Below, one piece after another: positions 1 to 52,078 of a stretch of 52,078 bases of DNA (the first letter of the stretch is position 1; every line of letters starts with the position of its first letter). The translations under genes and the position numbers were made by a program. Source of the DNA: Lachnospiraceae bacterium C7 (lineage in GTDB: Bacteria > Bacillota > Clostridia > Lachnospirales > Lachnospiraceae); contig FOPE01000018.1 in the NCBI GenBank assembly GCA_900113385.1, positions 1-52,078 on the forward strand, written 5' to 3'. A model generated the notes under the pieces. It saw only the letters and a list, made by a program, of their open reading frames with translations, did not search any database and was not told the origin of the DNA.

Positions 1-178
1 GTAGCCAAGTTCGGAAGGGATAAACGCTGAAGGCATCTAAGCGTGAAGCCCCCCTCAAGATGAGATATCCCACTCGAAAGAGATAAGACCCCTGAGAGAC
101 TATCAGGTAAATAGGGCAGAGGTGTAAGTACAGTAATGTATGTAGCTGACTGTTACTAATAGGTCGAGGGCTTGACCA
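1..178 (+). rRNA. 23S ribosomal RNA, 3' end (partial)
   Basis: The sequence matches the conserved end of Firmicutes 23S rRNA, including the stretch ACTAATAGGTCGAGGGCTTG at about 154-173. The gene enters from the left edge, so only the last part is present. The exact 3' end, near 175-180, is estimated from the family. No 5S rRNA follows; the next gene is a tRNA. Confidence 0.93.
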
Positions 179-239
179 AGAAGGTTGAACGGATAAAGAA
201 GTTTGTGTGAAGTTTTGAAGATATATGGAAATATGATGA

Positions 240-310
240 AGGGGTGTAGTTCATCGGTAGAATAAGAGTCTCCAAAACTCCAGAGGAGGGTTCGATTCCT
301 TCCACCCCTG
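240..310 (+). tRNA. tRNA-Trp (CCA)
   Basis: A 71-nt cloverleaf can be folded by hand. The acceptor stem AGGGGTG (240-246) pairs with CACCCCT (303-309), with discriminator G310. The D stem is GTTC/GAAT. The anticodon loop CTCCAAA (270-276) carries CCA at 272-274. The T stem GAGGG/CCTTC encloses TTCGATT. The base of the anticodon stem has an A-C mismatch. The 3' CCA is not encoded. It lies about 60 nt after the 23S gene and is probably co-transcribed with it. Confidence 0.95.
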
Positions 311-315
311 TAGAG

Positions 316-353
316 AAAACGCTTTCGTCTTTTATGGCTAAAGCGTTTTTTTT
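316..353 (+). terminator. Rho-independent terminator of the rRNA/tRNA unit
   Basis: AAAACGCTTT (316-325) pairs with AAAGCGTTTT (340-349) around a 14-nt loop and runs into a T tract to 353. Confidence 0.85.
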
Positions 354-450
354 AGATTCATTTTATTTTGTATGTGAATGTAAATAGTACAAATGAATAG
401 TTTCAAGTTTAAAACTTGTGTTCAAAATTAAAGATAATAGAGGTATGTGT

Positions 451-1695
451 ATGGATAATATGAATTTAGAAAAAGATAATGATATTATAAAAGATAATGG
501 TAGTATTTTTGAAAGCTTAAATAAGCATAATAATACAGATGAAATAAATATTGAAAAATATAGTATTTCAATTTTAGAGTTTCAAAATATTCAGTTAAGT
601 AATGTGACATTAATTGATATACGTGAAACTGACGAGTATCAATATGGTTTTATTCCAGGAGCTATAAATATAGTTTGGCGTGATATAGAAAAAGAAGTTC
701 ATTCAATAGAAAAAAATAAGCCAGTAATAGTATATAGTCAAAAAACAGATGAAAGAGATTATAGTATTAATGTTGTACAATTTTTGAGAAGCCAGGGATT
801 TGAAGCAAAATATTTAAATGGTGGTTATATAAAATGGATATTAAGTGAGATGGATAAGGTAAATATCGAAGAAAAAAATAAAGACATCGAACTTTCTATT
901 AGAAAAAAATTTCATAAGCAATTATTTTCAAAGTTTGCAAAAGCAATTAATACATATGAGTTGTTACAGCCAGGTGATAAAGTCATGGTATGCATCTCAG
1001 GTGGAAAAGATTCTATGCTAATGGCTAAATTATTTCAAGAGTTAAAAAAACATAATAAGTTTGAATTTGATTTAGAATTTGTTGTAATGGATCCAGGTTA
1101 TAGTCAAGCAAATAGGAAAGTTATTGAGAATAATGCTAATATAATGAATATTCCAATAAAAATATTTGAAAGTGATATTTTTGATGCAGTTTATGATATT
1201 GAAAAATCTCCATGCTATTTATGTGCAAGAATGAGAAGGGGACATCTATATCACTATGCTCAAAAATTAGGGTGTAATAAAATTGCTTTAGGACACCACT
1301 ATGATGATGTAATTGAAACAATTCTTATGGGAATGTTATATGGAGCACAAGTTCAAACAATGATGCCAAAATTACATAGTACAAATTTTGAAGGTTTGGA
1401 ACTAATACGTCCTATGTATTTGATTCGTGAAGACGATGTAAAAAAATGGAGAGATTATAATAAATTATATTTTTTACAGTGTGCATGTAAGTTTACAGAA
1501 GAATGTGTATCAAGTGCACCAGATAATACTACATCTTCAAAACGAATGGAAATTAAAGAATTAATTAAAACTATGAAACAAACAAACCCTTATGTTGAAA
1601 GTAATATTTTTAAGAGTGTTGAAAATGTAAATTTAAAAACTATTATTGCATATAAAAGTGATGGGGTAAAACATTCATTTTTAGATGAATATTAA
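451..1695 (+). CDS. Rhodanese-like domain fused to TtcA-family PP-loop ATPase
   Basis: Probable tRNA sulfur-transfer enzyme or relative. The N-terminal half (about residues 35-135) has a rhodanese fold signature (LIDIRETDEYQYGFIPGAIN). The C-terminal half is a TtcA/TtuA-type ATP pyrophosphatase with the PP-loop SGGKDS near residue 183, a CYLC pair, the GHHYDD motif and a third cysteine cluster (CACKFTEEC) that could complete an Fe-S site. In the rhodanese domain the active-site loop reads YSQKTDER, with Ser96 where the catalytic Cys is expected, so it may be sulfur-transfer dead. I start at ATG 451 because AGAGG (439-443) lies 7 nt upstream; ATG 445 and GTG 418 are in-frame alternatives. TtcA members make 2-thiocytidine in tRNA, but the exact substrate here is inferred. 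A LysR gene follows after 32 nt. Confidence 0.8.
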   Translation: MDNMNLEKDNDIIKDNGSIFESLNKHNNTDEINIEKYSISILEFQNIQLSNVTLIDIRETDEYQYGFIPGAINIVWRDIEKEVHSIEKNKPVIVYSQKTDERDYSINVVQFLRSQGFEAKYLNGGYIKWILSEMDKVNIEEKNKDIELSIRKKFHKQLFSKFAKAINTYELLQPGDKVMVCISGGKDSMLMAKLFQELKKHNKFEFDLEFVVMDPGYSQANRKVIENNANIMNIPIKIFESDIFDAVYDIEKSPCYLCARMRRGHLYHYAQKLGCNKIALGHHYDDVIETILMGMLYGAQVQTMMPKLHSTNFEGLELIRPMYLIREDDVKKWRDYNKLYFLQCACKFTEECVSSAPDNTTSSKRMEIKELIKTMKQTNPYVESNIFKSVENVNLKTIIAYKSDGVKHSFLDEY

Positions 1696-1727
1696 TTTTT
1701 TGTGAAAATAGAAAAGGGGGTTTTTAT

Positions 1728-2633
1728 ATGACACTTCAGCAGTTAAAGCAGATTATTACCATTGCAGATTCAGGTTCGATGAATGAGGCTGCAAAAAAAT
1801 TATTCGTTTCTCAACCTAATTTATCAGCAGTTGTTAAAGAAGTAGAGGAAGAAATTAAGGTTACTATTTTTTTGAGATCAAATCGAGGGATAATTATTAC
1901 TACTGAAGGCGAAGAATTTTTAGGATATGCCAGGCAAGTTGTTCAACAGTATGATTTAATGCAACAGCGATATGATGAAAAAAATGTTAAGAAAAAGTTT
2001 AGTGTATCTACACAACATTATAGTTTTGCAGTTGAAGCATTTGTTGAAATGGTCAAAACATTTGGAATGGATGAATACGAATTCGCTATTCATGAAACGA
2101 GAACAAATACAGTTATAGAAAACGTTAAAAATATGAAAAGTGAAATTGGGGTACTTTATCTAAGCGAGTTTAACAAGAAAGTTTTAAAAAAGCTTTTTTC
2201 TGAAAGTAGTTTAGTATTTGAAGAATTATTTACTTGCGATACTTACGTATATATTTGGAAAAATAATCCTCTAGCTCAGAAAAAAATTATATCAATGAAG
2301 GATTTGGAACAATATCCATGTTTAGCATTTGAGCAGGGATTAAATAATTCATTTTATTTTGCGGAAGAAATGAAAAGTACGTATCAATATAAGAGAATAA
2401 TAAAAGCGGATGATAGAGCTACAATGTTGAACTTAATGAAGGGATTATTAGGCTATACATTATGTTCTGGAATTATTAGTGAAAATCTTAATGGCAATGA
2501 TTATATAGCAGTGCCACTTAAGGAATCAGAAAAAATGCATATTGGATATATTAGACACAAGGGAACTAAAATTAGTCCTTTGGGTGAAAGATATTTAGAA
2601 GGACTAAAAAAATATAAAGATAAAATTTTATAA
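1728..2633 (+). CDS. LysR-family transcriptional regulator
   Basis: 301 aa, the normal LysR length. The N-terminal winged helix-turn-helix is clear (MTLQQLKQIITIADSGSMNE, then AAKKLFVSQPNLSAVVKEVE), followed by a periplasmic-binding-protein-like effector domain from about residue 90. Its AAGGGGG ribosome site is just upstream. It sits between a sulfur-transfer gene and the metNIQ importer, so control of sulfur or methionine uptake is a reasonable guess but unproven. A terminator follows directly, so it is not one transcript with metN. Confidence 0.88.
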   Translation: MTLQQLKQIITIADSGSMNEAAKKLFVSQPNLSAVVKEVEEEIKVTIFLRSNRGIIITTEGEEFLGYARQVVQQYDLMQQRYDEKNVKKKFSVSTQHYSFAVEAFVEMVKTFGMDEYEFAIHETRTNTVIENVKNMKSEIGVLYLSEFNKKVLKKLFSESSLVFEELFTCDTYVYIWKNNPLAQKKIISMKDLEQYPCLAFEQGLNNSFYFAEEMKSTYQYKRIIKADDRATMLNLMKGLLGYTLCSGIISENLNGNDYIAVPLKESEKMHIGYIRHKGTKISPLGERYLEGLKKYKDKIL

Positions 2634-2654
2634 AATAAATGAACTTTTGAGACG

Positions 2655-2696
2655 AAAAACTCTTTTTGACTTATGTAAGTTGAGAAGAGTTTTTTT
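2655..2696 (+). terminator. Rho-independent terminator after the LysR gene
   Basis: AAAACTCTT and AAGAGTTTT form the outer stem, GACTTA/TAAGTT extends it, and a seven-base T run follows. Confidence 0.8.
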
Positions 2697-2912
2697 ATTT
2701 CTTTAGTAAAATTAAATAATTAAAAAAAGTTTAAAATAATTAAAAATAAGTTTTAAATAAACTTGAAAAATCAGCACTTCAAATAAAAATTAAATTTAAC
2801 ATTAATATATCATCAAAATATTCTGATATAAATTTTAGTTATAACAAGGTATAAAAACTATGTATTATCTTATTTCAAATTACTATGATACAATATCTTT
2901 GGAGTTGAAGTT

Positions 2913-2960
2913 ATGAAAATTTTATATATTACAGTAAATGTGAAGTCATTAAAAGAATAA
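2913..2960 (+). pseudogene. 5' remnant of an azoreductase/flavodoxin-like gene
   Basis: A short reading frame with a plausible ribosome site (TTTGGAG) encodes MKILYITVNVKSLKE and then stops. This opening resembles the first beta strand of FMN-dependent NADH-azoreductases and related flavodoxin-fold enzymes, and it is followed 38 nt later by a terminator-like hairpin. It looks like a gene whose body was deleted, leaving its start. The identification rests on 15 residues, so it is tentative. Confidence 0.35.
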
Positions 2961-2998
2961 TCCTTATTATTAGTCGATTGAAATTTATTATGAAAAAT

Positions 2999-3033
2999 CA
3001 AAAGGGGATATGGTTGAGACATATCTCCTTTTG
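2999..3033 (+). terminator. Terminator-like hairpin
   Basis: CAAAAGGGGATATG (2999-3012) pairs with CATATCTCCTTTTG (3020-3033), a 14-bp stem with one G-U pair. The T tract is mostly within the stem. It probably ended the lost gene at 2913 and shields metN from readthrough. Confidence 0.55.
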
Positions 3034-3040
3034 TATTCAA

Positions 3041-3103
3041 AATATTCGATGGTTATAAAAAACATGAAATGTAGTTATAATAGTTGAATGAAAAATATTC
3101 GAT
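3041..3103 (+). promoter_or_regulatory. Candidate metN promoter with repeated AATATTCGAT
   Basis: AATATTCGAT occurs exactly at 3041-3050 and 3094-3103. A TATAAT box lies between them at 3076-3081 with no good -35. This pattern fits an activator-dependent promoter, for example one served by the nearby LysR protein. Functional assignment is inference. Confidence 0.35.
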
Positions 3104-3243
3104 TAACTAATTAGGCAGATTGATTTTACGACAATTCACACATTGAACGTAATTGTAGTGGTACAAAACTAAAAAAGTTTTTTATGCTAGGTATGGCAAA
3201 TGAATAATCAGAGGATATATTAATATTTTAAGGAGATAATCAA

Positions 3244-4296
3244 ATGTACAATACAAAAAAAGCTAAAGAAGAGTATTGCGAAGCAAATTCGAAAAACTCA
3301 GCTGCTTTGATTGAGTTTTGTAATGTAAGTAAGTTATACAATACGACAAACGGTGGGGTTAAAGCATTATCGAATGTGAATTTAAAAATTAAAAAAAATT
3401 CAATTTGTGGAATTATTGGTCTATCAGGCGCTGGAAAATCCACATTAGTTAGATGCATTAATTTGTTAGAAAAACCAACTGAAGGTAATGTTTATTTGAA
3501 TGGCGATGATCTTACATTGTTAAGTGAAGTTGCTTTAAGAAAAAAACGTCAGAAAATGGGAATGATTTTTCAACATTTTAATTTACTAGATCAACGAGAT
3601 GCTATTGGAAACGTTTGTTTTCCATTAGAAATTGCAGGGGTATCAAAAAAAGATGCAATTATAAAGGCGAAAGAATTATTAAAGTTAGTTGGATTAGAGG
3701 ATAGGATGCATAATTATCCATCTCAATTGTCTGGAGGTCAAAAACAAAGAGTAGCCATAGCTCGTGCGTTAGCTACTGATCCAGAGGTGCTTTTGTGTGA
3801 TGAAGCAACGAGTGCACTTGATCCAAACACCACAAGAGCCATTTTGGCTTTGCTAAAAAAAATCAATAATGAGTTAAATGTAACAATAGTTATAATAACG
3901 CATGAGATGAGGGTTGTTGAACAGATTTGTGATTATGTTGCAGTAGTTGATGCTGGAAAAATTGTGGAACAAGGAAACGTTCAAGATGTTTTTTTGAAAC
4001 CCAAGTCAAAGGTTACACGAGAAATGCTCTTTCCTAATAGAGATATTGGAATTGGAAATGCAAAACGTAAAATTTTTAGATTATCATTTGATGGACAATC
4101 ATCATCTGAACCAGTTATTGCTAATTTGGTATTGAAATGTCAGGCAAAAGTGAACATTTTAGGTGCTAGTACAGAAGATATTGGCGGAAAAGCATTTGGT
4201 CAGATGATTATTGAAATGCCAGAAAATGAAATGGCAATTGCCAGAGTAAAAGAATATCTAGATGATATTAAAATACATTATGAGGAGGAAAAATAG
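3244..4296 (+). CDS. metN: Methionine ABC transporter, ATP-binding protein MetN
   Basis: 350 aa. It powers D/L-methionine import with MetI and MetQ. Walker A is GLSGAGKST, the signature is LSGGQKQRVAIARAL, Walker B is VLLCDEATSALDP and the switch is ITHEM. The C-terminal 75 residues (from FDGQSSSEPVIANL) form the NIL domain, which in MetN family members binds methionine and inhibits transport. The N-terminus carries about 20 extra residues before the usual IEFCNVSKLY start. AAGGAGA precedes the ATG. The stop codon directly abuts the metI start, indicating tight co-translation. Confidence 0.95.
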   Translation: MYNTKKAKEEYCEANSKNSAALIEFCNVSKLYNTTNGGVKALSNVNLKIKKNSICGIIGLSGAGKSTLVRCINLLEKPTEGNVYLNGDDLTLLSEVALRKKRQKMGMIFQHFNLLDQRDAIGNVCFPLEIAGVSKKDAIIKAKELLKLVGLEDRMHNYPSQLSGGQKQRVAIARALATDPEVLLCDEATSALDPNTTRAILALLKKINNELNVTIVIITHEMRVVEQICDYVAVVDAGKIVEQGNVQDVFLKPKSKVTREMLFPNRDIGIGNAKRKIFRLSFDGQSSSEPVIANLVLKCQAKVNILGASTEDIGGKAFGQMIIEMPENEMAIARVKEYLDDIKIHYEEEK

Positions 4297-4959
4297 ATGA
4301 ATATTAGTACTATGTTACCTGCTCTAGGACAAGGAATAGTGGAAACTTTATACATGACAGTCGGTGGAACAATTTTGGCGTATGTATTAGGAATACCTGT
4401 AGGTGTTTTACTATATATTACAGCTGAAGATGGTATTAAACCAAACAAGTTTATAAATGGGCTTGTAGGAGTAATTGTAAATGTAATTCGATCAATTCCA
4501 TTTTTAATATTATTAGTTAGTGTTATTCCATTGACAAGAATTATCGCAGGAACATCAATAGGATCTACAGCAACTTTAGTTCCATTGGTTATAGGATCAG
4601 CTCCTTTTGTAGCAAGAATGGTTGAATCATCTTTAAAGGAAGTTGATAAGGGAATTATCGAAGCAGCACAATCAATGGGAGCTAGTACGTGGCAAATAAT
4701 TATAAAAGTATTATTGCCTGAAGCTAAGCCTTCCTTATTAGTGGGTAGCACAATTGCAATTACAACAATTTTAGGATATTCCGCAATGGCTGGATTTACA
4801 GGTGGCGGAGGTTTGGGAACGATAGCAGTTAATTATGGCTATAATCGTTATCAAACAGATGTTATGCTAGTCACTGTTATTATTTTAGTTGTTATTGTTC
4901 AAGTTTTCCAGGAGGTAGGAATGAGAGTCGCTACTGCAATGGATAGACGAAAAAAATAA
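4297..4959 (+). CDS. metI: Methionine ABC transporter permease MetI
   Basis: 220 aa, the usual MetI length, with five hydrophobic segments. The cytoplasmic coupling loop typical of this permease type is visible as EAAQSMGASTWQIIIKVLLP. It begins at the base after the metN stop and has a ribosome site (GAGGAGGAAAA) inside metN. It forms the membrane pore of MetNIQ. Confidence 0.95.
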   Translation: MNISTMLPALGQGIVETLYMTVGGTILAYVLGIPVGVLLYITAEDGIKPNKFINGLVGVIVNVIRSIPFLILLVSVIPLTRIIAGTSIGSTATLVPLVIGSAPFVARMVESSLKEVDKGIIEAAQSMGASTWQIIIKVLLPEAKPSLLVGSTIAITTILGYSAMAGFTGGGGLGTIAVNYGYNRYQTDVMLVTVIILVVIVQVFQEVGMRVATAMDRRKK

Positions 4960-4966
4960 AATAACA

Positions 4967-5080
4967 AGTAATAAAATAATAAATTATAGAACAACAAGTA
5001 ATAAAAAAATTATAGAACAACAAGCAATAAAATAATAAATTATAGAACAACAAGCAATAAAACAACAAGTTGTTATATAA
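4967..5080 (+). repeat. AT-rich tandem repeat between metI and metQ
   Basis: Four imperfect copies of a 29-35 bp unit built around AACAACAAGYAATAAAA and ATTATAG. It separates metI from metQ within one likely operon and may lower or uncouple metQ expression. No open frame of interest runs through it. Confidence 0.75.
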
Positions 5081-5171
5081 CAATTTTAATAAGACAATTA
5101 TGATACAACAATGTAATGAACAAAACAATAAACAACAAATAAAGTAAAAAAATAGAAAAGAGGAGAAAACT

Positions 5172-5993
5172 ATGAAAAAAAGATTTAAAAATATTATTAA
5201 AGTTGGAGTTGCATTAACATTAGCCATTTCATTGCTTGCAGGATGTGGTTCATCATCAAGTGATGATAAAACAATTAAGATTGGTGCTTCACCATCACCA
5301 CATGCTGACATCTTGAAACAAGTAAAGAGTGAATTAAAAAAAGAAGGTTACTCATTAGAAATTTCAGAATATACAGATTATGTTCAACCTAACAAGGCTT
5401 TAAACGATGGAGATTTAGATGCAAACTTTTTCCAGCATAAGCCATATTTAGATAATTTTAATAAAGAAAATAAATCAGATTTAATTTCAGCAGCCAAAAT
5501 TCATTTTGAGCCACTTGGAATCTATTCAGAGAAATATAAAAGTCTTGATAGTTTGAAAGATGGCGATATTGTTGCAGTTCCAAACGATGCAACAAATGAA
5601 GCTAGAGCATTATTGCTTCTAGAAGAAGAAGGTGTAATTAAATTAAAAAAAGGGGCAGGAATTAATGCAACAATTTTAGATATAAAAGAAAACAAAAAGA
5701 ATCTTGAATTCAAAGAAATTGCTGCGGAACAGTTAACTAGATCATTGCCAGATACTGCAATTGCAGTAATTAATGGGAATTATGCAATTTCAGGTGGGCT
5801 TAGTATGAGTGATGCACTTGCAATAGAAAAAAATACATCAGTTGCTGCCAAAACTTACGCAAATATAATTGCTGTTAGAAAAGAAGATAAGGATAGCGCA
5901 AAAGTTAAAGCATTAGTTAAAGCTCTAAAAAGTGAAAAAGTAAAAAAATATATTGAAAAAGAATATAACGGATCGGTTGTACCTGTTTTTTAA
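5172..5993 (+). CDS. metQ: Methionine-binding lipoprotein MetQ
   Basis: 273 aa. A lipoprotein signal peptide ends in LLAGC with the lipidated Cys at about residue 25. The mature protein matches the NlpA/MetQ family (KIGASPSPHADILKQV, ANFFQHKPYLDNFN, NDATNEARALLLL). It captures methionine outside the membrane and delivers it to MetI. AGAGGAG precedes the ATG. It is the third gene of metNIQ, set apart by a repeat-filled 212-nt spacer. Confidence 0.95.
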   Translation: MKKRFKNIIKVGVALTLAISLLAGCGSSSSDDKTIKIGASPSPHADILKQVKSELKKEGYSLEISEYTDYVQPNKALNDGDLDANFFQHKPYLDNFNKENKSDLISAAKIHFEPLGIYSEKYKSLDSLKDGDIVAVPNDATNEARALLLLEEEGVIKLKKGAGINATILDIKENKKNLEFKEIAAEQLTRSLPDTAIAVINGNYAISGGLSMSDALAIEKNTSVAAKTYANIIAVRKEDKDSAKVKALVKALKSEKVKKYIEKEYNGSVVPVF

Positions 5994-6103
5994 ATAAAAA
6001 ATTTTAACTCATATTTTTGTAGCATAATTTGCAATATAACACTCTCCTAAAAAGGGGGATATATAAAAATAGTGTTAAAAAATAAAATATCTATAAAAAA
6101 ACT

Positions 6104-6132
6104 TTGACAAATATATAATATGATGTCATAAT
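6104..6132 (+). promoter_or_regulatory. Promoter of the HPr-like gene
   Basis: TTGACA (6104-6109), a 17-nt spacer and CATAAT (6127-6132), which is close to the sigma-A consensus. It gives a leader of about 100 nt. Confidence 0.7.
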
Positions 6133-6241
6133 CGTACTGTTACATATTTGTTAGGCGAGTAAGTTTTGGATAATTGTTGAAAATGTTATTGAAACAGTTA
6201 TTGATATTCGCAAATTTTTTATAGAAAGTTGGTAATTTTTC

Positions 6242-6475
6242 ATGTACGAGAACAAAAGAACAATACGCTTTGCTGATACAGACGATGTTAAGAAATTCGT
6301 AAAGGCGGCAAGTGAATGCGAGTTTGATATTGATGTAGTTTATAATCGCATAGTTATTGATGCTAAATCTATTTTAGGAGTTTTAGCATTAGGATTAGAT
6401 AAAAATTTAACTGTCGGTTATGGCGGAAATAATGATAAATTTGAAAATGTAGTAGATGAGCTTGCAGTAGCATAG
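6242..6475 (+). CDS. HPr-family protein lacking the phosphorylatable histidine
   Basis: 77 aa, slightly shorter than HPr (about 88). The region FDIDVVYNRIVIDAKSILGV aligns with the HPr segment around Ser46: Ser43 in AKSILG corresponds to the serine phosphorylated by HPr kinase. The N-terminal GIHARPA motif with the PTS-phosphorylated His15 is absent and replaced by ADTDDVKKF. It therefore cannot carry PTS phosphate in the normal way and resembles Crh in logic, though not necessarily in ancestry. It is monocistronic with its own promoter and terminator. A regulatory role in carbon control is inferred. Confidence 0.75.
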   Translation: MYENKRTIRFADTDDVKKFVKAASECEFDIDVVYNRIVIDAKSILGVLALGLDKNLTVGYGGNNDKFENVVDELAVA

Positions 6476-6500
6476 CAAATCGTGATATCCTATAGAGGAG

Positions 6501-6526
6501 TGCCCTACCGAAAGGTAGGGCATTTT
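6501..6526 (+). terminator. Strong rho-independent terminator
   Basis: TGCCCTACC (6501-6509), a GAAA tetraloop and GGTAGGGCA (6514-6522), followed by TTTTT. Confidence 0.9.
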
Positions 6527-6620
6527 TATTAAGGTACGCAATTAATTTTTATTAAGGTACGCAATTAATTTTTATTAAAGTACGCAATTAAATTTTTTTT
6601 TAAGGCACGTAATTAAAAAA
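6526..6620 (+). repeat. Tandem repeat, about 24-bp unit
   Basis: Four degenerating copies of TTATTAAGGTACGCAATTAA (last copies read AAGTACGCAATTAAA and AAGGCACGTAATTAAA). It lies between the HPr-like terminator and the helicase gene. No function is evident. Confidence 0.75.
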
Positions 6621-6717
6621 GTGCATTATGTAGGGTAAACTTAATATAAGTATATAATTAAGATGAATATATAAAATACATATGTAAGATGCATAGATGG
6701 TAAAAGGTGGTGAAGGA

Positions 6718-9081
6718 ATGTTAGAAGATATGAGAACAAAAATAAAAATTTCAGTAAGAGATTTAGTGGAATTTATTTTTAGAAGCGGTGATATTGATAA
6801 TCGTGGAGGGGGATTTGCAACAGTTGAAACGATGCTGATGGGAAGTCGAACCCATCGTAAAATTCAAAATAGCTATCAAAAAGAAGTATATCAAGCAGAG
6901 GTACCATTAAAGACAGAAGTAGATTTTGGAAAATATGATTTAATAGTTGAGGGTCGAGCTGATGGAATACTAAAGAAAGAGATAATTTATATAGATGAGA
7001 TTAAAGGAACATACTTAGAATTAGATAAATTAGAAGAACCAATTTTTGTACATAAAGCTCAAGCTATGTGTTACGCATATATTTATGCAATGCAAAATGA
7101 TTTAGATGATATCGGCGTTCAAATGACATATTGTAATATGGAAAGTGAAGTGACAAAAAGTTTCGAATATAAATATAAAAAAGAAGAGATATATGATTGG
7201 TTTACAGAGACAGTAGAAAAATACAGAAAATGGTCTGATTTTATTTATGAATGGAGAAAAATAAGAAGGAAAACAATACAGAAATTAGATTTCCCGTTTG
7301 AATATCGAGAGGGTCAAAAAAAATTAGTTGAGGATGTTTATAAAACAATAATAAGGAAGAAAATGCTCTTCATGCAGGCCCCAACTGGTGTCGGAAAAAC
7401 TATTTCAACGATATTTCCTGCTGTGAAGGCAATTGGAGAGGGGCAAGCTGAGAAAATTTTTTATTTAACCGCTAAGACTATTACTGCATCAGTTGCTTAT
7501 GATACATTTGAATTATTGGAAAAAAATGGTTATAAGTCTAAAACATTACTGATGACAGCAAAAGAAAAAATGTGTTTATGTGATGAAATGGATTGTAATC
7601 CAATAGCATGCCCTTACGCAAAGGGACATTTTGATAGGGTTAACGATGCTGTTTATTCTATATTAAAGGAAAAAGATTTTTTTACAAGAGAAGCATTAAA
7701 AGAGCATGCAGAAAATTTCCAGGTTTGTCCTTTTGAAATGCAACTAGATTTGTCTAATTGGTGCGATAATGTTGTTTGTGATTATAATTATGTTTTTGAT
7801 CCAAACGTAAAATTAAAAAGATTTTTCCAAGAAGGAATAAAGCGAGATTACATTTTCTTAATAGATGAGGCACATAATTTAGTTGAACGAAGTAGAAAAA
7901 TGTATAGTGCAAGTTTAATAAAGGAGGATGTATTACAGGCGCGATTATTTTTCAAAAATACAAGTAAAAAAATTTATAAACAATTAGATAAGATAAATAA
8001 AGTTATGCTTCAATATAAAAGAAAATGTGAGGGTTATCACATTTTTGATGATGTATCGGAATTATATTTTCCTATAACAAGAGTGTTAGGATATATGGAA
8101 GAGTTTTTGAAGGAATATAAAAGCAATTTGTATAGAAAGGAAATTTTAGAATTTTATTTTAAATTAAGAAATTTTATTAACATATACGAAATTGCAGATT
8201 CACATTATGAGATTTATGGACAAATAACAGAAAATAATCAATTTGAATTAAAATTATTTTGTGTTGATCCATCTTTGAATATACAAAAATGCATAGATAG
8301 AGGAAAGGCTGCAATTTTATTTTCGGCAACATTTTTACCAATAAATTATTATAAAAGTATGCTTAGTACTAGAGATGATAATTATGCAATTTATGCACAT
8401 AGTGTTTTTAAACCTAGTCAAAATTGCATAATGATAGGTAATGATGTTAGTTCTAGATACAAAGATAGAACACCATACCAATTTAGAAAAATTGCTGAGT
8501 ATATAAAAAAAACAGTTGCAAGCAAAAAAGGAAATTATATGATATTTTTCCCATCATATTTAATGCTAGAAAATGTATTAGAGTATTTTAATAAGGGCAA
8601 GGCTTGTGAATATTGTGATGTTCTAGTGCAAAAAAATTCTATGACAGAAGTAGAACGTGAAGAATTTTTAGAGGAATTCTCGGTGGACAGGGAAAAAAGT
8701 TTAGCTGCCTTCTGCATAATGGGCGGAATTTTTGGAGAAGGCATTGATTTGAAAAATGACAAATTAATAGGCACAATAATTATTGGAACTGGTTATCCTC
8801 AAGTTAGTACAGAGCAAAATATACTAAAAAATTATTATGATGAAAAAAGTCATAATGGTTTTGATTTCGCGTATAGATACCCTGGAATTAATAAAGTACT
8901 TCAAGCTGCAGGGCGTGTAATTAGAACGGTTGATGACTATGGAGTTATCGAATTGTTAGATAGTCGCTTTATGCAGAAAGACTTTGATAATTTATTTCCT
9001 ATTGAGTGGAAAGACATAAAAGTTGTAAACATAAACAATATGGAAAAAGTTGTAGATGAATTTTGGAAAAAATACAATTAA
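6718..9081 (+). CDS. Fe-S XPD/DinG-type DNA helicase with N-terminal PD-(D/E)XK domain
   Basis: 787 aa. The first 150 residues contain a RecB/Cas4-like nuclease signature: GRADGI (Asp), IDEIKGT (Glu-x-Lys) and HKAQAMCYAYIYA (Gln-x6-Tyr). Helicase domain 1 has Walker A APTGVGKT near residue 221 and the DEAH box IDEAHN near 382. Between them lie four or more cysteines (MCLCDEMDC, ACPY, then VCPFEM), which fits the Fe-S domain of XPD/DinG helicases. The C-terminal helicase domain ends with QAAGRVIRTVDDYG. It probably unwinds and trims DNA in repair. I start at ATG 718 in window numbering 6718, because AAGGTGG and GAAGGA precede it; ATG 6697 has no ribosome site. Confidence 0.85.
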   Translation: MLEDMRTKIKISVRDLVEFIFRSGDIDNRGGGFATVETMLMGSRTHRKIQNSYQKEVYQAEVPLKTEVDFGKYDLIVEGRADGILKKEIIYIDEIKGTYLELDKLEEPIFVHKAQAMCYAYIYAMQNDLDDIGVQMTYCNMESEVTKSFEYKYKKEEIYDWFTETVEKYRKWSDFIYEWRKIRRKTIQKLDFPFEYREGQKKLVEDVYKTIIRKKMLFMQAPTGVGKTISTIFPAVKAIGEGQAEKIFYLTAKTITASVAYDTFELLEKNGYKSKTLLMTAKEKMCLCDEMDCNPIACPYAKGHFDRVNDAVYSILKEKDFFTREALKEHAENFQVCPFEMQLDLSNWCDNVVCDYNYVFDPNVKLKRFFQEGIKRDYIFLIDEAHNLVERSRKMYSASLIKEDVLQARLFFKNTSKKIYKQLDKINKVMLQYKRKCEGYHIFDDVSELYFPITRVLGYMEEFLKEYKSNLYRKEILEFYFKLRNFINIYEIADSHYEIYGQITENNQFELKLFCVDPSLNIQKCIDRGKAAILFSATFLPINYYKSMLSTRDDNYAIYAHSVFKPSQNCIMIGNDVSSRYKDRTPYQFRKIAEYIKKTVASKKGNYMIFFPSYLMLENVLEYFNKGKACEYCDVLVQKNSMTEVEREEFLEEFSVDREKSLAAFCIMGGIFGEGIDLKNDKLIGTIIIGTGYPQVSTEQNILKNYYDEKSHNGFDFAYRYPGINKVLQAAGRVIRTVDDYGVIELLDSRFMQKDFDNLFPIEWKDIKVVNINNMEKVVDEFWKKYN

Positions 9082-9082
9082 A

Positions 9083-9145
9083 AAACTCCTTTATTGCTAA
9101 CACATAATTAAAAAATATGATTTATGGATAGTAGTAAAGGAGTTT
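9083..9145. terminator. Bidirectional terminator between convergent genes
   Basis: AAACTCCTTTA (9083-9093) pairs with TAAAGGAGTTT (9135-9145). A-rich and T-rich flanks suit termination from both the helicase gene and the convergent LysR gene. Confidence 0.75.
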
Positions 9146-9160
9146 GTGTTTTAATAAAAA

Positions 9161-10048
9161 TTAACCATCTATAGTTGGTAATAAATTTAAGAAAGCCTCA
9201 GTTGATGGAGAAATTGGTAATGAAGTATTAACTGAAGCTACCATCTGTCTCATTGGCATTTTTTCTTTTGTTTTCAAAATAAATAAATCTTTAGAGTTAT
9301 CAACACAATAATCTGGAACAAAAGCGATTCCAAGACCAATACGAGCCATATCAATAAGAAGATCGTTACTGCTTAGTTCGATTTCAGGAATAAGCTCAAG
9401 TTGGTGTTGTAAAAATTGCTTATGTAAAAATTCACTAGTTGTACTTTTTCTTTCTAGCATCATTAAAGGATATTGTTTCAATTCTTCGAAAGAAATCTCT
9501 TTTTGTTTGAGTTGATAATATGATGGGTTAGCAATAAATACATCGTGAAAATTTGCAACAGTTTTTTGCAAATAAGATGGATTTAAATGTGAATTAGGGA
9601 AATTAGTAACAATAATATCTACTTTACCCTGTGTAAGTAAATCAACGCATTTAAGAGAAGTTCCATTTGTTACTTTAATAGGAACATTTGGAAATTTCTT
9701 GTGAAATTCCTTCAAATAAGGAACTAAAAAATATCTACAGATTGTATCACTAGCACCTATATGAAGTTGACCAAGGCCAAGATTACTAGCGTCAAGTAAT
9801 TGACTTTCACCTCTAGCAATAAGATTCATAGCTGGTTCAACGTGTTTTAATAAAACCTTTCCAGCAGGTGTAAGTTGAACTTTCTTAGTACTTCTAATAA
9901 ATAAAGGCTGTTCTAGCTTTCGCTCTAAAGTTTTAATAGACTGGCTGACAGCAGATTGTGAAATAAATAATTTCTTACTTGCTTCTGAGAAACTAAGTGA
10001 AGAAGCTACAAAATAAAAAACTTTGTATAATTCGTAATTAATATCCAT
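9161..10048 (-). CDS. LysR-family transcriptional regulator
   Basis: 295 aa from the ATG at 10048, chosen because AGAGGA sits just upstream; a longer reading from 10081 adds 11 residues without a ribosome site. The N-terminal HTH is typical (FSEASKKLFISQSAVSQSIK), with a LysR substrate domain after residue 90 resembling the CysL/CynR type. It is divergent from purL but no known purine regulator belongs to this type, so its target is open. Its own promoter is close to consensus. Confidence 0.88.
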   Translation of the reverse strand: MDINYELYKVFYFVASSLSFSEASKKLFISQSAVSQSIKTLERKLEQPLFIRSTKKVQLTPAGKVLLKHVEPAMNLIARGESQLLDASNLGLGQLHIGASDTICRYFLVPYLKEFHKKFPNVPIKVTNGTSLKCVDLLTQGKVDIIVTNFPNSHLNPSYLQKTVANFHDVFIANPSYYQLKQKEISFEELKQYPLMMLERKSTTSEFLHKQFLQHQLELIPEIELSSNDLLIDMARIGLGIAFVPDYCVDNSKDLFILKTKEKMPMRQMVASVNTSLPISPSTEAFLNLLPTIDG

Positions 10049-10092
10049 TTTTTCCTCTTTTCTAGGCAAATGTACCCACAAAACTAATATAT

Positions 10093-10121
10093 ATTATAAG
10101 GTGTGCTTATAAACATGTCAA
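10093..10121 (-). promoter_or_regulatory. Consensus promoter of the LysR gene
   Basis: Read on the minus strand: TTGACA (10121-10116), 17-nt spacer, TATAAT (10098-10093), a perfect sigma-A match. CTTATAA/CTTATAG repeats at about 10105, 10144 and 10161 could be LysR sites, but that is speculative. Confidence 0.75.
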
Positions 10122-10250
10122 ACAATTTTATAGAAATTTAATACTTATAATTAAGTGGTTCTTATAGGTAAAATTAAATATATTAATTATGCTAATTCTA
10201 ATTATGATGGTATACTATTTATAGCAAAAAAGATTATCGGAGGTAAGTTT

Positions 10251-13200
10251 ATGAGCGATGTACGTCGTGTTTATGTAGAAAAAAAAGCTGATTTTGCAGT
10301 AAAGGCAAAAGAGTTAAAGCATGAGATAAAACATTATTTGGGGATCAATACAATTGAATCGGTAAGAGTTTTAATTCGTTATGATATTGAGAATGTTTCA
10401 GAAGAAACATACAAAAAAGCTTTATGCACAGTTTTTTCAGAACCACCAGTTGATGATGTGTATGAAGAGGATTTTGAACATTCACAGGAAAAAATATTTT
10501 CAGTTGAATTTTTACCAGGACAATTTGATCAAAGAGCAGATTCTGCAGAACAATGTTTGAAATTACTAAATGAAAATGAAGAACCAATAATTCGTACAGC
10601 TACCACTTACGTCATCGCAGGTGATATAAACGACGAAGAATTTGAAGCAATCAAAGAGCACTGTATTAATCCAGTAGACTCAAGAGAAACATCATTAGAA
10701 AAACCAGAAACATTAAAACAAAATTTTGATGTTCCAGCAGATGTTAAAATTTTTGAAGGCTTTTGCGAAATGGATAATGAAAAATTAAATGAATTATATA
10801 GTTCATTGAATTTGGCAATGACATTTAAAGATTTCCTTCATATTCAAAATTACTTTAAAAATGAAGAAAAAAGAAATCCATCAGTTACAGAAATTAGAGT
10901 ATTAGATACTTATTGGTCAGATCACTGTAGACATACAACATTCTCTACTGAGTTAAAAAATGTAAAATTTGATGATGGATTTTATGCAGATAGAATAAAA
11001 CAAAGTTATAATGACTACCTTGAAACACACAAAGAATTATATAAAGGCAGAGATGACAAATTTGTTTGCTTAATGGATATTGCGCTTTTAGCAATGAAAC
11101 GTCTTAAAAAAGAAGGCAAATTAAATGATCAAGAAGAATCAGATGAAATAAATGCATGTTCAATAGTTGTTCCTGTTGAAGTAGACGGAAAAACAGAGGA
11201 GTGGTTAGTAAACTTTAAAAATGAAACTCATAATCATCCAACAGAAATTGAACCATTTGGTGGAGCAGCAACATGTCTCGGTGGAGCAATTCGTGATCCA
11301 CTTTCAGGACGTACTTATGTATATCAAGCTATGCGTGTTACAGGTGCAGCAGATCCAAGAAAATCTGTAAAAGAAACATTAAAAGGAAAATTACCACAGA
11401 AGAAGATTGTACGTGAAGCAGCAAAAGGATATAGCTCATATGGAAATCAGATAGGTCTTTCAACAGGATATGTTAAAGAGGTTTATCATCCAAATTATGT
11501 AGCAAAGCGTATGGAGATTGGTGCAGTTATGGGAGCAGCACCTAGAAGAGCAGTTCAAAGATTAAATTCTGATCCTGGTGACATTATTATTTTACTAGGT
11601 GGTAGAACTGGTCGAGATGGAATTGGTGGAGCAACAGGTTCATCAAAAGCACATACAACACAGTCAACATCAGTTTGTGGAGCTGAAGTACAAAAGGGAA
11701 ATGCGCCAACAGAAAGAAAATTACAAAGACTTTTTAGAAGAGAAGAAGTAAGTCACATAATAAAAAAATGTAATGATTTTGGTGCCGGCGGAGTTTCTGT
11801 AGCAATCGGTGAGTTAGCCGATGGTTTGAAAATTCAATTAGACAAAGTTCCTAAGAAATATGCTGGACTTGATGGAACAGAAATTGCAATTTCAGAGTCA
11901 CAAGAAAGAATGGCTGTAGTAGTTGCAAAAGATGATGTTGAACAGTTTTTAAAATATGCAAAAGAAGAAAATTTAGAGGCAACAGAAGTTGCTGTTGTTA
12001 CAGAAGAAAAAAGATTAGTCCTTCAGTGGCGAGGAAAAGATGTTGTAAATATTTCAAGAGCATTTTTAGATACAAATGGTGCACACCAAGAAACAGACGT
12101 AGAGGTAGAAATGCCAAATGAAAAAGAATGCTTCTTAAATGATATTTCTTCAGAAGAAATAAAAAAAGAATTAGAAGCTGGAGAAGTTAAAAATGCTTGG
12201 TTAGCAGAACTTTCTGATATCAACGTATGTTCTCAAAAAGGTTTAGTTGAAATGTTTGATGGTTCAATTGGTGCAGGAAGCGTATTTATGCCATTTGGTG
12301 GAAAATATCAGTTGACAGAAACACAAAGTATGGTTGCTAAACTTCCAGTGCTAAAAGGAAAATGTGATGCGGTAACTATGATGTCATATGGATTTGATCC
12401 ATTTCTATCATCATGGAGCCCATATCATGGAGCTGTTTATGCAGTACTTGAATCATTGTCAAGAATTGTGGCAGCAGGTGGAGATTATAGTAAAGTAAGA
12501 TTTACATTCCAAGAGTATTTTAGAAGAATGTCACAAGATCCAAAGAGATGGAGTCAACCATTTGCCGCATTGCTTGGAGCATATGATGCTCAAATTGGAT
12601 TTGGTTTGCCATCAATTGGTGGAAAAGATTCAATGTCAGGAACATTTAATGATGTTGATGTACCACCAACACTTGTTTCATTTGCAGTAGATGTTGCAAA
12701 AGAAAAAGATATTATTACTCCAGAACTCAAAGAGGCAGGAAATAAATTAGTTACATTTAAAATTGCAAAAGATAAATATGATGTTCCAGAATATAAACAA
12801 GCAATGGAAATTTTTGAATTAGTTCATGAATTAATTCAGAAGCATATAATTGTATCCTCATATTCACTTGATGCAAAAGGTTTAGTAGCAGCAGTTTCAA
12901 AAATGGCATTTGGAAACAAATTAGGTGTCACAATTGATTCAACTATAGATTTAAAAGAATTATTTGCACCAGCTTTTGGTGATTTAGTATGTGAAGTTAA
13001 AAAAGATGCATTAGAAGAATTACTTCAACTTGCAAATAAAGCAGGACTTACAGCATATGTAAAAGAAGTAGGTTATGTAAATGATATGAAAGCCTTTGCA
13101 TATGGAGATATGAAATTAGGAGTAGATGAAGCAATTAACTATTGGAAAGCACCACTTGAAAAAGTCTTTGCTACAAAAGCGGTAGAGGATACAACAGAAT

Positions 13201-14054
13201 TTGAAACAAAATTATATGAAGAAAAAAACATTTATGTTTGTAAAAATAAAGTTGCAAAACCAAAAGTATTTATACCAGTATTCCCAGGTACAAACTGTGA
13301 ATATGATAGTGCAAGAGCATTTGAAAAAGCTGGAGCAGATACAATTGTAAAAGTATTTAAAAACTTATCAGCAGAAGATATTAGAGATTCAGTAGATGAG
13401 TTTGTAAAAGCAATTAATCAGTCACAAATCATTATGTTCCCTGGCGGATTCTCAGCAGGTGATGAACCAGAAGGATCAGCTAAATTCTTTGCAACAGCAT
13501 TTAGAAACCAAAAAATGGCAGAAGCTGTTAATGACTTGATTAATAACAGAGATGGTTTAGCACTTGGTATTTGTAACGGATTCCAAGCGTTAATCAAATT
13601 GGGATTAGTACCAAACGGCGTAATTTGTGAACAAAAGAATGATGCACCAACTCTTACATATAATACAATTAACCGTCACATTAGTAAGATTGCGTACACA
13701 AAAGTCGTATCTAATAAATCACCATGGTTACAGGAAGCAAAACTTGGTGGTGTTTATGCAAACCCTGTATCTCATGGAGAAGGAAGATTTGTTGCATCAA
13801 AAGAATGGTTGGATAAGTTGTTTGCAAATGGTCAAGTAGCAACACAATATGTTAACGAAAATGGTAATCCTACAATGGACGAAGAATGGAACGTAAATGG
13901 TTCATACATGTCAATTGAAGGTATTACTAGTGCTGATGGCCGTGTGTTTGGTAAAATGGCTCATTCAGAAAGACAAGGAGAAAGCGTAGCTATAAATATT
14001 TATGGTGAGCAGGATCTTAAAATTTTTGAATCAGGTGTTAAATATTTTAAATAA
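10251..14054 (+). CDS. purL: Phosphoribosylformylglycinamidine synthase (single chain)
   Basis: 1267 aa. It converts FGAR and glutamine to FGAM using ATP, the fourth step of purine synthesis. It is the large single-polypeptide form rather than the PurSQL complex: an N-terminal PurS-like part, two AIRS-like halves (GGRTGRDGIGGATGSS, ETHNHPTEIEPFGGA, IGGKDSMSGTF) and a C-terminal glutaminase with the nucleophile in LGICNGFQ and the His-Glu pair in SHGEGRF. I start at ATG 10251, preceded by CGGAGG; a longer frame from 10155 lacks a ribosome site. It is separated from the purCFB operon by the glycolysis block. Confidence 0.96.
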   Translation: MSDVRRVYVEKKADFAVKAKELKHEIKHYLGINTIESVRVLIRYDIENVSEETYKKALCTVFSEPPVDDVYEEDFEHSQEKIFSVEFLPGQFDQRADSAEQCLKLLNENEEPIIRTATTYVIAGDINDEEFEAIKEHCINPVDSRETSLEKPETLKQNFDVPADVKIFEGFCEMDNEKLNELYSSLNLAMTFKDFLHIQNYFKNEEKRNPSVTEIRVLDTYWSDHCRHTTFSTELKNVKFDDGFYADRIKQSYNDYLETHKELYKGRDDKFVCLMDIALLAMKRLKKEGKLNDQEESDEINACSIVVPVEVDGKTEEWLVNFKNETHNHPTEIEPFGGAATCLGGAIRDPLSGRTYVYQAMRVTGAADPRKSVKETLKGKLPQKKIVREAAKGYSSYGNQIGLSTGYVKEVYHPNYVAKRMEIGAVMGAAPRRAVQRLNSDPGDIIILLGGRTGRDGIGGATGSSKAHTTQSTSVCGAEVQKGNAPTERKLQRLFRREEVSHIIKKCNDFGAGGVSVAIGELADGLKIQLDKVPKKYAGLDGTEIAISESQERMAVVVAKDDVEQFLKYAKEENLEATEVAVVTEEKRLVLQWRGKDVVNISRAFLDTNGAHQETDVEVEMPNEKECFLNDISSEEIKKELEAGEVKNAWLAELSDINVCSQKGLVEMFDGSIGAGSVFMPFGGKYQLTETQSMVAKLPVLKGKCDAVTMMSYGFDPFLSSWSPYHGAVYAVLESLSRIVAAGGDYSKVRFTFQEYFRRMSQDPKRWSQPFAALLGAYDAQIGFGLPSIGGKDSMSGTFNDVDVPPTLVSFAVDVAKEKDIITPELKEAGNKLVTFKIAKDKYDVPEYKQAMEIFELVHELIQKHIIVSSYSLDAKGLVAAVSKMAFGNKLGVTIDSTIDLKELFAPAFGDLVCEVKKDALEELLQLANKAGLTAYVKEVGYVNDMKAFAYGDMKLGVDEAINYWKAPLEKVFATKAVEDTTEFETKLYEEKNIYVCKNKVAKPKVFIPVFPGTNCEYDSARAFEKAGADTIVKVFKNLSAEDIRDSVDEFVKAINQSQIIMFPGGFSAGDEPEGSAKFFATAFRNQKMAEAVNDLINNRDGLALGICNGFQALIKLGLVPNGVICEQKNDAPTLTYNTINRHISKIAYTKVVSNKSPWLQEAKLGGVYANPVSHGEGRFVASKEWLDKLFANGQVATQYVNENGNPTMDEEWNVNGSYMSIEGITSADGRVFGKMAHSERQGESVAINIYGEQDLKIFESGVKYFK

Positions 14055-14101
14055 TATTTTTCGACGTGAGTTTTGCTTGAAATTGCAACATGCATTTTGA
14101 G

Positions 14102-14196
14102 AACAACTTACATACAGCTATCAATGCTAATATGAAAACGCCTATGTATATAATTATTGATACTATTTACCCAACTAAATAGAAATGTAAGTTGTT
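14102..14196. repeat. Perfect 12-bp inverted repeat enclosing 71 nt
   Basis: AACAACTTACAT (14102-14113) and ATGTAAGTTGTT (14185-14196) are exact inverse copies. They lie between purL and its likely terminator. This could be a long RNA hairpin or a tiny relic element. Confidence 0.5.
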
Positions 14197-14200
14197 AATA

Positions 14201-14270
14201 AAAAAGACCGCAAATGTATAGAAAATTAGGAAATTAATCCTATAAGGCTAAAAACATTTTGCGGTCTTTT
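14201..14270. terminator. Bidirectional terminator between purL and the PHP gene
   Basis: AAAAAGACCGCAAATGT (14201-14217) pairs with ACATTTTGCGGTCTTTT (14254-14270) with one bulge. Its A and T flanks allow use in both directions. Confidence 0.8.
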
Positions 14271-14272
14271 AT

Positions 14273-15073
14273 TTATAATTTGATAAAATGTGGTTTTCTA
14301 TTATGAAAAACAGTATAATATTTAAATCCAGCATTCACTAATATAGAAGAAAGTTTATTAAAGTCATAGGCAATATGTTCAGGTTTATGGGCATCAGAGC
14401 CTAATGTGATAATTTCACCACCTAGTTCTTTGTATCGTTTAATAATATCTTCAGTAGGGTTAGGGTGTCCCAATCCGTATTTAAAGCCACCGGTATTAAT
14501 TTCAATGCCTTTGCCTAGGCTTATAATTTTTCTTAAATCTTCATCAATAATGTCAGAAAATTTTTGATAATTGTAAAATCTATTTTTGTTAGGACCGTAT
14601 CGCACAACATAATCAATATGACCATATACATCAAAATTTGTAAAAGCATCTAGATTTTCTAAAATTGATTCAAAATATTCTCTATAAGCCTCGTCTTCTG
14701 ATTTACCGGTAAAAAAGGTCGAATAATAAGGATCAAATCCATGAACTACGTGGCTAGAGCCAATTACAAAATCGAATGGGTAGTTTTTAATTACATTGTT
14801 GTTTTTATCAGAAATATGTGGTTGCAGTCCAATTTCAATTCCAAAATTAATTTGAATTTTAGAAATATACTTTTCCTTAAGCAAATAAAATTCATTTTTA
14901 TATTTATTTAAATCTAATAAAAACATATCGGGACTATCTGGATAATCATAATCTAAATGTTCTGTAAAACAAATTCCAGGTAATTTTTTGTTTATAGCTT
15001 CTAAAATCATATTTTCCATAGGCGAATCGCTGTCACCTGAAAAAAAAGAATGCATGTGAGAATCCCAAAGCAT
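14273..15073 (-). CDS. PHP-domain phosphatase (histidinol-phosphatase HisJ-like)
   Basis: 266 aa. The start at 15073 is set by AGGAGG 7 nt upstream. Metal-binding PHP motifs are visible: DSHMHSFFSGDS at the N-terminus, CFTEHLDYDYPD, IGSSHVVHG, and C-terminal TLGSDAHKPEHI. HisJ-type enzymes dephosphorylate histidinol phosphate in histidine synthesis. No his genes are nearby, so the substrate is inferred from family only. A perfect dyad overlaps its likely promoter. Confidence 0.8.
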   Translation of the reverse strand: MLWDSHMHSFFSGDSDSPMENMILEAINKKLPGICFTEHLDYDYPDSPDMFLLDLNKYKNEFYLLKEKYISKIQINFGIEIGLQPHISDKNNNVIKNYPFDFVIGSSHVVHGFDPYYSTFFTGKSEDEAYREYFESILENLDAFTNFDVYGHIDYVVRYGPNKNRFYNYQKFSDIIDEDLRKIISLGKGIEINTGGFKYGLGHPNPTEDIIKRYKELGGEIITLGSDAHKPEHIAYDFNKLSSILVNAGFKYYTVFHNRKPHFIKL

Positions 15074-15100
15074 ATATACACCTCCTAAAAAAATAATAAT

Positions 15101-15123
15101 TATACTATACAACGTATAGTATA
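15101..15123 (-). promoter_or_regulatory. Perfect dyad, candidate operator of the PHP gene
   Basis: TATACTATAC and GTATAGTATA flank AAC, giving a perfect 10-bp inverted repeat about 15 nt upstream of the ribosome site. It includes -10-like TATACT on the minus strand, so a bound repressor would block the promoter. Confidence 0.5.
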
Positions 15124-15296
15124 ATTGTAATTGATTAAGCAAAAAAGAAAAATAGGTAATTTAATAAAATATACAGAATACTCTTTGAAAAGTTTATAAA
15201 AATATAATAAATAGAGTGCAAGATGGAAAATTTTCGCTAAAATTAAAAAATGCTTTTTGTGAAAAATGCATTAAAATGTACAAGAATAAAAACATC

Positions 15297-15314
15297 TAGT
15301 GAAAAAATTAACAA
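15297..15314 (+). promoter_or_regulatory. Rex-like operator upstream of gapA
   Basis: TAGTGAA-AAAA-TTAACAA compares with the Firmicutes Rex consensus TTGTGAA-N4-TTCACAA and its clostridial form TTGTTAA-N4-TTAACAA. It lies 16 nt before the -35 box. Rex senses NADH/NAD+ and commonly controls fermentation genes. Confidence 0.5.
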
Positions 15315-15330
15315 AGAGTAATAAAAGTAC

Positions 15331-15359
15331 TTGAATTTTTATTGATTATTGGGTAAAAT
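15331..15359 (+). promoter_or_regulatory. gapA promoter
   Basis: TTGAAT (15331-15336), 17-nt spacer, TAAAAT (15354-15359). Confidence 0.65.
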
Positions 15360-15421
15360 AGAAAGAGCTCAGGGAAATAATCCCAGACAATTTTATTTAT
15401 AATTCTAGGAGGAATTAAAAC

Positions 15422-16441
15422 ATGGCAGTAAGAGTAGCAATTAATGGATTTGGCCGTATTGGTCGTCTTGCATTCAGACAAATGTTCCAGGCAGAAGGAT
15501 TTGAAATCGTAGCAATCAACGATTTAACAAGCCCAGAAATGCTTTCATATTTATTAAAATATGATTCTTCACAAGGACGTTACGCAAAAGCAGATACAGT
15601 TTCATATTCTGATCACTCAATCACAGTTGATGGACAGGAAATCGAAATTTACAAAGAGGCTGATGCTAACAACCTTCCTTGGGGTGAACTTGACATCGAT
15701 GTAGTTCTTGAGTGTACAGGTTTCTATACATCAAAAGACAAAGCACAGGCACACATCAATGCTGGTGCTAAGAAGGTAGTTATTTCTGCTCCAGCAGGAA
15801 ACGATCTTCCTACAATCGTATACAACACAAACCACGAGACATTAACAGCTGATGACGATATTATCTCAGCAGCTTCATGTACAACAAACTGCTTAGCTCC
15901 AATGGCTAAAGCATTAAACGAATTAGCTGAAATCCAGTCAGGTATCATGGTAACTATCCATGCTTACACAGGAGATCAGATGATCCTTGATGGACCACAG
16001 AGAAAAGGTAACTTCCGTCGTAGCCGTGCAGGTGCTGAGAACATCGTTCCTAACTCAACAGGTGCTGCTAAAGCTATCGGTCTTGTAGTTCCAGAATTAA
16101 ACGGAAAATTAATCGGATCTGCACAGCGTGTACCAGTTCCAACAGGTTCTACAACAATCTTAACAGCTGTTGTTAAAGGTTCAGTTACAGTTGATGAAAT
16201 CAACGCTAAGATGAAAGCTTCTACAACAGAATCATTCGGATACAACGAAGACCAGATCGTATCAAGAGATATCGTTGGTATGACATATGGTTCATTATTC
16301 GATGCTACACAGACAATGTGTGTACCAACAGCTGATGGTAACACAGAAGTACAGGTTGTTTCATGGTATGATAATGAGAACTCATTCACATCTAACATGT
16401 GCAGAACAATCAAATACTTCGCTAAATTCTTAAACAAATAA
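15422..16441 (+). CDS. gapA: Glyceraldehyde-3-phosphate dehydrogenase
   Basis: 339 aa. It makes 1,3-bisphosphoglycerate from glyceraldehyde 3-phosphate with NAD+. The Rossmann start is [16 protein letters not shown] and the active-site motif is [12 protein letters not shown] with Cys153. [15 protein letters not shown] closes the catalytic domain. TAGGAGGAATT precedes the ATG. Codon use is richer in C and G at third positions than its neighbours, as in a highly expressed gene. Confidence 0.98.
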
Positions 16442-16484
16442 TTTAATATTGTTTGATTAAATTTTAGTAAATAGACCTTAATGG

Positions 16485-16515
16485 GGGTCCAGCTCTATTG
16501 GGCTGGACCCTTTTT
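16485..16515 (+). terminator. Terminator between gapA and pgk
   Basis: GGGTCCAGC (16485-16493) pairs with GCTGGACCC (16502-16510), then TTTTT. It would make gapA mainly monocistronic, with pgk fed by readthrough or a promoter I cannot place. Confidence 0.88.
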
Positions 16516-16549
16516 AAAATTAGAAAAATTATCCAATGGAGGAATAGAC

Positions 16550-17770
16550 ATGGGATTAAATAAAAAATCTGTTGATGATATTAATGTAAACGGAAAAAGA
16601 GTTCTTTGCAGATGTGATTTTAACGTACCACTTAAAGATGGTAAAATCACAGACGAGAACAGACTTGTAGCTGCATTACCTACAATCAAGAAATTAATCG
16701 CTGATGGTGGAAAGGTTATCCTTTGCTCACATCTTGGAAAACCAAAGGGAGAGCCAAAACCAGAATTATCTTTAGCACCAGTTGCTACACGTTTATCTGA
16801 GTTATTAGGACAGGAAGTTAAATTCGCTGCTGATGACGAAGTAGTTGGAGCAAACGCTAAAGCTGCAGTAGAAGCTATGAATAATGGTGAAGTTATTCTT
16901 CTTCAGAACACACGTTATAGAGCAGAAGAAACAAAGAACGGCGAAGCATTATCAAAAGAATTAGCTTCACTTGCTGATGTATTCGTTAACGATGCTTTCG
17001 GTACAGCTCATAGAGCTCACTGCTCAAATGTTGGTGTTGCTGAATGCTTAAAAGCAGAAGGAAAACCAGCTGTAGTTGGTTACTTAATGCAGAAAGAAAT
17101 CGATTTCCTTGGAAAAGCCGTTGAGAGTCCAGTACGTCCATTCGTAGCTATTCTTGGTGGTGCTAAAGTTGCTGATAAATTAAACGTTATCAATAACTTA
17201 CTTGAGAAATGTGATACTCTTATCATCGGTGGTGGTATGGCATACACATTCCTTAAAGCTCAAGGATTCGAAATCGGAACATCACTTTGTGATGATTCAA
17301 AACTTGATTACTGTAAAGAAATGCTTGCAAAAGCTGAAAAACTTGGAAAGAAAATCTTACTTCCAGTTGATTCTGTAACAGTTAAAGAATTCCCTAACCC
17401 AATTGACGCTGAGGTTGCTAGCGAAGTTCACGCTAACGAAGATATGCCAAGCGATCAGTTAGCTGGAGATATCGGACCTAAGACAGCTGAATTATATGCT
17501 AACGAAGTTAAAGCAGCTAAGACAGTTGTATGGAATGGACCAATGGGTGTATTCGAAAACCCAACATTATCTCAGGGTACATTAAAAGTTGCTGAAGTAT
17601 TAGCAAACGCAGATGCTACTACAATTATCGGTGGTGGTGATTCAGCAGCAGCTGTTAACCAGATGGGATTTGGACCAAAGATGAGCCACATCTCAACAGG
17701 TGGTGGAGCATCATTAGAGTTCTTAGAAGGCAAAGAACTTCCAGGTGTTGCAGCAGCAAACGATAGATAA
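16550..17770 (+). CDS. pgk: Phosphoglycerate kinase
   Basis: 406 aa. It transfers phosphate from 1,3-bisphosphoglycerate to ADP. Motifs: [18 protein letters not shown] at the substrate site, [21 protein letters not shown], and the nucleotide site [14 protein letters not shown] start at ATG 16550 after TGGAGG. An in-frame upstream reading from 16481 would lie within the gapA terminator and is not credible. Confidence 0.98.
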
Positions 17771-17842
17771 TTAGATTTTAGTTGTTTAATATAACCTTTG
17801 ATTTAATTTAAAATTATGGTATAAATTTATTGCAAAGTTGGC

Positions 17843-17863
17843 AGGTGTCTATATGAGACACCT
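17843..17863 (+). other. Hairpin without T tract between pgk and tpiA
   Basis: AGGTGTCT and AGACACCT flank ATATG. The following sequence is not T-rich, so it is more likely an mRNA stabiliser or processing signal than a terminator. Confidence 0.55.
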
Positions 17864-17899
17864 AGCTGACTAAAGCAATATAATTAAGGAGAAAAAATT

Positions 17900-18649
17900 A
17901 TGGCAAGAAGAAAAATCGTAGCCGGAAACTGGAAAATGAACAAAACTCCAAGTGAGGCTGTTAAATTAGTTGAAATGTTAAAACCATTAGTAAAATCTGA
18001 TGATGTAGACGTTGTATATTGCGTACCAGCAATCGACATTGTACCAGTAGTAGAAGCTGTTAAAGGAACTAACGTAGAAGTTGGTGCTGAAAACATGTAC
18101 TTCGAAGAGAGTGGTGCATACACAGGAGAAATCTCAGCTAGCATGTTAGTAGATGCAGGTGTTAAATATGTTATCATCGGTCACTCTGAGAGAAGAGATT
18201 ACTTCAAAGAAGATGACGCTTTATTAAACAAAAAAGTTAAAAAAGCTTTCGAAGCTGGTTTAACTCCAATTCTTTGCTGTGGTGAGTCTCTTGAGCAGAG
18301 AGAATCAGGTGTAACATTAGATTGGATCCGTTTACAGATCAAATCTGACTTAGAAGGTGTTACAGCTGACCAAGTTAAGAAAATGGTAATCGCTTACGAA
18401 CCAATCTGGGCTATCGGAACTGGTAAAACAGCTACTTCTGATCAGGCACAGGAAGTTTGTGGAGCTATTCGTGCATGCATCAAAGAAATGTATGACGAAG
18501 CTACAGCAGAAGAAGTACGTATTCAGTACGGCGGATCTGTTAATGCTGGTAACGCTGCAGAAATCTTTGCAAAACCAGATATCGATGGTGGTCTCATAGG
18601 TGGAGCATCATTAAAAGAAGATTTTGGAAAAGTTGTTAACTACAAATAA
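17900..18649 (+). CDS. tpiA: Triosephosphate isomerase
   Basis: 249 aa. It interconverts dihydroxyacetone phosphate and glyceraldehyde 3-phosphate. Start [15 protein letters not shown] holds the catalytic Asn and Lys, GHSERR the electrophilic His and [11 protein letters not shown] the base Glu. The phosphate-binding IQYGGSVN and [10 protein letters not shown] follow. AAGGAGA precedes the ATG. It likely shares a transcript with pgk. Confidence 0.98.
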
Positions 18650-18726
18650 TTAATTATTTGATTATTATTAACTAAATAGTTAGTTGTGTTTTGACACTTT
18701 GACAGATTTTTGTTAATTAGTTATAT

Positions 18727-18768
18727 AAGCTAGGAAAGCTTTGACTAAAGTCTTTCCTAGCTTTTTTT
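18727..18768 (+). terminator. Terminator after tpiA
   Basis: AAGCTAGGAAAG (18727-18738) pairs with CTTTCCTAGCTT (18752-18763), with an inner CTTT/AAAG pair and a T run. Confidence 0.92.
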
Positions 18769-18825
18769 AGATGAAAATAGAGTTTATAGAAAATTAACCA
18801 AGAATTTAAGAAGTTTTATGTAACT

Positions 18826-18843
18826 TTGTTAATTTTTTCACTT
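18826..18843 (+). promoter_or_regulatory. Rex-like operator overlapping the gpmI promoter
   Basis: TTGTTAA-TTTT-TTCACTT matches the Rex consensus at most positions and overlaps the first bases of a TTGAAA -35 box (18842-18847). The inverse of the gapA site shares 15 bases with it (TTTGTTAATTTTTTC). Confidence 0.5.
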
Positions 18844-18923
18844 GAAAACATCTAGAAATAATGTATTATATATTTGTATGACGTTCATTGTGTTTTGACA
18901 AGTAAATGTGCGCCATATATATA
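18842..18923 (+). promoter_or_regulatory. gpmI promoter candidates
   Basis: P1: TTGAAA (18842-18847), 16 nt, TATTAT (18864-18869). P2: TTGACA (18895-18900), 17 nt, TATATA (18918-18923). Sequence alone does not decide between them. Confidence 0.45.
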
Positions 18924-19000
18924 TACACTATGAATAATAGAAGTATTAGCTATGCATTTTGCATGGTAAAGTTAGATTAATGCAAAGAGAGGAAATTTAT

Positions 19001-20548
19001 ATGAGTAAAAAACCAGTTGTTTTAATGGTACTTGATGGATACGGCTTAAGCGACAAGACAGAGGGAAATGCTATCGCTATGGCAAAAACACCAGTAATGG
19101 ATAAATTAATGAAAGAGTGTCCTTTCCAAAAAGGATATGCTTCAGGACTTTCAGTAGGTCTTCCTGATGGTCAGATGGGTAACTCAGAAGTTGGTCATAT
19201 GAACATCGGTGCTGGTCGTATTATTTATCAGGATCTTACAAGAATTTCTAAATCAATTGAAGATAAAACATTTTTTGATAACGCTATTTTAAAAGAAGCA
19301 ATGGATAATTGCAAAAAGAATAATTCAGCTCTTCACTTACTTGGATTATTATCTGACGGTGGAGTTCATAGCCACATTGATCATTTATATGGATTACTTG
19401 AGATGGCTAAAAAAGAAGGACTTGAAAAAGTATATGTTCATGCATTCTTAGATGGTCGTGATACACCACCAGCATCTGGTAAAAGCTATGTAGAGCAATT
19501 ACAGAGCAAAATGGATGAAATCGGTGTAGGTAAAGTGGCTACATTATCAGGTCGTTACTATGCTATGGATCGTGATAATAACTGGGACCGTGTACAACTT
19601 GCTTATGATGCAATCACAATGGGTGAAGGCGAAGAAGGCGAAGACGCTGTTAAAGCTATGGCTGATTCATATGCAAAAGAAGTAACAGATGAATTCGTTG
19701 TTCCAACAGTTATCAAAGAAAATGGCAACCCAGTAGGAACAATGAAAGATAACGATTCAGTTATTTTCTTTAACTTCCGTCCAGATAGAGCTCGTGAAAT
19801 GACAAGAGCTATTTGCGATGATAAATTTACAGGATTTGATAGAAAATCAGGATTCTTAAAATTAGATGTTGTTTGTTTCAAAGATTATGATGAATCAATC
19901 CCTAACAAACACATTGCATTTGCAAAAGAAGAAATCCAGAACACATTTGGTGAGTATATTGCACAAAAAGGTTTAAAACAGCTTAGACTTGCAGAAACAG
20001 AAAAATATGCTCACGTAACATTCTTCTTTAACGGTGGTGTAGAAGAACCAAACATCGAAGAGAAACGTTTACTTGTAAATTCTCCAAAAGATGTTGCAAC
20101 ATATGATTTAAAACCAGAAATGAGTGCTCCAGAAGTTGGAATGGACTTAGTAGAGTCAATCAAATCTAATGAGTATGATGTAATTGTAATCAACTTTGCT
20201 AACCCTGATATGGTTGGTCATACAGGTGTTATTCCAGCTGCAGTAGCTGCTGTAGAGAGAATCGATTCATTAGTTGGAGAGACTGTAAAAGCAATCGAAG
20301 AGGTTGGCGGAGTTATGTTTATCTGTGCTGATCACGGTAATGCTGAGAAAATGGTTGACTATGAAACAGGAAAACCACACACAGCTCATACAACAAACCC
20401 TGTTCCATTCATCCTTGTAAATGGAGATGACAACTGGGATCTTAAAGAAGATGGTCGTTTATGCGATATCGCACCAACACTTCTTGACATTATGGGATTA
20501 GAGCAACCAGCAGAAATGACAGGTAACTCATTATTAATTCGTAAATAG
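19001..20548 (+). CDS. gpmI: 2,3-bisphosphoglycerate-independent phosphoglycerate mutase
   Basis: 515 aa, the normal length. It converts 3- to 2-phosphoglycerate with two Mn ions. The N-terminal VLMVLDGYGLS has the metal Asp, GQMGNSEVGHMNIGAGR contains the phosphorylated Ser62, HAFLDGRDTPP and RYYAMDRDNNWDR follow, and the C-terminal metal site is ICADHGNAEKM and HTAHTTNPVP. The start at ATG 19001 follows AGAGAGG; an earlier in-frame ATG at 18959 has no ribosome site. Confidence 0.97.
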   Translation: MSKKPVVLMVLDGYGLSDKTEGNAIAMAKTPVMDKLMKECPFQKGYASGLSVGLPDGQMGNSEVGHMNIGAGRIIYQDLTRISKSIEDKTFFDNAILKEAMDNCKKNNSALHLLGLLSDGGVHSHIDHLYGLLEMAKKEGLEKVYVHAFLDGRDTPPASGKSYVEQLQSKMDEIGVGKVATLSGRYYAMDRDNNWDRVQLAYDAITMGEGEEGEDAVKAMADSYAKEVTDEFVVPTVIKENGNPVGTMKDNDSVIFFNFRPDRAREMTRAICDDKFTGFDRKSGFLKLDVVCFKDYDESIPNKHIAFAKEEIQNTFGEYIAQKGLKQLRLAETEKYAHVTFFFNGGVEEPNIEEKRLLVNSPKDVATYDLKPEMSAPEVGMDLVESIKSNEYDVIVINFANPDMVGHTGVIPAAVAAVERIDSLVGETVKAIEEVGGVMFICADHGNAEKMVDYETGKPHTAHTTNPVPFILVNGDDNWDLKEDGRLCDIAPTLLDIMGLEQPAEMTGNSLLIRK

Positions 20549-20665
20549 TAAACAACGAGTTATATATTAGCTTGAGTTATTAATATTTAAAGAAAAAATA
20601 ATCAGTTTTTGTCGTGATTTTAACACATTAAAATAACAAAAATTGAAAGCTCATAATAATTAATG

Positions 20666-20708
20666 GGCACTATCACGGGATAAGCCCCTGAGATAGTGCC
20701 TATTTTTT
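20666..20708 (+). terminator. Terminator after gpmI
   Basis: GGCACTATC (20666-20674) pairs with GATAGTGCC (20692-20700), followed by TATTTTTT. Confidence 0.9.
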
Positions 20709-20858
20709 GTGTAGTTTGACGGGGAATGTTGATAATCAATAAGAAAAGAAAATGTGAATTATAAGGTGAACTAATAAAAGCGCAAAAACCAACAAAAATT
20801 CTTATAAAAAGAATGTTATTTTCTACGCGTTATAGAAGGGCAAAAATGGGTTGTTTCA

Positions 20859-20888
20859 TTGACTTTATTTCATTAACTGTATTATAAT
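20859..20888 (+). promoter_or_regulatory. Promoter of the purC-purF-purB operon
   Basis: TTGACT (20859-20864), 18-nt spacer, TATAAT (20883-20888). Confidence 0.7.
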
Positions 20889-21090
20889 TTACCCGGATGT
20901 TGAGAAAAATGTATAACAACTCATAGAAGTTATGTGAAATGTAGATACAGTTTCAACTAAGTAAATTAAGAGAATAAATGTTATTCAGTAGCTTTTGCAA
21001 TCAAATAAAATTTGATTAAAAAATAATCTAATTAGAAAAAAAATTTACGTATATGATTGTAAAGCTAATAGCATGAGATGGAGGACGAAA

Positions 21091-21996
21091 ATGAGCATTA
21101 AGGAATTTAAACCATTTAAAGAAGGAAAAGTAAGGGAAGTATATGATAATGGAGATAGCTTGATTATTGTAGCTACCGATAGAATTTCCGCGTTTGATAA
21201 TATCTTAAAAAATAAAATCACAGATAAAGGTGCAATTTTGACACAGATGTCAAGATTCTGGTTCGATTTTACAAAAGATGTTGTTCAAAATCACATGCTT
21301 TCAGTAGACGTTAATGATATGCCAGAATTTTTCAGACAGGAAAAATTTGATGGAAATAGTATGATGTGTAAAAAACTTGAAATGTTACCAATTGAGTGTA
21401 TTGTAAGAGGTTATATTACAGGCTCAGGTTGGGCAAGTTATAAAGAAAATCAAACAGTATGTAAGAAAAAATTACCAGCAGGTCTTGTTGAATCACAGAA
21501 ATTACCACAGCCAATCTACACACCAAGTACAAAAGCTGAACTTGGGGATCATGATGAAAATATTTCATTCGAAGAAAGTATCAATGTATTAGAAAAAATT
21601 TACCCAGGAAAAGGCGAGTATTACGCAACACAATTAAGAGATAAAACAATTGCATTATATAATAAATGTGCAGAATATGCTCTTAGCAAGGGAATTATTA
21701 TTGCAGACACTAAATTTGAATTTGGACTTGATGAAAACGGAAACGTTGTATTAGGTGATGAAATGTTAACACCAGATAGCTCAAGATTTTGGCCATTAGA
21801 AGGTTATGTTGCTGGTCAGTCACAACCATCATTTGATAAACAATTTGTAAGAGATTGGTTGAAAGCTAACCCAGATAATGATAATCTATTACCTGAAGAG
21901 GTTGTTAATAAAACAATTGCAAAATATAAAGAAGCATTTGAATTATTAACAGGAAAAGAGTTTGATTCCTTAAAACAGAAAGAATTAGCTCGCTAA
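21091..21996 (+). CDS. purC: SAICAR synthase
   Basis: 301 aa. It joins CAIR and aspartate with ATP, giving SAICAR. Motifs: the N-terminal GKVREVYD, VATDRISAFDNI, CIVRGYITGSGWASY, then IIADTKFEFG and GDEMLTPDSSRFW. The start at ATG 21091 follows GATGGAGG; a GAG-rich upstream ATG at 21073 overlaps that ribosome site. It is the first gene of a three-gene purine operon. Confidence 0.97.
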   Translation: MSIKEFKPFKEGKVREVYDNGDSLIIVATDRISAFDNILKNKITDKGAILTQMSRFWFDFTKDVVQNHMLSVDVNDMPEFFRQEKFDGNSMMCKKLEMLPIECIVRGYITGSGWASYKENQTVCKKKLPAGLVESQKLPQPIYTPSTKAELGDHDENISFEESINVLEKIYPGKGEYYATQLRDKTIALYNKCAEYALSKGIIIADTKFEFGLDENGNVVLGDEMLTPDSSRFWPLEGYVAGQSQPSFDKQFVRDWLKANPDNDNLLPEEVVNKTIAKYKEAFELLTGKEFDSLKQKELAR

Positions 21997-22024
21997 AATA
22001 AAGTAATGTATTGATGGAGAAATC

Positions 22025-23509
22025 ATGGAAAAAACAAGTAGCTATTTAAACAACACAACACCATGGGATGACTTGCACGAGGAGTGTGGAGTTTTCGGTA
22101 TTTATGACTTTGATGGTAATGATGTTGCGTCAACAATTTATTATGGCTTATTTGCTTTGCAACATAGGGGCCAGGAAAGTGCAGGTATTGCTGTAAGTAG
22201 TACCAAAGATAAAAATATTAAAGTAACATCTCATAAGGGAATGGGATTAGTAAATGAGGTGTTTAATCGAGAAATCTTAGAACCTATGAAGGGGGATTTA
22301 GGAGTAGGACATGTAAGATATTCTACTGCTGGGTCATCAACTCGTGAAAACGCTCAACCGCTAGTTTTAAATTATGTAAAAGGAACATTAGCATTAGCTC
22401 ATAATGGAAATTTAATTAATGCAAATGAACTTAGAAAAGAATTAGCTCGTTCTGGAGCTATATTTCAGACAACAATTGATTCAGAAGTAATTGCTTATCA
22501 TATTGCTAGAGAGCGACTAAAAACAGACACTGTACAAGACGCAGTTAGAGAGGCTTGTAAGAAAATCAAAGGTGCATATTCACTTGTGATTTCAAGTCCA
22601 CGTAAGTTGATAGGAGCAAGAGATCCATATGGTTTTAAGCCATTATGTATCGGAAAAAGAGATAATGCATATATTATTACTTCAGAAACATGTGCATTAG
22701 ATACGGTAGGTGCAACATTTGTAAGAGATGTTTTACCAGGTGAAGTAGTAACCATTACACCTGATGGAATATCATCTGATACATCAATGTGTCTACCAAA
22801 ATGCAATGAAGCAAGATGTATTTTTGAATATATCTATTTTGCAAGATGTGATAGTAGAATAGACGGCGTTAGTGTATATGAAAGTAGATTAAGAGCAGGT
22901 CGATTTTTAGCACAGGATACACCAGTCGAAGCTGATATTGTTACAGGTGTTCCAGAGTCAGGAAATGCAGCAGCTTTAGGCTATTCAATGGAATCAGGAA
23001 TTCCTTATGAACCAGCATTTGTAAAAAATACATATGTAGGACGTACTTTTATTAAACCAAAACAAAGTAGTAGAGAATCTTCTGTGCAGGTTAAACTTAA
23101 TGTATTAAGAGAAGCGGTAGCAGGAAAAAGAGTCGTAATGATTGATGATTCTATTGTACGAGGTACAACTTCAGATAGAATTGTAAAAATGCTTAGAGAA
23201 GCAGGGGCGACAGAAGTTCACGTTAGAATTAGTTCACCACCATTTTTGTGGCCATGCTATTTTGGAACAGATATTCCAGAACGTGAGCAACTTATAGCAT
23301 ATAATCATTCTATAGAAGATATTAGAAAAATCATTGGAGCAGATACTTTAGGATATTTAGAGCTTGATAGATTATCCCAGCTAGCTCCGGGATTAAACAT
23401 TTGTCAAGGATGTTTCACAGGAAAGTATCCAATGGAGCCTCCAAAAGAGGATATTCGTGGAGAGTACTTTGATAAAGAAATAGACATGGCAAAAAAAGAA
23501 AATAATTAA
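22025..23509 (+). CDS. purF: Amidophosphoribosyltransferase
   Basis: 494 aa. It makes phosphoribosylamine from PRPP and glutamine, the committed step of purine synthesis. A 20-residue propeptide precedes Cys21 of CGVFGIYD, the glutaminase nucleophile exposed after cleavage. The cysteines CNEARC and NICQGCF fit the Fe-S cluster of Bacillus-type PurF. The PRPP loop is VVMIDDSIVRGTTS. It follows purC by 28 nt. Confidence 0.97.
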   Translation: MEKTSSYLNNTTPWDDLHEECGVFGIYDFDGNDVASTIYYGLFALQHRGQESAGIAVSSTKDKNIKVTSHKGMGLVNEVFNREILEPMKGDLGVGHVRYSTAGSSTRENAQPLVLNYVKGTLALAHNGNLINANELRKELARSGAIFQTTIDSEVIAYHIARERLKTDTVQDAVREACKKIKGAYSLVISSPRKLIGARDPYGFKPLCIGKRDNAYIITSETCALDTVGATFVRDVLPGEVVTITPDGISSDTSMCLPKCNEARCIFEYIYFARCDSRIDGVSVYESRLRAGRFLAQDTPVEADIVTGVPESGNAAALGYSMESGIPYEPAFVKNTYVGRTFIKPKQSSRESSVQVKLNVLREAVAGKRVVMIDDSIVRGTTSDRIVKMLREAGATEVHVRISSPPFLWPCYFGTDIPEREQLIAYNHSIEDIRKIIGADTLGYLELDRLSQLAPGLNICQGCFTGKYPMEPPKEDIRGEYFDKEIDMAKKENN

Positions 23510-23543
23510 TAACACGTAACAAAAGAGAGTTAGGAGAAAAATA

Positions 23544-24995
23544 ATGAGTACAGATAAATATACAAGTCCATTATCAGAAAGATACGCAAGTAGAGAAATG
23601 CAATACATTTTTTCTCAGGACATGAAATTTACAACATGGAGAAAATTATGGATTGCCTTAGCAGAAACTGAAATGGAATTAGGTTTAAGTGAGAACGGTA
23701 AACCAGTTATTACTCAAGAACAGATCGATGAGTTGAAATCTCATATTGATGATATCAATTATGATGTAGCAAAAGAACGTGAAAAACAAGTTCGTCATGA
23801 TGTAATGAGTCATGTATATGCTTATGGTCAGCAGTGTCCAAAAGCAGCAGGAATCATCCATCTTGGAGCAACAAGCTGCTACGTAGGTGATAACACTGAT
23901 ATCATTATTATGAAAGAAGCTTTAAAACTTGTTCATTCAAAATTAATTAGTGTAATTAAAGAATTAGCAGATTTTGCAAAGAAAAATAAAGATTTGCCAA
24001 CACTTGCATTTACTCATTTTCAACCAGCTCAGCCTACAACAGTAGGAAAAAGAGCAACATTATGGATGAATGAATTTGTAATGGATTTAGAAGATCTTGA
24101 GTACGTTATGAATTCACTTAAATTATTAGGATCAAAAGGTACAACAGGTACACAGGCAAGTTTCTTAGAATTATTTGATGGAGATCATGAAACAATTGAT
24201 AAAATTGATCCAATGATTGCCAAAAAAATGGGATTCAAAGAATGCTATCCTGTATCTGGTCAGACATATTCTAGAAAAGTTGATACACGAGTAGCTAATA
24301 TTTTGGCAGGAATTGCAGCAAGTGCTCACAAAATGTCAAATGACATTAGATTATTACAGCATTTAAAAGAAGTTGAAGAACCATTTGAAAAGAACCAAAT
24401 TGGATCATCAGCAATGGCTTATAAGAGAAATCCTATGAGAAGTGAAAGAATTGCATCATTATCAAGATATGTAATGGTCGATGCTTTAAATCCAGCAATA
24501 ACTTCAGCAACTCAATGGTTTGAAAGAACATTAGATGATTCAGCTAATAAAAGACTTTCAATTCCAGAAGGATTTTTAGCAATTGATGGTATCTTAGATT
24601 TATGCCTTAATGTTGTTGATGGACTTGTGGTTTATCCAAAAGTTATTGAAAAACACTTTATGGCAGAGATTCCATTTATGGCAACTGAAAATATTATGAT
24701 GGATGCTGTAAAACGAGGTGGAAATAGACAAGAATTACATGAAAAAATTAGACAGCTTTCAATGGAAGCAGGTCGCCATGTAAAAGAAGAGGGAAAAGAC
24801 AATGATCTGATTGATTTAATCGCAGCAGATCCAGCCTTTGGTCTTACAAAAGCGCAGATTCAGAAGAATCTTAAACCGGCATTATATGTAGGAAGAGCAC
24901 CACGTCAAGTTGAAGTATACTTAAGAGATGTTATTACTCCAATTTTAAAAGCTCATAAAGATGAAGTCGGAATTAAAGCTGAAATTAATGTTTAA
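23544..24995 (+). CDS. purB: Adenylosuccinate lyase
   Basis: 483 aa. It releases fumarate from SAICAR and from adenylosuccinate. The fumarase-superfamily signature is GSSAMAYKRNPMRSER; HDVMSHVYAYG and LGATSCYVGDNTD hold other active-site residues. Ribosome site GTTAGGAGAA. It is the last gene of the operon and converges on pilT. Confidence 0.97.
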   Translation: MSTDKYTSPLSERYASREMQYIFSQDMKFTTWRKLWIALAETEMELGLSENGKPVITQEQIDELKSHIDDINYDVAKEREKQVRHDVMSHVYAYGQQCPKAAGIIHLGATSCYVGDNTDIIIMKEALKLVHSKLISVIKELADFAKKNKDLPTLAFTHFQPAQPTTVGKRATLWMNEFVMDLEDLEYVMNSLKLLGSKGTTGTQASFLELFDGDHETIDKIDPMIAKKMGFKECYPVSGQTYSRKVDTRVANILAGIAASAHKMSNDIRLLQHLKEVEEPFEKNQIGSSAMAYKRNPMRSERIASLSRYVMVDALNPAITSATQWFERTLDDSANKRLSIPEGFLAIDGILDLCLNVVDGLVVYPKVIEKHFMAEIPFMATENIMMDAVKRGGNRQELHEKIRQLSMEAGRHVKEEGKDNDLIDLIAADPAFGLTKAQIQKNLKPALYVGRAPRQVEVYLRDVITPILKAHKDEVGIKAEINV

Positions 24996-25058
24996 AATAA
25001 AATTTAAATTAATATTTGAAAATAATATTAAAAAATAAAATTTAAAATTAACTTTTTG

Positions 25059-25094
25059 ATTAATACTGAGTAATGTACATTACTCAGTATTAAT
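25059..25094. terminator. Perfect 36-bp palindrome at the purB/pilT junction
   Basis: Each 18-base arm is the exact inverse of the other (ATTAATACTGAGTAATGT then its complement). It includes the last codons and stop of pilT. As RNA it would be a strong hairpin on either strand, but no continuous T run follows, so a bidirectional terminator is likely yet not certain. Confidence 0.6.
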
Positions 25095-26156
25095 TCGTTT
25101 AAGCATCATTTCTGGATTAGAAGAATATGATACAGCAGTATGTTTTGAAATAATGCCTTTTTTGTATAAGTTATAAATGCTTCTATCCATCGAAATCATA
25201 TGCTGAGAAGATGATGTGTAAATAATGCCATCAATTTGGTGAATTTTTCCTTCACGTATTAGTGTACGTATAGCCGGATTTAGAAACATTATTTCAAAAG
25301 CTGGCACAACTTCACCGGTTTCTGTAGGAAGAAGTTTTTGAGAAACAACAGCTTGCAAAACATTAGCAAGTTGCACAGCAATTTGATTTTGTTGAGCACC
25401 AGGAAAAGAATCTGTAATACGTGAAATAGTATTAGCAGCCCCTACTGTGTGCAAAGTAGAAAAAATTAAATGGCCTGTTTCAGCAGCAGTAACGGCTGTA
25501 GTCATTGTTTCGTAATCGCGCATTTCACCTAGCAATACAACATCAGGACTTTGGCGTAAAGCAGCGCGCAATGCAGTAAGGTAATTATCTGTATCAGTAC
25601 CAATTTCACGTTGCGTAACGATGCTTTTTGCGTGTTTATGGAGGTACTCAATAGGGTCTTCCAAAGTAATAATGTGTTTTTCTTGTTCTTTATTTATTTT
25701 ATCAATAATACATGCCAAAGTAGTGGATTTCCCACCACCAGCAGGACCAGTTACTAAAACTAGACCATGTTGAACATTAGAGAGATTCATCACTGTTTCA
25801 GGAATGCCGATTTTTTCAGGATTTGGTAATTCGAAAGTAATAATACGAATTACAGCAGAAAGAGACCCACGTTGTTTAAAAGTACAAACCCTAAAACGTG
25901 ATATTCCAGGAATAGCAAAGGAAAAATCGTCGTCACCATGTTCTAAGAGAAAGTTTACGTCGCGCATATTTGCTAGTTCATATATTCCTAAAATTAAATC
26001 TTGAGTTTCTGCTGTGGTCAGTTTGTTCTCATTAGGTGAAATCATTTTTCCATAAATTCTAAAGGTCAAAGGTCGTCCTGCAACGATAAAAATATCAGAT
26101 GCGTCTTGGACCGTAGCAGATTTTAGTATTTCCTTTATATTCAAAAATTCGCTCAT
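25080..26156 (-). CDS. pilT: PilT-type twitching motility ATPase
   Basis: 358 aa. A hexameric cytoplasmic motor of type IV pili. Walker A is GPAGGGKSTT, the Asp box ITLEDPIEYLH, Walker B VVLLGEMRDYETM, the His box ETGHLIFSTLHT and the PilT-specific AIRTLIREGK is present, so it belongs to the retraction subfamily rather than PilB. The start at 26156 follows AAAGGAAG; a reading from 26186 lacks a ribosome site. It is last in a minus-strand pilus-like operon with no other ATPase. Confidence 0.93.
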   Translation of the reverse strand: MSEFLNIKEILKSATVQDASDIFIVAGRPLTFRIYGKMISPNENKLTTAETQDLILGIYELANMRDVNFLLEHGDDDFSFAIPGISRFRVCTFKQRGSLSAVIRIITFELPNPEKIGIPETVMNLSNVQHGLVLVTGPAGGGKSTTLACIIDKINKEQEKHIITLEDPIEYLHKHAKSIVTQREIGTDTDNYLTALRAALRQSPDVVLLGEMRDYETMTTAVTAAETGHLIFSTLHTVGAANTISRITDSFPGAQQNQIAVQLANVLQAVVSQKLLPTETGEVVPAFEIMFLNPAIRTLIREGKIHQIDGIIYTSSSQHMISMDRSIYNLYKKGIISKHTAVSYSSNPEMMLKRINTE

Positions 26157-26190
26157 AAATGTAAATCTTCCTTTCTTCATTGGCATCGAA

Positions 26191-26730
26191 TTATTTTTCA
26201 GTTCCAGTGTATACGTTTAAAGTATCGTCAATTTGTTCAGTTGTATGAGATTCCTCAGCCCATGATTTAATAGAGTAAAAACCATCGGACTCACAAAGGG
26301 GATATTTAATTTGTAACACTACATTTAAAGCTTGAGTTTGGGAAATTTTGACGGAATATTTAAAGTAAAAAGATTTTCCGTTTGCGGAATCTATTTCCTT
26401 GTTAACAGGAAAAGAATCATAAAATTCCCCTGTTGTTCCAGAAAGCTTTTTGTAGGACAAATCATAAAATTCTGAAGGAGATGAACTTTTTGTATAGCAT
26501 TCTAAGAGAGTTTCGTCGATGTGTGAAAGTCTCTTGTTTGCTCGAGTTTCTGATTCTAAATAATTTTGGTTTTTAGAAGCAACTTTTCTGCTTAAATTTA
26601 AATCATATCGTGCAGTTAAAAGGGTTAAAGTTGCAAAAGTCATAAAACACATCATAATCAATATTAAAACAATAGATGATATTCCGAAATTTGAGAAGAA
26701 AACAAATTCTTTCTTTTTTCTAAGTTTCAT
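26191..26730 (-). CDS. Pilus-operon membrane-anchored protein (PilX-like position)
   Basis: 179 aa; no family recognised with confidence. A basic start (MKLRKKK) leads to one strong membrane helix (about residues 12-40, ISSIVLILIMMCFMTFATLT), then an extracytoplasmic domain. The helix followed by ARYDLNLSRK resembles minor pilin-like proteins such as PilX, without a clear prepilin peptidase site. Its start overlaps the stop of the preceding gene by 4 nt, and GGAGG is inside that gene. Confidence 0.6.
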   Translation of the reverse strand: MKLRKKKEFVFFSNFGISSIVLILIMMCFMTFATLTLLTARYDLNLSRKVASKNQNYLESETRANKRLSHIDETLLECYTKSSSPSEFYDLSYKKLSGTTGEFYDSFPVNKEIDSANGKSFYFKYSVKISQTQALNVVLQIKYPLCESDGFYSIKSWAEESHTTEQIDDTLNVYTGTEK

Positions 26731-27182
26731 TGTATTCCTCCTTCAGAAATGTATAGTTGCTTATAGTTACTTGATATTGTTGAATAAATAACTTCTTTGC
26801 TCTTGGCGGAATTAAAATTTATATTAACTATACTTAAATGTTTATCCTTTGAAGTTTCCGTGATAATACAACAAAATTTAGCATTTTTTTCATTCGAAAG
26901 TTTATATTTATCATCGTAATATATAATGACACAATCCTTCATATAAGTTGCTTCAGGAAATTCTGATTTTAGTAACATTAGTTCTGGTTCTCCGCTTTGA
27001 TAAATATTAGATACGTTAGAGCAAATATTTATAGCGTGCTGTAGTTCGATAGTTTTTTCAGAAATATTATGGGATTTTATAAAAAAACGGAGACATATCG
27101 TTACTATGAAAAGAAAAATTAAAATATTTATCATTAATTCAATTAAAAAAGTTGATGATTTTGGGTGAATATATTTTTTCAT
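26727..27182 (-). CDS. Pseudopilin-like protein
   Basis: 151 aa. The N-terminus KSSTFLIELMINILIFLF looks like a type IV pilin start: TFLIE places Glu at +5 if cleavage falls after Ser, where the usual motif has Gly before FTLIE. One long hydrophobic helix follows, then a small soluble domain. GGAGG precedes the ATG. Assembly as a minor pilin is inferred; a missing Gly at -1 makes processing uncertain. Confidence 0.6.
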   Translation of the reverse strand: MKKYIHPKSSTFLIELMINILIFLFIVTICLRFFIKSHNISEKTIELQHAINICSNVSNIYQSGEPELMLLKSEFPEATYMKDCVIIYYDDKYKLSNEKNAKFCCIITETSKDKHLSIVNINFNSAKSKEVIYSTISSNYKQLYISEGGIQ

Positions 27183-27274
27183 GTTGCCTCCTTTCTAATA
27201 TAAATAAAAACAAACTATCTATATTTTTACATAAAATAAACAAACTGTTTATAATTTAAAATATACTAAAAAAG

Positions 27275-27820
27275 CTACTGTCTATATTGTTTAATCACGG
27301 TTTGATGTGGTTTAGCAGCTTGTAAATGTATTTTCACTAGATGCTTGTTTTTTGATATATCAACAAAACTTATAGAAAGTATGTTGTTAGTATCTAGAGA
27401 AATATCCATGGATGAAATCTGAGAAATTTTTTGCCCAGCTTCAAGGGAAAACAGGGAATTCTCATTAACCACTAGTTCTCTAAGCCAACCATTATAATAA
27501 TAAATATATGTGATATATAAGGTGTTATTATCGTTAGAATTTAAAGCTAGGGCTGTAATCATTTCATCAGTGGTTCCATCAGAAAGAGTTGTAATCTCAA
27601 TTCCGTCAGAATAATCGTAAGTAGAAATTTTTTGAGCAATATATGAGTTAGCTGTGCGGATATTAAAATTAGAATTAATTTGTGATGCAATTTTTTGGTA
27701 CTGTTTAACACCAGTTAAAATAACGATGGAACCTGTAATTGCAAAAAGAGTTAAAAGAAGAATTATCATAAGTGAATCAATATTTTTTTTGTAGCGAGAA
27801 AAACGGCTTAACTTTAACAT
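27275..27820 (-). CDS. DUF4860-like pilus-operon protein
   Basis: 181 aa. One N-terminal membrane helix (SLMIILLLTLFAITGSIVIL) and a small soluble domain of mostly beta pattern. From memory of Lachnospiraceae pilus loci it resembles DUF4860 proteins, whose role is unknown. AAAGGAGG precedes the ATG. A 92-nt AT-rich gap separates it from the pseudopilin gene. Confidence 0.55.
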   Translation of the reverse strand: MLKLSRFSRYKKNIDSLMIILLLTLFAITGSIVILTGVKQYQKIASQINSNFNIRTANSYIAQKISTYDYSDGIEITTLSDGTTDEMITALALNSNDNNTLYITYIYYYNGWLRELVVNENSLFSLEAGQKISQISSMDISLDTNNILSISFVDISKNKHLVKIHLQAAKPHQTVIKQYRQ

Positions 27821-27849
27821 AATAATCCTCCTTTCATCTAATTTTAAAA

Positions 27850-28185
27850 TTATTTATTCGTATTATCTTTTTTTAAAATAACATAAGTTGGTCTTAGGTT
27901 ATCGGCAATTACTGTGTAATTAATAACAAAAACATCTTTGTCATATTTTAAAGCATAATTTTTCTCTAGATATTCAATGTTTGGGGGATAAAATCCCTCA
28001 ACAACGTAGCAAGTAGTAATTCCTTTATCTAAAGATTGTGTCAAAATATCCTGTTCTTCATTAATATTTTTGGAAGTTAAACTATTTGAAAAAATACAAA
28101 AATAGAATAGCAACCCAATAAAAAGAATAAGAGGAATAAAAGGAATGACATATTTGCCTAATTTATTTTGCCTAGTTCCAAACAT
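27850..28185 (-). CDS. Small membrane-anchored protein of the pilus operon
   Basis: 111 aa, not recognised. One N-terminal membrane helix (YVIPFIPLILFIGLLFYFCI) then an outside domain with EGFYPPNIEYLEKNYALKYD, suggestive of a pilin-like ancestry in which a short sequence follows the helix. Ribosome site AAGGAGGGG. It lies between gspF-like and DUF4860-like genes. Confidence 0.55.
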   Translation of the reverse strand: MFGTRQNKLGKYVIPFIPLILFIGLLFYFCIFSNSLTSKNINEEQDILTQSLDKGITTCYVVEGFYPPNIEYLEKNYALKYDKDVFVINYTVIADNLRPTYVILKKDNTNK

Positions 28186-28209
28186 TTAACCCCTCCTTGA
28201 ATTAATAAT

Positions 28210-29241
28210 TTAGTTTATGCTTGATAAAATTCCAAGTAAAGGAAGCATGAATGATATTAAAACCAATCCAATTAAAATCGCTAAAATAACTACAAGACAA
28301 GGCTCTAGTAAAGAAATAAAATGGTGAATTTCTTCACTTGCAGCCTCTTCGTAGGAACGGGAAATTTCATTCATTATTTCGTCCATAGAACCTGTTGTAA
28401 AGCCTACGGTTAACCAACTTGCATACATGTCTGAAAAAATATTAGCAAGTACAAGAGATTTTGCAAAGGTTTCACCTTGAGCAATATGTTCTTTGCATTG
28501 ACGAATTTTGTCTAGCATATGCGGGTTATAGATGAGTTTTTCGGATAATTCTAAGCCACGATCCACATCTAAGCCACTATAAAGAGCCATATACATACAA
28601 TTTGCAAAACGACTCGTAGATACAAGCATAGACAAACGTCCGCCTAGTAAAAAGGTTTTTCCTGTATCAGTTTTATAAAGAATAATTACAAAAATAATAC
28701 ATGCGATTAAGAAAAATGCAAGAGCAACCATGTATTTATTAAGAAATCTACTAATATTCATTAAAGATGATGCAAAACCAGTAAGTTCGCTACCTAGTTC
28801 TGCGTAAATTTGTGAAAAAACAGGTAAAATTTTTGAAACCAAAACAATTATTACAACCAGCATTACAAGAATCATTACAAATGGATAAAAAACAGCTGAC
28901 TTAATGCCAGTTTTAATTTCTTCCTCACGTTCGTAATAATCACCTAAAGAAAATAAAGTCTCTTCAAGATGACCAGTTTCTTCACCTATTTTTATCATTT
29001 GAACCATGTATGTAGGAAAAACACCAGAATCTTCCAAAGCTTCGTGTAATTTGGCGCCATCCTTCATGTATTCATAAATACTATTTAAAAAATCTTTGGT
29101 TTCTTTGTCCCTAGTTTCCTCTTCTAAAATAGATAAACCTACATATGTTGGAAGCCCAGCGCGAACAATCATTCCTATTTGTCGACAAAAGGCTGTGATT
29201 TCGGGATTTGATAATTTTTGTTTAGAAAGTGTCTTTCCCAT
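28210..29241 (-). CDS. GspF/PilC-family inner membrane assembly protein
   Basis: 343 aa. Two GspF domains are seen (FCRQIGMIVRAGLPTYVGLS and FANCMYMALYSGLDVDRGLE) with three membrane segments, ending in LVVILAILIGLVLISFMLPL. PilC/GspF proteins are the membrane platform of type IV pili and type II secretion and contact the ATPase. AGGAGGAG precedes the ATG. It is somewhat shorter at the N-terminus than many PilC proteins (about 400 aa). Confidence 0.9.
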   Translation of the reverse strand: MGKTLSKQKLSNPEITAFCRQIGMIVRAGLPTYVGLSILEEETRDKETKDFLNSIYEYMKDGAKLHEALEDSGVFPTYMVQMIKIGEETGHLEETLFSLGDYYEREEEIKTGIKSAVFYPFVMILVMLVVIIVLVSKILPVFSQIYAELGSELTGFASSLMNISRFLNKYMVALAFFLIACIIFVIILYKTDTGKTFLLGGRLSMLVSTSRFANCMYMALYSGLDVDRGLELSEKLIYNPHMLDKIRQCKEHIAQGETFAKSLVLANIFSDMYASWLTVGFTTGSMDEIMNEISRSYEEAASEEIHHFISLLEPCLVVILAILIGLVLISFMLPLLGILSSIN

Positions 29242-29256
29242 ATATACTCCTCCTGA

Positions 29257-30234
29257 TTAATATACATAACTAATTTTATAATTAGCCTTGTTGGGCGTGA
29301 ATTTTTTTGGAGTTTTGCTGGTTGAAGCAAAGGTGGGGTCAAGCATTTCCCAGGAATTTCCATTGAAACGTATAATGCCATTAATCCAGCCTTTCCCAGT
29401 TATATAAACGCTAATCCATGCATGATATTCAGTGCCAGCATAGCCAATTTCAAGGCGTGTAGGAATTTGTTGGCTTCTTAACATAGAAGCAATCACTGAA
29501 GCATAATCAAAACAAATTCCCTTTTTGGAAGCTAAAATTTCATCGACAACAGGAAGATATCCTGTTTTTGCACTGCGTGCTTTTGGATAGTCGTATGAAA
29601 AATTTTTAATAATCCAATTATATGTTTTTTGAACAACTTGTATGTCATTAGATGCAGTATAAGCAAGTTTTTTCCCTTTCGATATTACCTTTGAGTTTGA
29701 ATTAAAATCTACATATTGATTAGGGTATAAAAAAGGCCCAAAGGTATTAGTAATATTTGCGGTAAAATTATACGAATGAATCAGAGAATATTTATTACCG
29801 GAAATATTTTCGTATATATTTATAGAATAATTACCACTTCCTGCCGATAGCGGAAAACTTTCTGTTTTATTTTTTAAATCGTAGGTATATGTAACAGAAT
29901 CGGGACCAGTAACTTGCATTTTTACTTTTGGGTTGGTTCCAGAATATGTAACTAAAAAATAGCCCTCTCCACAATTTGAATAGTCAATTTCACTATTTTT
30001 AGCAGAGGATTTGTTATTCCCAGGTGTAGGTACAAGGACCTTAGGTGTATTGTCACGACTACCTTTTTTGGATTTAGAGGTGGCAGCGTCAATATGTCCA
30101 TTTGAAATATCATCTAAAGTGGATGAACTACTATCTGAAAAAAAAGGTATACCATTTTCACAACCGTCTAAAAATAGAACAGAAAGACTTATAGCAATTA
30201 ATAACGATATATTTTTTTTGAATTTTTTCAGCAT
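29257..30234 (-). CDS. Transglutaminase-like lipoprotein
   Basis: 325 aa. Signal peptide with lipobox-like LFLDGC near residue 25. The C-terminal part carries a transglutaminase-like cysteine protease/acyltransferase core: Cys in KKGICFDYASV near 240, His in TEYHAWISV near 270, Asp in EMLDPTF near 298. A linker and beta-rich domain precede it. It is first in the pilus-like operon, 15 nt before gspF, so it may crosslink or trim surface fibres; this is inference. TAGGAG precedes the ATG. Confidence 0.85.
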   Translation of the reverse strand: MLKKFKKNISLLIAISLSVLFLDGCENGIPFFSDSSSSTLDDISNGHIDAATSKSKKGSRDNTPKVLVPTPGNNKSSAKNSEIDYSNCGEGYFLVTYSGTNPKVKMQVTGPDSVTYTYDLKNKTESFPLSAGSGNYSINIYENISGNKYSLIHSYNFTANITNTFGPFLYPNQYVDFNSNSKVISKGKKLAYTASNDIQVVQKTYNWIIKNFSYDYPKARSAKTGYLPVVDEILASKKGICFDYASVIASMLRSQQIPTRLEIGYAGTEYHAWISVYITGKGWINGIIRFNGNSWEMLDPTFASTSKTPKKFTPNKANYKISYVY

Positions 30235-30256
30235 GAAATTCTCCTAATTAAAAATT

Positions 30257-30337
30257 ATTATAGTCTTCTTATGTTTTATATCGACAACTGTTGAAAAAGA
30301 TAAATCTGTTGAAAAAGATTAAAGTGTATGTTATACT
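30257..30337. promoter_or_regulatory. Divergent promoters of secG and the pilus-like operon
   Basis: Plus strand: TTGAAA (30309-30314), 17 nt, TATACT (30332-30337), for secG. Minus strand: TATAAT (30262-30257) with a weak TTGTCG 19 nt away. CTGTTGAAAAAGAT is repeated twice in a row around 30288-30319. Confidence 0.6.
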
Positions 30338-30375
30338 AAAATGAGTTTTTAGTAGGAAAATAGGAGGGACGCTTA

Positions 30376-30615
30376 ATGGAGACTCTACAAATTGTATTAG
30401 CAGTTGCTTTAATCGTTTTAAGTGCGATTATGACAGTTGTCATTCTAATGCAAGAGGGAAAATCCGCTGGACTTGGTACAATTGCTGGTGCAGCAGATAC
30501 ATTCTGGCAGAAAAATAAAGGTCGTTCAGTTGAGGGACGTTTAGTTTTAGCAACAAAGATTGGAGTTGCGTTAATTTTAATTCTTTCAATAGTATTAAAT
30601 TTAGGAATCTGGTAG
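30376..30615 (+). CDS. secG: Preprotein translocase subunit SecG
   Basis: 79 aa, two membrane helices (IVLAVALIVLSAIMTVVILM and LVLATKIGVALILILSIVLN) joined by the conserved QEGKSAGLGTIAGAADTFW loop. It assists SecYEG-mediated protein export. AGGAGGGA precedes the ATG. It is followed by a terminator and then rnr, the common Firmicutes order. Confidence 0.95.
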   Translation: METLQIVLAVALIVLSAIMTVVILMQEGKSAGLGTIAGAADTFWQKNKGRSVEGRLVLATKIGVALILILSIVLNLGIW

Positions 30616-30625
30616 AAAGAAGGCT

Positions 30626-30659
30626 AGCTGTCGTAGAGATTACTACGGCAGCTTTTTTT
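30626..30659 (+). terminator. Terminator between secG and rnr
   Basis: AGCTGTCGTAG (30626-30636) pairs with CTACGGCAGCT (30643-30653 region) with one G-U pair, then seven Ts. Confidence 0.88.
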
Positions 30660-30739
30660 GTCTCAGCGTCAATCCTAATAATGACGAAATAATATATACC
30701 TAATATATACCGTAGAAGAAATGCAAAGAGGTGAAAAGT

Positions 30740-32905
30740 TTGAGTAATAAGAAAAAAGCAATCATTCGAGAAATGGTAAATGAGATGTATGAAAAGCGCA
30801 AGAAAATAATTTATGATTTTGTGTGCGACGATATTTATGTTCCAATGAAAATCAAAGAATTATCTATTGTGCTTGGAGTATCAAAAGAAGATAGACCAAT
30901 GCTAGATAAAATTTTAGCTGAACTTATAGATGAAGGAAAAATAGAAGTATCAAAGAGAGGTAAGTATTCTAAATGTAAGACAAAGGCTGTAGAGGGTACA
31001 TTTGTAGCTCATCCACGAGGATTTGGTTTTGTTGAACTAGAAGATGAAGACGAAGATATTTTTATTCCAGCTGATGATGTAAATGGTGCGATGCACAATG
31101 ATAAAGTAGAAGTAATTATATCAAAGGTAACTAGTGGAAAAAGACGAGAAGGTAAAATCCTAAAAATAATTGAGCGTGGTATGAAACAAGTGGTTTGTTC
31201 TTACGAGCAAAGTGCTAATTTTGGATTTGCTGTCCCAGAAAATATTAAGTTTACAAGTGATATTTTTATCCCAAATGGAAAAAATAAAGGCGCTATAGCA
31301 GGAGATAAAGTTGTGGTAGAAATCACAAAATATGCTCAAAACGATAGAAAGCCAGAAGGAAAAGTTGTAGAAGTTTTAGGCCATGCAGGCGAAGCCGGTA
31401 CTGATATTTTAGCTATAATTCGTGCAAACGGTTTGCCAGAAGAATTCCCTGAAAAGGTTGAAAAACAAGCCGTTAGAGTAGCATCTGATGTATCAGAGGC
31501 TGATATGAATGGAAGAATGGACATAAGAGATTGGCAAATGGTGACAATAGATGGTGAAGATGCAAAGGATTTAGATGATGCAGTTTCCCTTACTATGGAA
31601 GGCGAAAATTATAAGCTAGGTGTTCACATTGCAGATGTAACTAATTATGTTCAAGAAAACAGTGCATTAGATAAAGAAGCAATTAAAAGAGGTACATCTG
31701 TTTATTTAGTAGATCGTGTAATTCCAATGCTACCAAGGACTTTATCAAATGGTATTTGTTCACTTAATCAAGGAGAAAATAGGCTTGCACTTAGTTGCAT
31801 TATGACGATTAATCCAAAGGGCGAGGTAATTGATCATAAAATAGCAGAGACTGTAATCAAAGTAGACAGAAGAATGAGCTATACTAGTGTTAAAAAGATT
31901 CTCGAAGATAAAGATGAATCAGAAATTGAAAAATATAAAGAGCTTGTTCCTATGTTTGAAAAAATGGCAGAATTAGCAAATATTCTAAGAAAAAGAAGAA
32001 TGAAGCGTGGCGCAATTGATTTTGATTTTCCAGAAACAAAAGTTATTTTAGATGAAGCTGGAAAGCCTGTAGAAATCAAGCCATACGATAGAAATACAGC
32101 TACAAAATTAATTGAGGATTTTATGCTTATTGCTAATGAAACAGTAGCAACAGAATTTTTCTGGCAGGACATTCCTTTCTTATATAGAACACATGAGAAT
32201 CCTGACGAAGAAAAAATTGAAAGATTGTCAACATTTATCAATAATTTTGGATACATGCTTCATATTTCAAGAGATGAACTTCATCCAAAAGAATTGCAAA
32301 AACTTTTACAAAAAATAGAAGGAACGGATGAGGAGCCATTAATTAGTAGATTGACATTGCGCTCTATGAAGCAGGCTAAGTATACAACAGAATGTACAGG
32401 ACATTTTGGATTGGCAACAAAATATTATTGCCATTTCACATCACCTATCAGACGTTATCCTGATTTGCAAATTCATAGAATTATAAAAGAAACATTGCGT
32501 GGAAAATATAATGAAGCAAGACGTGAACACTATGAAGGAATTCTTCCTAATATTGCTAAACAGACTAGTGAATTAGAAAGACGAGCAGACGAGGCAGAGC
32601 GTGAAACCATTAAACTTAAAAAGGTAGAGTTTATGGAAGGAAAAGAAGGCCAAGAATATGAAGGCGTGATTTCAGGTGTTACTGAATGGGGTATCTTTGT
32701 AGAACTTGAAAATACAGTAGAAGGATTAGTTAGAGTAGCTAATATGTCAGATGACTTCTATTATTATGATGCAGAAAAATATATGTTTTATGGAGAAAGA
32801 ACTCATAAAGAATATAAACTAGGACAAAAGGTAAAAGTTAGACTTGAAAAAGTTGATGTGAAAATGCGCACAATAGACTTTGAATTAGTTCTAGATGAGA
32901 AATAA
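30740..32905 (+). CDS. rnr: Ribonuclease R
   Basis: 721 aa. A 3'-5' exoribonuclease that degrades structured RNA. N-terminal helix-turn-helix-like part, two cold-shock domains (GTFVAHPRGFGFVELEDEDE), the RNB catalytic core with DGEDAKDLDDAVSL and HIADVTNYV, and a C-terminal S1 domain (YEGVISGVTEWGIFVELENT). I favour TTG 30740 as start because AAAGAGGTG lies 8 nt upstream and overlaps the alternative GTG 30731. No smpB follows, unlike many Firmicutes. Confidence 0.95.
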   Translation: MSNKKKAIIREMVNEMYEKRKKIIYDFVCDDIYVPMKIKELSIVLGVSKEDRPMLDKILAELIDEGKIEVSKRGKYSKCKTKAVEGTFVAHPRGFGFVELEDEDEDIFIPADDVNGAMHNDKVEVIISKVTSGKRREGKILKIIERGMKQVVCSYEQSANFGFAVPENIKFTSDIFIPNGKNKGAIAGDKVVVEITKYAQNDRKPEGKVVEVLGHAGEAGTDILAIIRANGLPEEFPEKVEKQAVRVASDVSEADMNGRMDIRDWQMVTIDGEDAKDLDDAVSLTMEGENYKLGVHIADVTNYVQENSALDKEAIKRGTSVYLVDRVIPMLPRTLSNGICSLNQGENRLALSCIMTINPKGEVIDHKIAETVIKVDRRMSYTSVKKILEDKDESEIEKYKELVPMFEKMAELANILRKRRMKRGAIDFDFPETKVILDEAGKPVEIKPYDRNTATKLIEDFMLIANETVATEFFWQDIPFLYRTHENPDEEKIERLSTFINNFGYMLHISRDELHPKELQKLLQKIEGTDEEPLISRLTLRSMKQAKYTTECTGHFGLATKYYCHFTSPIRRYPDLQIHRIIKETLRGKYNEARREHYEGILPNIAKQTSELERRADEAERETIKLKKVEFMEGKEGQEYEGVISGVTEWGIFVELENTVEGLVRVANMSDDFYYYDAEKYMFYGERTHKEYKLGQKVKVRLEKVDVKMRTIDFELVLDEK

Positions 32906-32924
32906 AAAATATATGAAAAATAAG

Positions 32925-32958
32925 AGAAGCTAGGTGTTTACTCAAGCACCTAGCTTCT
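32925..32958 (+). terminator. Terminator-like hairpin after rnr
   Basis: AGAAGCTAGGTG (32925-32936) pairs perfectly with CACCTAGCTTCT (32947-32958). The T tract is short. Confidence 0.8.
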
Positions 32959-33029
32959 TAATGTTAATAAATTTCATGATTGTGTTACTATTCTATTAAT
33001 TCAACTAAAATGTCGATAAGATTAATAGA

Positions 33030-33128
33030 AGTAAATAATAGTAAATATAAATACATATAAGTATAAGTAAATATAAATACATATAAATGTAAGTAAATAT
33101 AATATAAGTAATTATAAATACTAAATAA
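33030..33128 (+). repeat. AT-rich tandem repeat after rnr
   Basis: Imperfect copies of AGTAAATATAAATACATATA and shortened forms. It lies between the rnr terminator and the 50-aa gene. No function is evident. Confidence 0.6.
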
Positions 33129-33138
33129 TTAATAAAAA

Positions 33139-33291
33139 TTAAAATGTAATATTAGACCTATCCTTTATTAATTTTGCACCATTTACGATATTAATTATAC
33201 CACAAACAAGACCGCAAATAAGGATAATTACACCAATAGCAATATTTGCTCCACCTGATCTACCAAGTGATTTGTAAATTTTTTCTTCCAT
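33139..33291 (-). CDS. 50-aa single-span membrane protein
   Basis: A short gene easily missed. It begins MEEKIYKSLGRSGGANIAIG, continues with one hydrophobic helix (VIILICGLVCGIINIVNGAK) and ends LIKDRSNITF. AGGAGGA lies 7 nt before the ATG, and a promoter TTGAAC-N16-TATAAT is placed correctly upstream, so the gene is very likely real. I recall similar small proteins in Lachnospiraceae genomes but know no function. Confidence 0.75.
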   Translation of the reverse strand: MEEKIYKSLGRSGGANIAIGVIILICGLVCGIINIVNGAKLIKDRSNITF

Positions 33292-33320
33292 AAAGGTATC
33301 CTCCTAAATGTTATAGGTTA

Positions 33321-33348
33321 ATTATAGCACAACTTATAACAAGTTCAA
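33321..33348 (-). promoter_or_regulatory. Promoter of the 50-aa membrane protein gene
   Basis: On the minus strand: TTGAAC (33348-33343), 16-nt spacer, TATAAT (33326-33321), 16 nt before the ribosome site. Confidence 0.65.
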
Positions 33349-33632
33349 AATATTTATAAAATATTCTAAATAAACTTATAAGTTATTTATAAGTATAACC
33401 TCTTGTAAAGGCGATATTTATAAATTATAATAATATATCATACGAAATAAAATCATGAAATGCAAATAAATGTAAAAACCAACACAGAATAAATAATAAG
33501 CAAATGTAACACAATAAAAGCTAAATTCATAATAACAGCATACACAACACAGTAAAAACAAAAATTAAAAGTAAAATTAATGTTATGACTAGCAAAGACA
33601 ATAAAAATATAATAAAAACGGAGGGTTAAAAA
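33349..33632 (+). other. Upstream region of the flavo-diiron gene
   Basis: Very AT-rich and without a gene. AACTTATAAGTT at 33373-33384 is a small palindrome. I cannot place a confident promoter. Confidence 0.4.
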
Positions 33633-34808
33633 ATGTTTTCATTAAAAGATACATTTATTACAGAACAAATTAAGCACTTAGGAGTTTATGATGATGGACT
33701 AGACATTTTTGAAAGTCAATATTGTCTTGAGGATGGAATTTCGTATAATTCATATGCAATTATGGATGAAAAAGTTGCTATTCTTGATACCGTTGATAGT
33801 AGAGCAACAGAAGAGTGGTTAAAAAATGTTGAAGAAACTTTAAATGGAAGACAACCAGATTACCTTGTTGTTTTACACTTAGAACCAGATCATTCTGCAA
33901 ATATTAAAAAATTAGTGGAAAAGTATCCAACAATGAAAATCGTTGGAAATGCAAAAACATTTTCAATGTTACCTCAGTTTTTTGACATTGAAAATTTAGA
34001 AGATAAAAAAGTCCTTGTTAAAGAAGGAGATACTTTAGAATTAGGTAAGCATGTTTTAACATTTGTAATGGCACCAATGGTACATTGGCCAGAGGTAATG
34101 GTTGCATATGAAAAAACAGAAAAGATTTTGTTCTCAGCAGATGCATTTGGAAGATTTGGAAATCCTACTGAAAAGTTACCATGGGATAGCAAAGGAAGAC
34201 GTTATTTTATAAATATTGTAGGAAAATATGGCGTTCAAGTTCAGATGCTATTGAAAAAAGCAGCAGCTTTAGAAATTAATAAAATATGCTCATTGCATGG
34301 ACCAGTACTTACAGAAAATTTAGATCATTATATTAAACTATATGATACATGGAGCAAGTACGAAGCAGAAGATGATGATATCTTTATTGCAGTTGCATCA
34401 ATTCATGGAAATACATTTAATGCAGTTGAAGAGTTTGAAGAAATTCTTAAATCCGAAGGAAAAGAAAATGTAGAAATTTTTGATTTAACTAGAAACGATA
34501 TTTCAGAGGGAGTTGCCCTAGCATTTAAGCACAAAAAAATTATTTTAGCAGCATCAAGCTATGATGGTGGAGTATTTTTACCAATGGAAGATTTTTTACA
34601 TCATCTTGTTGCTAAGAATTTCCAAAATAGAAAAATTGGATTAATTCAAAATGGTTCTTGGGGACCAATTGCAGCAAAAAAAATGCAAGAAATACTAGAA
34701 AAACAAAAAAATATTGAGTATTATAATACTGTTGTTACTATTAAAAGTACATTAAATGATGAAAGTAGAACACAGTTAAAAGAATTAGCGAAGGAAGTTT
34801 TATGTTAA
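33633..34808 (+). CDS. A-type flavoprotein (flavo-diiron oxygen/NO reductase)
   Basis: 391 aa. An N-terminal metallo-beta-lactamase-like diiron domain has HLEPDHSAN, the H-x-E-x-D-H metal motif, with further ligands around APMVHWPE, FSADAFGRFG and LHGPV. A C-terminal flavodoxin domain starts at IFIAVASIHGNTFNAVE. The FprA family reduces O2 to water or NO to N2O and protects anaerobes. ACGGAGGG precedes the ATG. The next gene overlaps its end by 7 nt. Confidence 0.93.
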   Translation: MFSLKDTFITEQIKHLGVYDDGLDIFESQYCLEDGISYNSYAIMDEKVAILDTVDSRATEEWLKNVEETLNGRQPDYLVVLHLEPDHSANIKKLVEKYPTMKIVGNAKTFSMLPQFFDIENLEDKKVLVKEGDTLELGKHVLTFVMAPMVHWPEVMVAYEKTEKILFSADAFGRFGNPTEKLPWDSKGRRYFINIVGKYGVQVQMLLKKAAALEINKICSLHGPVLTENLDHYIKLYDTWSKYEAEDDDIFIAVASIHGNTFNAVEEFEEILKSEGKENVEIFDLTRNDISEGVALAFKHKKIILAASSYDGGVFLPMEDFLHHLVAKNFQNRKIGLIQNGSWGPIAAKKMQEILEKQKNIEYYNTVVTIKSTLNDESRTQLKELAKEVLC

Positions 34809-35551
34809 AAATATATTATTCAAATGTAGTAAGCGAAGCTTTTTTTAAGGAGAATTATGAAAATATTTTAAAACAGAAAGTTTTACATACTACAAGAATA
34901 AAAAAAATAAATAAAATTAAAAATTCTAGCGAGAGGTGCCGCAGTTTGTCTGTGGGACTTCTTGCTAGTTTTGCATTTAGGCAAGAAAAAATAGATGTAA
35001 GTGAAATTGAAATTGTTTTTGGAAAAAATAATAAACCAGTCATCGAAAATGAAAATATTTTTTATAACGTTTCACATACAAATGGAGTATGTATTGTGGC
35101 AATTTCAGATGAACCAGTTGGAATAGACATAGAAACAATAAGGGAAAGATGGTTAAAAAATCCCAAGAAATTGGAACATTTAGCAAAAAAAATCTTAACA
35201 GAAAAAGAATATGATGTATACTTTAATATAGAGGATTTACAAAAAAAGGCAGAATTTTTCACTTGTATATGGACAAAAAAGGAAAGTTTTGTGAAAGAAA
35301 ATGGCAAGGGAATAACCTGCGAATTATCACAAATTCCAGTAATAGATAACAAAAATATTTTTTCATCAAAGATAAAGTTATCGGATGATGATAATTTCTC
35401 ATCAAAGATAAAGTTATCGGATGATGATAATTTCTCCCAAAAGGAAAAGTTCGCAGGCTATTTTTATAGCTGTTGCAGTAAGCAAATAGAAGGATCCTCA
35501 ATAATCGAGACCCAAGAAGTGGATCTGAATAATTTTTGGAGGAAGTATTAA
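34802..35551 (+). CDS. 4'-phosphopantetheinyl transferase (Sfp type)
   Basis: 249 aa. It loads phosphopantetheine from CoA onto acyl or peptidyl carrier proteins. The family core is visible: VGIDIETIRER with the metal Asp and Glu, and FFTCIWTKKESFVKENGKGI. The C-terminal part contains an exact 12-residue tandem duplication (SSKIKLSDDDNF twice) from a 36-bp DNA repeat. It overlaps the flavoprotein gene by 7 nt. No polyketide or peptide synthetase is in the window, so its partner is elsewhere. Confidence 0.88.
   Translation: MLKIYYSNVVSEAFFKENYENILKQKVLHTTRIKKINKIKNSSERCRSLSVGLLASFAFRQEKIDVSEIEIVFGKNNKPVIENENIFYNVSHTNGVCIVAISDEPVGIDIETIRERWLKNPKKLEHLAKKILTEKEYDVYFNIEDLQKKAEFFTCIWTKKESFVKENGKGITCELSQIPVIDNKNIFSSKIKLSDDDNFSSKIKLSDDDNFSQKEKFAGYFYSCCSKQIEGSSIIETQEVDLNNFWRKY
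35363..35434 (+). repeat. 36-bp in-frame tandem duplication
   Basis: Two identical copies, 35363-35398 and 35399-35434, inside the phosphopantetheinyl transferase gene. The identity at all positions suggests a recent event. Confidence 0.9.
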
Positions 35552-35552
35552 C

Positions 35553-36056
35553 ATGCATGATGAATTAACCGAAAAAGACATTGAGAAGATGAAAAAGGAA
35601 ATAGAGTATCGCAAATTAGTAGTTCGCAAATCTGCGCTTGAAGATGTAAAAGAAGCAAGAGCTCAAGGCGACTTGAGTGAGAACTTTGAGTACAAAGCTG
35701 CAAAAAAATTTAAAAATGAAAATGAAAGTCGAATCAGATATCTAGAAAAAATGATCAAAACAGCGGTAGTTATATCGGAAGATTCCAAGGCAGATGAAGT
35801 TGGAATGAATAATACAGTGGATATTTATTTTGAAGATGATGATGAGACTGAGACATATAAAATAGTGACAACTGTGAGAGGCAATTCATTAAAGAATTTA
35901 ATAAGTAAAGAGTCTCCACTAGGAGCAGCAGTGTTTGGCCATAAAATAGGAGACCGCTGCGAAGTCAAGGTCAACGACGATTATTCATATTATGTAGTCG
36001 TCAAGAACATTGTAAATACCGTAGATGATGGGACAGATGAATTACGTAAATTCTAG
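35553..36056 (+). CDS. GreA/GreB-like transcription elongation factor
   Basis: 167 aa. The N-terminal coiled coil has the Gre signature ARAQGDLSENFEYKAAKKFK, with acidic residues at the tip that reactivate backtracked RNA polymerase. The C-terminal FKBP-like domain ends SPLGAAVFGHKIGDRCEV. Sequence is divergent from housekeeping GreA, so this may be a second paralogue. GGAGG precedes the ATG and it follows the transferase gene by 1 nt. Confidence 0.9.
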   Translation: MHDELTEKDIEKMKKEIEYRKLVVRKSALEDVKEARAQGDLSENFEYKAAKKFKNENESRIRYLEKMIKTAVVISEDSKADEVGMNNTVDIYFEDDDETETYKIVTTVRGNSLKNLISKESPLGAAVFGHKIGDRCEVKVNDDYSYYVVVKNIVNTVDDGTDELRKF

Positions 36057-36137
36057 TCGCAGGATTAATTTTATCTTGTGAAAGCTTCTCAAAATAACTG
36101 AATGGAATCAGTAATTTTAATGAACAAGGATGTGAAA

Positions 36138-36317
36138 ATGATGCCAAGAACAAGAATGCCAGGGGATCCTAAATGGAAAAAAATTGTTGGACAAGAGTTT
36201 GAATTTATAGACGAAGAAGAGAATTTTAAACCATTATTCTCCGGTGAAATAACAGAAAAAGAAATTATTAAAACTAATGATAATATTTATAAAGTTGCCA
36301 ATTTTGTTGGCCGATAG
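36138..36317 (+). CDS. Hypothetical protein, about 59 aa
   Basis: A small acidic protein (MMPRTRMPGDPKWKKIVGQE and EFEFIDEEENFKPLFSGEIT) without membrane segment or known motif. AAGGATG lies 8 nt before ATG 36138; upstream in-frame ATGs at 36102 and 36120 are alternatives. It follows the GreA-like gene by about 80 nt and could share its transcript. Function unknown. Confidence 0.5.
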   Translation: MMPRTRMPGDPKWKKIVGQEFEFIDEEENFKPLFSGEITEKEIIKTNDNIYKVANFVGR

Positions 36318-36411
36318 TAGCAGTAAGAGTTATATAAATATTTGGATTAGTTAATACTAGACGTAGACATTAATGCGTAACTAATAATTGTAATACAACA
36401 TGTGGTAGATG

Positions 36412-36592
36412 CAATACATAGTAAAGTAGTGCATAGTAAAGTGTACATAATAAAGCAGTGCATAATAAAGTGTACATAATAAAGTAGTACATAATAAAGT
36501 GCACATAATAAAGTGTACATAGTAAAGTAGTGCATAATAAAGTGCACATAATAAAGTAGTACATAATAAAGTGCACATAGTAATGTAAACAC
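36412..36592 (+). repeat. Minisatellite, 12 units of 14-15 bp
   Basis: Units such as TAATAAAGTGTACA, TAATAAAGTGCACA and TAGTAAAGTAGTGCA alternate. GTGCAC and TGTACA are self-complementary. Reading frames through it on the minus strand give Tyr/Leu/Cys repeats and are artefacts. Confidence 0.85.
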
Positions 36593-36650
36593 ATAGCTAA
36601 TACATAATTAGCATGGTGGATAATAAAACCCCAATTTTATTATCGAAATG

Positions 36651-36708
36651 AAGTGGCCCAGTAGTCAAAGTTTAAAGTTTGATGAATGGGCCACTTTTTA
36701 TTTTTTTG
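36651..36708 (+). terminator. Strong terminator
   Basis: AAGTGGCCCA (36651-36660) pairs with TGGGCCACTT (36687-36696), then T-rich sequence. It isolates the following island from upstream transcription. Confidence 0.88.
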
Positions 36709-36809
36709 CGAATAGATAATTTTAAAAAATCAGATAGAGATTGCAAAGAGCCACAAAAGTCATTAAAAATCTCAGCTCACACTCACGAAAAAAAGTAGAA
36801 CTTGAAAAA

Positions 36810-37045
36810 TTACGTGTAAAAATAGAAAAAATGAAAAATTCCACGTAAGCAAATTAAATTTAAGAAACCTAAAAATGAATTTTAAATCGAATTTTGCAAA
36901 AAAAGAAGAAATTATTTAGATAAACACTAAAAAAATGATAGTGTTACATAAATATTATTAAAAAAAAAGAAGAAAAAAGTTTCTAAAATAGAATGAAAAG
37001 GAAATGTTACGTGTAAATTTTAGAAAAACAGAAAAATCCACGTAA
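36810..37045 (+). repeat. Two 39-bp elements with TTACGTG/CACGTAA ends
   Basis: Copies at 36810-36848 and 37007-37045. Both have exact 7-bp inverted ends, the same 25-nt spacing and similar A-rich centres containing TAGAAAAA and GAAAAAT. Confidence 0.8.
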
Positions 37046-37203
37046 AAAAGCGAGTTCCGAAAGAATTTAATATACAATGACAAGAGAAAATAGTTTCCGA
37101 GTTGGGAAAAATAAGGAAAAACAAGAAATAGTCAGAAAAAAATAAAAGAAAAAAGAAGAAGTGTAAAAATAATTATATTATCCAATGGATAATTTCCCAT
37201 AGC

Positions 37204-37345
37204 AGACCAATCCCAGAAGAGCAGAGAGCACCCAGAAGAGCAGAACCAGCAGTGCATCTCAGTCGCTCCAGCCCAGACCAATCCCAGAAGAGCAGAGAGT
37301 ACCCAGAAGAGCAGAACCAGCAGCGTATCTCAGTCGCTCCAGCCC
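37204..37345 (+). repeat. 71-bp tandem duplication, GC-richer than surroundings
   Basis: Copies at 37204-37274 and 37275-37345 differ at a few bases. Each holds shorter internal repeats of CCAGAAGAGCAGA. No supported gene runs through it. Confidence 0.9.
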
Positions 37346-37422
37346 AATCTGTCATCTTTGGGTCACTTTATCAAATAACAAAAATGATATTTTATTAAAT
37401 GGTCACAAAAAAAATTAATCGT

Positions 37423-37454
37423 GTGACTAATATGTGACCGGGATTTCTTATAAT
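37423..37454 (+). promoter_or_regulatory. Island promoter 1 with GTGAC direct repeats
   Basis: GTGAC at 37423-37427 and 37434-37438, an 11-bp period, then 10 nt to TATAAT (37449-37454). There is no -35 box. The same layout occurs at 41874-41905. Confidence 0.65.
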
Positions 37455-37502
37455 GGATACATCAAAGGAGTATAACATTAGAAACATATTGGAGGAGAGT
37501 AT

Positions 37503-38177
37503 ATGAGAAAAAAATATATGGCACTGTTTGGAACAGTGGGACTAATAGCGGCAGCAGGCATAATTGCATCGCTTGCATCGGGATATAGTACAACTGATGA
37601 TGTAGGAGCTGCAGTATCAAATATATCTGAAGGAAAAGTAAAAGTAAGCCTTGGTGGGGAAGGTGTATCTAAACTTTCAGGATCAGATATGATAGTTAGT
37701 CCTGGACAATCAGAAAGCTATAAATTAAATGTAGTGAATGAAGGTACAGGAAAAAATGCTTATGGATTGTATACAAAAGTAACAATTGATTCAACATGGG
37801 ATGATGATGTCTTAGATGAAGGAGAAATTGATAAAGATTACGTAAGTTTTAAATTAGCAGGGAAAAAATTAAAAGAAGTATTATCTTATGACGAACAGTA
37901 TAAAGTTGGAGACTGGATTGTAGCACATCACGATGGAGAAGAAACAGTATTGTATTACACAAAACCAATTGAAGCTGGAGAGTCAAGCTCTAATTTTTTA
38001 GATGAAATTCATTTTGAAGATGGAATGTCAAAAGAATTCTATGGAGGAAGCTTTAAATTTGATGTAAACGTAGAAGCTGTTCAAAAGAGCAACAGCAAAG
38101 ATGCAATTGCAGCAGAATGGGGAGTTTTCCCAAAAATTGATTCAAATGGAAATATAACATCTGTTTCTGAAGAATAA
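37503..38177 (+). CDS. TasA/camelysin-like surface protein 1
   Basis: 224 aa. The N-terminus MRKKYMALFGTVGLIAAAGI followed by a small-residue stretch resembles SipW-processed TasA/CalY precursors. The mature part has the beta-rich pattern of this family, with VSPGQSESYKLNVVNEGTGK near the start. Such proteins assemble as secreted fibres in Bacillus biofilms; the role here is inferred from similarity and from a SipW gene 9 kb downstream. TTGGAGGAG precedes the ATG. It opens the first operon of the island. Confidence 0.65.
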   Translation: MRKKYMALFGTVGLIAAAGIIASLASGYSTTDDVGAAVSNISEGKVKVSLGGEGVSKLSGSDMIVSPGQSESYKLNVVNEGTGKNAYGLYTKVTIDSTWDDDVLDEGEIDKDYVSFKLAGKKLKEVLSYDEQYKVGDWIVAHHDGEETVLYYTKPIEAGESSSNFLDEIHFEDGMSKEFYGGSFKFDVNVEAVQKSNSKDAIAAEWGVFPKIDSNGNITSVSEE

Positions 38178-38191
38178 AAAGGAGTAGGGGT

Positions 38192-39034
38192 ATGAGAAAA
38201 AAACTTTTAATTTTAACAACAACATTAATGTTGTCGGTTACATGTTTAAGCCAGACAAATGTATTTGGTGCAGCAGAACCAACAGTTTTATTTACAGAGA
38301 ATAAAGAATTTAAATATAGTGGAGATGTAACAAAAAACTCAGATGGAACAACAAGCCTTGGAGATGCCTTTGAGGGAATGGCACCAGGGGATACAAAAAC
38401 ACAAACAATTAAATTAAAAAATTCAAGTAACGATACTATGGATTTTTATATTTCAGAAGAAACACTTGATGTATTAGAAGAAGCAAATAAATCATCAGGT
38501 GGAGCCTATACATATGATATTTCAGTAGGCGATACACAAGAAAGCTCAAAATCACTTATAAATGCAGTAGCAGGTGGTTATGAAGATGGTACAGGAAGCG
38601 GAAGCACAAAAGGACTTGGAGAAATTTCAGATTTAAATGATTACACATTTTTATATCAATTGGGCAAAGGACAAAGTACAAATGTATATGTAACATTAAC
38701 CCTTGAAGGTGAAGGAAATGACAGTACATCTGCAGTAGATTATTCGGATGCAACAGGAAAAATTGCTTTTAACTACAGAGCCTATGATGTAAACCACGAA
38801 GTTGAATATGGAGAAGATACAGTAAATACAAGTGTAGTTAGAAGAAATATAACAGATCCAAGTTCTACTACATCATCAGGAATTACATTATCAAATTTAA
38901 GAACACAACTAGGAAAAGTAAAAACAAGTGACGTTGGAGTTTATGGATTAGTTGCTGCGTTATTAATAGGAGCAGGCATTGTTATCGTAGCGATTACAAA
39001 AAGCAGAAAGACAGGTGATGATGATGCAGAATAA
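38192..39034 (+). CDS. Secreted surface protein with C-terminal membrane anchor
   Basis: 280 aa; no named family. Signal peptide ending around NVFGAAE, a beta-rich outside domain with GDTKTQTIKLKNSSNDTMDF typical of TasA-associated proteins, and a tail of KTSD, one membrane helix (VYGLVAALLIGAGIVIVAIT) and basic residues. The tail is arranged like a sortase signal but lacks LPxTG, so it is probably membrane-held. AAAGGAG precedes the ATG. It follows TasA-like 1 by 14 nt. Confidence 0.65.
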   Translation: MRKKLLILTTTLMLSVTCLSQTNVFGAAEPTVLFTENKEFKYSGDVTKNSDGTTSLGDAFEGMAPGDTKTQTIKLKNSSNDTMDFYISEETLDVLEEANKSSGGAYTYDISVGDTQESSKSLINAVAGGYEDGTGSGSTKGLGEISDLNDYTFLYQLGKGQSTNVYVTLTLEGEGNDSTSAVDYSDATGKIAFNYRAYDVNHEVEYGEDTVNTSVVRRNITDPSSTTSSGITLSNLRTQLGKVKTSDVGVYGLVAALLIGAGIVIVAITKSRKTGDDDAE

Positions 39035-40151
39035 AAGAATAATTAAATGCGTTGCGATGATGGTAATGGCTTTATGTTTAATATTTGCACCACAAACAAA
39101 AACAAAAGTAAATGCGGCAGGCCTAAATTATACAATTACATTTCGAGCAGGAAATGTAGGAAATTTCAATACGGCTAGTAAAAATCTTGAAGTTTCTTCA
39201 AAAGTAGGTTCAAATAGCGTATCAAAAGTAGAGGTAAAACAAAAATATGTTAGAATTACTGCAAAAAAAGGAACATCAGTTGCAACAGCAATTTATGATG
39301 GATTTGGATATGCAGTAACAGATAGTAACAGTTTGTATACATTTTTTGCAGGAGCAATGAAAGAAAACTCAGAGTATGCATTGTTAAGTGATACAACAAG
39401 ATGGGGAATTTCAGATGCCCAGTTGAAAGGTACAGACGGAGGATTAAAGAAAAATCTTAGCTTTGTATTAGATTATGGTAAACTTGTGAATCCAGTATCA
39501 TATACAATACAATATGTAGACGCACAATCAAATGCAGCAATTGCAGCACCAGTAATCGTATATGGAAGCGATGGCCAAAAAGTAACAGCAAATCCAATAG
39601 CGATTAGCCAGTATGCAACAAATAATAAAGCTGTAGATTTTACATTGAAAAAAGGTGAAAACAATACAGTTACATTTTATTATACATTTACTGGAACAGT
39701 TTTCGTCCCAGGAAATGTAACTAATAGAACAGAATATGTAGACGTTGTATTACCAACAACAGTAACAATTCCAGCTGCAACAGTAACAACTGGAACAGGA
39801 ACAACAGCAACAGGTACAACACCAGCTGCGACAGGAACAACACCAGCCGCTGCTGGGGCTGCTGGAACAGCCGGAGCCGCAGCAGGAACACCAGGAGCTG
39901 CAGCTATAGATGACCAAGCAGTTCCAAATGCTGCTAATGAAGCTGAAAATGCAAATGAAGGAAACGATGATGGTAATGAGGCAACAATTGATGATAACAA
40001 AACACCAAAATCAGATGGACAAAGTTCAGGAGAAAACAAATCTAGTAGAACTGGTTTATCAAGCACAACAGCTGTAATAATAATTGGAGCAGTTGCATTA
40101 GTAGTTGCATTTGGCGTAGGTGTTTTCACTGCAAAGAAGAGAAAACATTAA
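39024..40151 (+). CDS. MucBP-like surface protein with Ala/Thr/Pro-rich stalk
   Basis: About 375 aa. Signal peptide (cut near KVNAAGLNY), an unnamed N-terminal domain, then YTIQYVDAQSNAAIAAPVIV to VTFYYTFTG, which follows the MucBP repeat pattern seen in adhesins. A low-complexity stalk rich in Ala, Gly, Thr and Pro comes next, then SRTGLSSTTAVIIIGAVALV and basic KKRKH. No LPxTG. Several starts are possible in GTGATGATGATG (39015-39024); I choose 39024 for its spacing from ACAGG. It overlaps the preceding gene by 11 nt. Confidence 0.65.
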   Translation: MQNKRIIKCVAMMVMALCLIFAPQTKTKVNAAGLNYTITFRAGNVGNFNTASKNLEVSSKVGSNSVSKVEVKQKYVRITAKKGTSVATAIYDGFGYAVTDSNSLYTFFAGAMKENSEYALLSDTTRWGISDAQLKGTDGGLKKNLSFVLDYGKLVNPVSYTIQYVDAQSNAAIAAPVIVYGSDGQKVTANPIAISQYATNNKAVDFTLKKGENNTVTFYYTFTGTVFVPGNVTNRTEYVDVVLPTTVTIPAATVTTGTGTTATGTTPAATGTTPAAAGAAGTAGAAAGTPGAAAIDDQAVPNAANEAENANEGNDDGNEATIDDNKTPKSDGQSSGENKSSRTGLSSTTAVIIIGAVALVVAFGVGVFTAKKRKH

Positions 40152-40498
40152 AAACAATAAATAGAAAAAATAAAATTTAAAACAGAATAAAGAATTAAAC
40201 TAGGCTAAAATTGTTATAATCATCTTACATATAAGACCATGAACAAGGAAGCAGAGACTATGGATAAAATGGTCTCTGCTTCTATATATATATGGAAAAT
40301 GACGATAATTAAAGAAAAAATTTATAAAAAGTTTATGAACTAGAAAAAATACATGCAAAATCGACTAAATAAAAAGCAAAAAAATGTAAAAAATTACTAG
40401 CGTTACAAAAACAAAAGTGGTAAAATTTAAATAAAACTATAAAAAATGATAAAATAATAACAAGATTTCTAAAAATAATTATGATAAGAGGGTAAAAA
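40152..40498 (+). other. Region before the SARP-like gene with alternative hairpins
   Basis: 347 nt. TATAAT at 40215-40220 could be a -10 box. GAAGCAGAGAC (40248-40258) pairs with GTCTCTGCTTC (40272-40282), while AGACCAT (40234-40240) pairs with ATGGTCT (40269-40275). The two hairpins exclude each other. The rest is AT-rich leader. Confidence 0.5.
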
Positions 40499-41719
40499 AT
40501 GGTTAAAGTAAGAACTTTGGGGAGTTTTCAGATGTCCTACGATGGGGTAAGTGTAGAAGATTCTGATATAAGATCCACTATGATGACAAAACTTCTTATG
40601 TATATGTTGATATATAGAAAAAAAGATGTATCTAGTGCCGAAATTTGTTCAGCACTTTGGCAAGAAGATGATACAGATAATCCAACAGGGGCATTAAAAA
40701 ATTTAATGTATCGATTGAGAAATTTTTTGAAAAAACATTTTGGAATATCAGATTTTATAATTACAAAGCGTGGATCATATAGTTGGAACCCAGGATATGA
40801 AGTTGAGTTTGATGCATCAGTTTTTGAAAAAAAAATAACGAAAGCTAGTAAAGAAGAAAATATGTCAGAGGCAGTGGAATTATATAATGAAGCATTAGAT
40901 TTATATAATGGAGATTTCATGCCAAAAATAACAGATATGCATTGGATTTTGACATTAAATACATACTATCATTCTTTGTATTTGTCAGCAGTAAAGGAAT
41001 TGTCTGCATTATATAAAGAGATAGGCGCTTATGAAAAAATAGAAAAGATATGTAATAAAGCATTAAAAATTGATAGACTAGATGAGCAGATATATTGTTT
41101 TTTACTGGACTCGATGTACAATCAAGGAAAAAATGCCTTAGCAGTAGAATCTTACAATAAAGCAAAAGAGATATTAGAAAAAGAGTTAGGAGTTTTTGAA
41201 ACAGAAGATTTAGATCAGATATATGCAGATGTTTTAAATGCCACTGCAGAACATGAAATAGAAGGAATGGAAATTATCTATGACGATATGGCATTTTGCA
41301 ATGATGACATGGATGGAGCATTTGTATGTGGGTATCAGGTTTTTAAACAAATTTATCGCCTAGAAGCAAGAAAAAATGCCCGAGACAATAAAGAGGGACA
41401 GCTTCTTTTAGTTACATTAGATTGTGGCGGAAGTGGTTTACAAGATAAAGTTGCAGAATATAGATTAGGGCAGGCAATGAAAGCATTGCAGCAGATATTA
41501 ATAGAATCTCTGAGACTTGGTGATGTGACAGCAAAATATTCAAAATCGCAATTCATAGTTCTTTTACAAGATTGCAATTATAGTAATGGAGTAATGGTTT
41601 CTAATAGAATCATTTCTAATTTATTAGAAAAAAATGATAAGTACAAATCAATTTCCGTACAAATAGATATTGAGCCTATAGAATTAGCAGGTAGCGAGGA
41701 ACATTTATTTGGAAAATAA
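40499..41719 (+). CDS. SARP-like (BTAD) regulator with degenerate GGDEF domain
   Basis: 406 aa. Residues 1-95 form an OmpR-type winged helix (VRTLGSFQMSYDGVSV, TTxLLxYxLIYR pattern, ALKNLMYRLRNFLKK). Residues about 96-240 are a BTAD domain of paired helices, as in AfsR/SARP activators. Residues about 255-400 resemble a GGDEF domain, with LRLGDVTAKYSKSQFIVLLQ where LRxxDxxaRyGGDEFxvLL is expected; SKSQF at 348-352 replaces GGDEF, so it should not make cyclic di-GMP. AGAGGG precedes the ATG. It lies inside the surface island and probably activates it. Confidence 0.8.
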   Translation: MVKVRTLGSFQMSYDGVSVEDSDIRSTMMTKLLMYMLIYRKKDVSSAEICSALWQEDDTDNPTGALKNLMYRLRNFLKKHFGISDFIITKRGSYSWNPGYEVEFDASVFEKKITKASKEENMSEAVELYNEALDLYNGDFMPKITDMHWILTLNTYYHSLYLSAVKELSALYKEIGAYEKIEKICNKALKIDRLDEQIYCFLLDSMYNQGKNALAVESYNKAKEILEKELGVFETEDLDQIYADVLNATAEHEIEGMEIIYDDMAFCNDDMDGAFVCGYQVFKQIYRLEARKNARDNKEGQLLLVTLDCGGSGLQDKVAEYRLGQAMKALQQILIESLRLGDVTAKYSKSQFIVLLQDCNYSNGVMVSNRIISNLLEKNDKYKSISVQIDIEPIELAGSEEHLFGK

Positions 41720-42086
41720 AGAAAATTTATAGTCTAAAAAAGTGATTCAGAATTAATAAAAACAATTTAAAATTGAATAAACAAACATAATTACACAGCA
41801 TAAATACTCTAATCTGAAATATAATTAGAATATTTATGCAAAAGTGTAAAAAGTAACATGAAATTTTTATCGTGTGACCTATATGTGACTTAACTTTGAT
41901 ATTATATGTGTAAGTTAATTGAAGCAATTAAAACAGATTGAAAAATCTAGATAAAATTGAAAAAAGATGAAATTTAATCAAATATGTAATTGACATAAGT
42001 TAACTAGTTTTGGACTTGAGACTTATATATGAGGGTAGTAGGTTTTAAGTATTAAGCAGGAGAGTATAAGTATGAGGAGGAGTTAC
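41720..42086 (+). other. Upstream region of the large adhesin gene
   Basis: 367 nt without a gene. It includes island promoter 2 and a leader of about 170 nt with no T-rich terminator. Confidence 0.55.
41874..41905 (+). promoter_or_regulatory. Island promoter 2 with GTGAC direct repeats
   Basis: GTGAC at 41874-41878 and 41885-41889, 11-bp period, then 10 nt to TATTAT (41900-41905). TCGTGTGAC-(C/T)-(T/A)-ATATGTGAC is shared with promoter 1. There is no -35 box. Confidence 0.65.
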
Positions 42087-45000
42087 ATGAAACCAAAAAA
42101 CTTTTGGAAACAAACAATAGCTTTAGTAATGACAGGCACAATGCTTATAGGAGGCCTAGGTGGCGCGGATCAAATGAGCGTAGATGCTGCAGATACTAAA
42201 TCAGGGGTAGAAGCAAATCAAAAAGAACCAAAAAATTTCAAATTAAATTTATTTAAGTATAATACTTCAAATAATGTTGTTCTAAATAATCAAAATGTTC
42301 AAACAGAACAACCAGAAGTCAATAAAGAAAATGTAGCAAATCAGGAGACACGAAGTACAGAGACAGTTAATCCTGAAACACAGGCTCAAGAAAATGCAGA
42401 GCAAGAGGCTACAGAACAAGAAACTTTAAATCAAGAGGCTACAGAACAGGAAGTAGCAAATCAAGAAGTGCAAAATCAAGAAGTTGAAACAACAAATGCA
42501 CAAAACGCTGCAACAGATGCAGCAGTATCACAGCAAAATAGTTATTATGCTAGTAGAGGTGAATTAAAATTCACAACACCAGAAACAGCTGAAGCAGATA
42601 TTTATAATATTGAAACAGCTGGCGTTGTTCAAAACCTCGTAAGTACAACAATCGGAAATGACAATAATTTATTCTCAGCAAAAGATTGTAAATATTATGC
42701 AAATGATTTATTTACTTCAAATCCAGCTACTAATAAATCATATAAAGATGTTAGTCTTTTATTTGATGTAGATGCAGAAGGATATTATGTATTTGATAGT
42801 GACAAAACAAATGTAACATATGATGCAAAAACAAATTCTTTGCTTAGAACTGAACAAACAAAAGGACAAAATGAAGCAAAATTTATGCCATTAGGTCAGG
42901 AAGAAAGCCATTTTGGAATGAATATGGAAACACCTTTTTATCTTACATCAAATGGTAAAGTGGCAGCACCTGATGGAACAGAAACAGATGGTATTTTAGA
43001 TTTAACAAGTGATGATGATACATGGGTTTATGTAGATAACAAATTAGTACTTGATCTTGGTGGAATTCACAGCGCAGTAAATGGAAGAATTGATTTCACA
43101 ACAGGCGATGTGGAAATCACAAGTTTAACAGGTCAGAATCCAATTCAAGATGGATGCGCAGCTCCATACGTTGCAATGCAGAATGATCAAAAAGCAGTTT
43201 ACAATATTTACAATATGTATGGCGATGATTCTTTGACGAACTTAAACGATGGCAATGCACATACACTTAAAATTTACTCACTTGAGAGAAGCGTTGGAAT
43301 GAGTGATTTTAAACTTAAATTCAATATGCCTCAAGAAAAAATTAATGAAGAAGCATTAAAGAGTGAGCAAAATAAAGAAAATCTTGATAATTCTAAAATG
43401 CTTTTAAAAACAAATAATCCTGAAGCTACAGGACAAACAGATAATATAGAAACTAAAACTTATAAAACAGCAGAAATTAATGATGCTAATAACAGAGAAT
43501 ATAAAATTAATATTAGTGCTTCATCAATCGATAATGTAACAACTTCAACAGATGAAAGTACAGATATAATGCTAGTACTTGATGTATCTACTTCAATGGA
43601 AAATAAGGATGTTAATGTGGTAAGTGCAGGTAATAGTGCAGAGGCATATAACCAGTTACAAAGATTAGATACTGCGTATGAGTATGATGGCGTAAGTATG
43701 ATGGCAGATGATGAAGAAAGAACAGGCACAGTTGTGTTTGAAAATGACAAATGGGTATTTAAATATGAAAGCAGCGGACAAGAAAAATCGGTTGATATTA
43801 CCACATCAAATTGCCCAAAATCAATTAAAATTACTAGAATTGATAACCTAAGAAGAGCTGTAACCGCCTTTATAAAAACAATGCGTGAAAAGTCACCAAA
43901 TTCTAGAATAGGTATTGTTGCGATATCTGATGCAACTGGTATTTATAAGTGCGGTAGAAATATTTATACATTAACTTCATTAGATAGCGATACAAATATG
44001 ATGAATCTTATAAATGCTATTAATGGTATTACAATGCAACGCGGAAGTTGTATGACACGTACACTTGCAGATGTTTATGATTTGTTAATTACAGATAATC
44101 AAAATAGTCCTAATGAGAAAAGAGCTGTAATTTTGTTCTCTGACTGTGAGGAGTATCCAGATGATTATCAAAGCAATTGGAATTATCAAAAATATAGAAA
44201 AAAAGCTTTTAAGTTAAAAGAAGAAGCAGATGTTTACGGAATTTCCTATAATGGAATGAAAAATTCTGGTAATGAAAATAATCCTAATAGTAGGTTGACC
44301 GGTGAAACATACCTAAAAAGATATGCTGATGAAATTGAAACTGTTGGAGATGTTAGCAATCTAGCCAACGGATTTAACAATATTACTCAATATTTATCTA
44401 CAAAAACATTAAGAGGTGACGTAATTGATTATATAGATCCAAGATTTACATTAGTTAAATCTAGCTCTGATAGTAGTTACACTGCATATGAAGTAGGTAA
44501 TACTATTCCTTCACCTATTTCAGGAGAAGAAGCTGGTAAAGTATATAAAGATTCAAATGGTATATATATCAAATGGGAAAATCAACCTCTAGAGCTAGAT
44601 GAAGCTGGCAAACCTGTATGGAATGTAGAATTACTAGTAAGAGCTAATGATGACTTCCTCGGAGGCAATGTTATTCCTACAAATGGGGTAGATTCTAGGG
44701 TTGATGTTAAAGATGAAGACAATAATATTGCTGAAACACAATATTTTCCAAGGCCTGTAGTGAATGTTCAAACTAAATCGCTTAGTTTACAAGGCGAAAA
44801 TAGAACAGTCTTTTTCGGTAATTCAGTTGAACCTTGTAAGTCAATATTGGGTGAGGAGTTGTATCAAAAAATTATAAAAGACGAAAATAAGGATGAAAAT
44901 GGAAACTATGTATACACAGAACCATATTCATACAAAGATACACAAGATCATGTTGGTGATATTGTTTATACAATAAAAATTGAAAAAGGAACATTAGGAA

Positions 45001-45770
45001 ACCACATACCAACAGGAATTGGATCTGAAGTAGAAAAGTATGAAGTGTCAGCAAAAATTCAACCAATACCTTTAGACAAAAGGATTATAAAGTTTAATGA
45101 GGAAGGTTACACTTATACAGCAGATAGTGTAGCTGGTGATGTTGCTAATGATAATACTTCTGTAGTTTTTTCAAAAACTAATGTTGTTGCAGGAAAAATT
45201 GTAATTAATAAGACAATTCCTAAGAAGGATTATGAAGCTAAAAAAGGTGATCCTATTTTTACATTTAAAGTTACACGTAAGGATGGAGACGAAAAACAGA
45301 CATTCTACAAAACATTGAGATTTACAAAAAAAGTAGTAGATAATGCTGACAAAAATACAGTTACTTTATCAACTACGATAACAAATTTACCAAAAGGTAA
45401 TTATCGTGTTGAAGAACTAGATTCAATGGGATTTAAATTTGAATCTTTAGGTTACTCTACTGTACCTAATTCTGATTATTTTAATGTTGAAACAAATGGT
45501 AAAGTAGCAACTTTTAAGTTAGGCGCAAAGAAAACTGCGTATTCTTATCAAAAGAAAGATATAGTTGAAACAGTAACTACAGAGTATAAAAATACGAAGA
45601 TTGATAATAACAGACCAAGACATGATGATGTAGTTAAAAATATTTTCAACTTTGATGGAGAAAGTAAGGCAGATAGCACAAACGATGCTGATAATGGAGT
45701 AGAAAGCAATTACGAAAAGTTGTTTAGTGGAATTTTTTCAAAAAAAGATTCTACAGTAGTGCAAAAATAA
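42087..45770 (+). CDS. Giant secreted adhesin: fibro-slime, VWA and SpaA-like domains
   Basis: 1227 aa. Signal peptide (to about residue 35), a Gln/Glu/Asn-rich linker (about 60-145), a fibro-slime/PA14-like domain (about 165-430) with DDDTWVYVDNKLVLDLGGIH, a von Willebrand A domain (about 490-770) with the MIDAS motif DVSTS, and a SpaA/Cna-B-like domain near 1035-1160 (GKIVINKTIPKKD, LPKGNYRVEELD). Unlike pilus-tip adhesins, it has no C-terminal anchor; it ends in a charged tail. The start at ATG 42087 follows GAGGAGGAG. It is first in the second island operon. Attachment to TasA-like fibres is inferred. Confidence 0.8.
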   Translation: MKPKNFWKQTIALVMTGTMLIGGLGGADQMSVDAADTKSGVEANQKEPKNFKLNLFKYNTSNNVVLNNQNVQTEQPEVNKENVANQETRSTETVNPETQAQENAEQEATEQETLNQEATEQEVANQEVQNQEVETTNAQNAATDAAVSQQNSYYASRGELKFTTPETAEADIYNIETAGVVQNLVSTTIGNDNNLFSAKDCKYYANDLFTSNPATNKSYKDVSLLFDVDAEGYYVFDSDKTNVTYDAKTNSLLRTEQTKGQNEAKFMPLGQEESHFGMNMETPFYLTSNGKVAAPDGTETDGILDLTSDDDTWVYVDNKLVLDLGGIHSAVNGRIDFTTGDVEITSLTGQNPIQDGCAAPYVAMQNDQKAVYNIYNMYGDDSLTNLNDGNAHTLKIYSLERSVGMSDFKLKFNMPQEKINEEALKSEQNKENLDNSKMLLKTNNPEATGQTDNIETKTYKTAEINDANNREYKINISASSIDNVTTSTDESTDIMLVLDVSTSMENKDVNVVSAGNSAEAYNQLQRLDTAYEYDGVSMMADDEERTGTVVFENDKWVFKYESSGQEKSVDITTSNCPKSIKITRIDNLRRAVTAFIKTMREKSPNSRIGIVAISDATGIYKCGRNIYTLTSLDSDTNMMNLINAINGITMQRGSCMTRTLADVYDLLITDNQNSPNEKRAVILFSDCEEYPDDYQSNWNYQKYRKKAFKLKEEADVYGISYNGMKNSGNENNPNSRLTGETYLKRYADEIETVGDVSNLANGFNNITQYLSTKTLRGDVIDYIDPRFTLVKSSSDSSYTAYEVGNTIPSPISGEEAGKVYKDSNGIYIKWENQPLELDEAGKPVWNVELLVRANDDFLGGNVIPTNGVDSRVDVKDEDNNIAETQYFPRPVVNVQTKSLSLQGENRTVFFGNSVEPCKSILGEELYQKIIKDENKDENGNYVYTEPYSYKDTQDHVGDIVYTIKIEKGTLGNHIPTGIGSEVEKYEVSAKIQPIPLDKRIIKFNEEGYTYTADSVAGDVANDNTSVVFSKTNVVAGKIVINKTIPKKDYEAKKGDPIFTFKVTRKDGDEKQTFYKTLRFTKKVVDNADKNTVTLSTTITNLPKGNYRVEELDSMGFKFESLGYSTVPNSDYFNVETNGKVATFKLGAKKTAYSYQKKDIVETVTTEYKNTKIDNNRPRHDDVVKNIFNFDGESKADSTNDADNGVESNYEKLFSGIFSKKDSTVVQK

Positions 45771-45777
45771 AATAACG

Positions 45778-45848
45778 GATTCCTAGCCATGGGGTAGTGG
45801 TTAGGAATCCTAAAATAAAAACCTTTGGTGTGGGGACATCAAAGTGGA
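45778..45848 (+). promoter_or_regulatory. Two leader hairpins before TasA-like 2
   Basis: GGATTCCTA (45778-45786) pairs with TAGGAATCC (45802-45810), without T tract. CTTTGGTGT (45823-45831) pairs with ACATCAAAG (45836-45844) around GGGG. The right arm is part of ACATCAAAGTGGA, repeated before TasA-like 3. Confidence 0.6.
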
Positions 45849-45894
45849 GTAATAAAGTAGTATAACACAATGCGAAGGCATGGAGGGGTAACAA

Positions 45895-46524
45895 ATGAAA
45901 AAAATTTTAAGTAACAAAAAAGCTGCAGTTACTATAACAGCTTTAGGGGTATTCTTAATAGGAGCACTTACAACATTAGGAATATTAGTGTCAACAACAA
46001 AAACGGTAGCAAATACTTTTGAAGGGGCAGAAGTAAAAACAAAGATTGAAGAAGAATTTGAAGGTACTATTAAAAAAGGTGAAACAATTAAAAAAAATCC
46101 TTCAGTAAAAAACGAAGAAAAGTCAGATGCTTTTATAAGAGTGAGAGTAACAGTAACACCTGAAGAAATATTATCAAGTAGTGAAGAAGTTGATGAAACA
46201 AAAATTTATTTGTTATGTAGTGATGGAAAACCTTTAGGAACACAGACAGGCGTTTTGTATAATAAAGAAGGAAGTATTAAAGGCGAAGACGTTGTAAATG
46301 AGCAGTATGGTTGGATATATAGTGATGGATATTATTATTACAATACACCAATAAAGAAATCTGCTAATACCAAGAGCCTATTTGAGAATGTAAAGATAGG
46401 AAGCGACATACCTTGTAATTTTGATGTTACCATTTCACAGGATGCAGTTTTTGCAGATGGATACAAAGCAGGAGATGTTGTTTCTGTAGAAAAGATTAAA
46501 GCAGAATTTGATAAAATTAAATAA
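45895..46524 (+). CDS. TasA/camelysin-like surface protein 2
   Basis: 209 aa. The N-terminus MKKILSNKKAAVTITALGVF with LIGALTTLGILVSTTKTVANTF matches the hydrophobic start and NTF motif of SipW substrates. The mature part (KTKIEEEFEGTIKKG, DAFIRVRVTVTPEEI, YGWIYSDGYYYYN) is the camelysin-like beta domain. It sits 51 nt before the signal peptidase gene that likely processes it. GGAGGGG precedes the ATG. Confidence 0.78.
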   Translation: MKKILSNKKAAVTITALGVFLIGALTTLGILVSTTKTVANTFEGAEVKTKIEEEFEGTIKKGETIKKNPSVKNEEKSDAFIRVRVTVTPEEILSSSEEVDETKIYLLCSDGKPLGTQTGVLYNKEGSIKGEDVVNEQYGWIYSDGYYYYNTPIKKSANTKSLFENVKIGSDIPCNFDVTISQDAVFADGYKAGDVVSVEKIKAEFDKIK

Positions 46525-46575
46525 TTAAATCTAAAAATAACTAAAATAATTAAACTAGTATAGGGGAAAACAATC

Positions 46576-47091
46576 ATGGGGAAGAAAATTTGTAGTTGCT
46601 TAGCAACAGTATTATTAGTAATTTTATTAGCAGTAGCAGTAATTTTAATTATTCCAAGATTTTTTGGAATCAAACAATTTGCAGTATTAAGTGGAAGCAT
46701 GGAACCAAACATTAAAGTGGGGTCATTAGTTTTTGACAAAGAGGTAGGAAATACAGAAATAAAAAAAGGTGACGTAATCACTTTTAAATTATCAGACAAA
46801 ACATTTGTAACTCACAGAGTAGATTCAATTAATTCTGATGGATCATATGTGACAAAAGGTGATGCAAACAAAAATGTAGATGGAAAAGTAGTTACTAAAA
46901 AAGAAGTTGTTGGCATTTACAAATTTAATATTCCATATTTGGGATATGTCACATTATATGGTCGAACACCACTTGGAGTTGCAGCAGTATGTGGAATTTT
47001 AATAGTAATAATTTTGCTTAACTTCTTGCCTGATGCATTAACAAGTGTAGAAGAAAATGAAGAAAATTTAAATACGGAAGATGATGAATAA
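46576..47091 (+). CDS. sipW: SipW-type signal peptidase I
   Basis: 171 aa. Membrane protease with N- and C-terminal helices. The catalytic Ser lies in VLSGSMEPNIKVGS. The second residue is His in FVTHRVDSI rather than Lys, which marks the ER/archaeal-like SipW class. In Bacillus SipW matures TasA and TapA. Its position between two TasA-like genes strongly suggests these are its substrates. AGGGGAA precedes the ATG. Confidence 0.92.
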   Translation: MGKKICSCLATVLLVILLAVAVILIIPRFFGIKQFAVLSGSMEPNIKVGSLVFDKEVGNTEIKKGDVITFKLSDKTFVTHRVDSINSDGSYVTKGDANKNVDGKVVTKKEVVGIYKFNIPYLGYVTLYGRTPLGVAAVCGILIVIILLNFLPDALTSVEENEENLNTEDDE

Positions 47092-47142
47092 GTTAGCAAG
47101 AAGAGAAAAATCAGAAACATTAATAGTTAAACAACGGTAATA

Positions 47143-47180
47143 ATATTCATATTTACATCAAAGTGGATGTTGGTGAATAT
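47143..47180 (+). promoter_or_regulatory. Leader hairpin before TasA-like 3
   Basis: ATATTCA (47143-47149) pairs with TGAATAT (47174-47180), and ACATC (47155-47159) with GATGT (47166-47170). ACATCAAAGTGGA (47155-47167) spans the apex. No T tract. Confidence 0.55.
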
Positions 47181-47226
47181 CATTATAAATGTGGAGTAAA
47201 ATGATTAAAAGAAAAGGAGATTTATT

Positions 47227-47991
47227 ATGAACAAGAAAAAAGTCGCAACAGTTTTAGGATCAGTTGGTTTAATTGCAGCAATCGGAATTGGTGGAACATT
47301 TGCATATTTAACAGATACAACAGAGAAAGTATCAAATACATTTACTGTTGGTGATGTTGGCATCGATTTAAAGGAGTCTACAGTATCAACTAGCAGTACT
47401 AAGGAAGAAGATAAAGTTCAAGGACTTGATATCCCATTAGGAAAATATCAGTATGATACTGATGGAGATGAATGGACAGCAACAGAAAATTTATATGAAG
47501 GCTTATGCGCAAATGAGTGGGTTTACAAAGATCCTACAATTAAAATTGAGTCAGGCTCTCAACCAGCATTCCTTTATGCTAAAATTGATAACGTTAATGC
47601 TAAAATTGATAACGTTAAAGTATTCAAAAATATCAATTTTACAGATAAATGGGTGAACATTACAGATCAATACAAACAAGCAAAGGGTATCACTGATGAT
47701 ATTACTTACGAAGTTTATGCATATAGCGATGGCGCTGTATCATATGATTCAACAGAAGGTGCAACTAATGCATACACAATTTTCAATGCAGTTCAGATGG
47801 GAGAAAATTTAAGCAATCGTGCACCTGCTGGTGATACATCTGCAGTTGAAGGCAAAACAAAAATTCCAACCTTAGATATCACAGCATGTGCTGTTCAGGC
47901 AACAGGATTTAGTGGTTATAATGATGTGAATGCAATTAAAGAAATTAAATTTGATGTATCTTCAACACCTGAAGAACAACAAGTTGAGTAA
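47227..47991 (+). CDS. TasA-like surface protein 3 (SipW substrate)
   Basis: 254 aa. The precursor motif is typical: MNKKKVATVLGSVGLIAAIG, GGTFAYLTDTTEKVSNTFTVGDV, with cleavage expected near GTFAYLTD. The mature domain carries the family pattern including VKVFKNINFTDKWVNIT. An exact 7-residue repeat (AKIDNVN/AKIDNVK) comes from a 21-bp duplication. AAAGGAG precedes the ATG. It is last in the island and may be the major fibre subunit, as its well-spaced ribosome site and own leader suggest. Confidence 0.82.
   Translation: MNKKKVATVLGSVGLIAAIGIGGTFAYLTDTTEKVSNTFTVGDVGIDLKESTVSTSSTKEEDKVQGLDIPLGKYQYDTDGDEWTATENLYEGLCANEWVYKDPTIKIESGSQPAFLYAKIDNVNAKIDNVKVFKNINFTDKWVNITDQYKQAKGITDDITYEVYAYSDGAVSYDSTEGATNAYTIFNAVQMGENLSNRAPAGDTSAVEGKTKIPTLDITACAVQATGFSGYNDVNAIKEIKFDVSSTPEEQQVE
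47578..47619 (+). repeat. 21-bp in-frame tandem duplication
   Basis: Copies 47578-47598 and 47599-47619 differ only at the last base. They lie inside TasA-like gene 3. Confidence 0.85.
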
Positions 47992-48092
47992 TAATAAACC
48001 AAATATTAACCGCCTATATAGTTAGAAAGGAATTAGTTATGAAAGGTCCATTAATAAGATAAAAATAAAAAGGGAAAAACAAAAATTTAATT

Positions 48093-48134
48093 AAAAATCC
48101 AACCTTCGAAGAGAGACGGAGGTTGGATTTTTTC
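48093..48134. terminator. Bidirectional terminator
   Basis: AAAAATCCAACCT (48093-48105) pairs with AGGTTGGATTTTT (48120-48132). It serves the surface island and the convergent MerR gene. Confidence 0.88.
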
Positions 48135-48143
48135 TTGCAAAAA

Positions 48144-48965
48144 TTATTTGATTGGAATCTGTATTTCGGTTATAAAATTCTTAGAATCGTTAGTAATGCC
48201 ATCATCAATTAAAGTGATTTCTCTAGCAAATCCGTCAATAGTATAACCATTTTTTTTAATATAATTAACAAGCTTATCATACCAAGGAGCTGCATCAACA
48301 TGGGTACCATGAAATCTCAAACAAGCACAAGTACATTTTTCCCAGATATCAGTATTACCGTGGTAAGTATCTCCAGGGGCAATAGTCAAAAAAACAAGAT
48401 CATAAGAGTCAAATTTATTTTCTAGTAAATGATCTTTAGTAATACCAACGCCAATTTTTCCCATATAGACAATAGGGTCAGTTTCGTTAATTTGAAATTG
48501 TCTAATAGAAGGTTCTAAATCATAATATTTTTTTGGAGAAATATTACTTTTAAGCCAAGCAACGTGCTGTCTAGGAATAGTTCGTATCTCAACGGTGTTA
48601 GTTGTAGAGGTTTGAGCATCCTTAATTAAATTAATTTGATAGGTTATTTTTTCTTCTAGCAAATCTAGTTCGTGTCTTTTTTCATAAATCGTTTCTTTTT
48701 GTGCTTCTAAAAGCGCAAGGATTTTGTCAACATCTCTATTTTTTAAAAAATCAGAAATTTCCTCTAATGACATATTTAAACGTCTAAGGTATCGAATTGT
48801 TGTAATTACTTCAAATTGGCGATAGCTAAAATATCGATATCCGCTATCAGGATCCACGTATTCAGGTGTAAGCATGCCCAATGCGACGTAGTGGCGGATG
48901 GTTCCAACACTGATGTTAAACATTTTAGCAACTTCTCCAATAGGAAAAAGTTTATTTTTGTCCAT
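48144..48965 (-). CDS. MerR-family regulator with GyrI-like ligand domain
   Basis: 273 aa. N-terminal MerR winged helix (FPIGEVAKMFNISVGTIRHY, GYRYFSYRQFEVI), a coiled coil near 75-120 and a C-terminal GyrI/BmrR-like domain that binds small molecules in relatives such as BmrR. Its start overlaps the MATE gene by 14 nt, so the two are co-expressed. It likely activates the MATE promoter on binding a toxic compound. Confidence 0.9.
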   Translation of the reverse strand: MDKNKLFPIGEVAKMFNISVGTIRHYVALGMLTPEYVDPDSGYRYFSYRQFEVITTIRYLRRLNMSLEEISDFLKNRDVDKILALLEAQKETIYEKRHELDLLEEKITYQINLIKDAQTSTTNTVEIRTIPRQHVAWLKSNISPKKYYDLEPSIRQFQINETDPIVYMGKIGVGITKDHLLENKFDSYDLVFLTIAPGDTYHGNTDIWEKCTCACLRFHGTHVDAAPWYDKLVNYIKKNGYTIDGFAREITLIDDGITNDSKNFITEIQIPIK

Positions 48966-50295
48966 TAAGTATCTCCTTCTTATTTAAAATAATAAAAGCA
49001 GTTATACAAATTATTACGGATACACTTGATCCGATAGGTGCTGCAAATCCCATAGGATAAAGGGTTTTTGCAAAGTGAACTGATGCAATGTATGCTAAAG
49101 GAATCCTAACCAAAAAGCTTGAAAAACAGTTATGTGCAAATGAGATAATAGATAAGCTATAGGCACAGAAAAATCCGCTAAAACAAAAGTGAATTCCAGC
49201 AAGTATACAATCCCAAACATAACTTTTCATGTATTGTCCGCCTAAGTTGATTACAACTGGATCCTTGGTAAATAGCGAAACAGCTTCATTAGCATAAAAT
49301 TGCATTGCTATACTTATTATTATTCCAAAAATTACTGAAATTAGAGCACCATAACGTAAAACGGATTTTGCTCTATCATTTTTATTTGCACCGATATTTT
49401 GTGCAGAAAGTGCAGACACAGTGGAAAGCATAGAAGAAGGAACTAAAAAGAAAATCCCTATCAGTTTTTCAACAATTCCAACTGCGGCAGCATCATTTAG
49501 GCCACGAAGATTTGCAAAAATAGTTATTACAATAAAAGAAATTTGAATAAATCCATCTTGTAAAGCAACTGGTATTCCTATTTTAAAAATTTTAATGATA
49601 ATATTTTTATCCAATGAAAAATCTGTTTTTTTCATGCCAGGAATCATTCGTTTCTTGAAAACAAAGAAAAGCGAAATGATTACACTGATTGTTTGCGAAA
49701 GTGTAGTTCCTAGGGCAGCACCAGCTGGCCCAAAGTTAAGCTGACCAATAAAGATGTAATCTATTAAAATGTTAGCGGCACATGCAATTGCAATAAAATA
49801 CATGGGACTTTTTGAATCCCCCATTCCTCTAAAAATTGAACTAATAACATTATAGGCAGTGATAAAAGGAATGCCTAAAAAGCAAATAGTTAAATAAATT
49901 TTAGTGGATGCTATAGATTCTGTTGGAGTAGACATTACATTTACAATAGGGTCTACTGCTATAAGAAGTAATACTGTTGCAATTACAGAAAAAATCATAA
50001 AAATTGAAACGGTATTTCCTATAACTTTGTTTTTTTCTACATTATTTTTACTTCCAACAGCTTTTCCTATTAAAATAGTTGAACCCATTGCAAGGCCAAC
50101 AATCATAAGAGTTAGCATGTGCATAACTTGACTGCCTATAGAAACAGCTGTTATGCTTTCTACAGCACAAAATTGTCCAATAATAAATAAATCTGCCATT
50201 CCATACAAAGTCTGCAAAAAATATGAAATTAAGTATGGAATAGAAAAAATGAGAATAGCTTTAAAAACGCTACCAGTAGTAAAATTTTTTTCCAT
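48952..50295 (-). CDS. MATE-family multidrug exporter
   Basis: 447 aa with about twelve membrane segments in two halves. The start FKAILIFSIPYLISYFLQTL and the LYGMADLFIIGQF motif fit the NorM/MepA/DinF superfamily of cation-driven drug exporters. A MerR-type promoter drives it and AGGAGG precedes the ATG. Substrate unknown. Confidence 0.92.
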   Translation of the reverse strand: MEKNFTTGSVFKAILIFSIPYLISYFLQTLYGMADLFIIGQFCAVESITAVSIGSQVMHMLTLMIVGLAMGSTILIGKAVGSKNNVEKNKVIGNTVSIFMIFSVIATVLLLIAVDPIVNVMSTPTESIASTKIYLTICFLGIPFITAYNVISSIFRGMGDSKSPMYFIAIACAANILIDYIFIGQLNFGPAGAALGTTLSQTISVIISLFFVFKKRMIPGMKKTDFSLDKNIIIKIFKIGIPVALQDGFIQISFIVITIFANLRGLNDAAAVGIVEKLIGIFFLVPSSMLSTVSALSAQNIGANKNDRAKSVLRYGALISVIFGIIISIAMQFYANEAVSLFTKDPVVINLGGQYMKSYVWDCILAGIHFCFSGFFCAYSLSIISFAHNCFSSFLVRIPLAYIASVHFAKTLYPMGFAAPIGSSVSVIICITAFIILNKKEILNGQK

Positions 50296-50327
50296 AATAA
50301 TCCTCCTAAGTATATTATAATAATTAT

Positions 50328-50358
50328 AATATAAACTCTACAACTGTTATAGAGTCAA
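50328..50358 (-). promoter_or_regulatory. MerR-type promoter and operator
   Basis: On the minus strand: TTGACT (50358-50353), a 19-nt spacer, TATATT (50333-50328). The spacer holds the dyad ACTCTA...TAGAGT (50335-50340 and 50350-50355) with CAAC/GTTA inside. The overlong spacer is the hallmark of MerR-activated promoters. Confidence 0.85.
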
Positions 50359-50392
50359 TCCTTGTTTCTAATAATGATTTTTATAAAAAAAC

Positions 50393-50421
50393 TTTACTAA
50401 AGAGCAAAAGTATTACATAAT
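50393..50421 (+). promoter_or_regulatory. Promoter of the Q/N-repeat protein gene
   Basis: TTTACT (50393-50398), 17 nt, CATAAT (50416-50421). Confidence 0.5.
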
Positions 50422-50483
50422 AGATATATAGAAAATTTATAAAAATTTAATAAATTTTCAATACCAAAATGGAGGATATATTA

Positions 50484-51398
50484 ATGGACGAAAATAATTT
50501 AAATTTTGACAGTAATATTGTGTCTCAGAAAGAGAGCGGTTTCACAGAGAATAAAGTTAGTTTATCAAAAGAAGAAACTGTAAATCAAACATCTGAGAAT
50601 ATTGAGAATGTGAGCGATAGTTTTAATAATCAAACACAGGAAAATTATAATTCAAATAGTAACCAAGAGCAAGGATATGAAAATCCATATAGCGATAGTC
50701 AAACTGGATATAATACTCAGTCACAAGGATACGGTAACCAATATAATAACCAGGCTCAGGGATATGGCAACCAGTATAATAACCAAGCTCAAGGATACGG
50801 CAACCAGTATGGCAACCAATATAATAACCAGGCTCAGGGATACGGCAATCAGTATGGTAACCAATATAATAATCAGGCTCAGGGATACGGCAATCAGTAT
50901 GGTAACCAATATAATAATCAGGCTCAGGGATACGGTAACCAATATAATAACCAAGCTCAGGGATATGGCAATCAGTATGGTAACCAATACAACAATCAGG
51001 CTCAAGGATATGGTAACCAATATAATAACCAAAATCAGGGGTATGGTAATTACAATCAGGGAAATTTCCAAAATCAAGGATATTACAATATGTCACAGAG
51101 ATATGAATATAAATTAGATCCAAAATATGGAAATTTTTGTGCAATATTTGATAAAACAATTATTTGGGTTTTAGTTGCAGTTTTATTAATTGGAGAAAAA
51201 GTTACAGCAATAATTGCTATATACAATTTGTATAAAGCAGATCAAGCAGCAAAATTAGATATGTTTGATGAAGCACATAAAAAATTAGCAACTGCAAGAA
51301 AATTTGCTAAGATTTCAGTATTTATTTTGGTAGGATTCTTTGTAGTTTATTTCGTATTCATATTCTTGCTTTTCATTTTGGCAGCTTTATATTCTTAA
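50484..51398 (+). CDS. Q/N/G/Y-repeat protein with CD225/dispanin-like membrane domain
   Basis: 304 aa. An acidic N-terminus is followed by a low-complexity region (about residues 55-195) with eight copies of QYNN-Q-(A/N)-QGYGN, four of them preceded by QYGN. The C-terminal 95 residues hold two membrane segments with an amphipathic loop (YNLYKADQAAKLDMFDEAHK, LATARKFAK) in the pattern of CD225/dispanin proteins. The start at ATG 50484 follows GGAGG. The repeat region is prion-like in composition. Function unknown. Confidence 0.75.
   Translation: MDENNLNFDSNIVSQKESGFTENKVSLSKEETVNQTSENIENVSDSFNNQTQENYNSNSNQEQGYENPYSDSQTGYNTQSQGYGNQYNNQAQGYGNQYNNQAQGYGNQYGNQYNNQAQGYGNQYGNQYNNQAQGYGNQYGNQYNNQAQGYGNQYNNQAQGYGNQYGNQYNNQAQGYGNQYNNQNQGYGNYNQGNFQNQGYYNMSQRYEYKLDPKYGNFCAIFDKTIIWVLVAVLLIGEKVTAIIAIYNLYKADQAAKLDMFDEAHKKLATARKFAKISVFILVGFFVVYFVFIFLLFILAALYS
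50720..51060 (+). repeat. Coding tandem repeat, 33- and 45-bp units
   Basis: Eight units encode the QGYGN repeats. The 12-bp CAGTATGG(C/T)AAC insert makes the longer form. Near-identical copies suggest ongoing expansion and contraction. Confidence 0.9.
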
Positions 51399-51788
51399 AA
51401 AGAGATATAAGTATATGCAAGAATGTAAATAAATATAAAAACCATAAAAGACATATATTAAAAAACGGATTTGAAATTAAAAAAGCTTTAGGTGAGCATA
51501 ACGGAGAAAAATCAAAGTTACGCTTCCTAAAGCTTTTTTGTTTGGAGATATATTTTATGTTTCAAATGAGATGCCTGCATTTAAGCAAAGTGTAGGCTGG
51601 GAAAAACTTGAATAAAAAAATAAATCAAAAAATAAATCAAAAAAGGTTAGAAGGTCATTTTTTTACCCACTAGGCAAAGTATAATTATAAATGTAAAGAC
51701 CTAGAATGAAAAATTAAACCTGTACTTTGACAACTGAAAATGGCTAAAAAAGTCTAGTTTACTTTTGCAACGGCTTCTTCTAGCAGAG
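51399..51788 (+). other. Region between the repeat protein and the transposase
   Basis: A terminator at 51481-51540 and then AT-rich DNA without a gene. The left end of the IS30-like element may lie near 51718-51740 (TGTACTTTGACAACTGAAAA), which I cannot verify without the right end. Confidence 0.5.
51481..51540 (+). terminator. Long terminator after the repeat protein gene
   Basis: AAAAGCTTTAGG (51481-51492) pairs with CCTAAAGCTTTT (51526-51537), with an inner AGCATAAC/GTTACGCT arm, then T run. Confidence 0.88.
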
Positions 51789-51882
51789 ATGATATAGTAA
51801 AGATATCGATTACTATCTGCTGGAAAGGAGCAGATATGATATAGTAAAGATATCGATTACTATCTGCTGGAAAGGAGCAGAT
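51789..51882 (+). repeat. 47-bp tandem duplication of the transposase leader
   Basis: Exact copies at 51789-51835 and 51836-51882. Each contains TAGTAA/TTACTA half-sites around GATATC and an AAAGGAG ribosome site. The first copy is followed by ATG ATA TAG, a two-codon frame; the second by the transposase ATG. Confidence 0.92.
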
Positions 51883-52078
51883 ATGAACTACTACAGAAAT
51901 AAAGGACAAATGGATTTGTCGGATCGACTTGCGATTGAAACTGGAATACACAACAAAGATTCCCTTAAAAAGATAGCAAAATTAATCGGTAGACATCCTT
52001 CCACAGTTGCACATGAAATCAAGGAAAATAGAACTTATATCCATAATACGTATTATCTTGGTAAAGACTGTGCAAACG
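51883..52078 (+). mobile_element. IS30-family transposase, N-terminal part
   Basis: 65 codons to the window edge. The protein starts MNYYRNKGQMDLSDRLAIET and has an IS30-type helix-turn-helix (LKKIAKLIGRHPSTVAHEIK) that binds the element's ends. AAAGGAG lies 6 nt before the ATG. The DDE catalytic part is beyond the window. Confidence 0.88.

What the first reader, a model, noticed from the sequence alone, without database searches (positions are those of the whole stretch)
37423..41905. Shared GTGAC direct-repeat promoters with SARP geometry
Two promoters 4.4 kb apart have GTGAC-N6-GTGAC (11-bp period) exactly 10 nt before a -10 box, no -35, and near-identical flanks (TCGTGTGAC then ATATGTGAC). 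SARP activators of actinomycetes bind direct repeats at 11-bp spacing just upstream of -10. A SARP-like gene lies between the two promoters. Such regulation is little described in Clostridia.
Basis: partly seen in the sequence, partly recalled or inferred. Interest (0 to 1): 0.78.

Follow-up and report, generated by a model that had tools for sequence, protein, structure and literature searches.

The report
SARP-like switch for surface-matrix genes
A bacterium of the family Lachnospiraceae carries a protein related to antibiotic-gene activators that most likely binds a paired TGTGAC signal to switch on two nearby sets of surface-protein genes, and in relatives the protein and its signal appear to have changed together.

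Summary
In detail: both promoters carry TGTGAC-N5-TGTGAC-N10-TANNNT without a -35 (19 of 21 bases shared), and the protein between them has a SARP core (winged helix + BTAD) alignable to AfsR. Comparative evidence ties the two together. In 397 family genomes the site is in 14 of 19 with an Asn68 regulator and 8 of 378 others. Relatives with Thr68 (aligned with base-contacting AfsR T88) have TGTAAC at identical spacing; no locus is mixed (19 vs 6). Only columns 68 and 71 have one residue throughout the TGTGAC group and others in the TGTAAC group; a probable second Asn68 lineage also has TGTGAC. Of 55 ORFs after TGTGAC sites, 51 have a hydrophobic N-terminus (background 220 of 497); many look secreted or SipW-dependent. 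The C-terminal domain is a GGDEF relative that lost the catalytic motif but keeps three I-site residues in 121 of 121 homologues, so a c-di-GMP input is plausible, unproven. Binding and activation were not tested. Against: 12 of 31 Asn68 loci lack a local site, and one 96%-complete genome has five sites but no detectable BTAD protein. Verdict: real; new variant of SARP-type control.

The parts
37422..37438 (+). site 1: direct repeat TGTGAC-N5-TGTGAC (11-bp period)
37449..37454 (+). -10 box TATAAT of promoter 1, 10 nt after the repeat
37503..38177 (+). 224-aa protein with hydrophobic N-terminus, by eye like SipW-dependent TasA-type proteins
   Evidence: no Pfam or NCBIfam hit
38192..39034 (+). 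280-aa protein, by eye secreted with a C-terminal membrane segment; presumably same operon
   Evidence: no family hit
39015..40151 (+). 378-aa protein, by eye secreted and C-terminally anchored; presumably same operon
   Evidence: no family hit
40249..40281 (+). hairpin (10-bp arms) after the first operon, possible terminator before the regulator gene
   Evidence: found by eye, arms printed; not among the terminator-like sites
40499..41719 (+). SARP-like regulator: winged helix (about 1-100), BTAD (105-246), degenerate GGDEF with I-site residues R339, D342, R370
41873..41889 (+). site 2: direct repeat TGTGAC-N5-TGTGAC
41900..41905 (+). -10 box TATTAT of promoter 2
42072..45770 (+). 1232-aa protein with hydrophobic N-terminus, VWA domain and a fibro-slime match below its cut-off (adhesin-like)
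45895..46524 (+). BsaA-like SipW-dependent protein (below the curated cut-off)
   Evidence: 44.7 bits, cut-off 60
46576..47091 (+). SipW-type signal peptidase I
   Evidence: TIGR02228 112.6 bits, cut-off 51.85; SipW equivalog model 111.4, cut-off 190
47227..47991 (+). protein with SipW-dependent type signal peptide
   Evidence: TIGR04088 34.3 bits, cut-off 19

Best explanation
The 40499-41719 protein is a SARP-like transcription activator. Two protomers bind side by side, one per TGTGAC half-site, in place of a -35 element, and recruit RNA polymerase to a good -10 box (inferred from AfsR). Base 4 of the half-site is read by recognition-helix residues 68 and 71: Asn+Tyr reads TGTGAC; Thr+Phe/Ser reads TGTAAC in relatives (inferred from covariation). 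In this strain it controls the genes 37503-40151 and the VWA/fibro-slime gene 42072-45770, possibly with the SipW genes behind it (inferred). The C-terminal GGDEF relative without catalytic motif probably sets its activity, perhaps by binding c-di-GMP (inferred, about 0.4).
For: Same architecture beside orthologues in many Lachnospiraceae genera. Co-occurrence: 14 of 19 genomes with an N68 regulator (E<=1e-50) against 8 of 378 others, p=1.5e-16; without the own genome 13 of 18, p=2e-15; 9 of 9 against 2 of 51 in the 60-genome genus/order set. TGTGAC is the top hexamer of all 4096 at this geometry in N68 loci (32 sites, 19 of 30 loci), TGTAAC the top in T68 loci (8 sites, 5 of 11), no cross-matches, and the 17 other one-base variants of TGTGAC have none. 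Site letter against residue 68: 19/0 and 0/6 loci. G160 has both types, each beside its own letter. Seven positions separate the two groups of site-bearing regulators; 68 and 71 are the only two with a single residue on the G side, and the only ones in residues 1-250, by the rule, at which a second N68 pair (L186, L187) agrees with the main clade against the A group. Two N68/T68 changes are needed in 98% of bootstrap trees. N68 aligns without gaps with AfsR T88 and R72 with R92, its two base-contacting residues. 51 of 55 downstream ORFs have a hydrophobic N-terminus against 220 of 497 background ORFs.
Against: No binding or expression data. 12 of 31 N68 loci and 12 of 18 T68 loci have no matching site in the stretch fetched. 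G096 (96% complete) has five sites but no regulator by protein search and no BTAD by family search; G014, G304, G269, G033 (68-86% complete) likewise, so another protein may read the site there. In AfsR, changing the base met by T88 did not impair binding (PMC10936776), so residue 68 alone may not discriminate. T68 loci with His71 have none locally (0 of 9), though G324, which has one, has four A sites elsewhere. ORFs after TGTAAC sites are not enriched for hydrophobic N-termini (13 of 25, p=0.29); the G160 sites beside its regulators have no obvious surface gene after them. Related sequences are not independent: well-supported branches alone force only one N68/T68 change, and the nodes placing the second pair have 85/61 and 93/91 support. 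The genome pattern was set after seeing the sites. Activation is inferred.
Confidence: 0.82

Rival explanations
1. Another winged-helix regulator, such as an OmpR-type response regulator, reads TGTGAC repeats, and the BTAD gene is merely a neighbour.
For: G096, G014 and G304 have sites but no BTAD gene and encode other winged-helix proteins; OmpR-type proteins also use 11-bp repeats (recalled). In C. perfringens the sipW-bsaA operon needs the BsaRS two-component system (PMC7395162, passages).
Against: The site letter tracks BTAD recognition-helix residues 68/71, and G160 has both regulator types each with its own letter. The winged-helix proteins I read (1 of 2 matches in G014, 4 of 5 in G096) lack the ALKNL.YR.R helix.
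Confidence: 0.1
2. The repeats are bound by the regulator but it represses, its bound dimer blocking the -35 region.
For: The repeat covers the -35 position; the -10 boxes are near consensus.
Against: There is no recognisable -35 to block, so basal strength should be low; AfsR at this kind of site activates (PMC10936776).
Confidence: 0.07
3. The two similar promoters are a recent duplication with no regulatory role.
For: 19 of 21 bases agree.
Against: Similarity does not extend far into the flanks, and the same architecture recurs with different spacer sequence in many genera.
Confidence: 0.01

Closest known systems
SARP activators, AfsR of Streptomyces coelicolor (PDB 8hvr, 8k60, 8jke)
   Same: Winged helix + BTAD core; direct repeats with 11-bp period close to the -10; no good -35; helix residues align (AfsR R87/T88/S91/R92/R94 with K67/N68/Y71/R72/R74)
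   Different: Clostridial host; GGDEF-like C-terminus instead of NOD/TPR; half-site TGTGAC; genes after the sites look like surface-protein genes; near-consensus -10
EmbR of Mycobacterium tuberculosis (PDB 2fez)
   Same: Winged helix + BTAD with an extra C-terminal domain (profile match E 5.7e-8)
   Different: EmbR's extra domain is FHA (PMC10936776, section 7), here a GGDEF relative
Clostridium perfringens sipW-bsaA operon with BsaRS
   Same: SipW signal peptidase with BsaA-type matrix protein genes
   Different: Controlled by a two-component system (PMC7395162, passages), not a BTAD protein
SgmT and PopA, degenerate GGDEF c-di-GMP receptors
   Same: A-site lost, I-site RxxD kept; SgmT spacing R763/D766/R794 equals R339/D342/R370 here; SgmT also acts on the extracellular matrix (PMC3509222, abstract and passages)
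   Different: Not SARP-type activators; c-di-GMP binding shown for SgmT, not here; no phenotype was seen for SgmT without its GGDEF domain
PimR, SARP with guanylate-cyclase/LAL C-terminal half (PMC3367932, start of abstract in the listing)
   Same: SARP domain fused to a part resembling nucleotide cyclases
   Different: Different cyclase relative (recalled) and antibiotic target

Membership tests
SARP | BTAD domain (PF03704) | tested here: met
   68.5 bits, cut-off 22.1
SARP | N-terminal OmpR-type winged helix | tested here: met
   Profile matches to AfsR and PhoB-type structures and alignment to AfsR from residue 28 on; the Pfam model itself, 25.9 bits, is just under its cut-off of 26.2
SARP | Direct repeats, 11-bp period, close upstream of -10 | tested here: met
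   Sequence geometry only: 32 of 35 repeats in 31 N68 loci have TANNNT at +10
SARP | Binds the repeats and activates transcription | not testable with these tools
   covariation only
SARP | Actinomycete regulator of antibiotic clusters | tested here: not met
   Clostridia, Lachnospiraceae; genes after the sites look secreted. A habit of named members rather than a structural criterion; hence 'SARP-like'
AfsR equivalog (NF053617) | score over 1430 bits | tested here: not met
   37.8 bits
c-di-GMP receptor of degenerate GGDEF type | GG(D/E)EF lost | tested here: met
   0 of 121 rows have it
c-di-GMP receptor of degenerate GGDEF type | I-site RxxD and secondary Arg kept | tested here: met
   121 of 121 and 34 of 34 rows; may also be kept for folding
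c-di-GMP receptor of degenerate GGDEF type | binds c-di-GMP | not testable with these tools
   genome has 27 GGDEF matches, so the messenger is likely present
SipW-dependent matrix locus | SipW-type signal peptidase with cognate substrate beside it | tested here: met
   TIGR02228 and TIGR04088 over cut-off; SipW equivalog NF046067 and BsaA model TIGR04090 below cut-off

The most novel reading that the evidence does not exclude
A family of clostridial c-di-GMP-gated SARP activators couples c-di-GMP to SipW-dependent matrix genes, with a two-residue recognition code (N68/Y71 reads TGTGAC, T68 with F/S71 reads TGTAAC) that rewires whole regulons by one base.
Probability: 0.35. Interest if true: 0.85.

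Novelty: new variant of a known kind. Interest (0 to 1): 0.72.

Why it matters
It gives a named, directly testable regulator and binding code for surface-protein genes in Lachnospiraceae, a large gut and rumen family (recalled) for which my paper searches showed no such control. It extends SARP-type activation, known from actinomycete antibiotic clusters, to clostridial cell surfaces. The paired change of helix residues and operator base is a natural experiment on winged-helix specificity. The dead GGDEF domain offers a possible route from c-di-GMP to matrix production.

Tried and rejected
Plain chance was rejected: 0.0047 sites expected per genome; backward-pattern control 1 match in 397 genomes against 43 sites, and for TGTAAC 6 control matches against 38 sites. 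A TGTGAC site for the regulator gene itself: none upstream of 40499 in a scan allowing 3 mismatches. Riboswitch in the leaders: no Rfam match at gathering threshold. Another winged-helix protein as reader in G014/G096: helices read differ, not settled. De novo search for another repeat in T68/His71 loci and in N68 loci without a site: no hexamer shared by two loci (six best per group shown). The own-genome paralogue (contig 21) has a degraded helix and no site.

Searches used a query file that by mistake held several proteins joined end to end; one search repeated the work with the single protein and is the one cited. One search used 52 non-carriers where 51 is right; one search gives the corrected value.
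Full report
WHAT IS THERE. Both promoters are as described: TGTGAC-N5-TGTGAC, 10 nt, then TATAAT (37422-37454) or TATTAT (41873-41905), with 19 of 21 bases identical from 37418/41869 to the end of the second repeat. No sigma-70 pair among those shown uses these -10 boxes. At the window's base composition 0.0047 such sites are expected per genome. The whole genome (2.84 Mb, 91 contigs) has six exact GTGACN6GTGAC but only the two window sites fit GTGACYNNNNTGTGACN10TANNNT; a third, looser match is antisense within a 551-aa ORF.

THE REGULATOR. The 406-aa protein has a BTAD domain (68.5 bits, cut-off 22.1), a winged helix just under the Pfam cut-off and a GGDEF match below its cut-off. A profile of 34 relatives matches AfsR (8hvr, E 4.8e-14, over winged helix and BTAD), EmbR (2fez) and diguanylate cyclase structures; its top two rows are designed TPR proteins matching the BTAD repeats. 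In the single-sequence alignment to AfsR, K67, N68, Y71, R72 and R74 fall on AfsR R87, T88, S91, R92 and R94 (with the 20-residue offset of chain 8k60). In AfsR T88 and R92 make the base-specific contacts and R87, S91 and R94 touch phosphates; changing the base met by T88 to A did not impair AfsR binding (PMC10936776: section 7 read; other passages).

NEIGHBOURS. Before the regulator lie three genes for proteins that look secreted, after site 1; after it come site 2, a 1232-aa VWA protein, a BsaA-like protein, a SipW-type signal peptidase and a SipW-cognate protein.

RELATIVES. 318 homologues were found, the best 120 listed. In 397 family genomes 35 have the regulator at E<=1e-50. I read the helix in all 35: 18 have only N68 regulators, 16 only T68, G160 both. 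The TGTGAC site pattern was written after seeing the sites in the loci. It occurs in 22 of 397 genomes (43 sites; backward control 1): 14 of 19 N68 genomes against 8 of 378 others (p=1.5e-16; 13 of 18 without the own genome). The 8 are one T68 genome (G155) and 7 without a regulator at that cut-off. Of these 7, three (G062, G154, G432) have a weaker one on the same contig within about 3 kb of the site and G065 has a piece at a contig end; G096, G269 and G304 have only GGDEF-type matches or none, and no BTAD. In the 60-genome genus/order set 9 of 9 genomes with a match at E<=1e-40 and 2 of 51 others have sites; that cut was chosen on seeing the list, where the next best genome is at 3e-18.

GEOMETRY AND CODE. 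In 31 N68 loci there are 35 TGTGAC repeats with 11-bp period; 32 have TANNNT exactly 10 nt on. Two of the other three (L071, L077) lie inside long ORFs and the third (L104) has no box in register. Half-site spacers of 2-4 and 6-9 give no sites; at -10 distances of 5-15 other than 10 there are 12 at 12 (probably the same boxes read out of register) and 6 elsewhere. In 18 T68 loci there are 10 TGTAAC repeats, all 10 with the -10, and no TGTGAC; N68 loci have no TGTAAC repeat. Over all 4096 hexamers the same two words come out first (30 N68 and 11 T68 loci). Loci with a site: 19 N68 all G, 6 T68 all A (p=5.7e-6). Three of the 19 (L186-L188) were fetched because they held a site; without them 16 against 6, p=1.3e-5. 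Genome-wide the TGTAAC pattern is in 19 of 397 genomes (38 sites; control 6): 7 of 17 T68 genomes against 12 of 380 others (p=2.5e-6); of the 12, two are N68 genomes (one the own genome) and three (G105, G380, G420) have a weaker T68 regulator. T68-only against N68-only for this site is not significant by itself (6 of 16 against 2 of 18, p=0.08); for the TGTGAC site it is (13 of 18 against 1 of 16, p=1e-4).

IS IT MORE THAN CLADE HISTORY? A tree of 54 regulators (3 in neither group) needs two changes between N68 and T68; one suffices in only 2% of 200 bootstrap trees, but well-supported branches alone force only one. The second N68 pair (L186, L187) sits on the T68 side, on nodes supported 85/61 and 93/91. 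Both have TGTGAC sites beside them; these loci were fetched for their sites, and the residue was read afterwards. Among 26 site-bearing regulators 7 positions separate G from A; only 68 and 71 have a single residue on the G side, and by the rule only these two, in residues 1-250, unite the second pair with the main clade against the A group. Base 4 of the downstream half-site lies 13 nt before the -10; if the -10 begins at -12 this is -25, the position AfsR T88 meets in its downstream repeat (inference).

TARGETS. In all sequence held there are 62 distinct TGTGAC sites; 55 had an ORF of 90 aa or more starting within 450 nt, and 51 of these have a hydrophobic N-terminus (signal peptide or membrane segment) against 220 of 497 background ORFs from the same loci (p=4e-13). 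By eye many are SipW-dependent or large surface proteins. Of 27 TGTAAC sites 25 had an ORF and 13 were hydrophobic, no more than background (p=0.29); some are SipW-type, several others belong to a nameless family.

INPUT. The C-terminal domain aligns with diguanylate cyclases, but GG(D/E)EF is gone (0 of 121; S348 in 120, Q351 in 121). R339, D342 and R370 are kept in 121 of 121 and in 34 of 34 diverse rows. Their spacing equals that of SgmT R763, D766, R794, a c-di-GMP receptor (PMC3509222, abstract and passages). These residues may be kept for folding, so this is suggestive only. The genome has 27 GGDEF matches.

WHAT SPEAKS AGAINST. Twelve N68 and twelve T68 loci have no site in the stretch fetched. 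G096 has five sites, at least three before surface-type proteins, and no BTAD. No wet data. Activation, dimer binding and the c-di-GMP step are inferred.

LITERATURE. Ten searches of the held library: SARP/Clostridi/BTAD/direct repeat/biofilm, SipW/TasA/Lachnospiraceae (24), AfsR/SARP/cryo-EM/direct repeats (27), SARP family/Firmicutes/GGDEF/winged helix (53), bacterial transcriptional activator domain with Lachnospiraceae (54, no papers), BsaA/SipW (55), SARP/Clostridium/AfsR/OmpR-type (67), fibro-slime with SipW (68, no papers), degenerate GGDEF receptors (72, 12 of 31 listed), SARP domain/GGDEF/Firmicutes (84, 10 of 119 listed). No listed title or start of abstract describes this regulator or site. 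I opened three papers (PMC10936776, PMC7395162, PMC3509222), for the passages and one section named. Subscription journals are mostly not held.

Noticed in passing
L075:3911-5086 (G000 contig 21): Second regulator of the same family in this genome (31% identity) with a degraded recognition helix, on a contig that also has two large proteins that look secreted; no TGTGAC or TGTAAC site.
   Followed up: partly
L165, L166, L018: A C-terminal stretch like the degenerate GGDEF module (YSxSQ or YSSKQ) also follows an intact GGDEF domain, in L165 and L018 with a receiver-like domain in front (by eye).
   Followed up: partly
L197, L204, L205, L207, L212: Winged-helix proteins, four of five with a receiver-like N-terminus, with a short tail reading roughly G-E/V-Y-M/L..YSW in G014, G096, G012 and G304 (by eye).
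   Followed up: no
L103, L258, L259, L097, L257, L085: A nameless protein family (pattern like I-DSYED-IxGRIYH) directly after TGTAAC sites, and in L085 after a TGTGAC site; a Pfam scan failed on coordinates and was not repeated.
   Followed up: no
window 37203-37344: A 71-bp tandem duplication (96% identical) just upstream of promoter 1.
   Followed up: partly
G096 contigs 54, 72, 122, 149: Five TGTGAC sites, several before surface-type proteins, in a genome without a detected BTAD protein.
   Followed up: partly
L071:338-2668, L077:16061-17998: SecA-like ORFs (by eye) some 7 kb from the regulator in two genomes of the same genus; each contains a coding-sequence TGTGAC repeat.
   Followed up: no
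window 1-310: Window begins in the end of a 23S rRNA gene followed by a tRNA.
   Followed up: no
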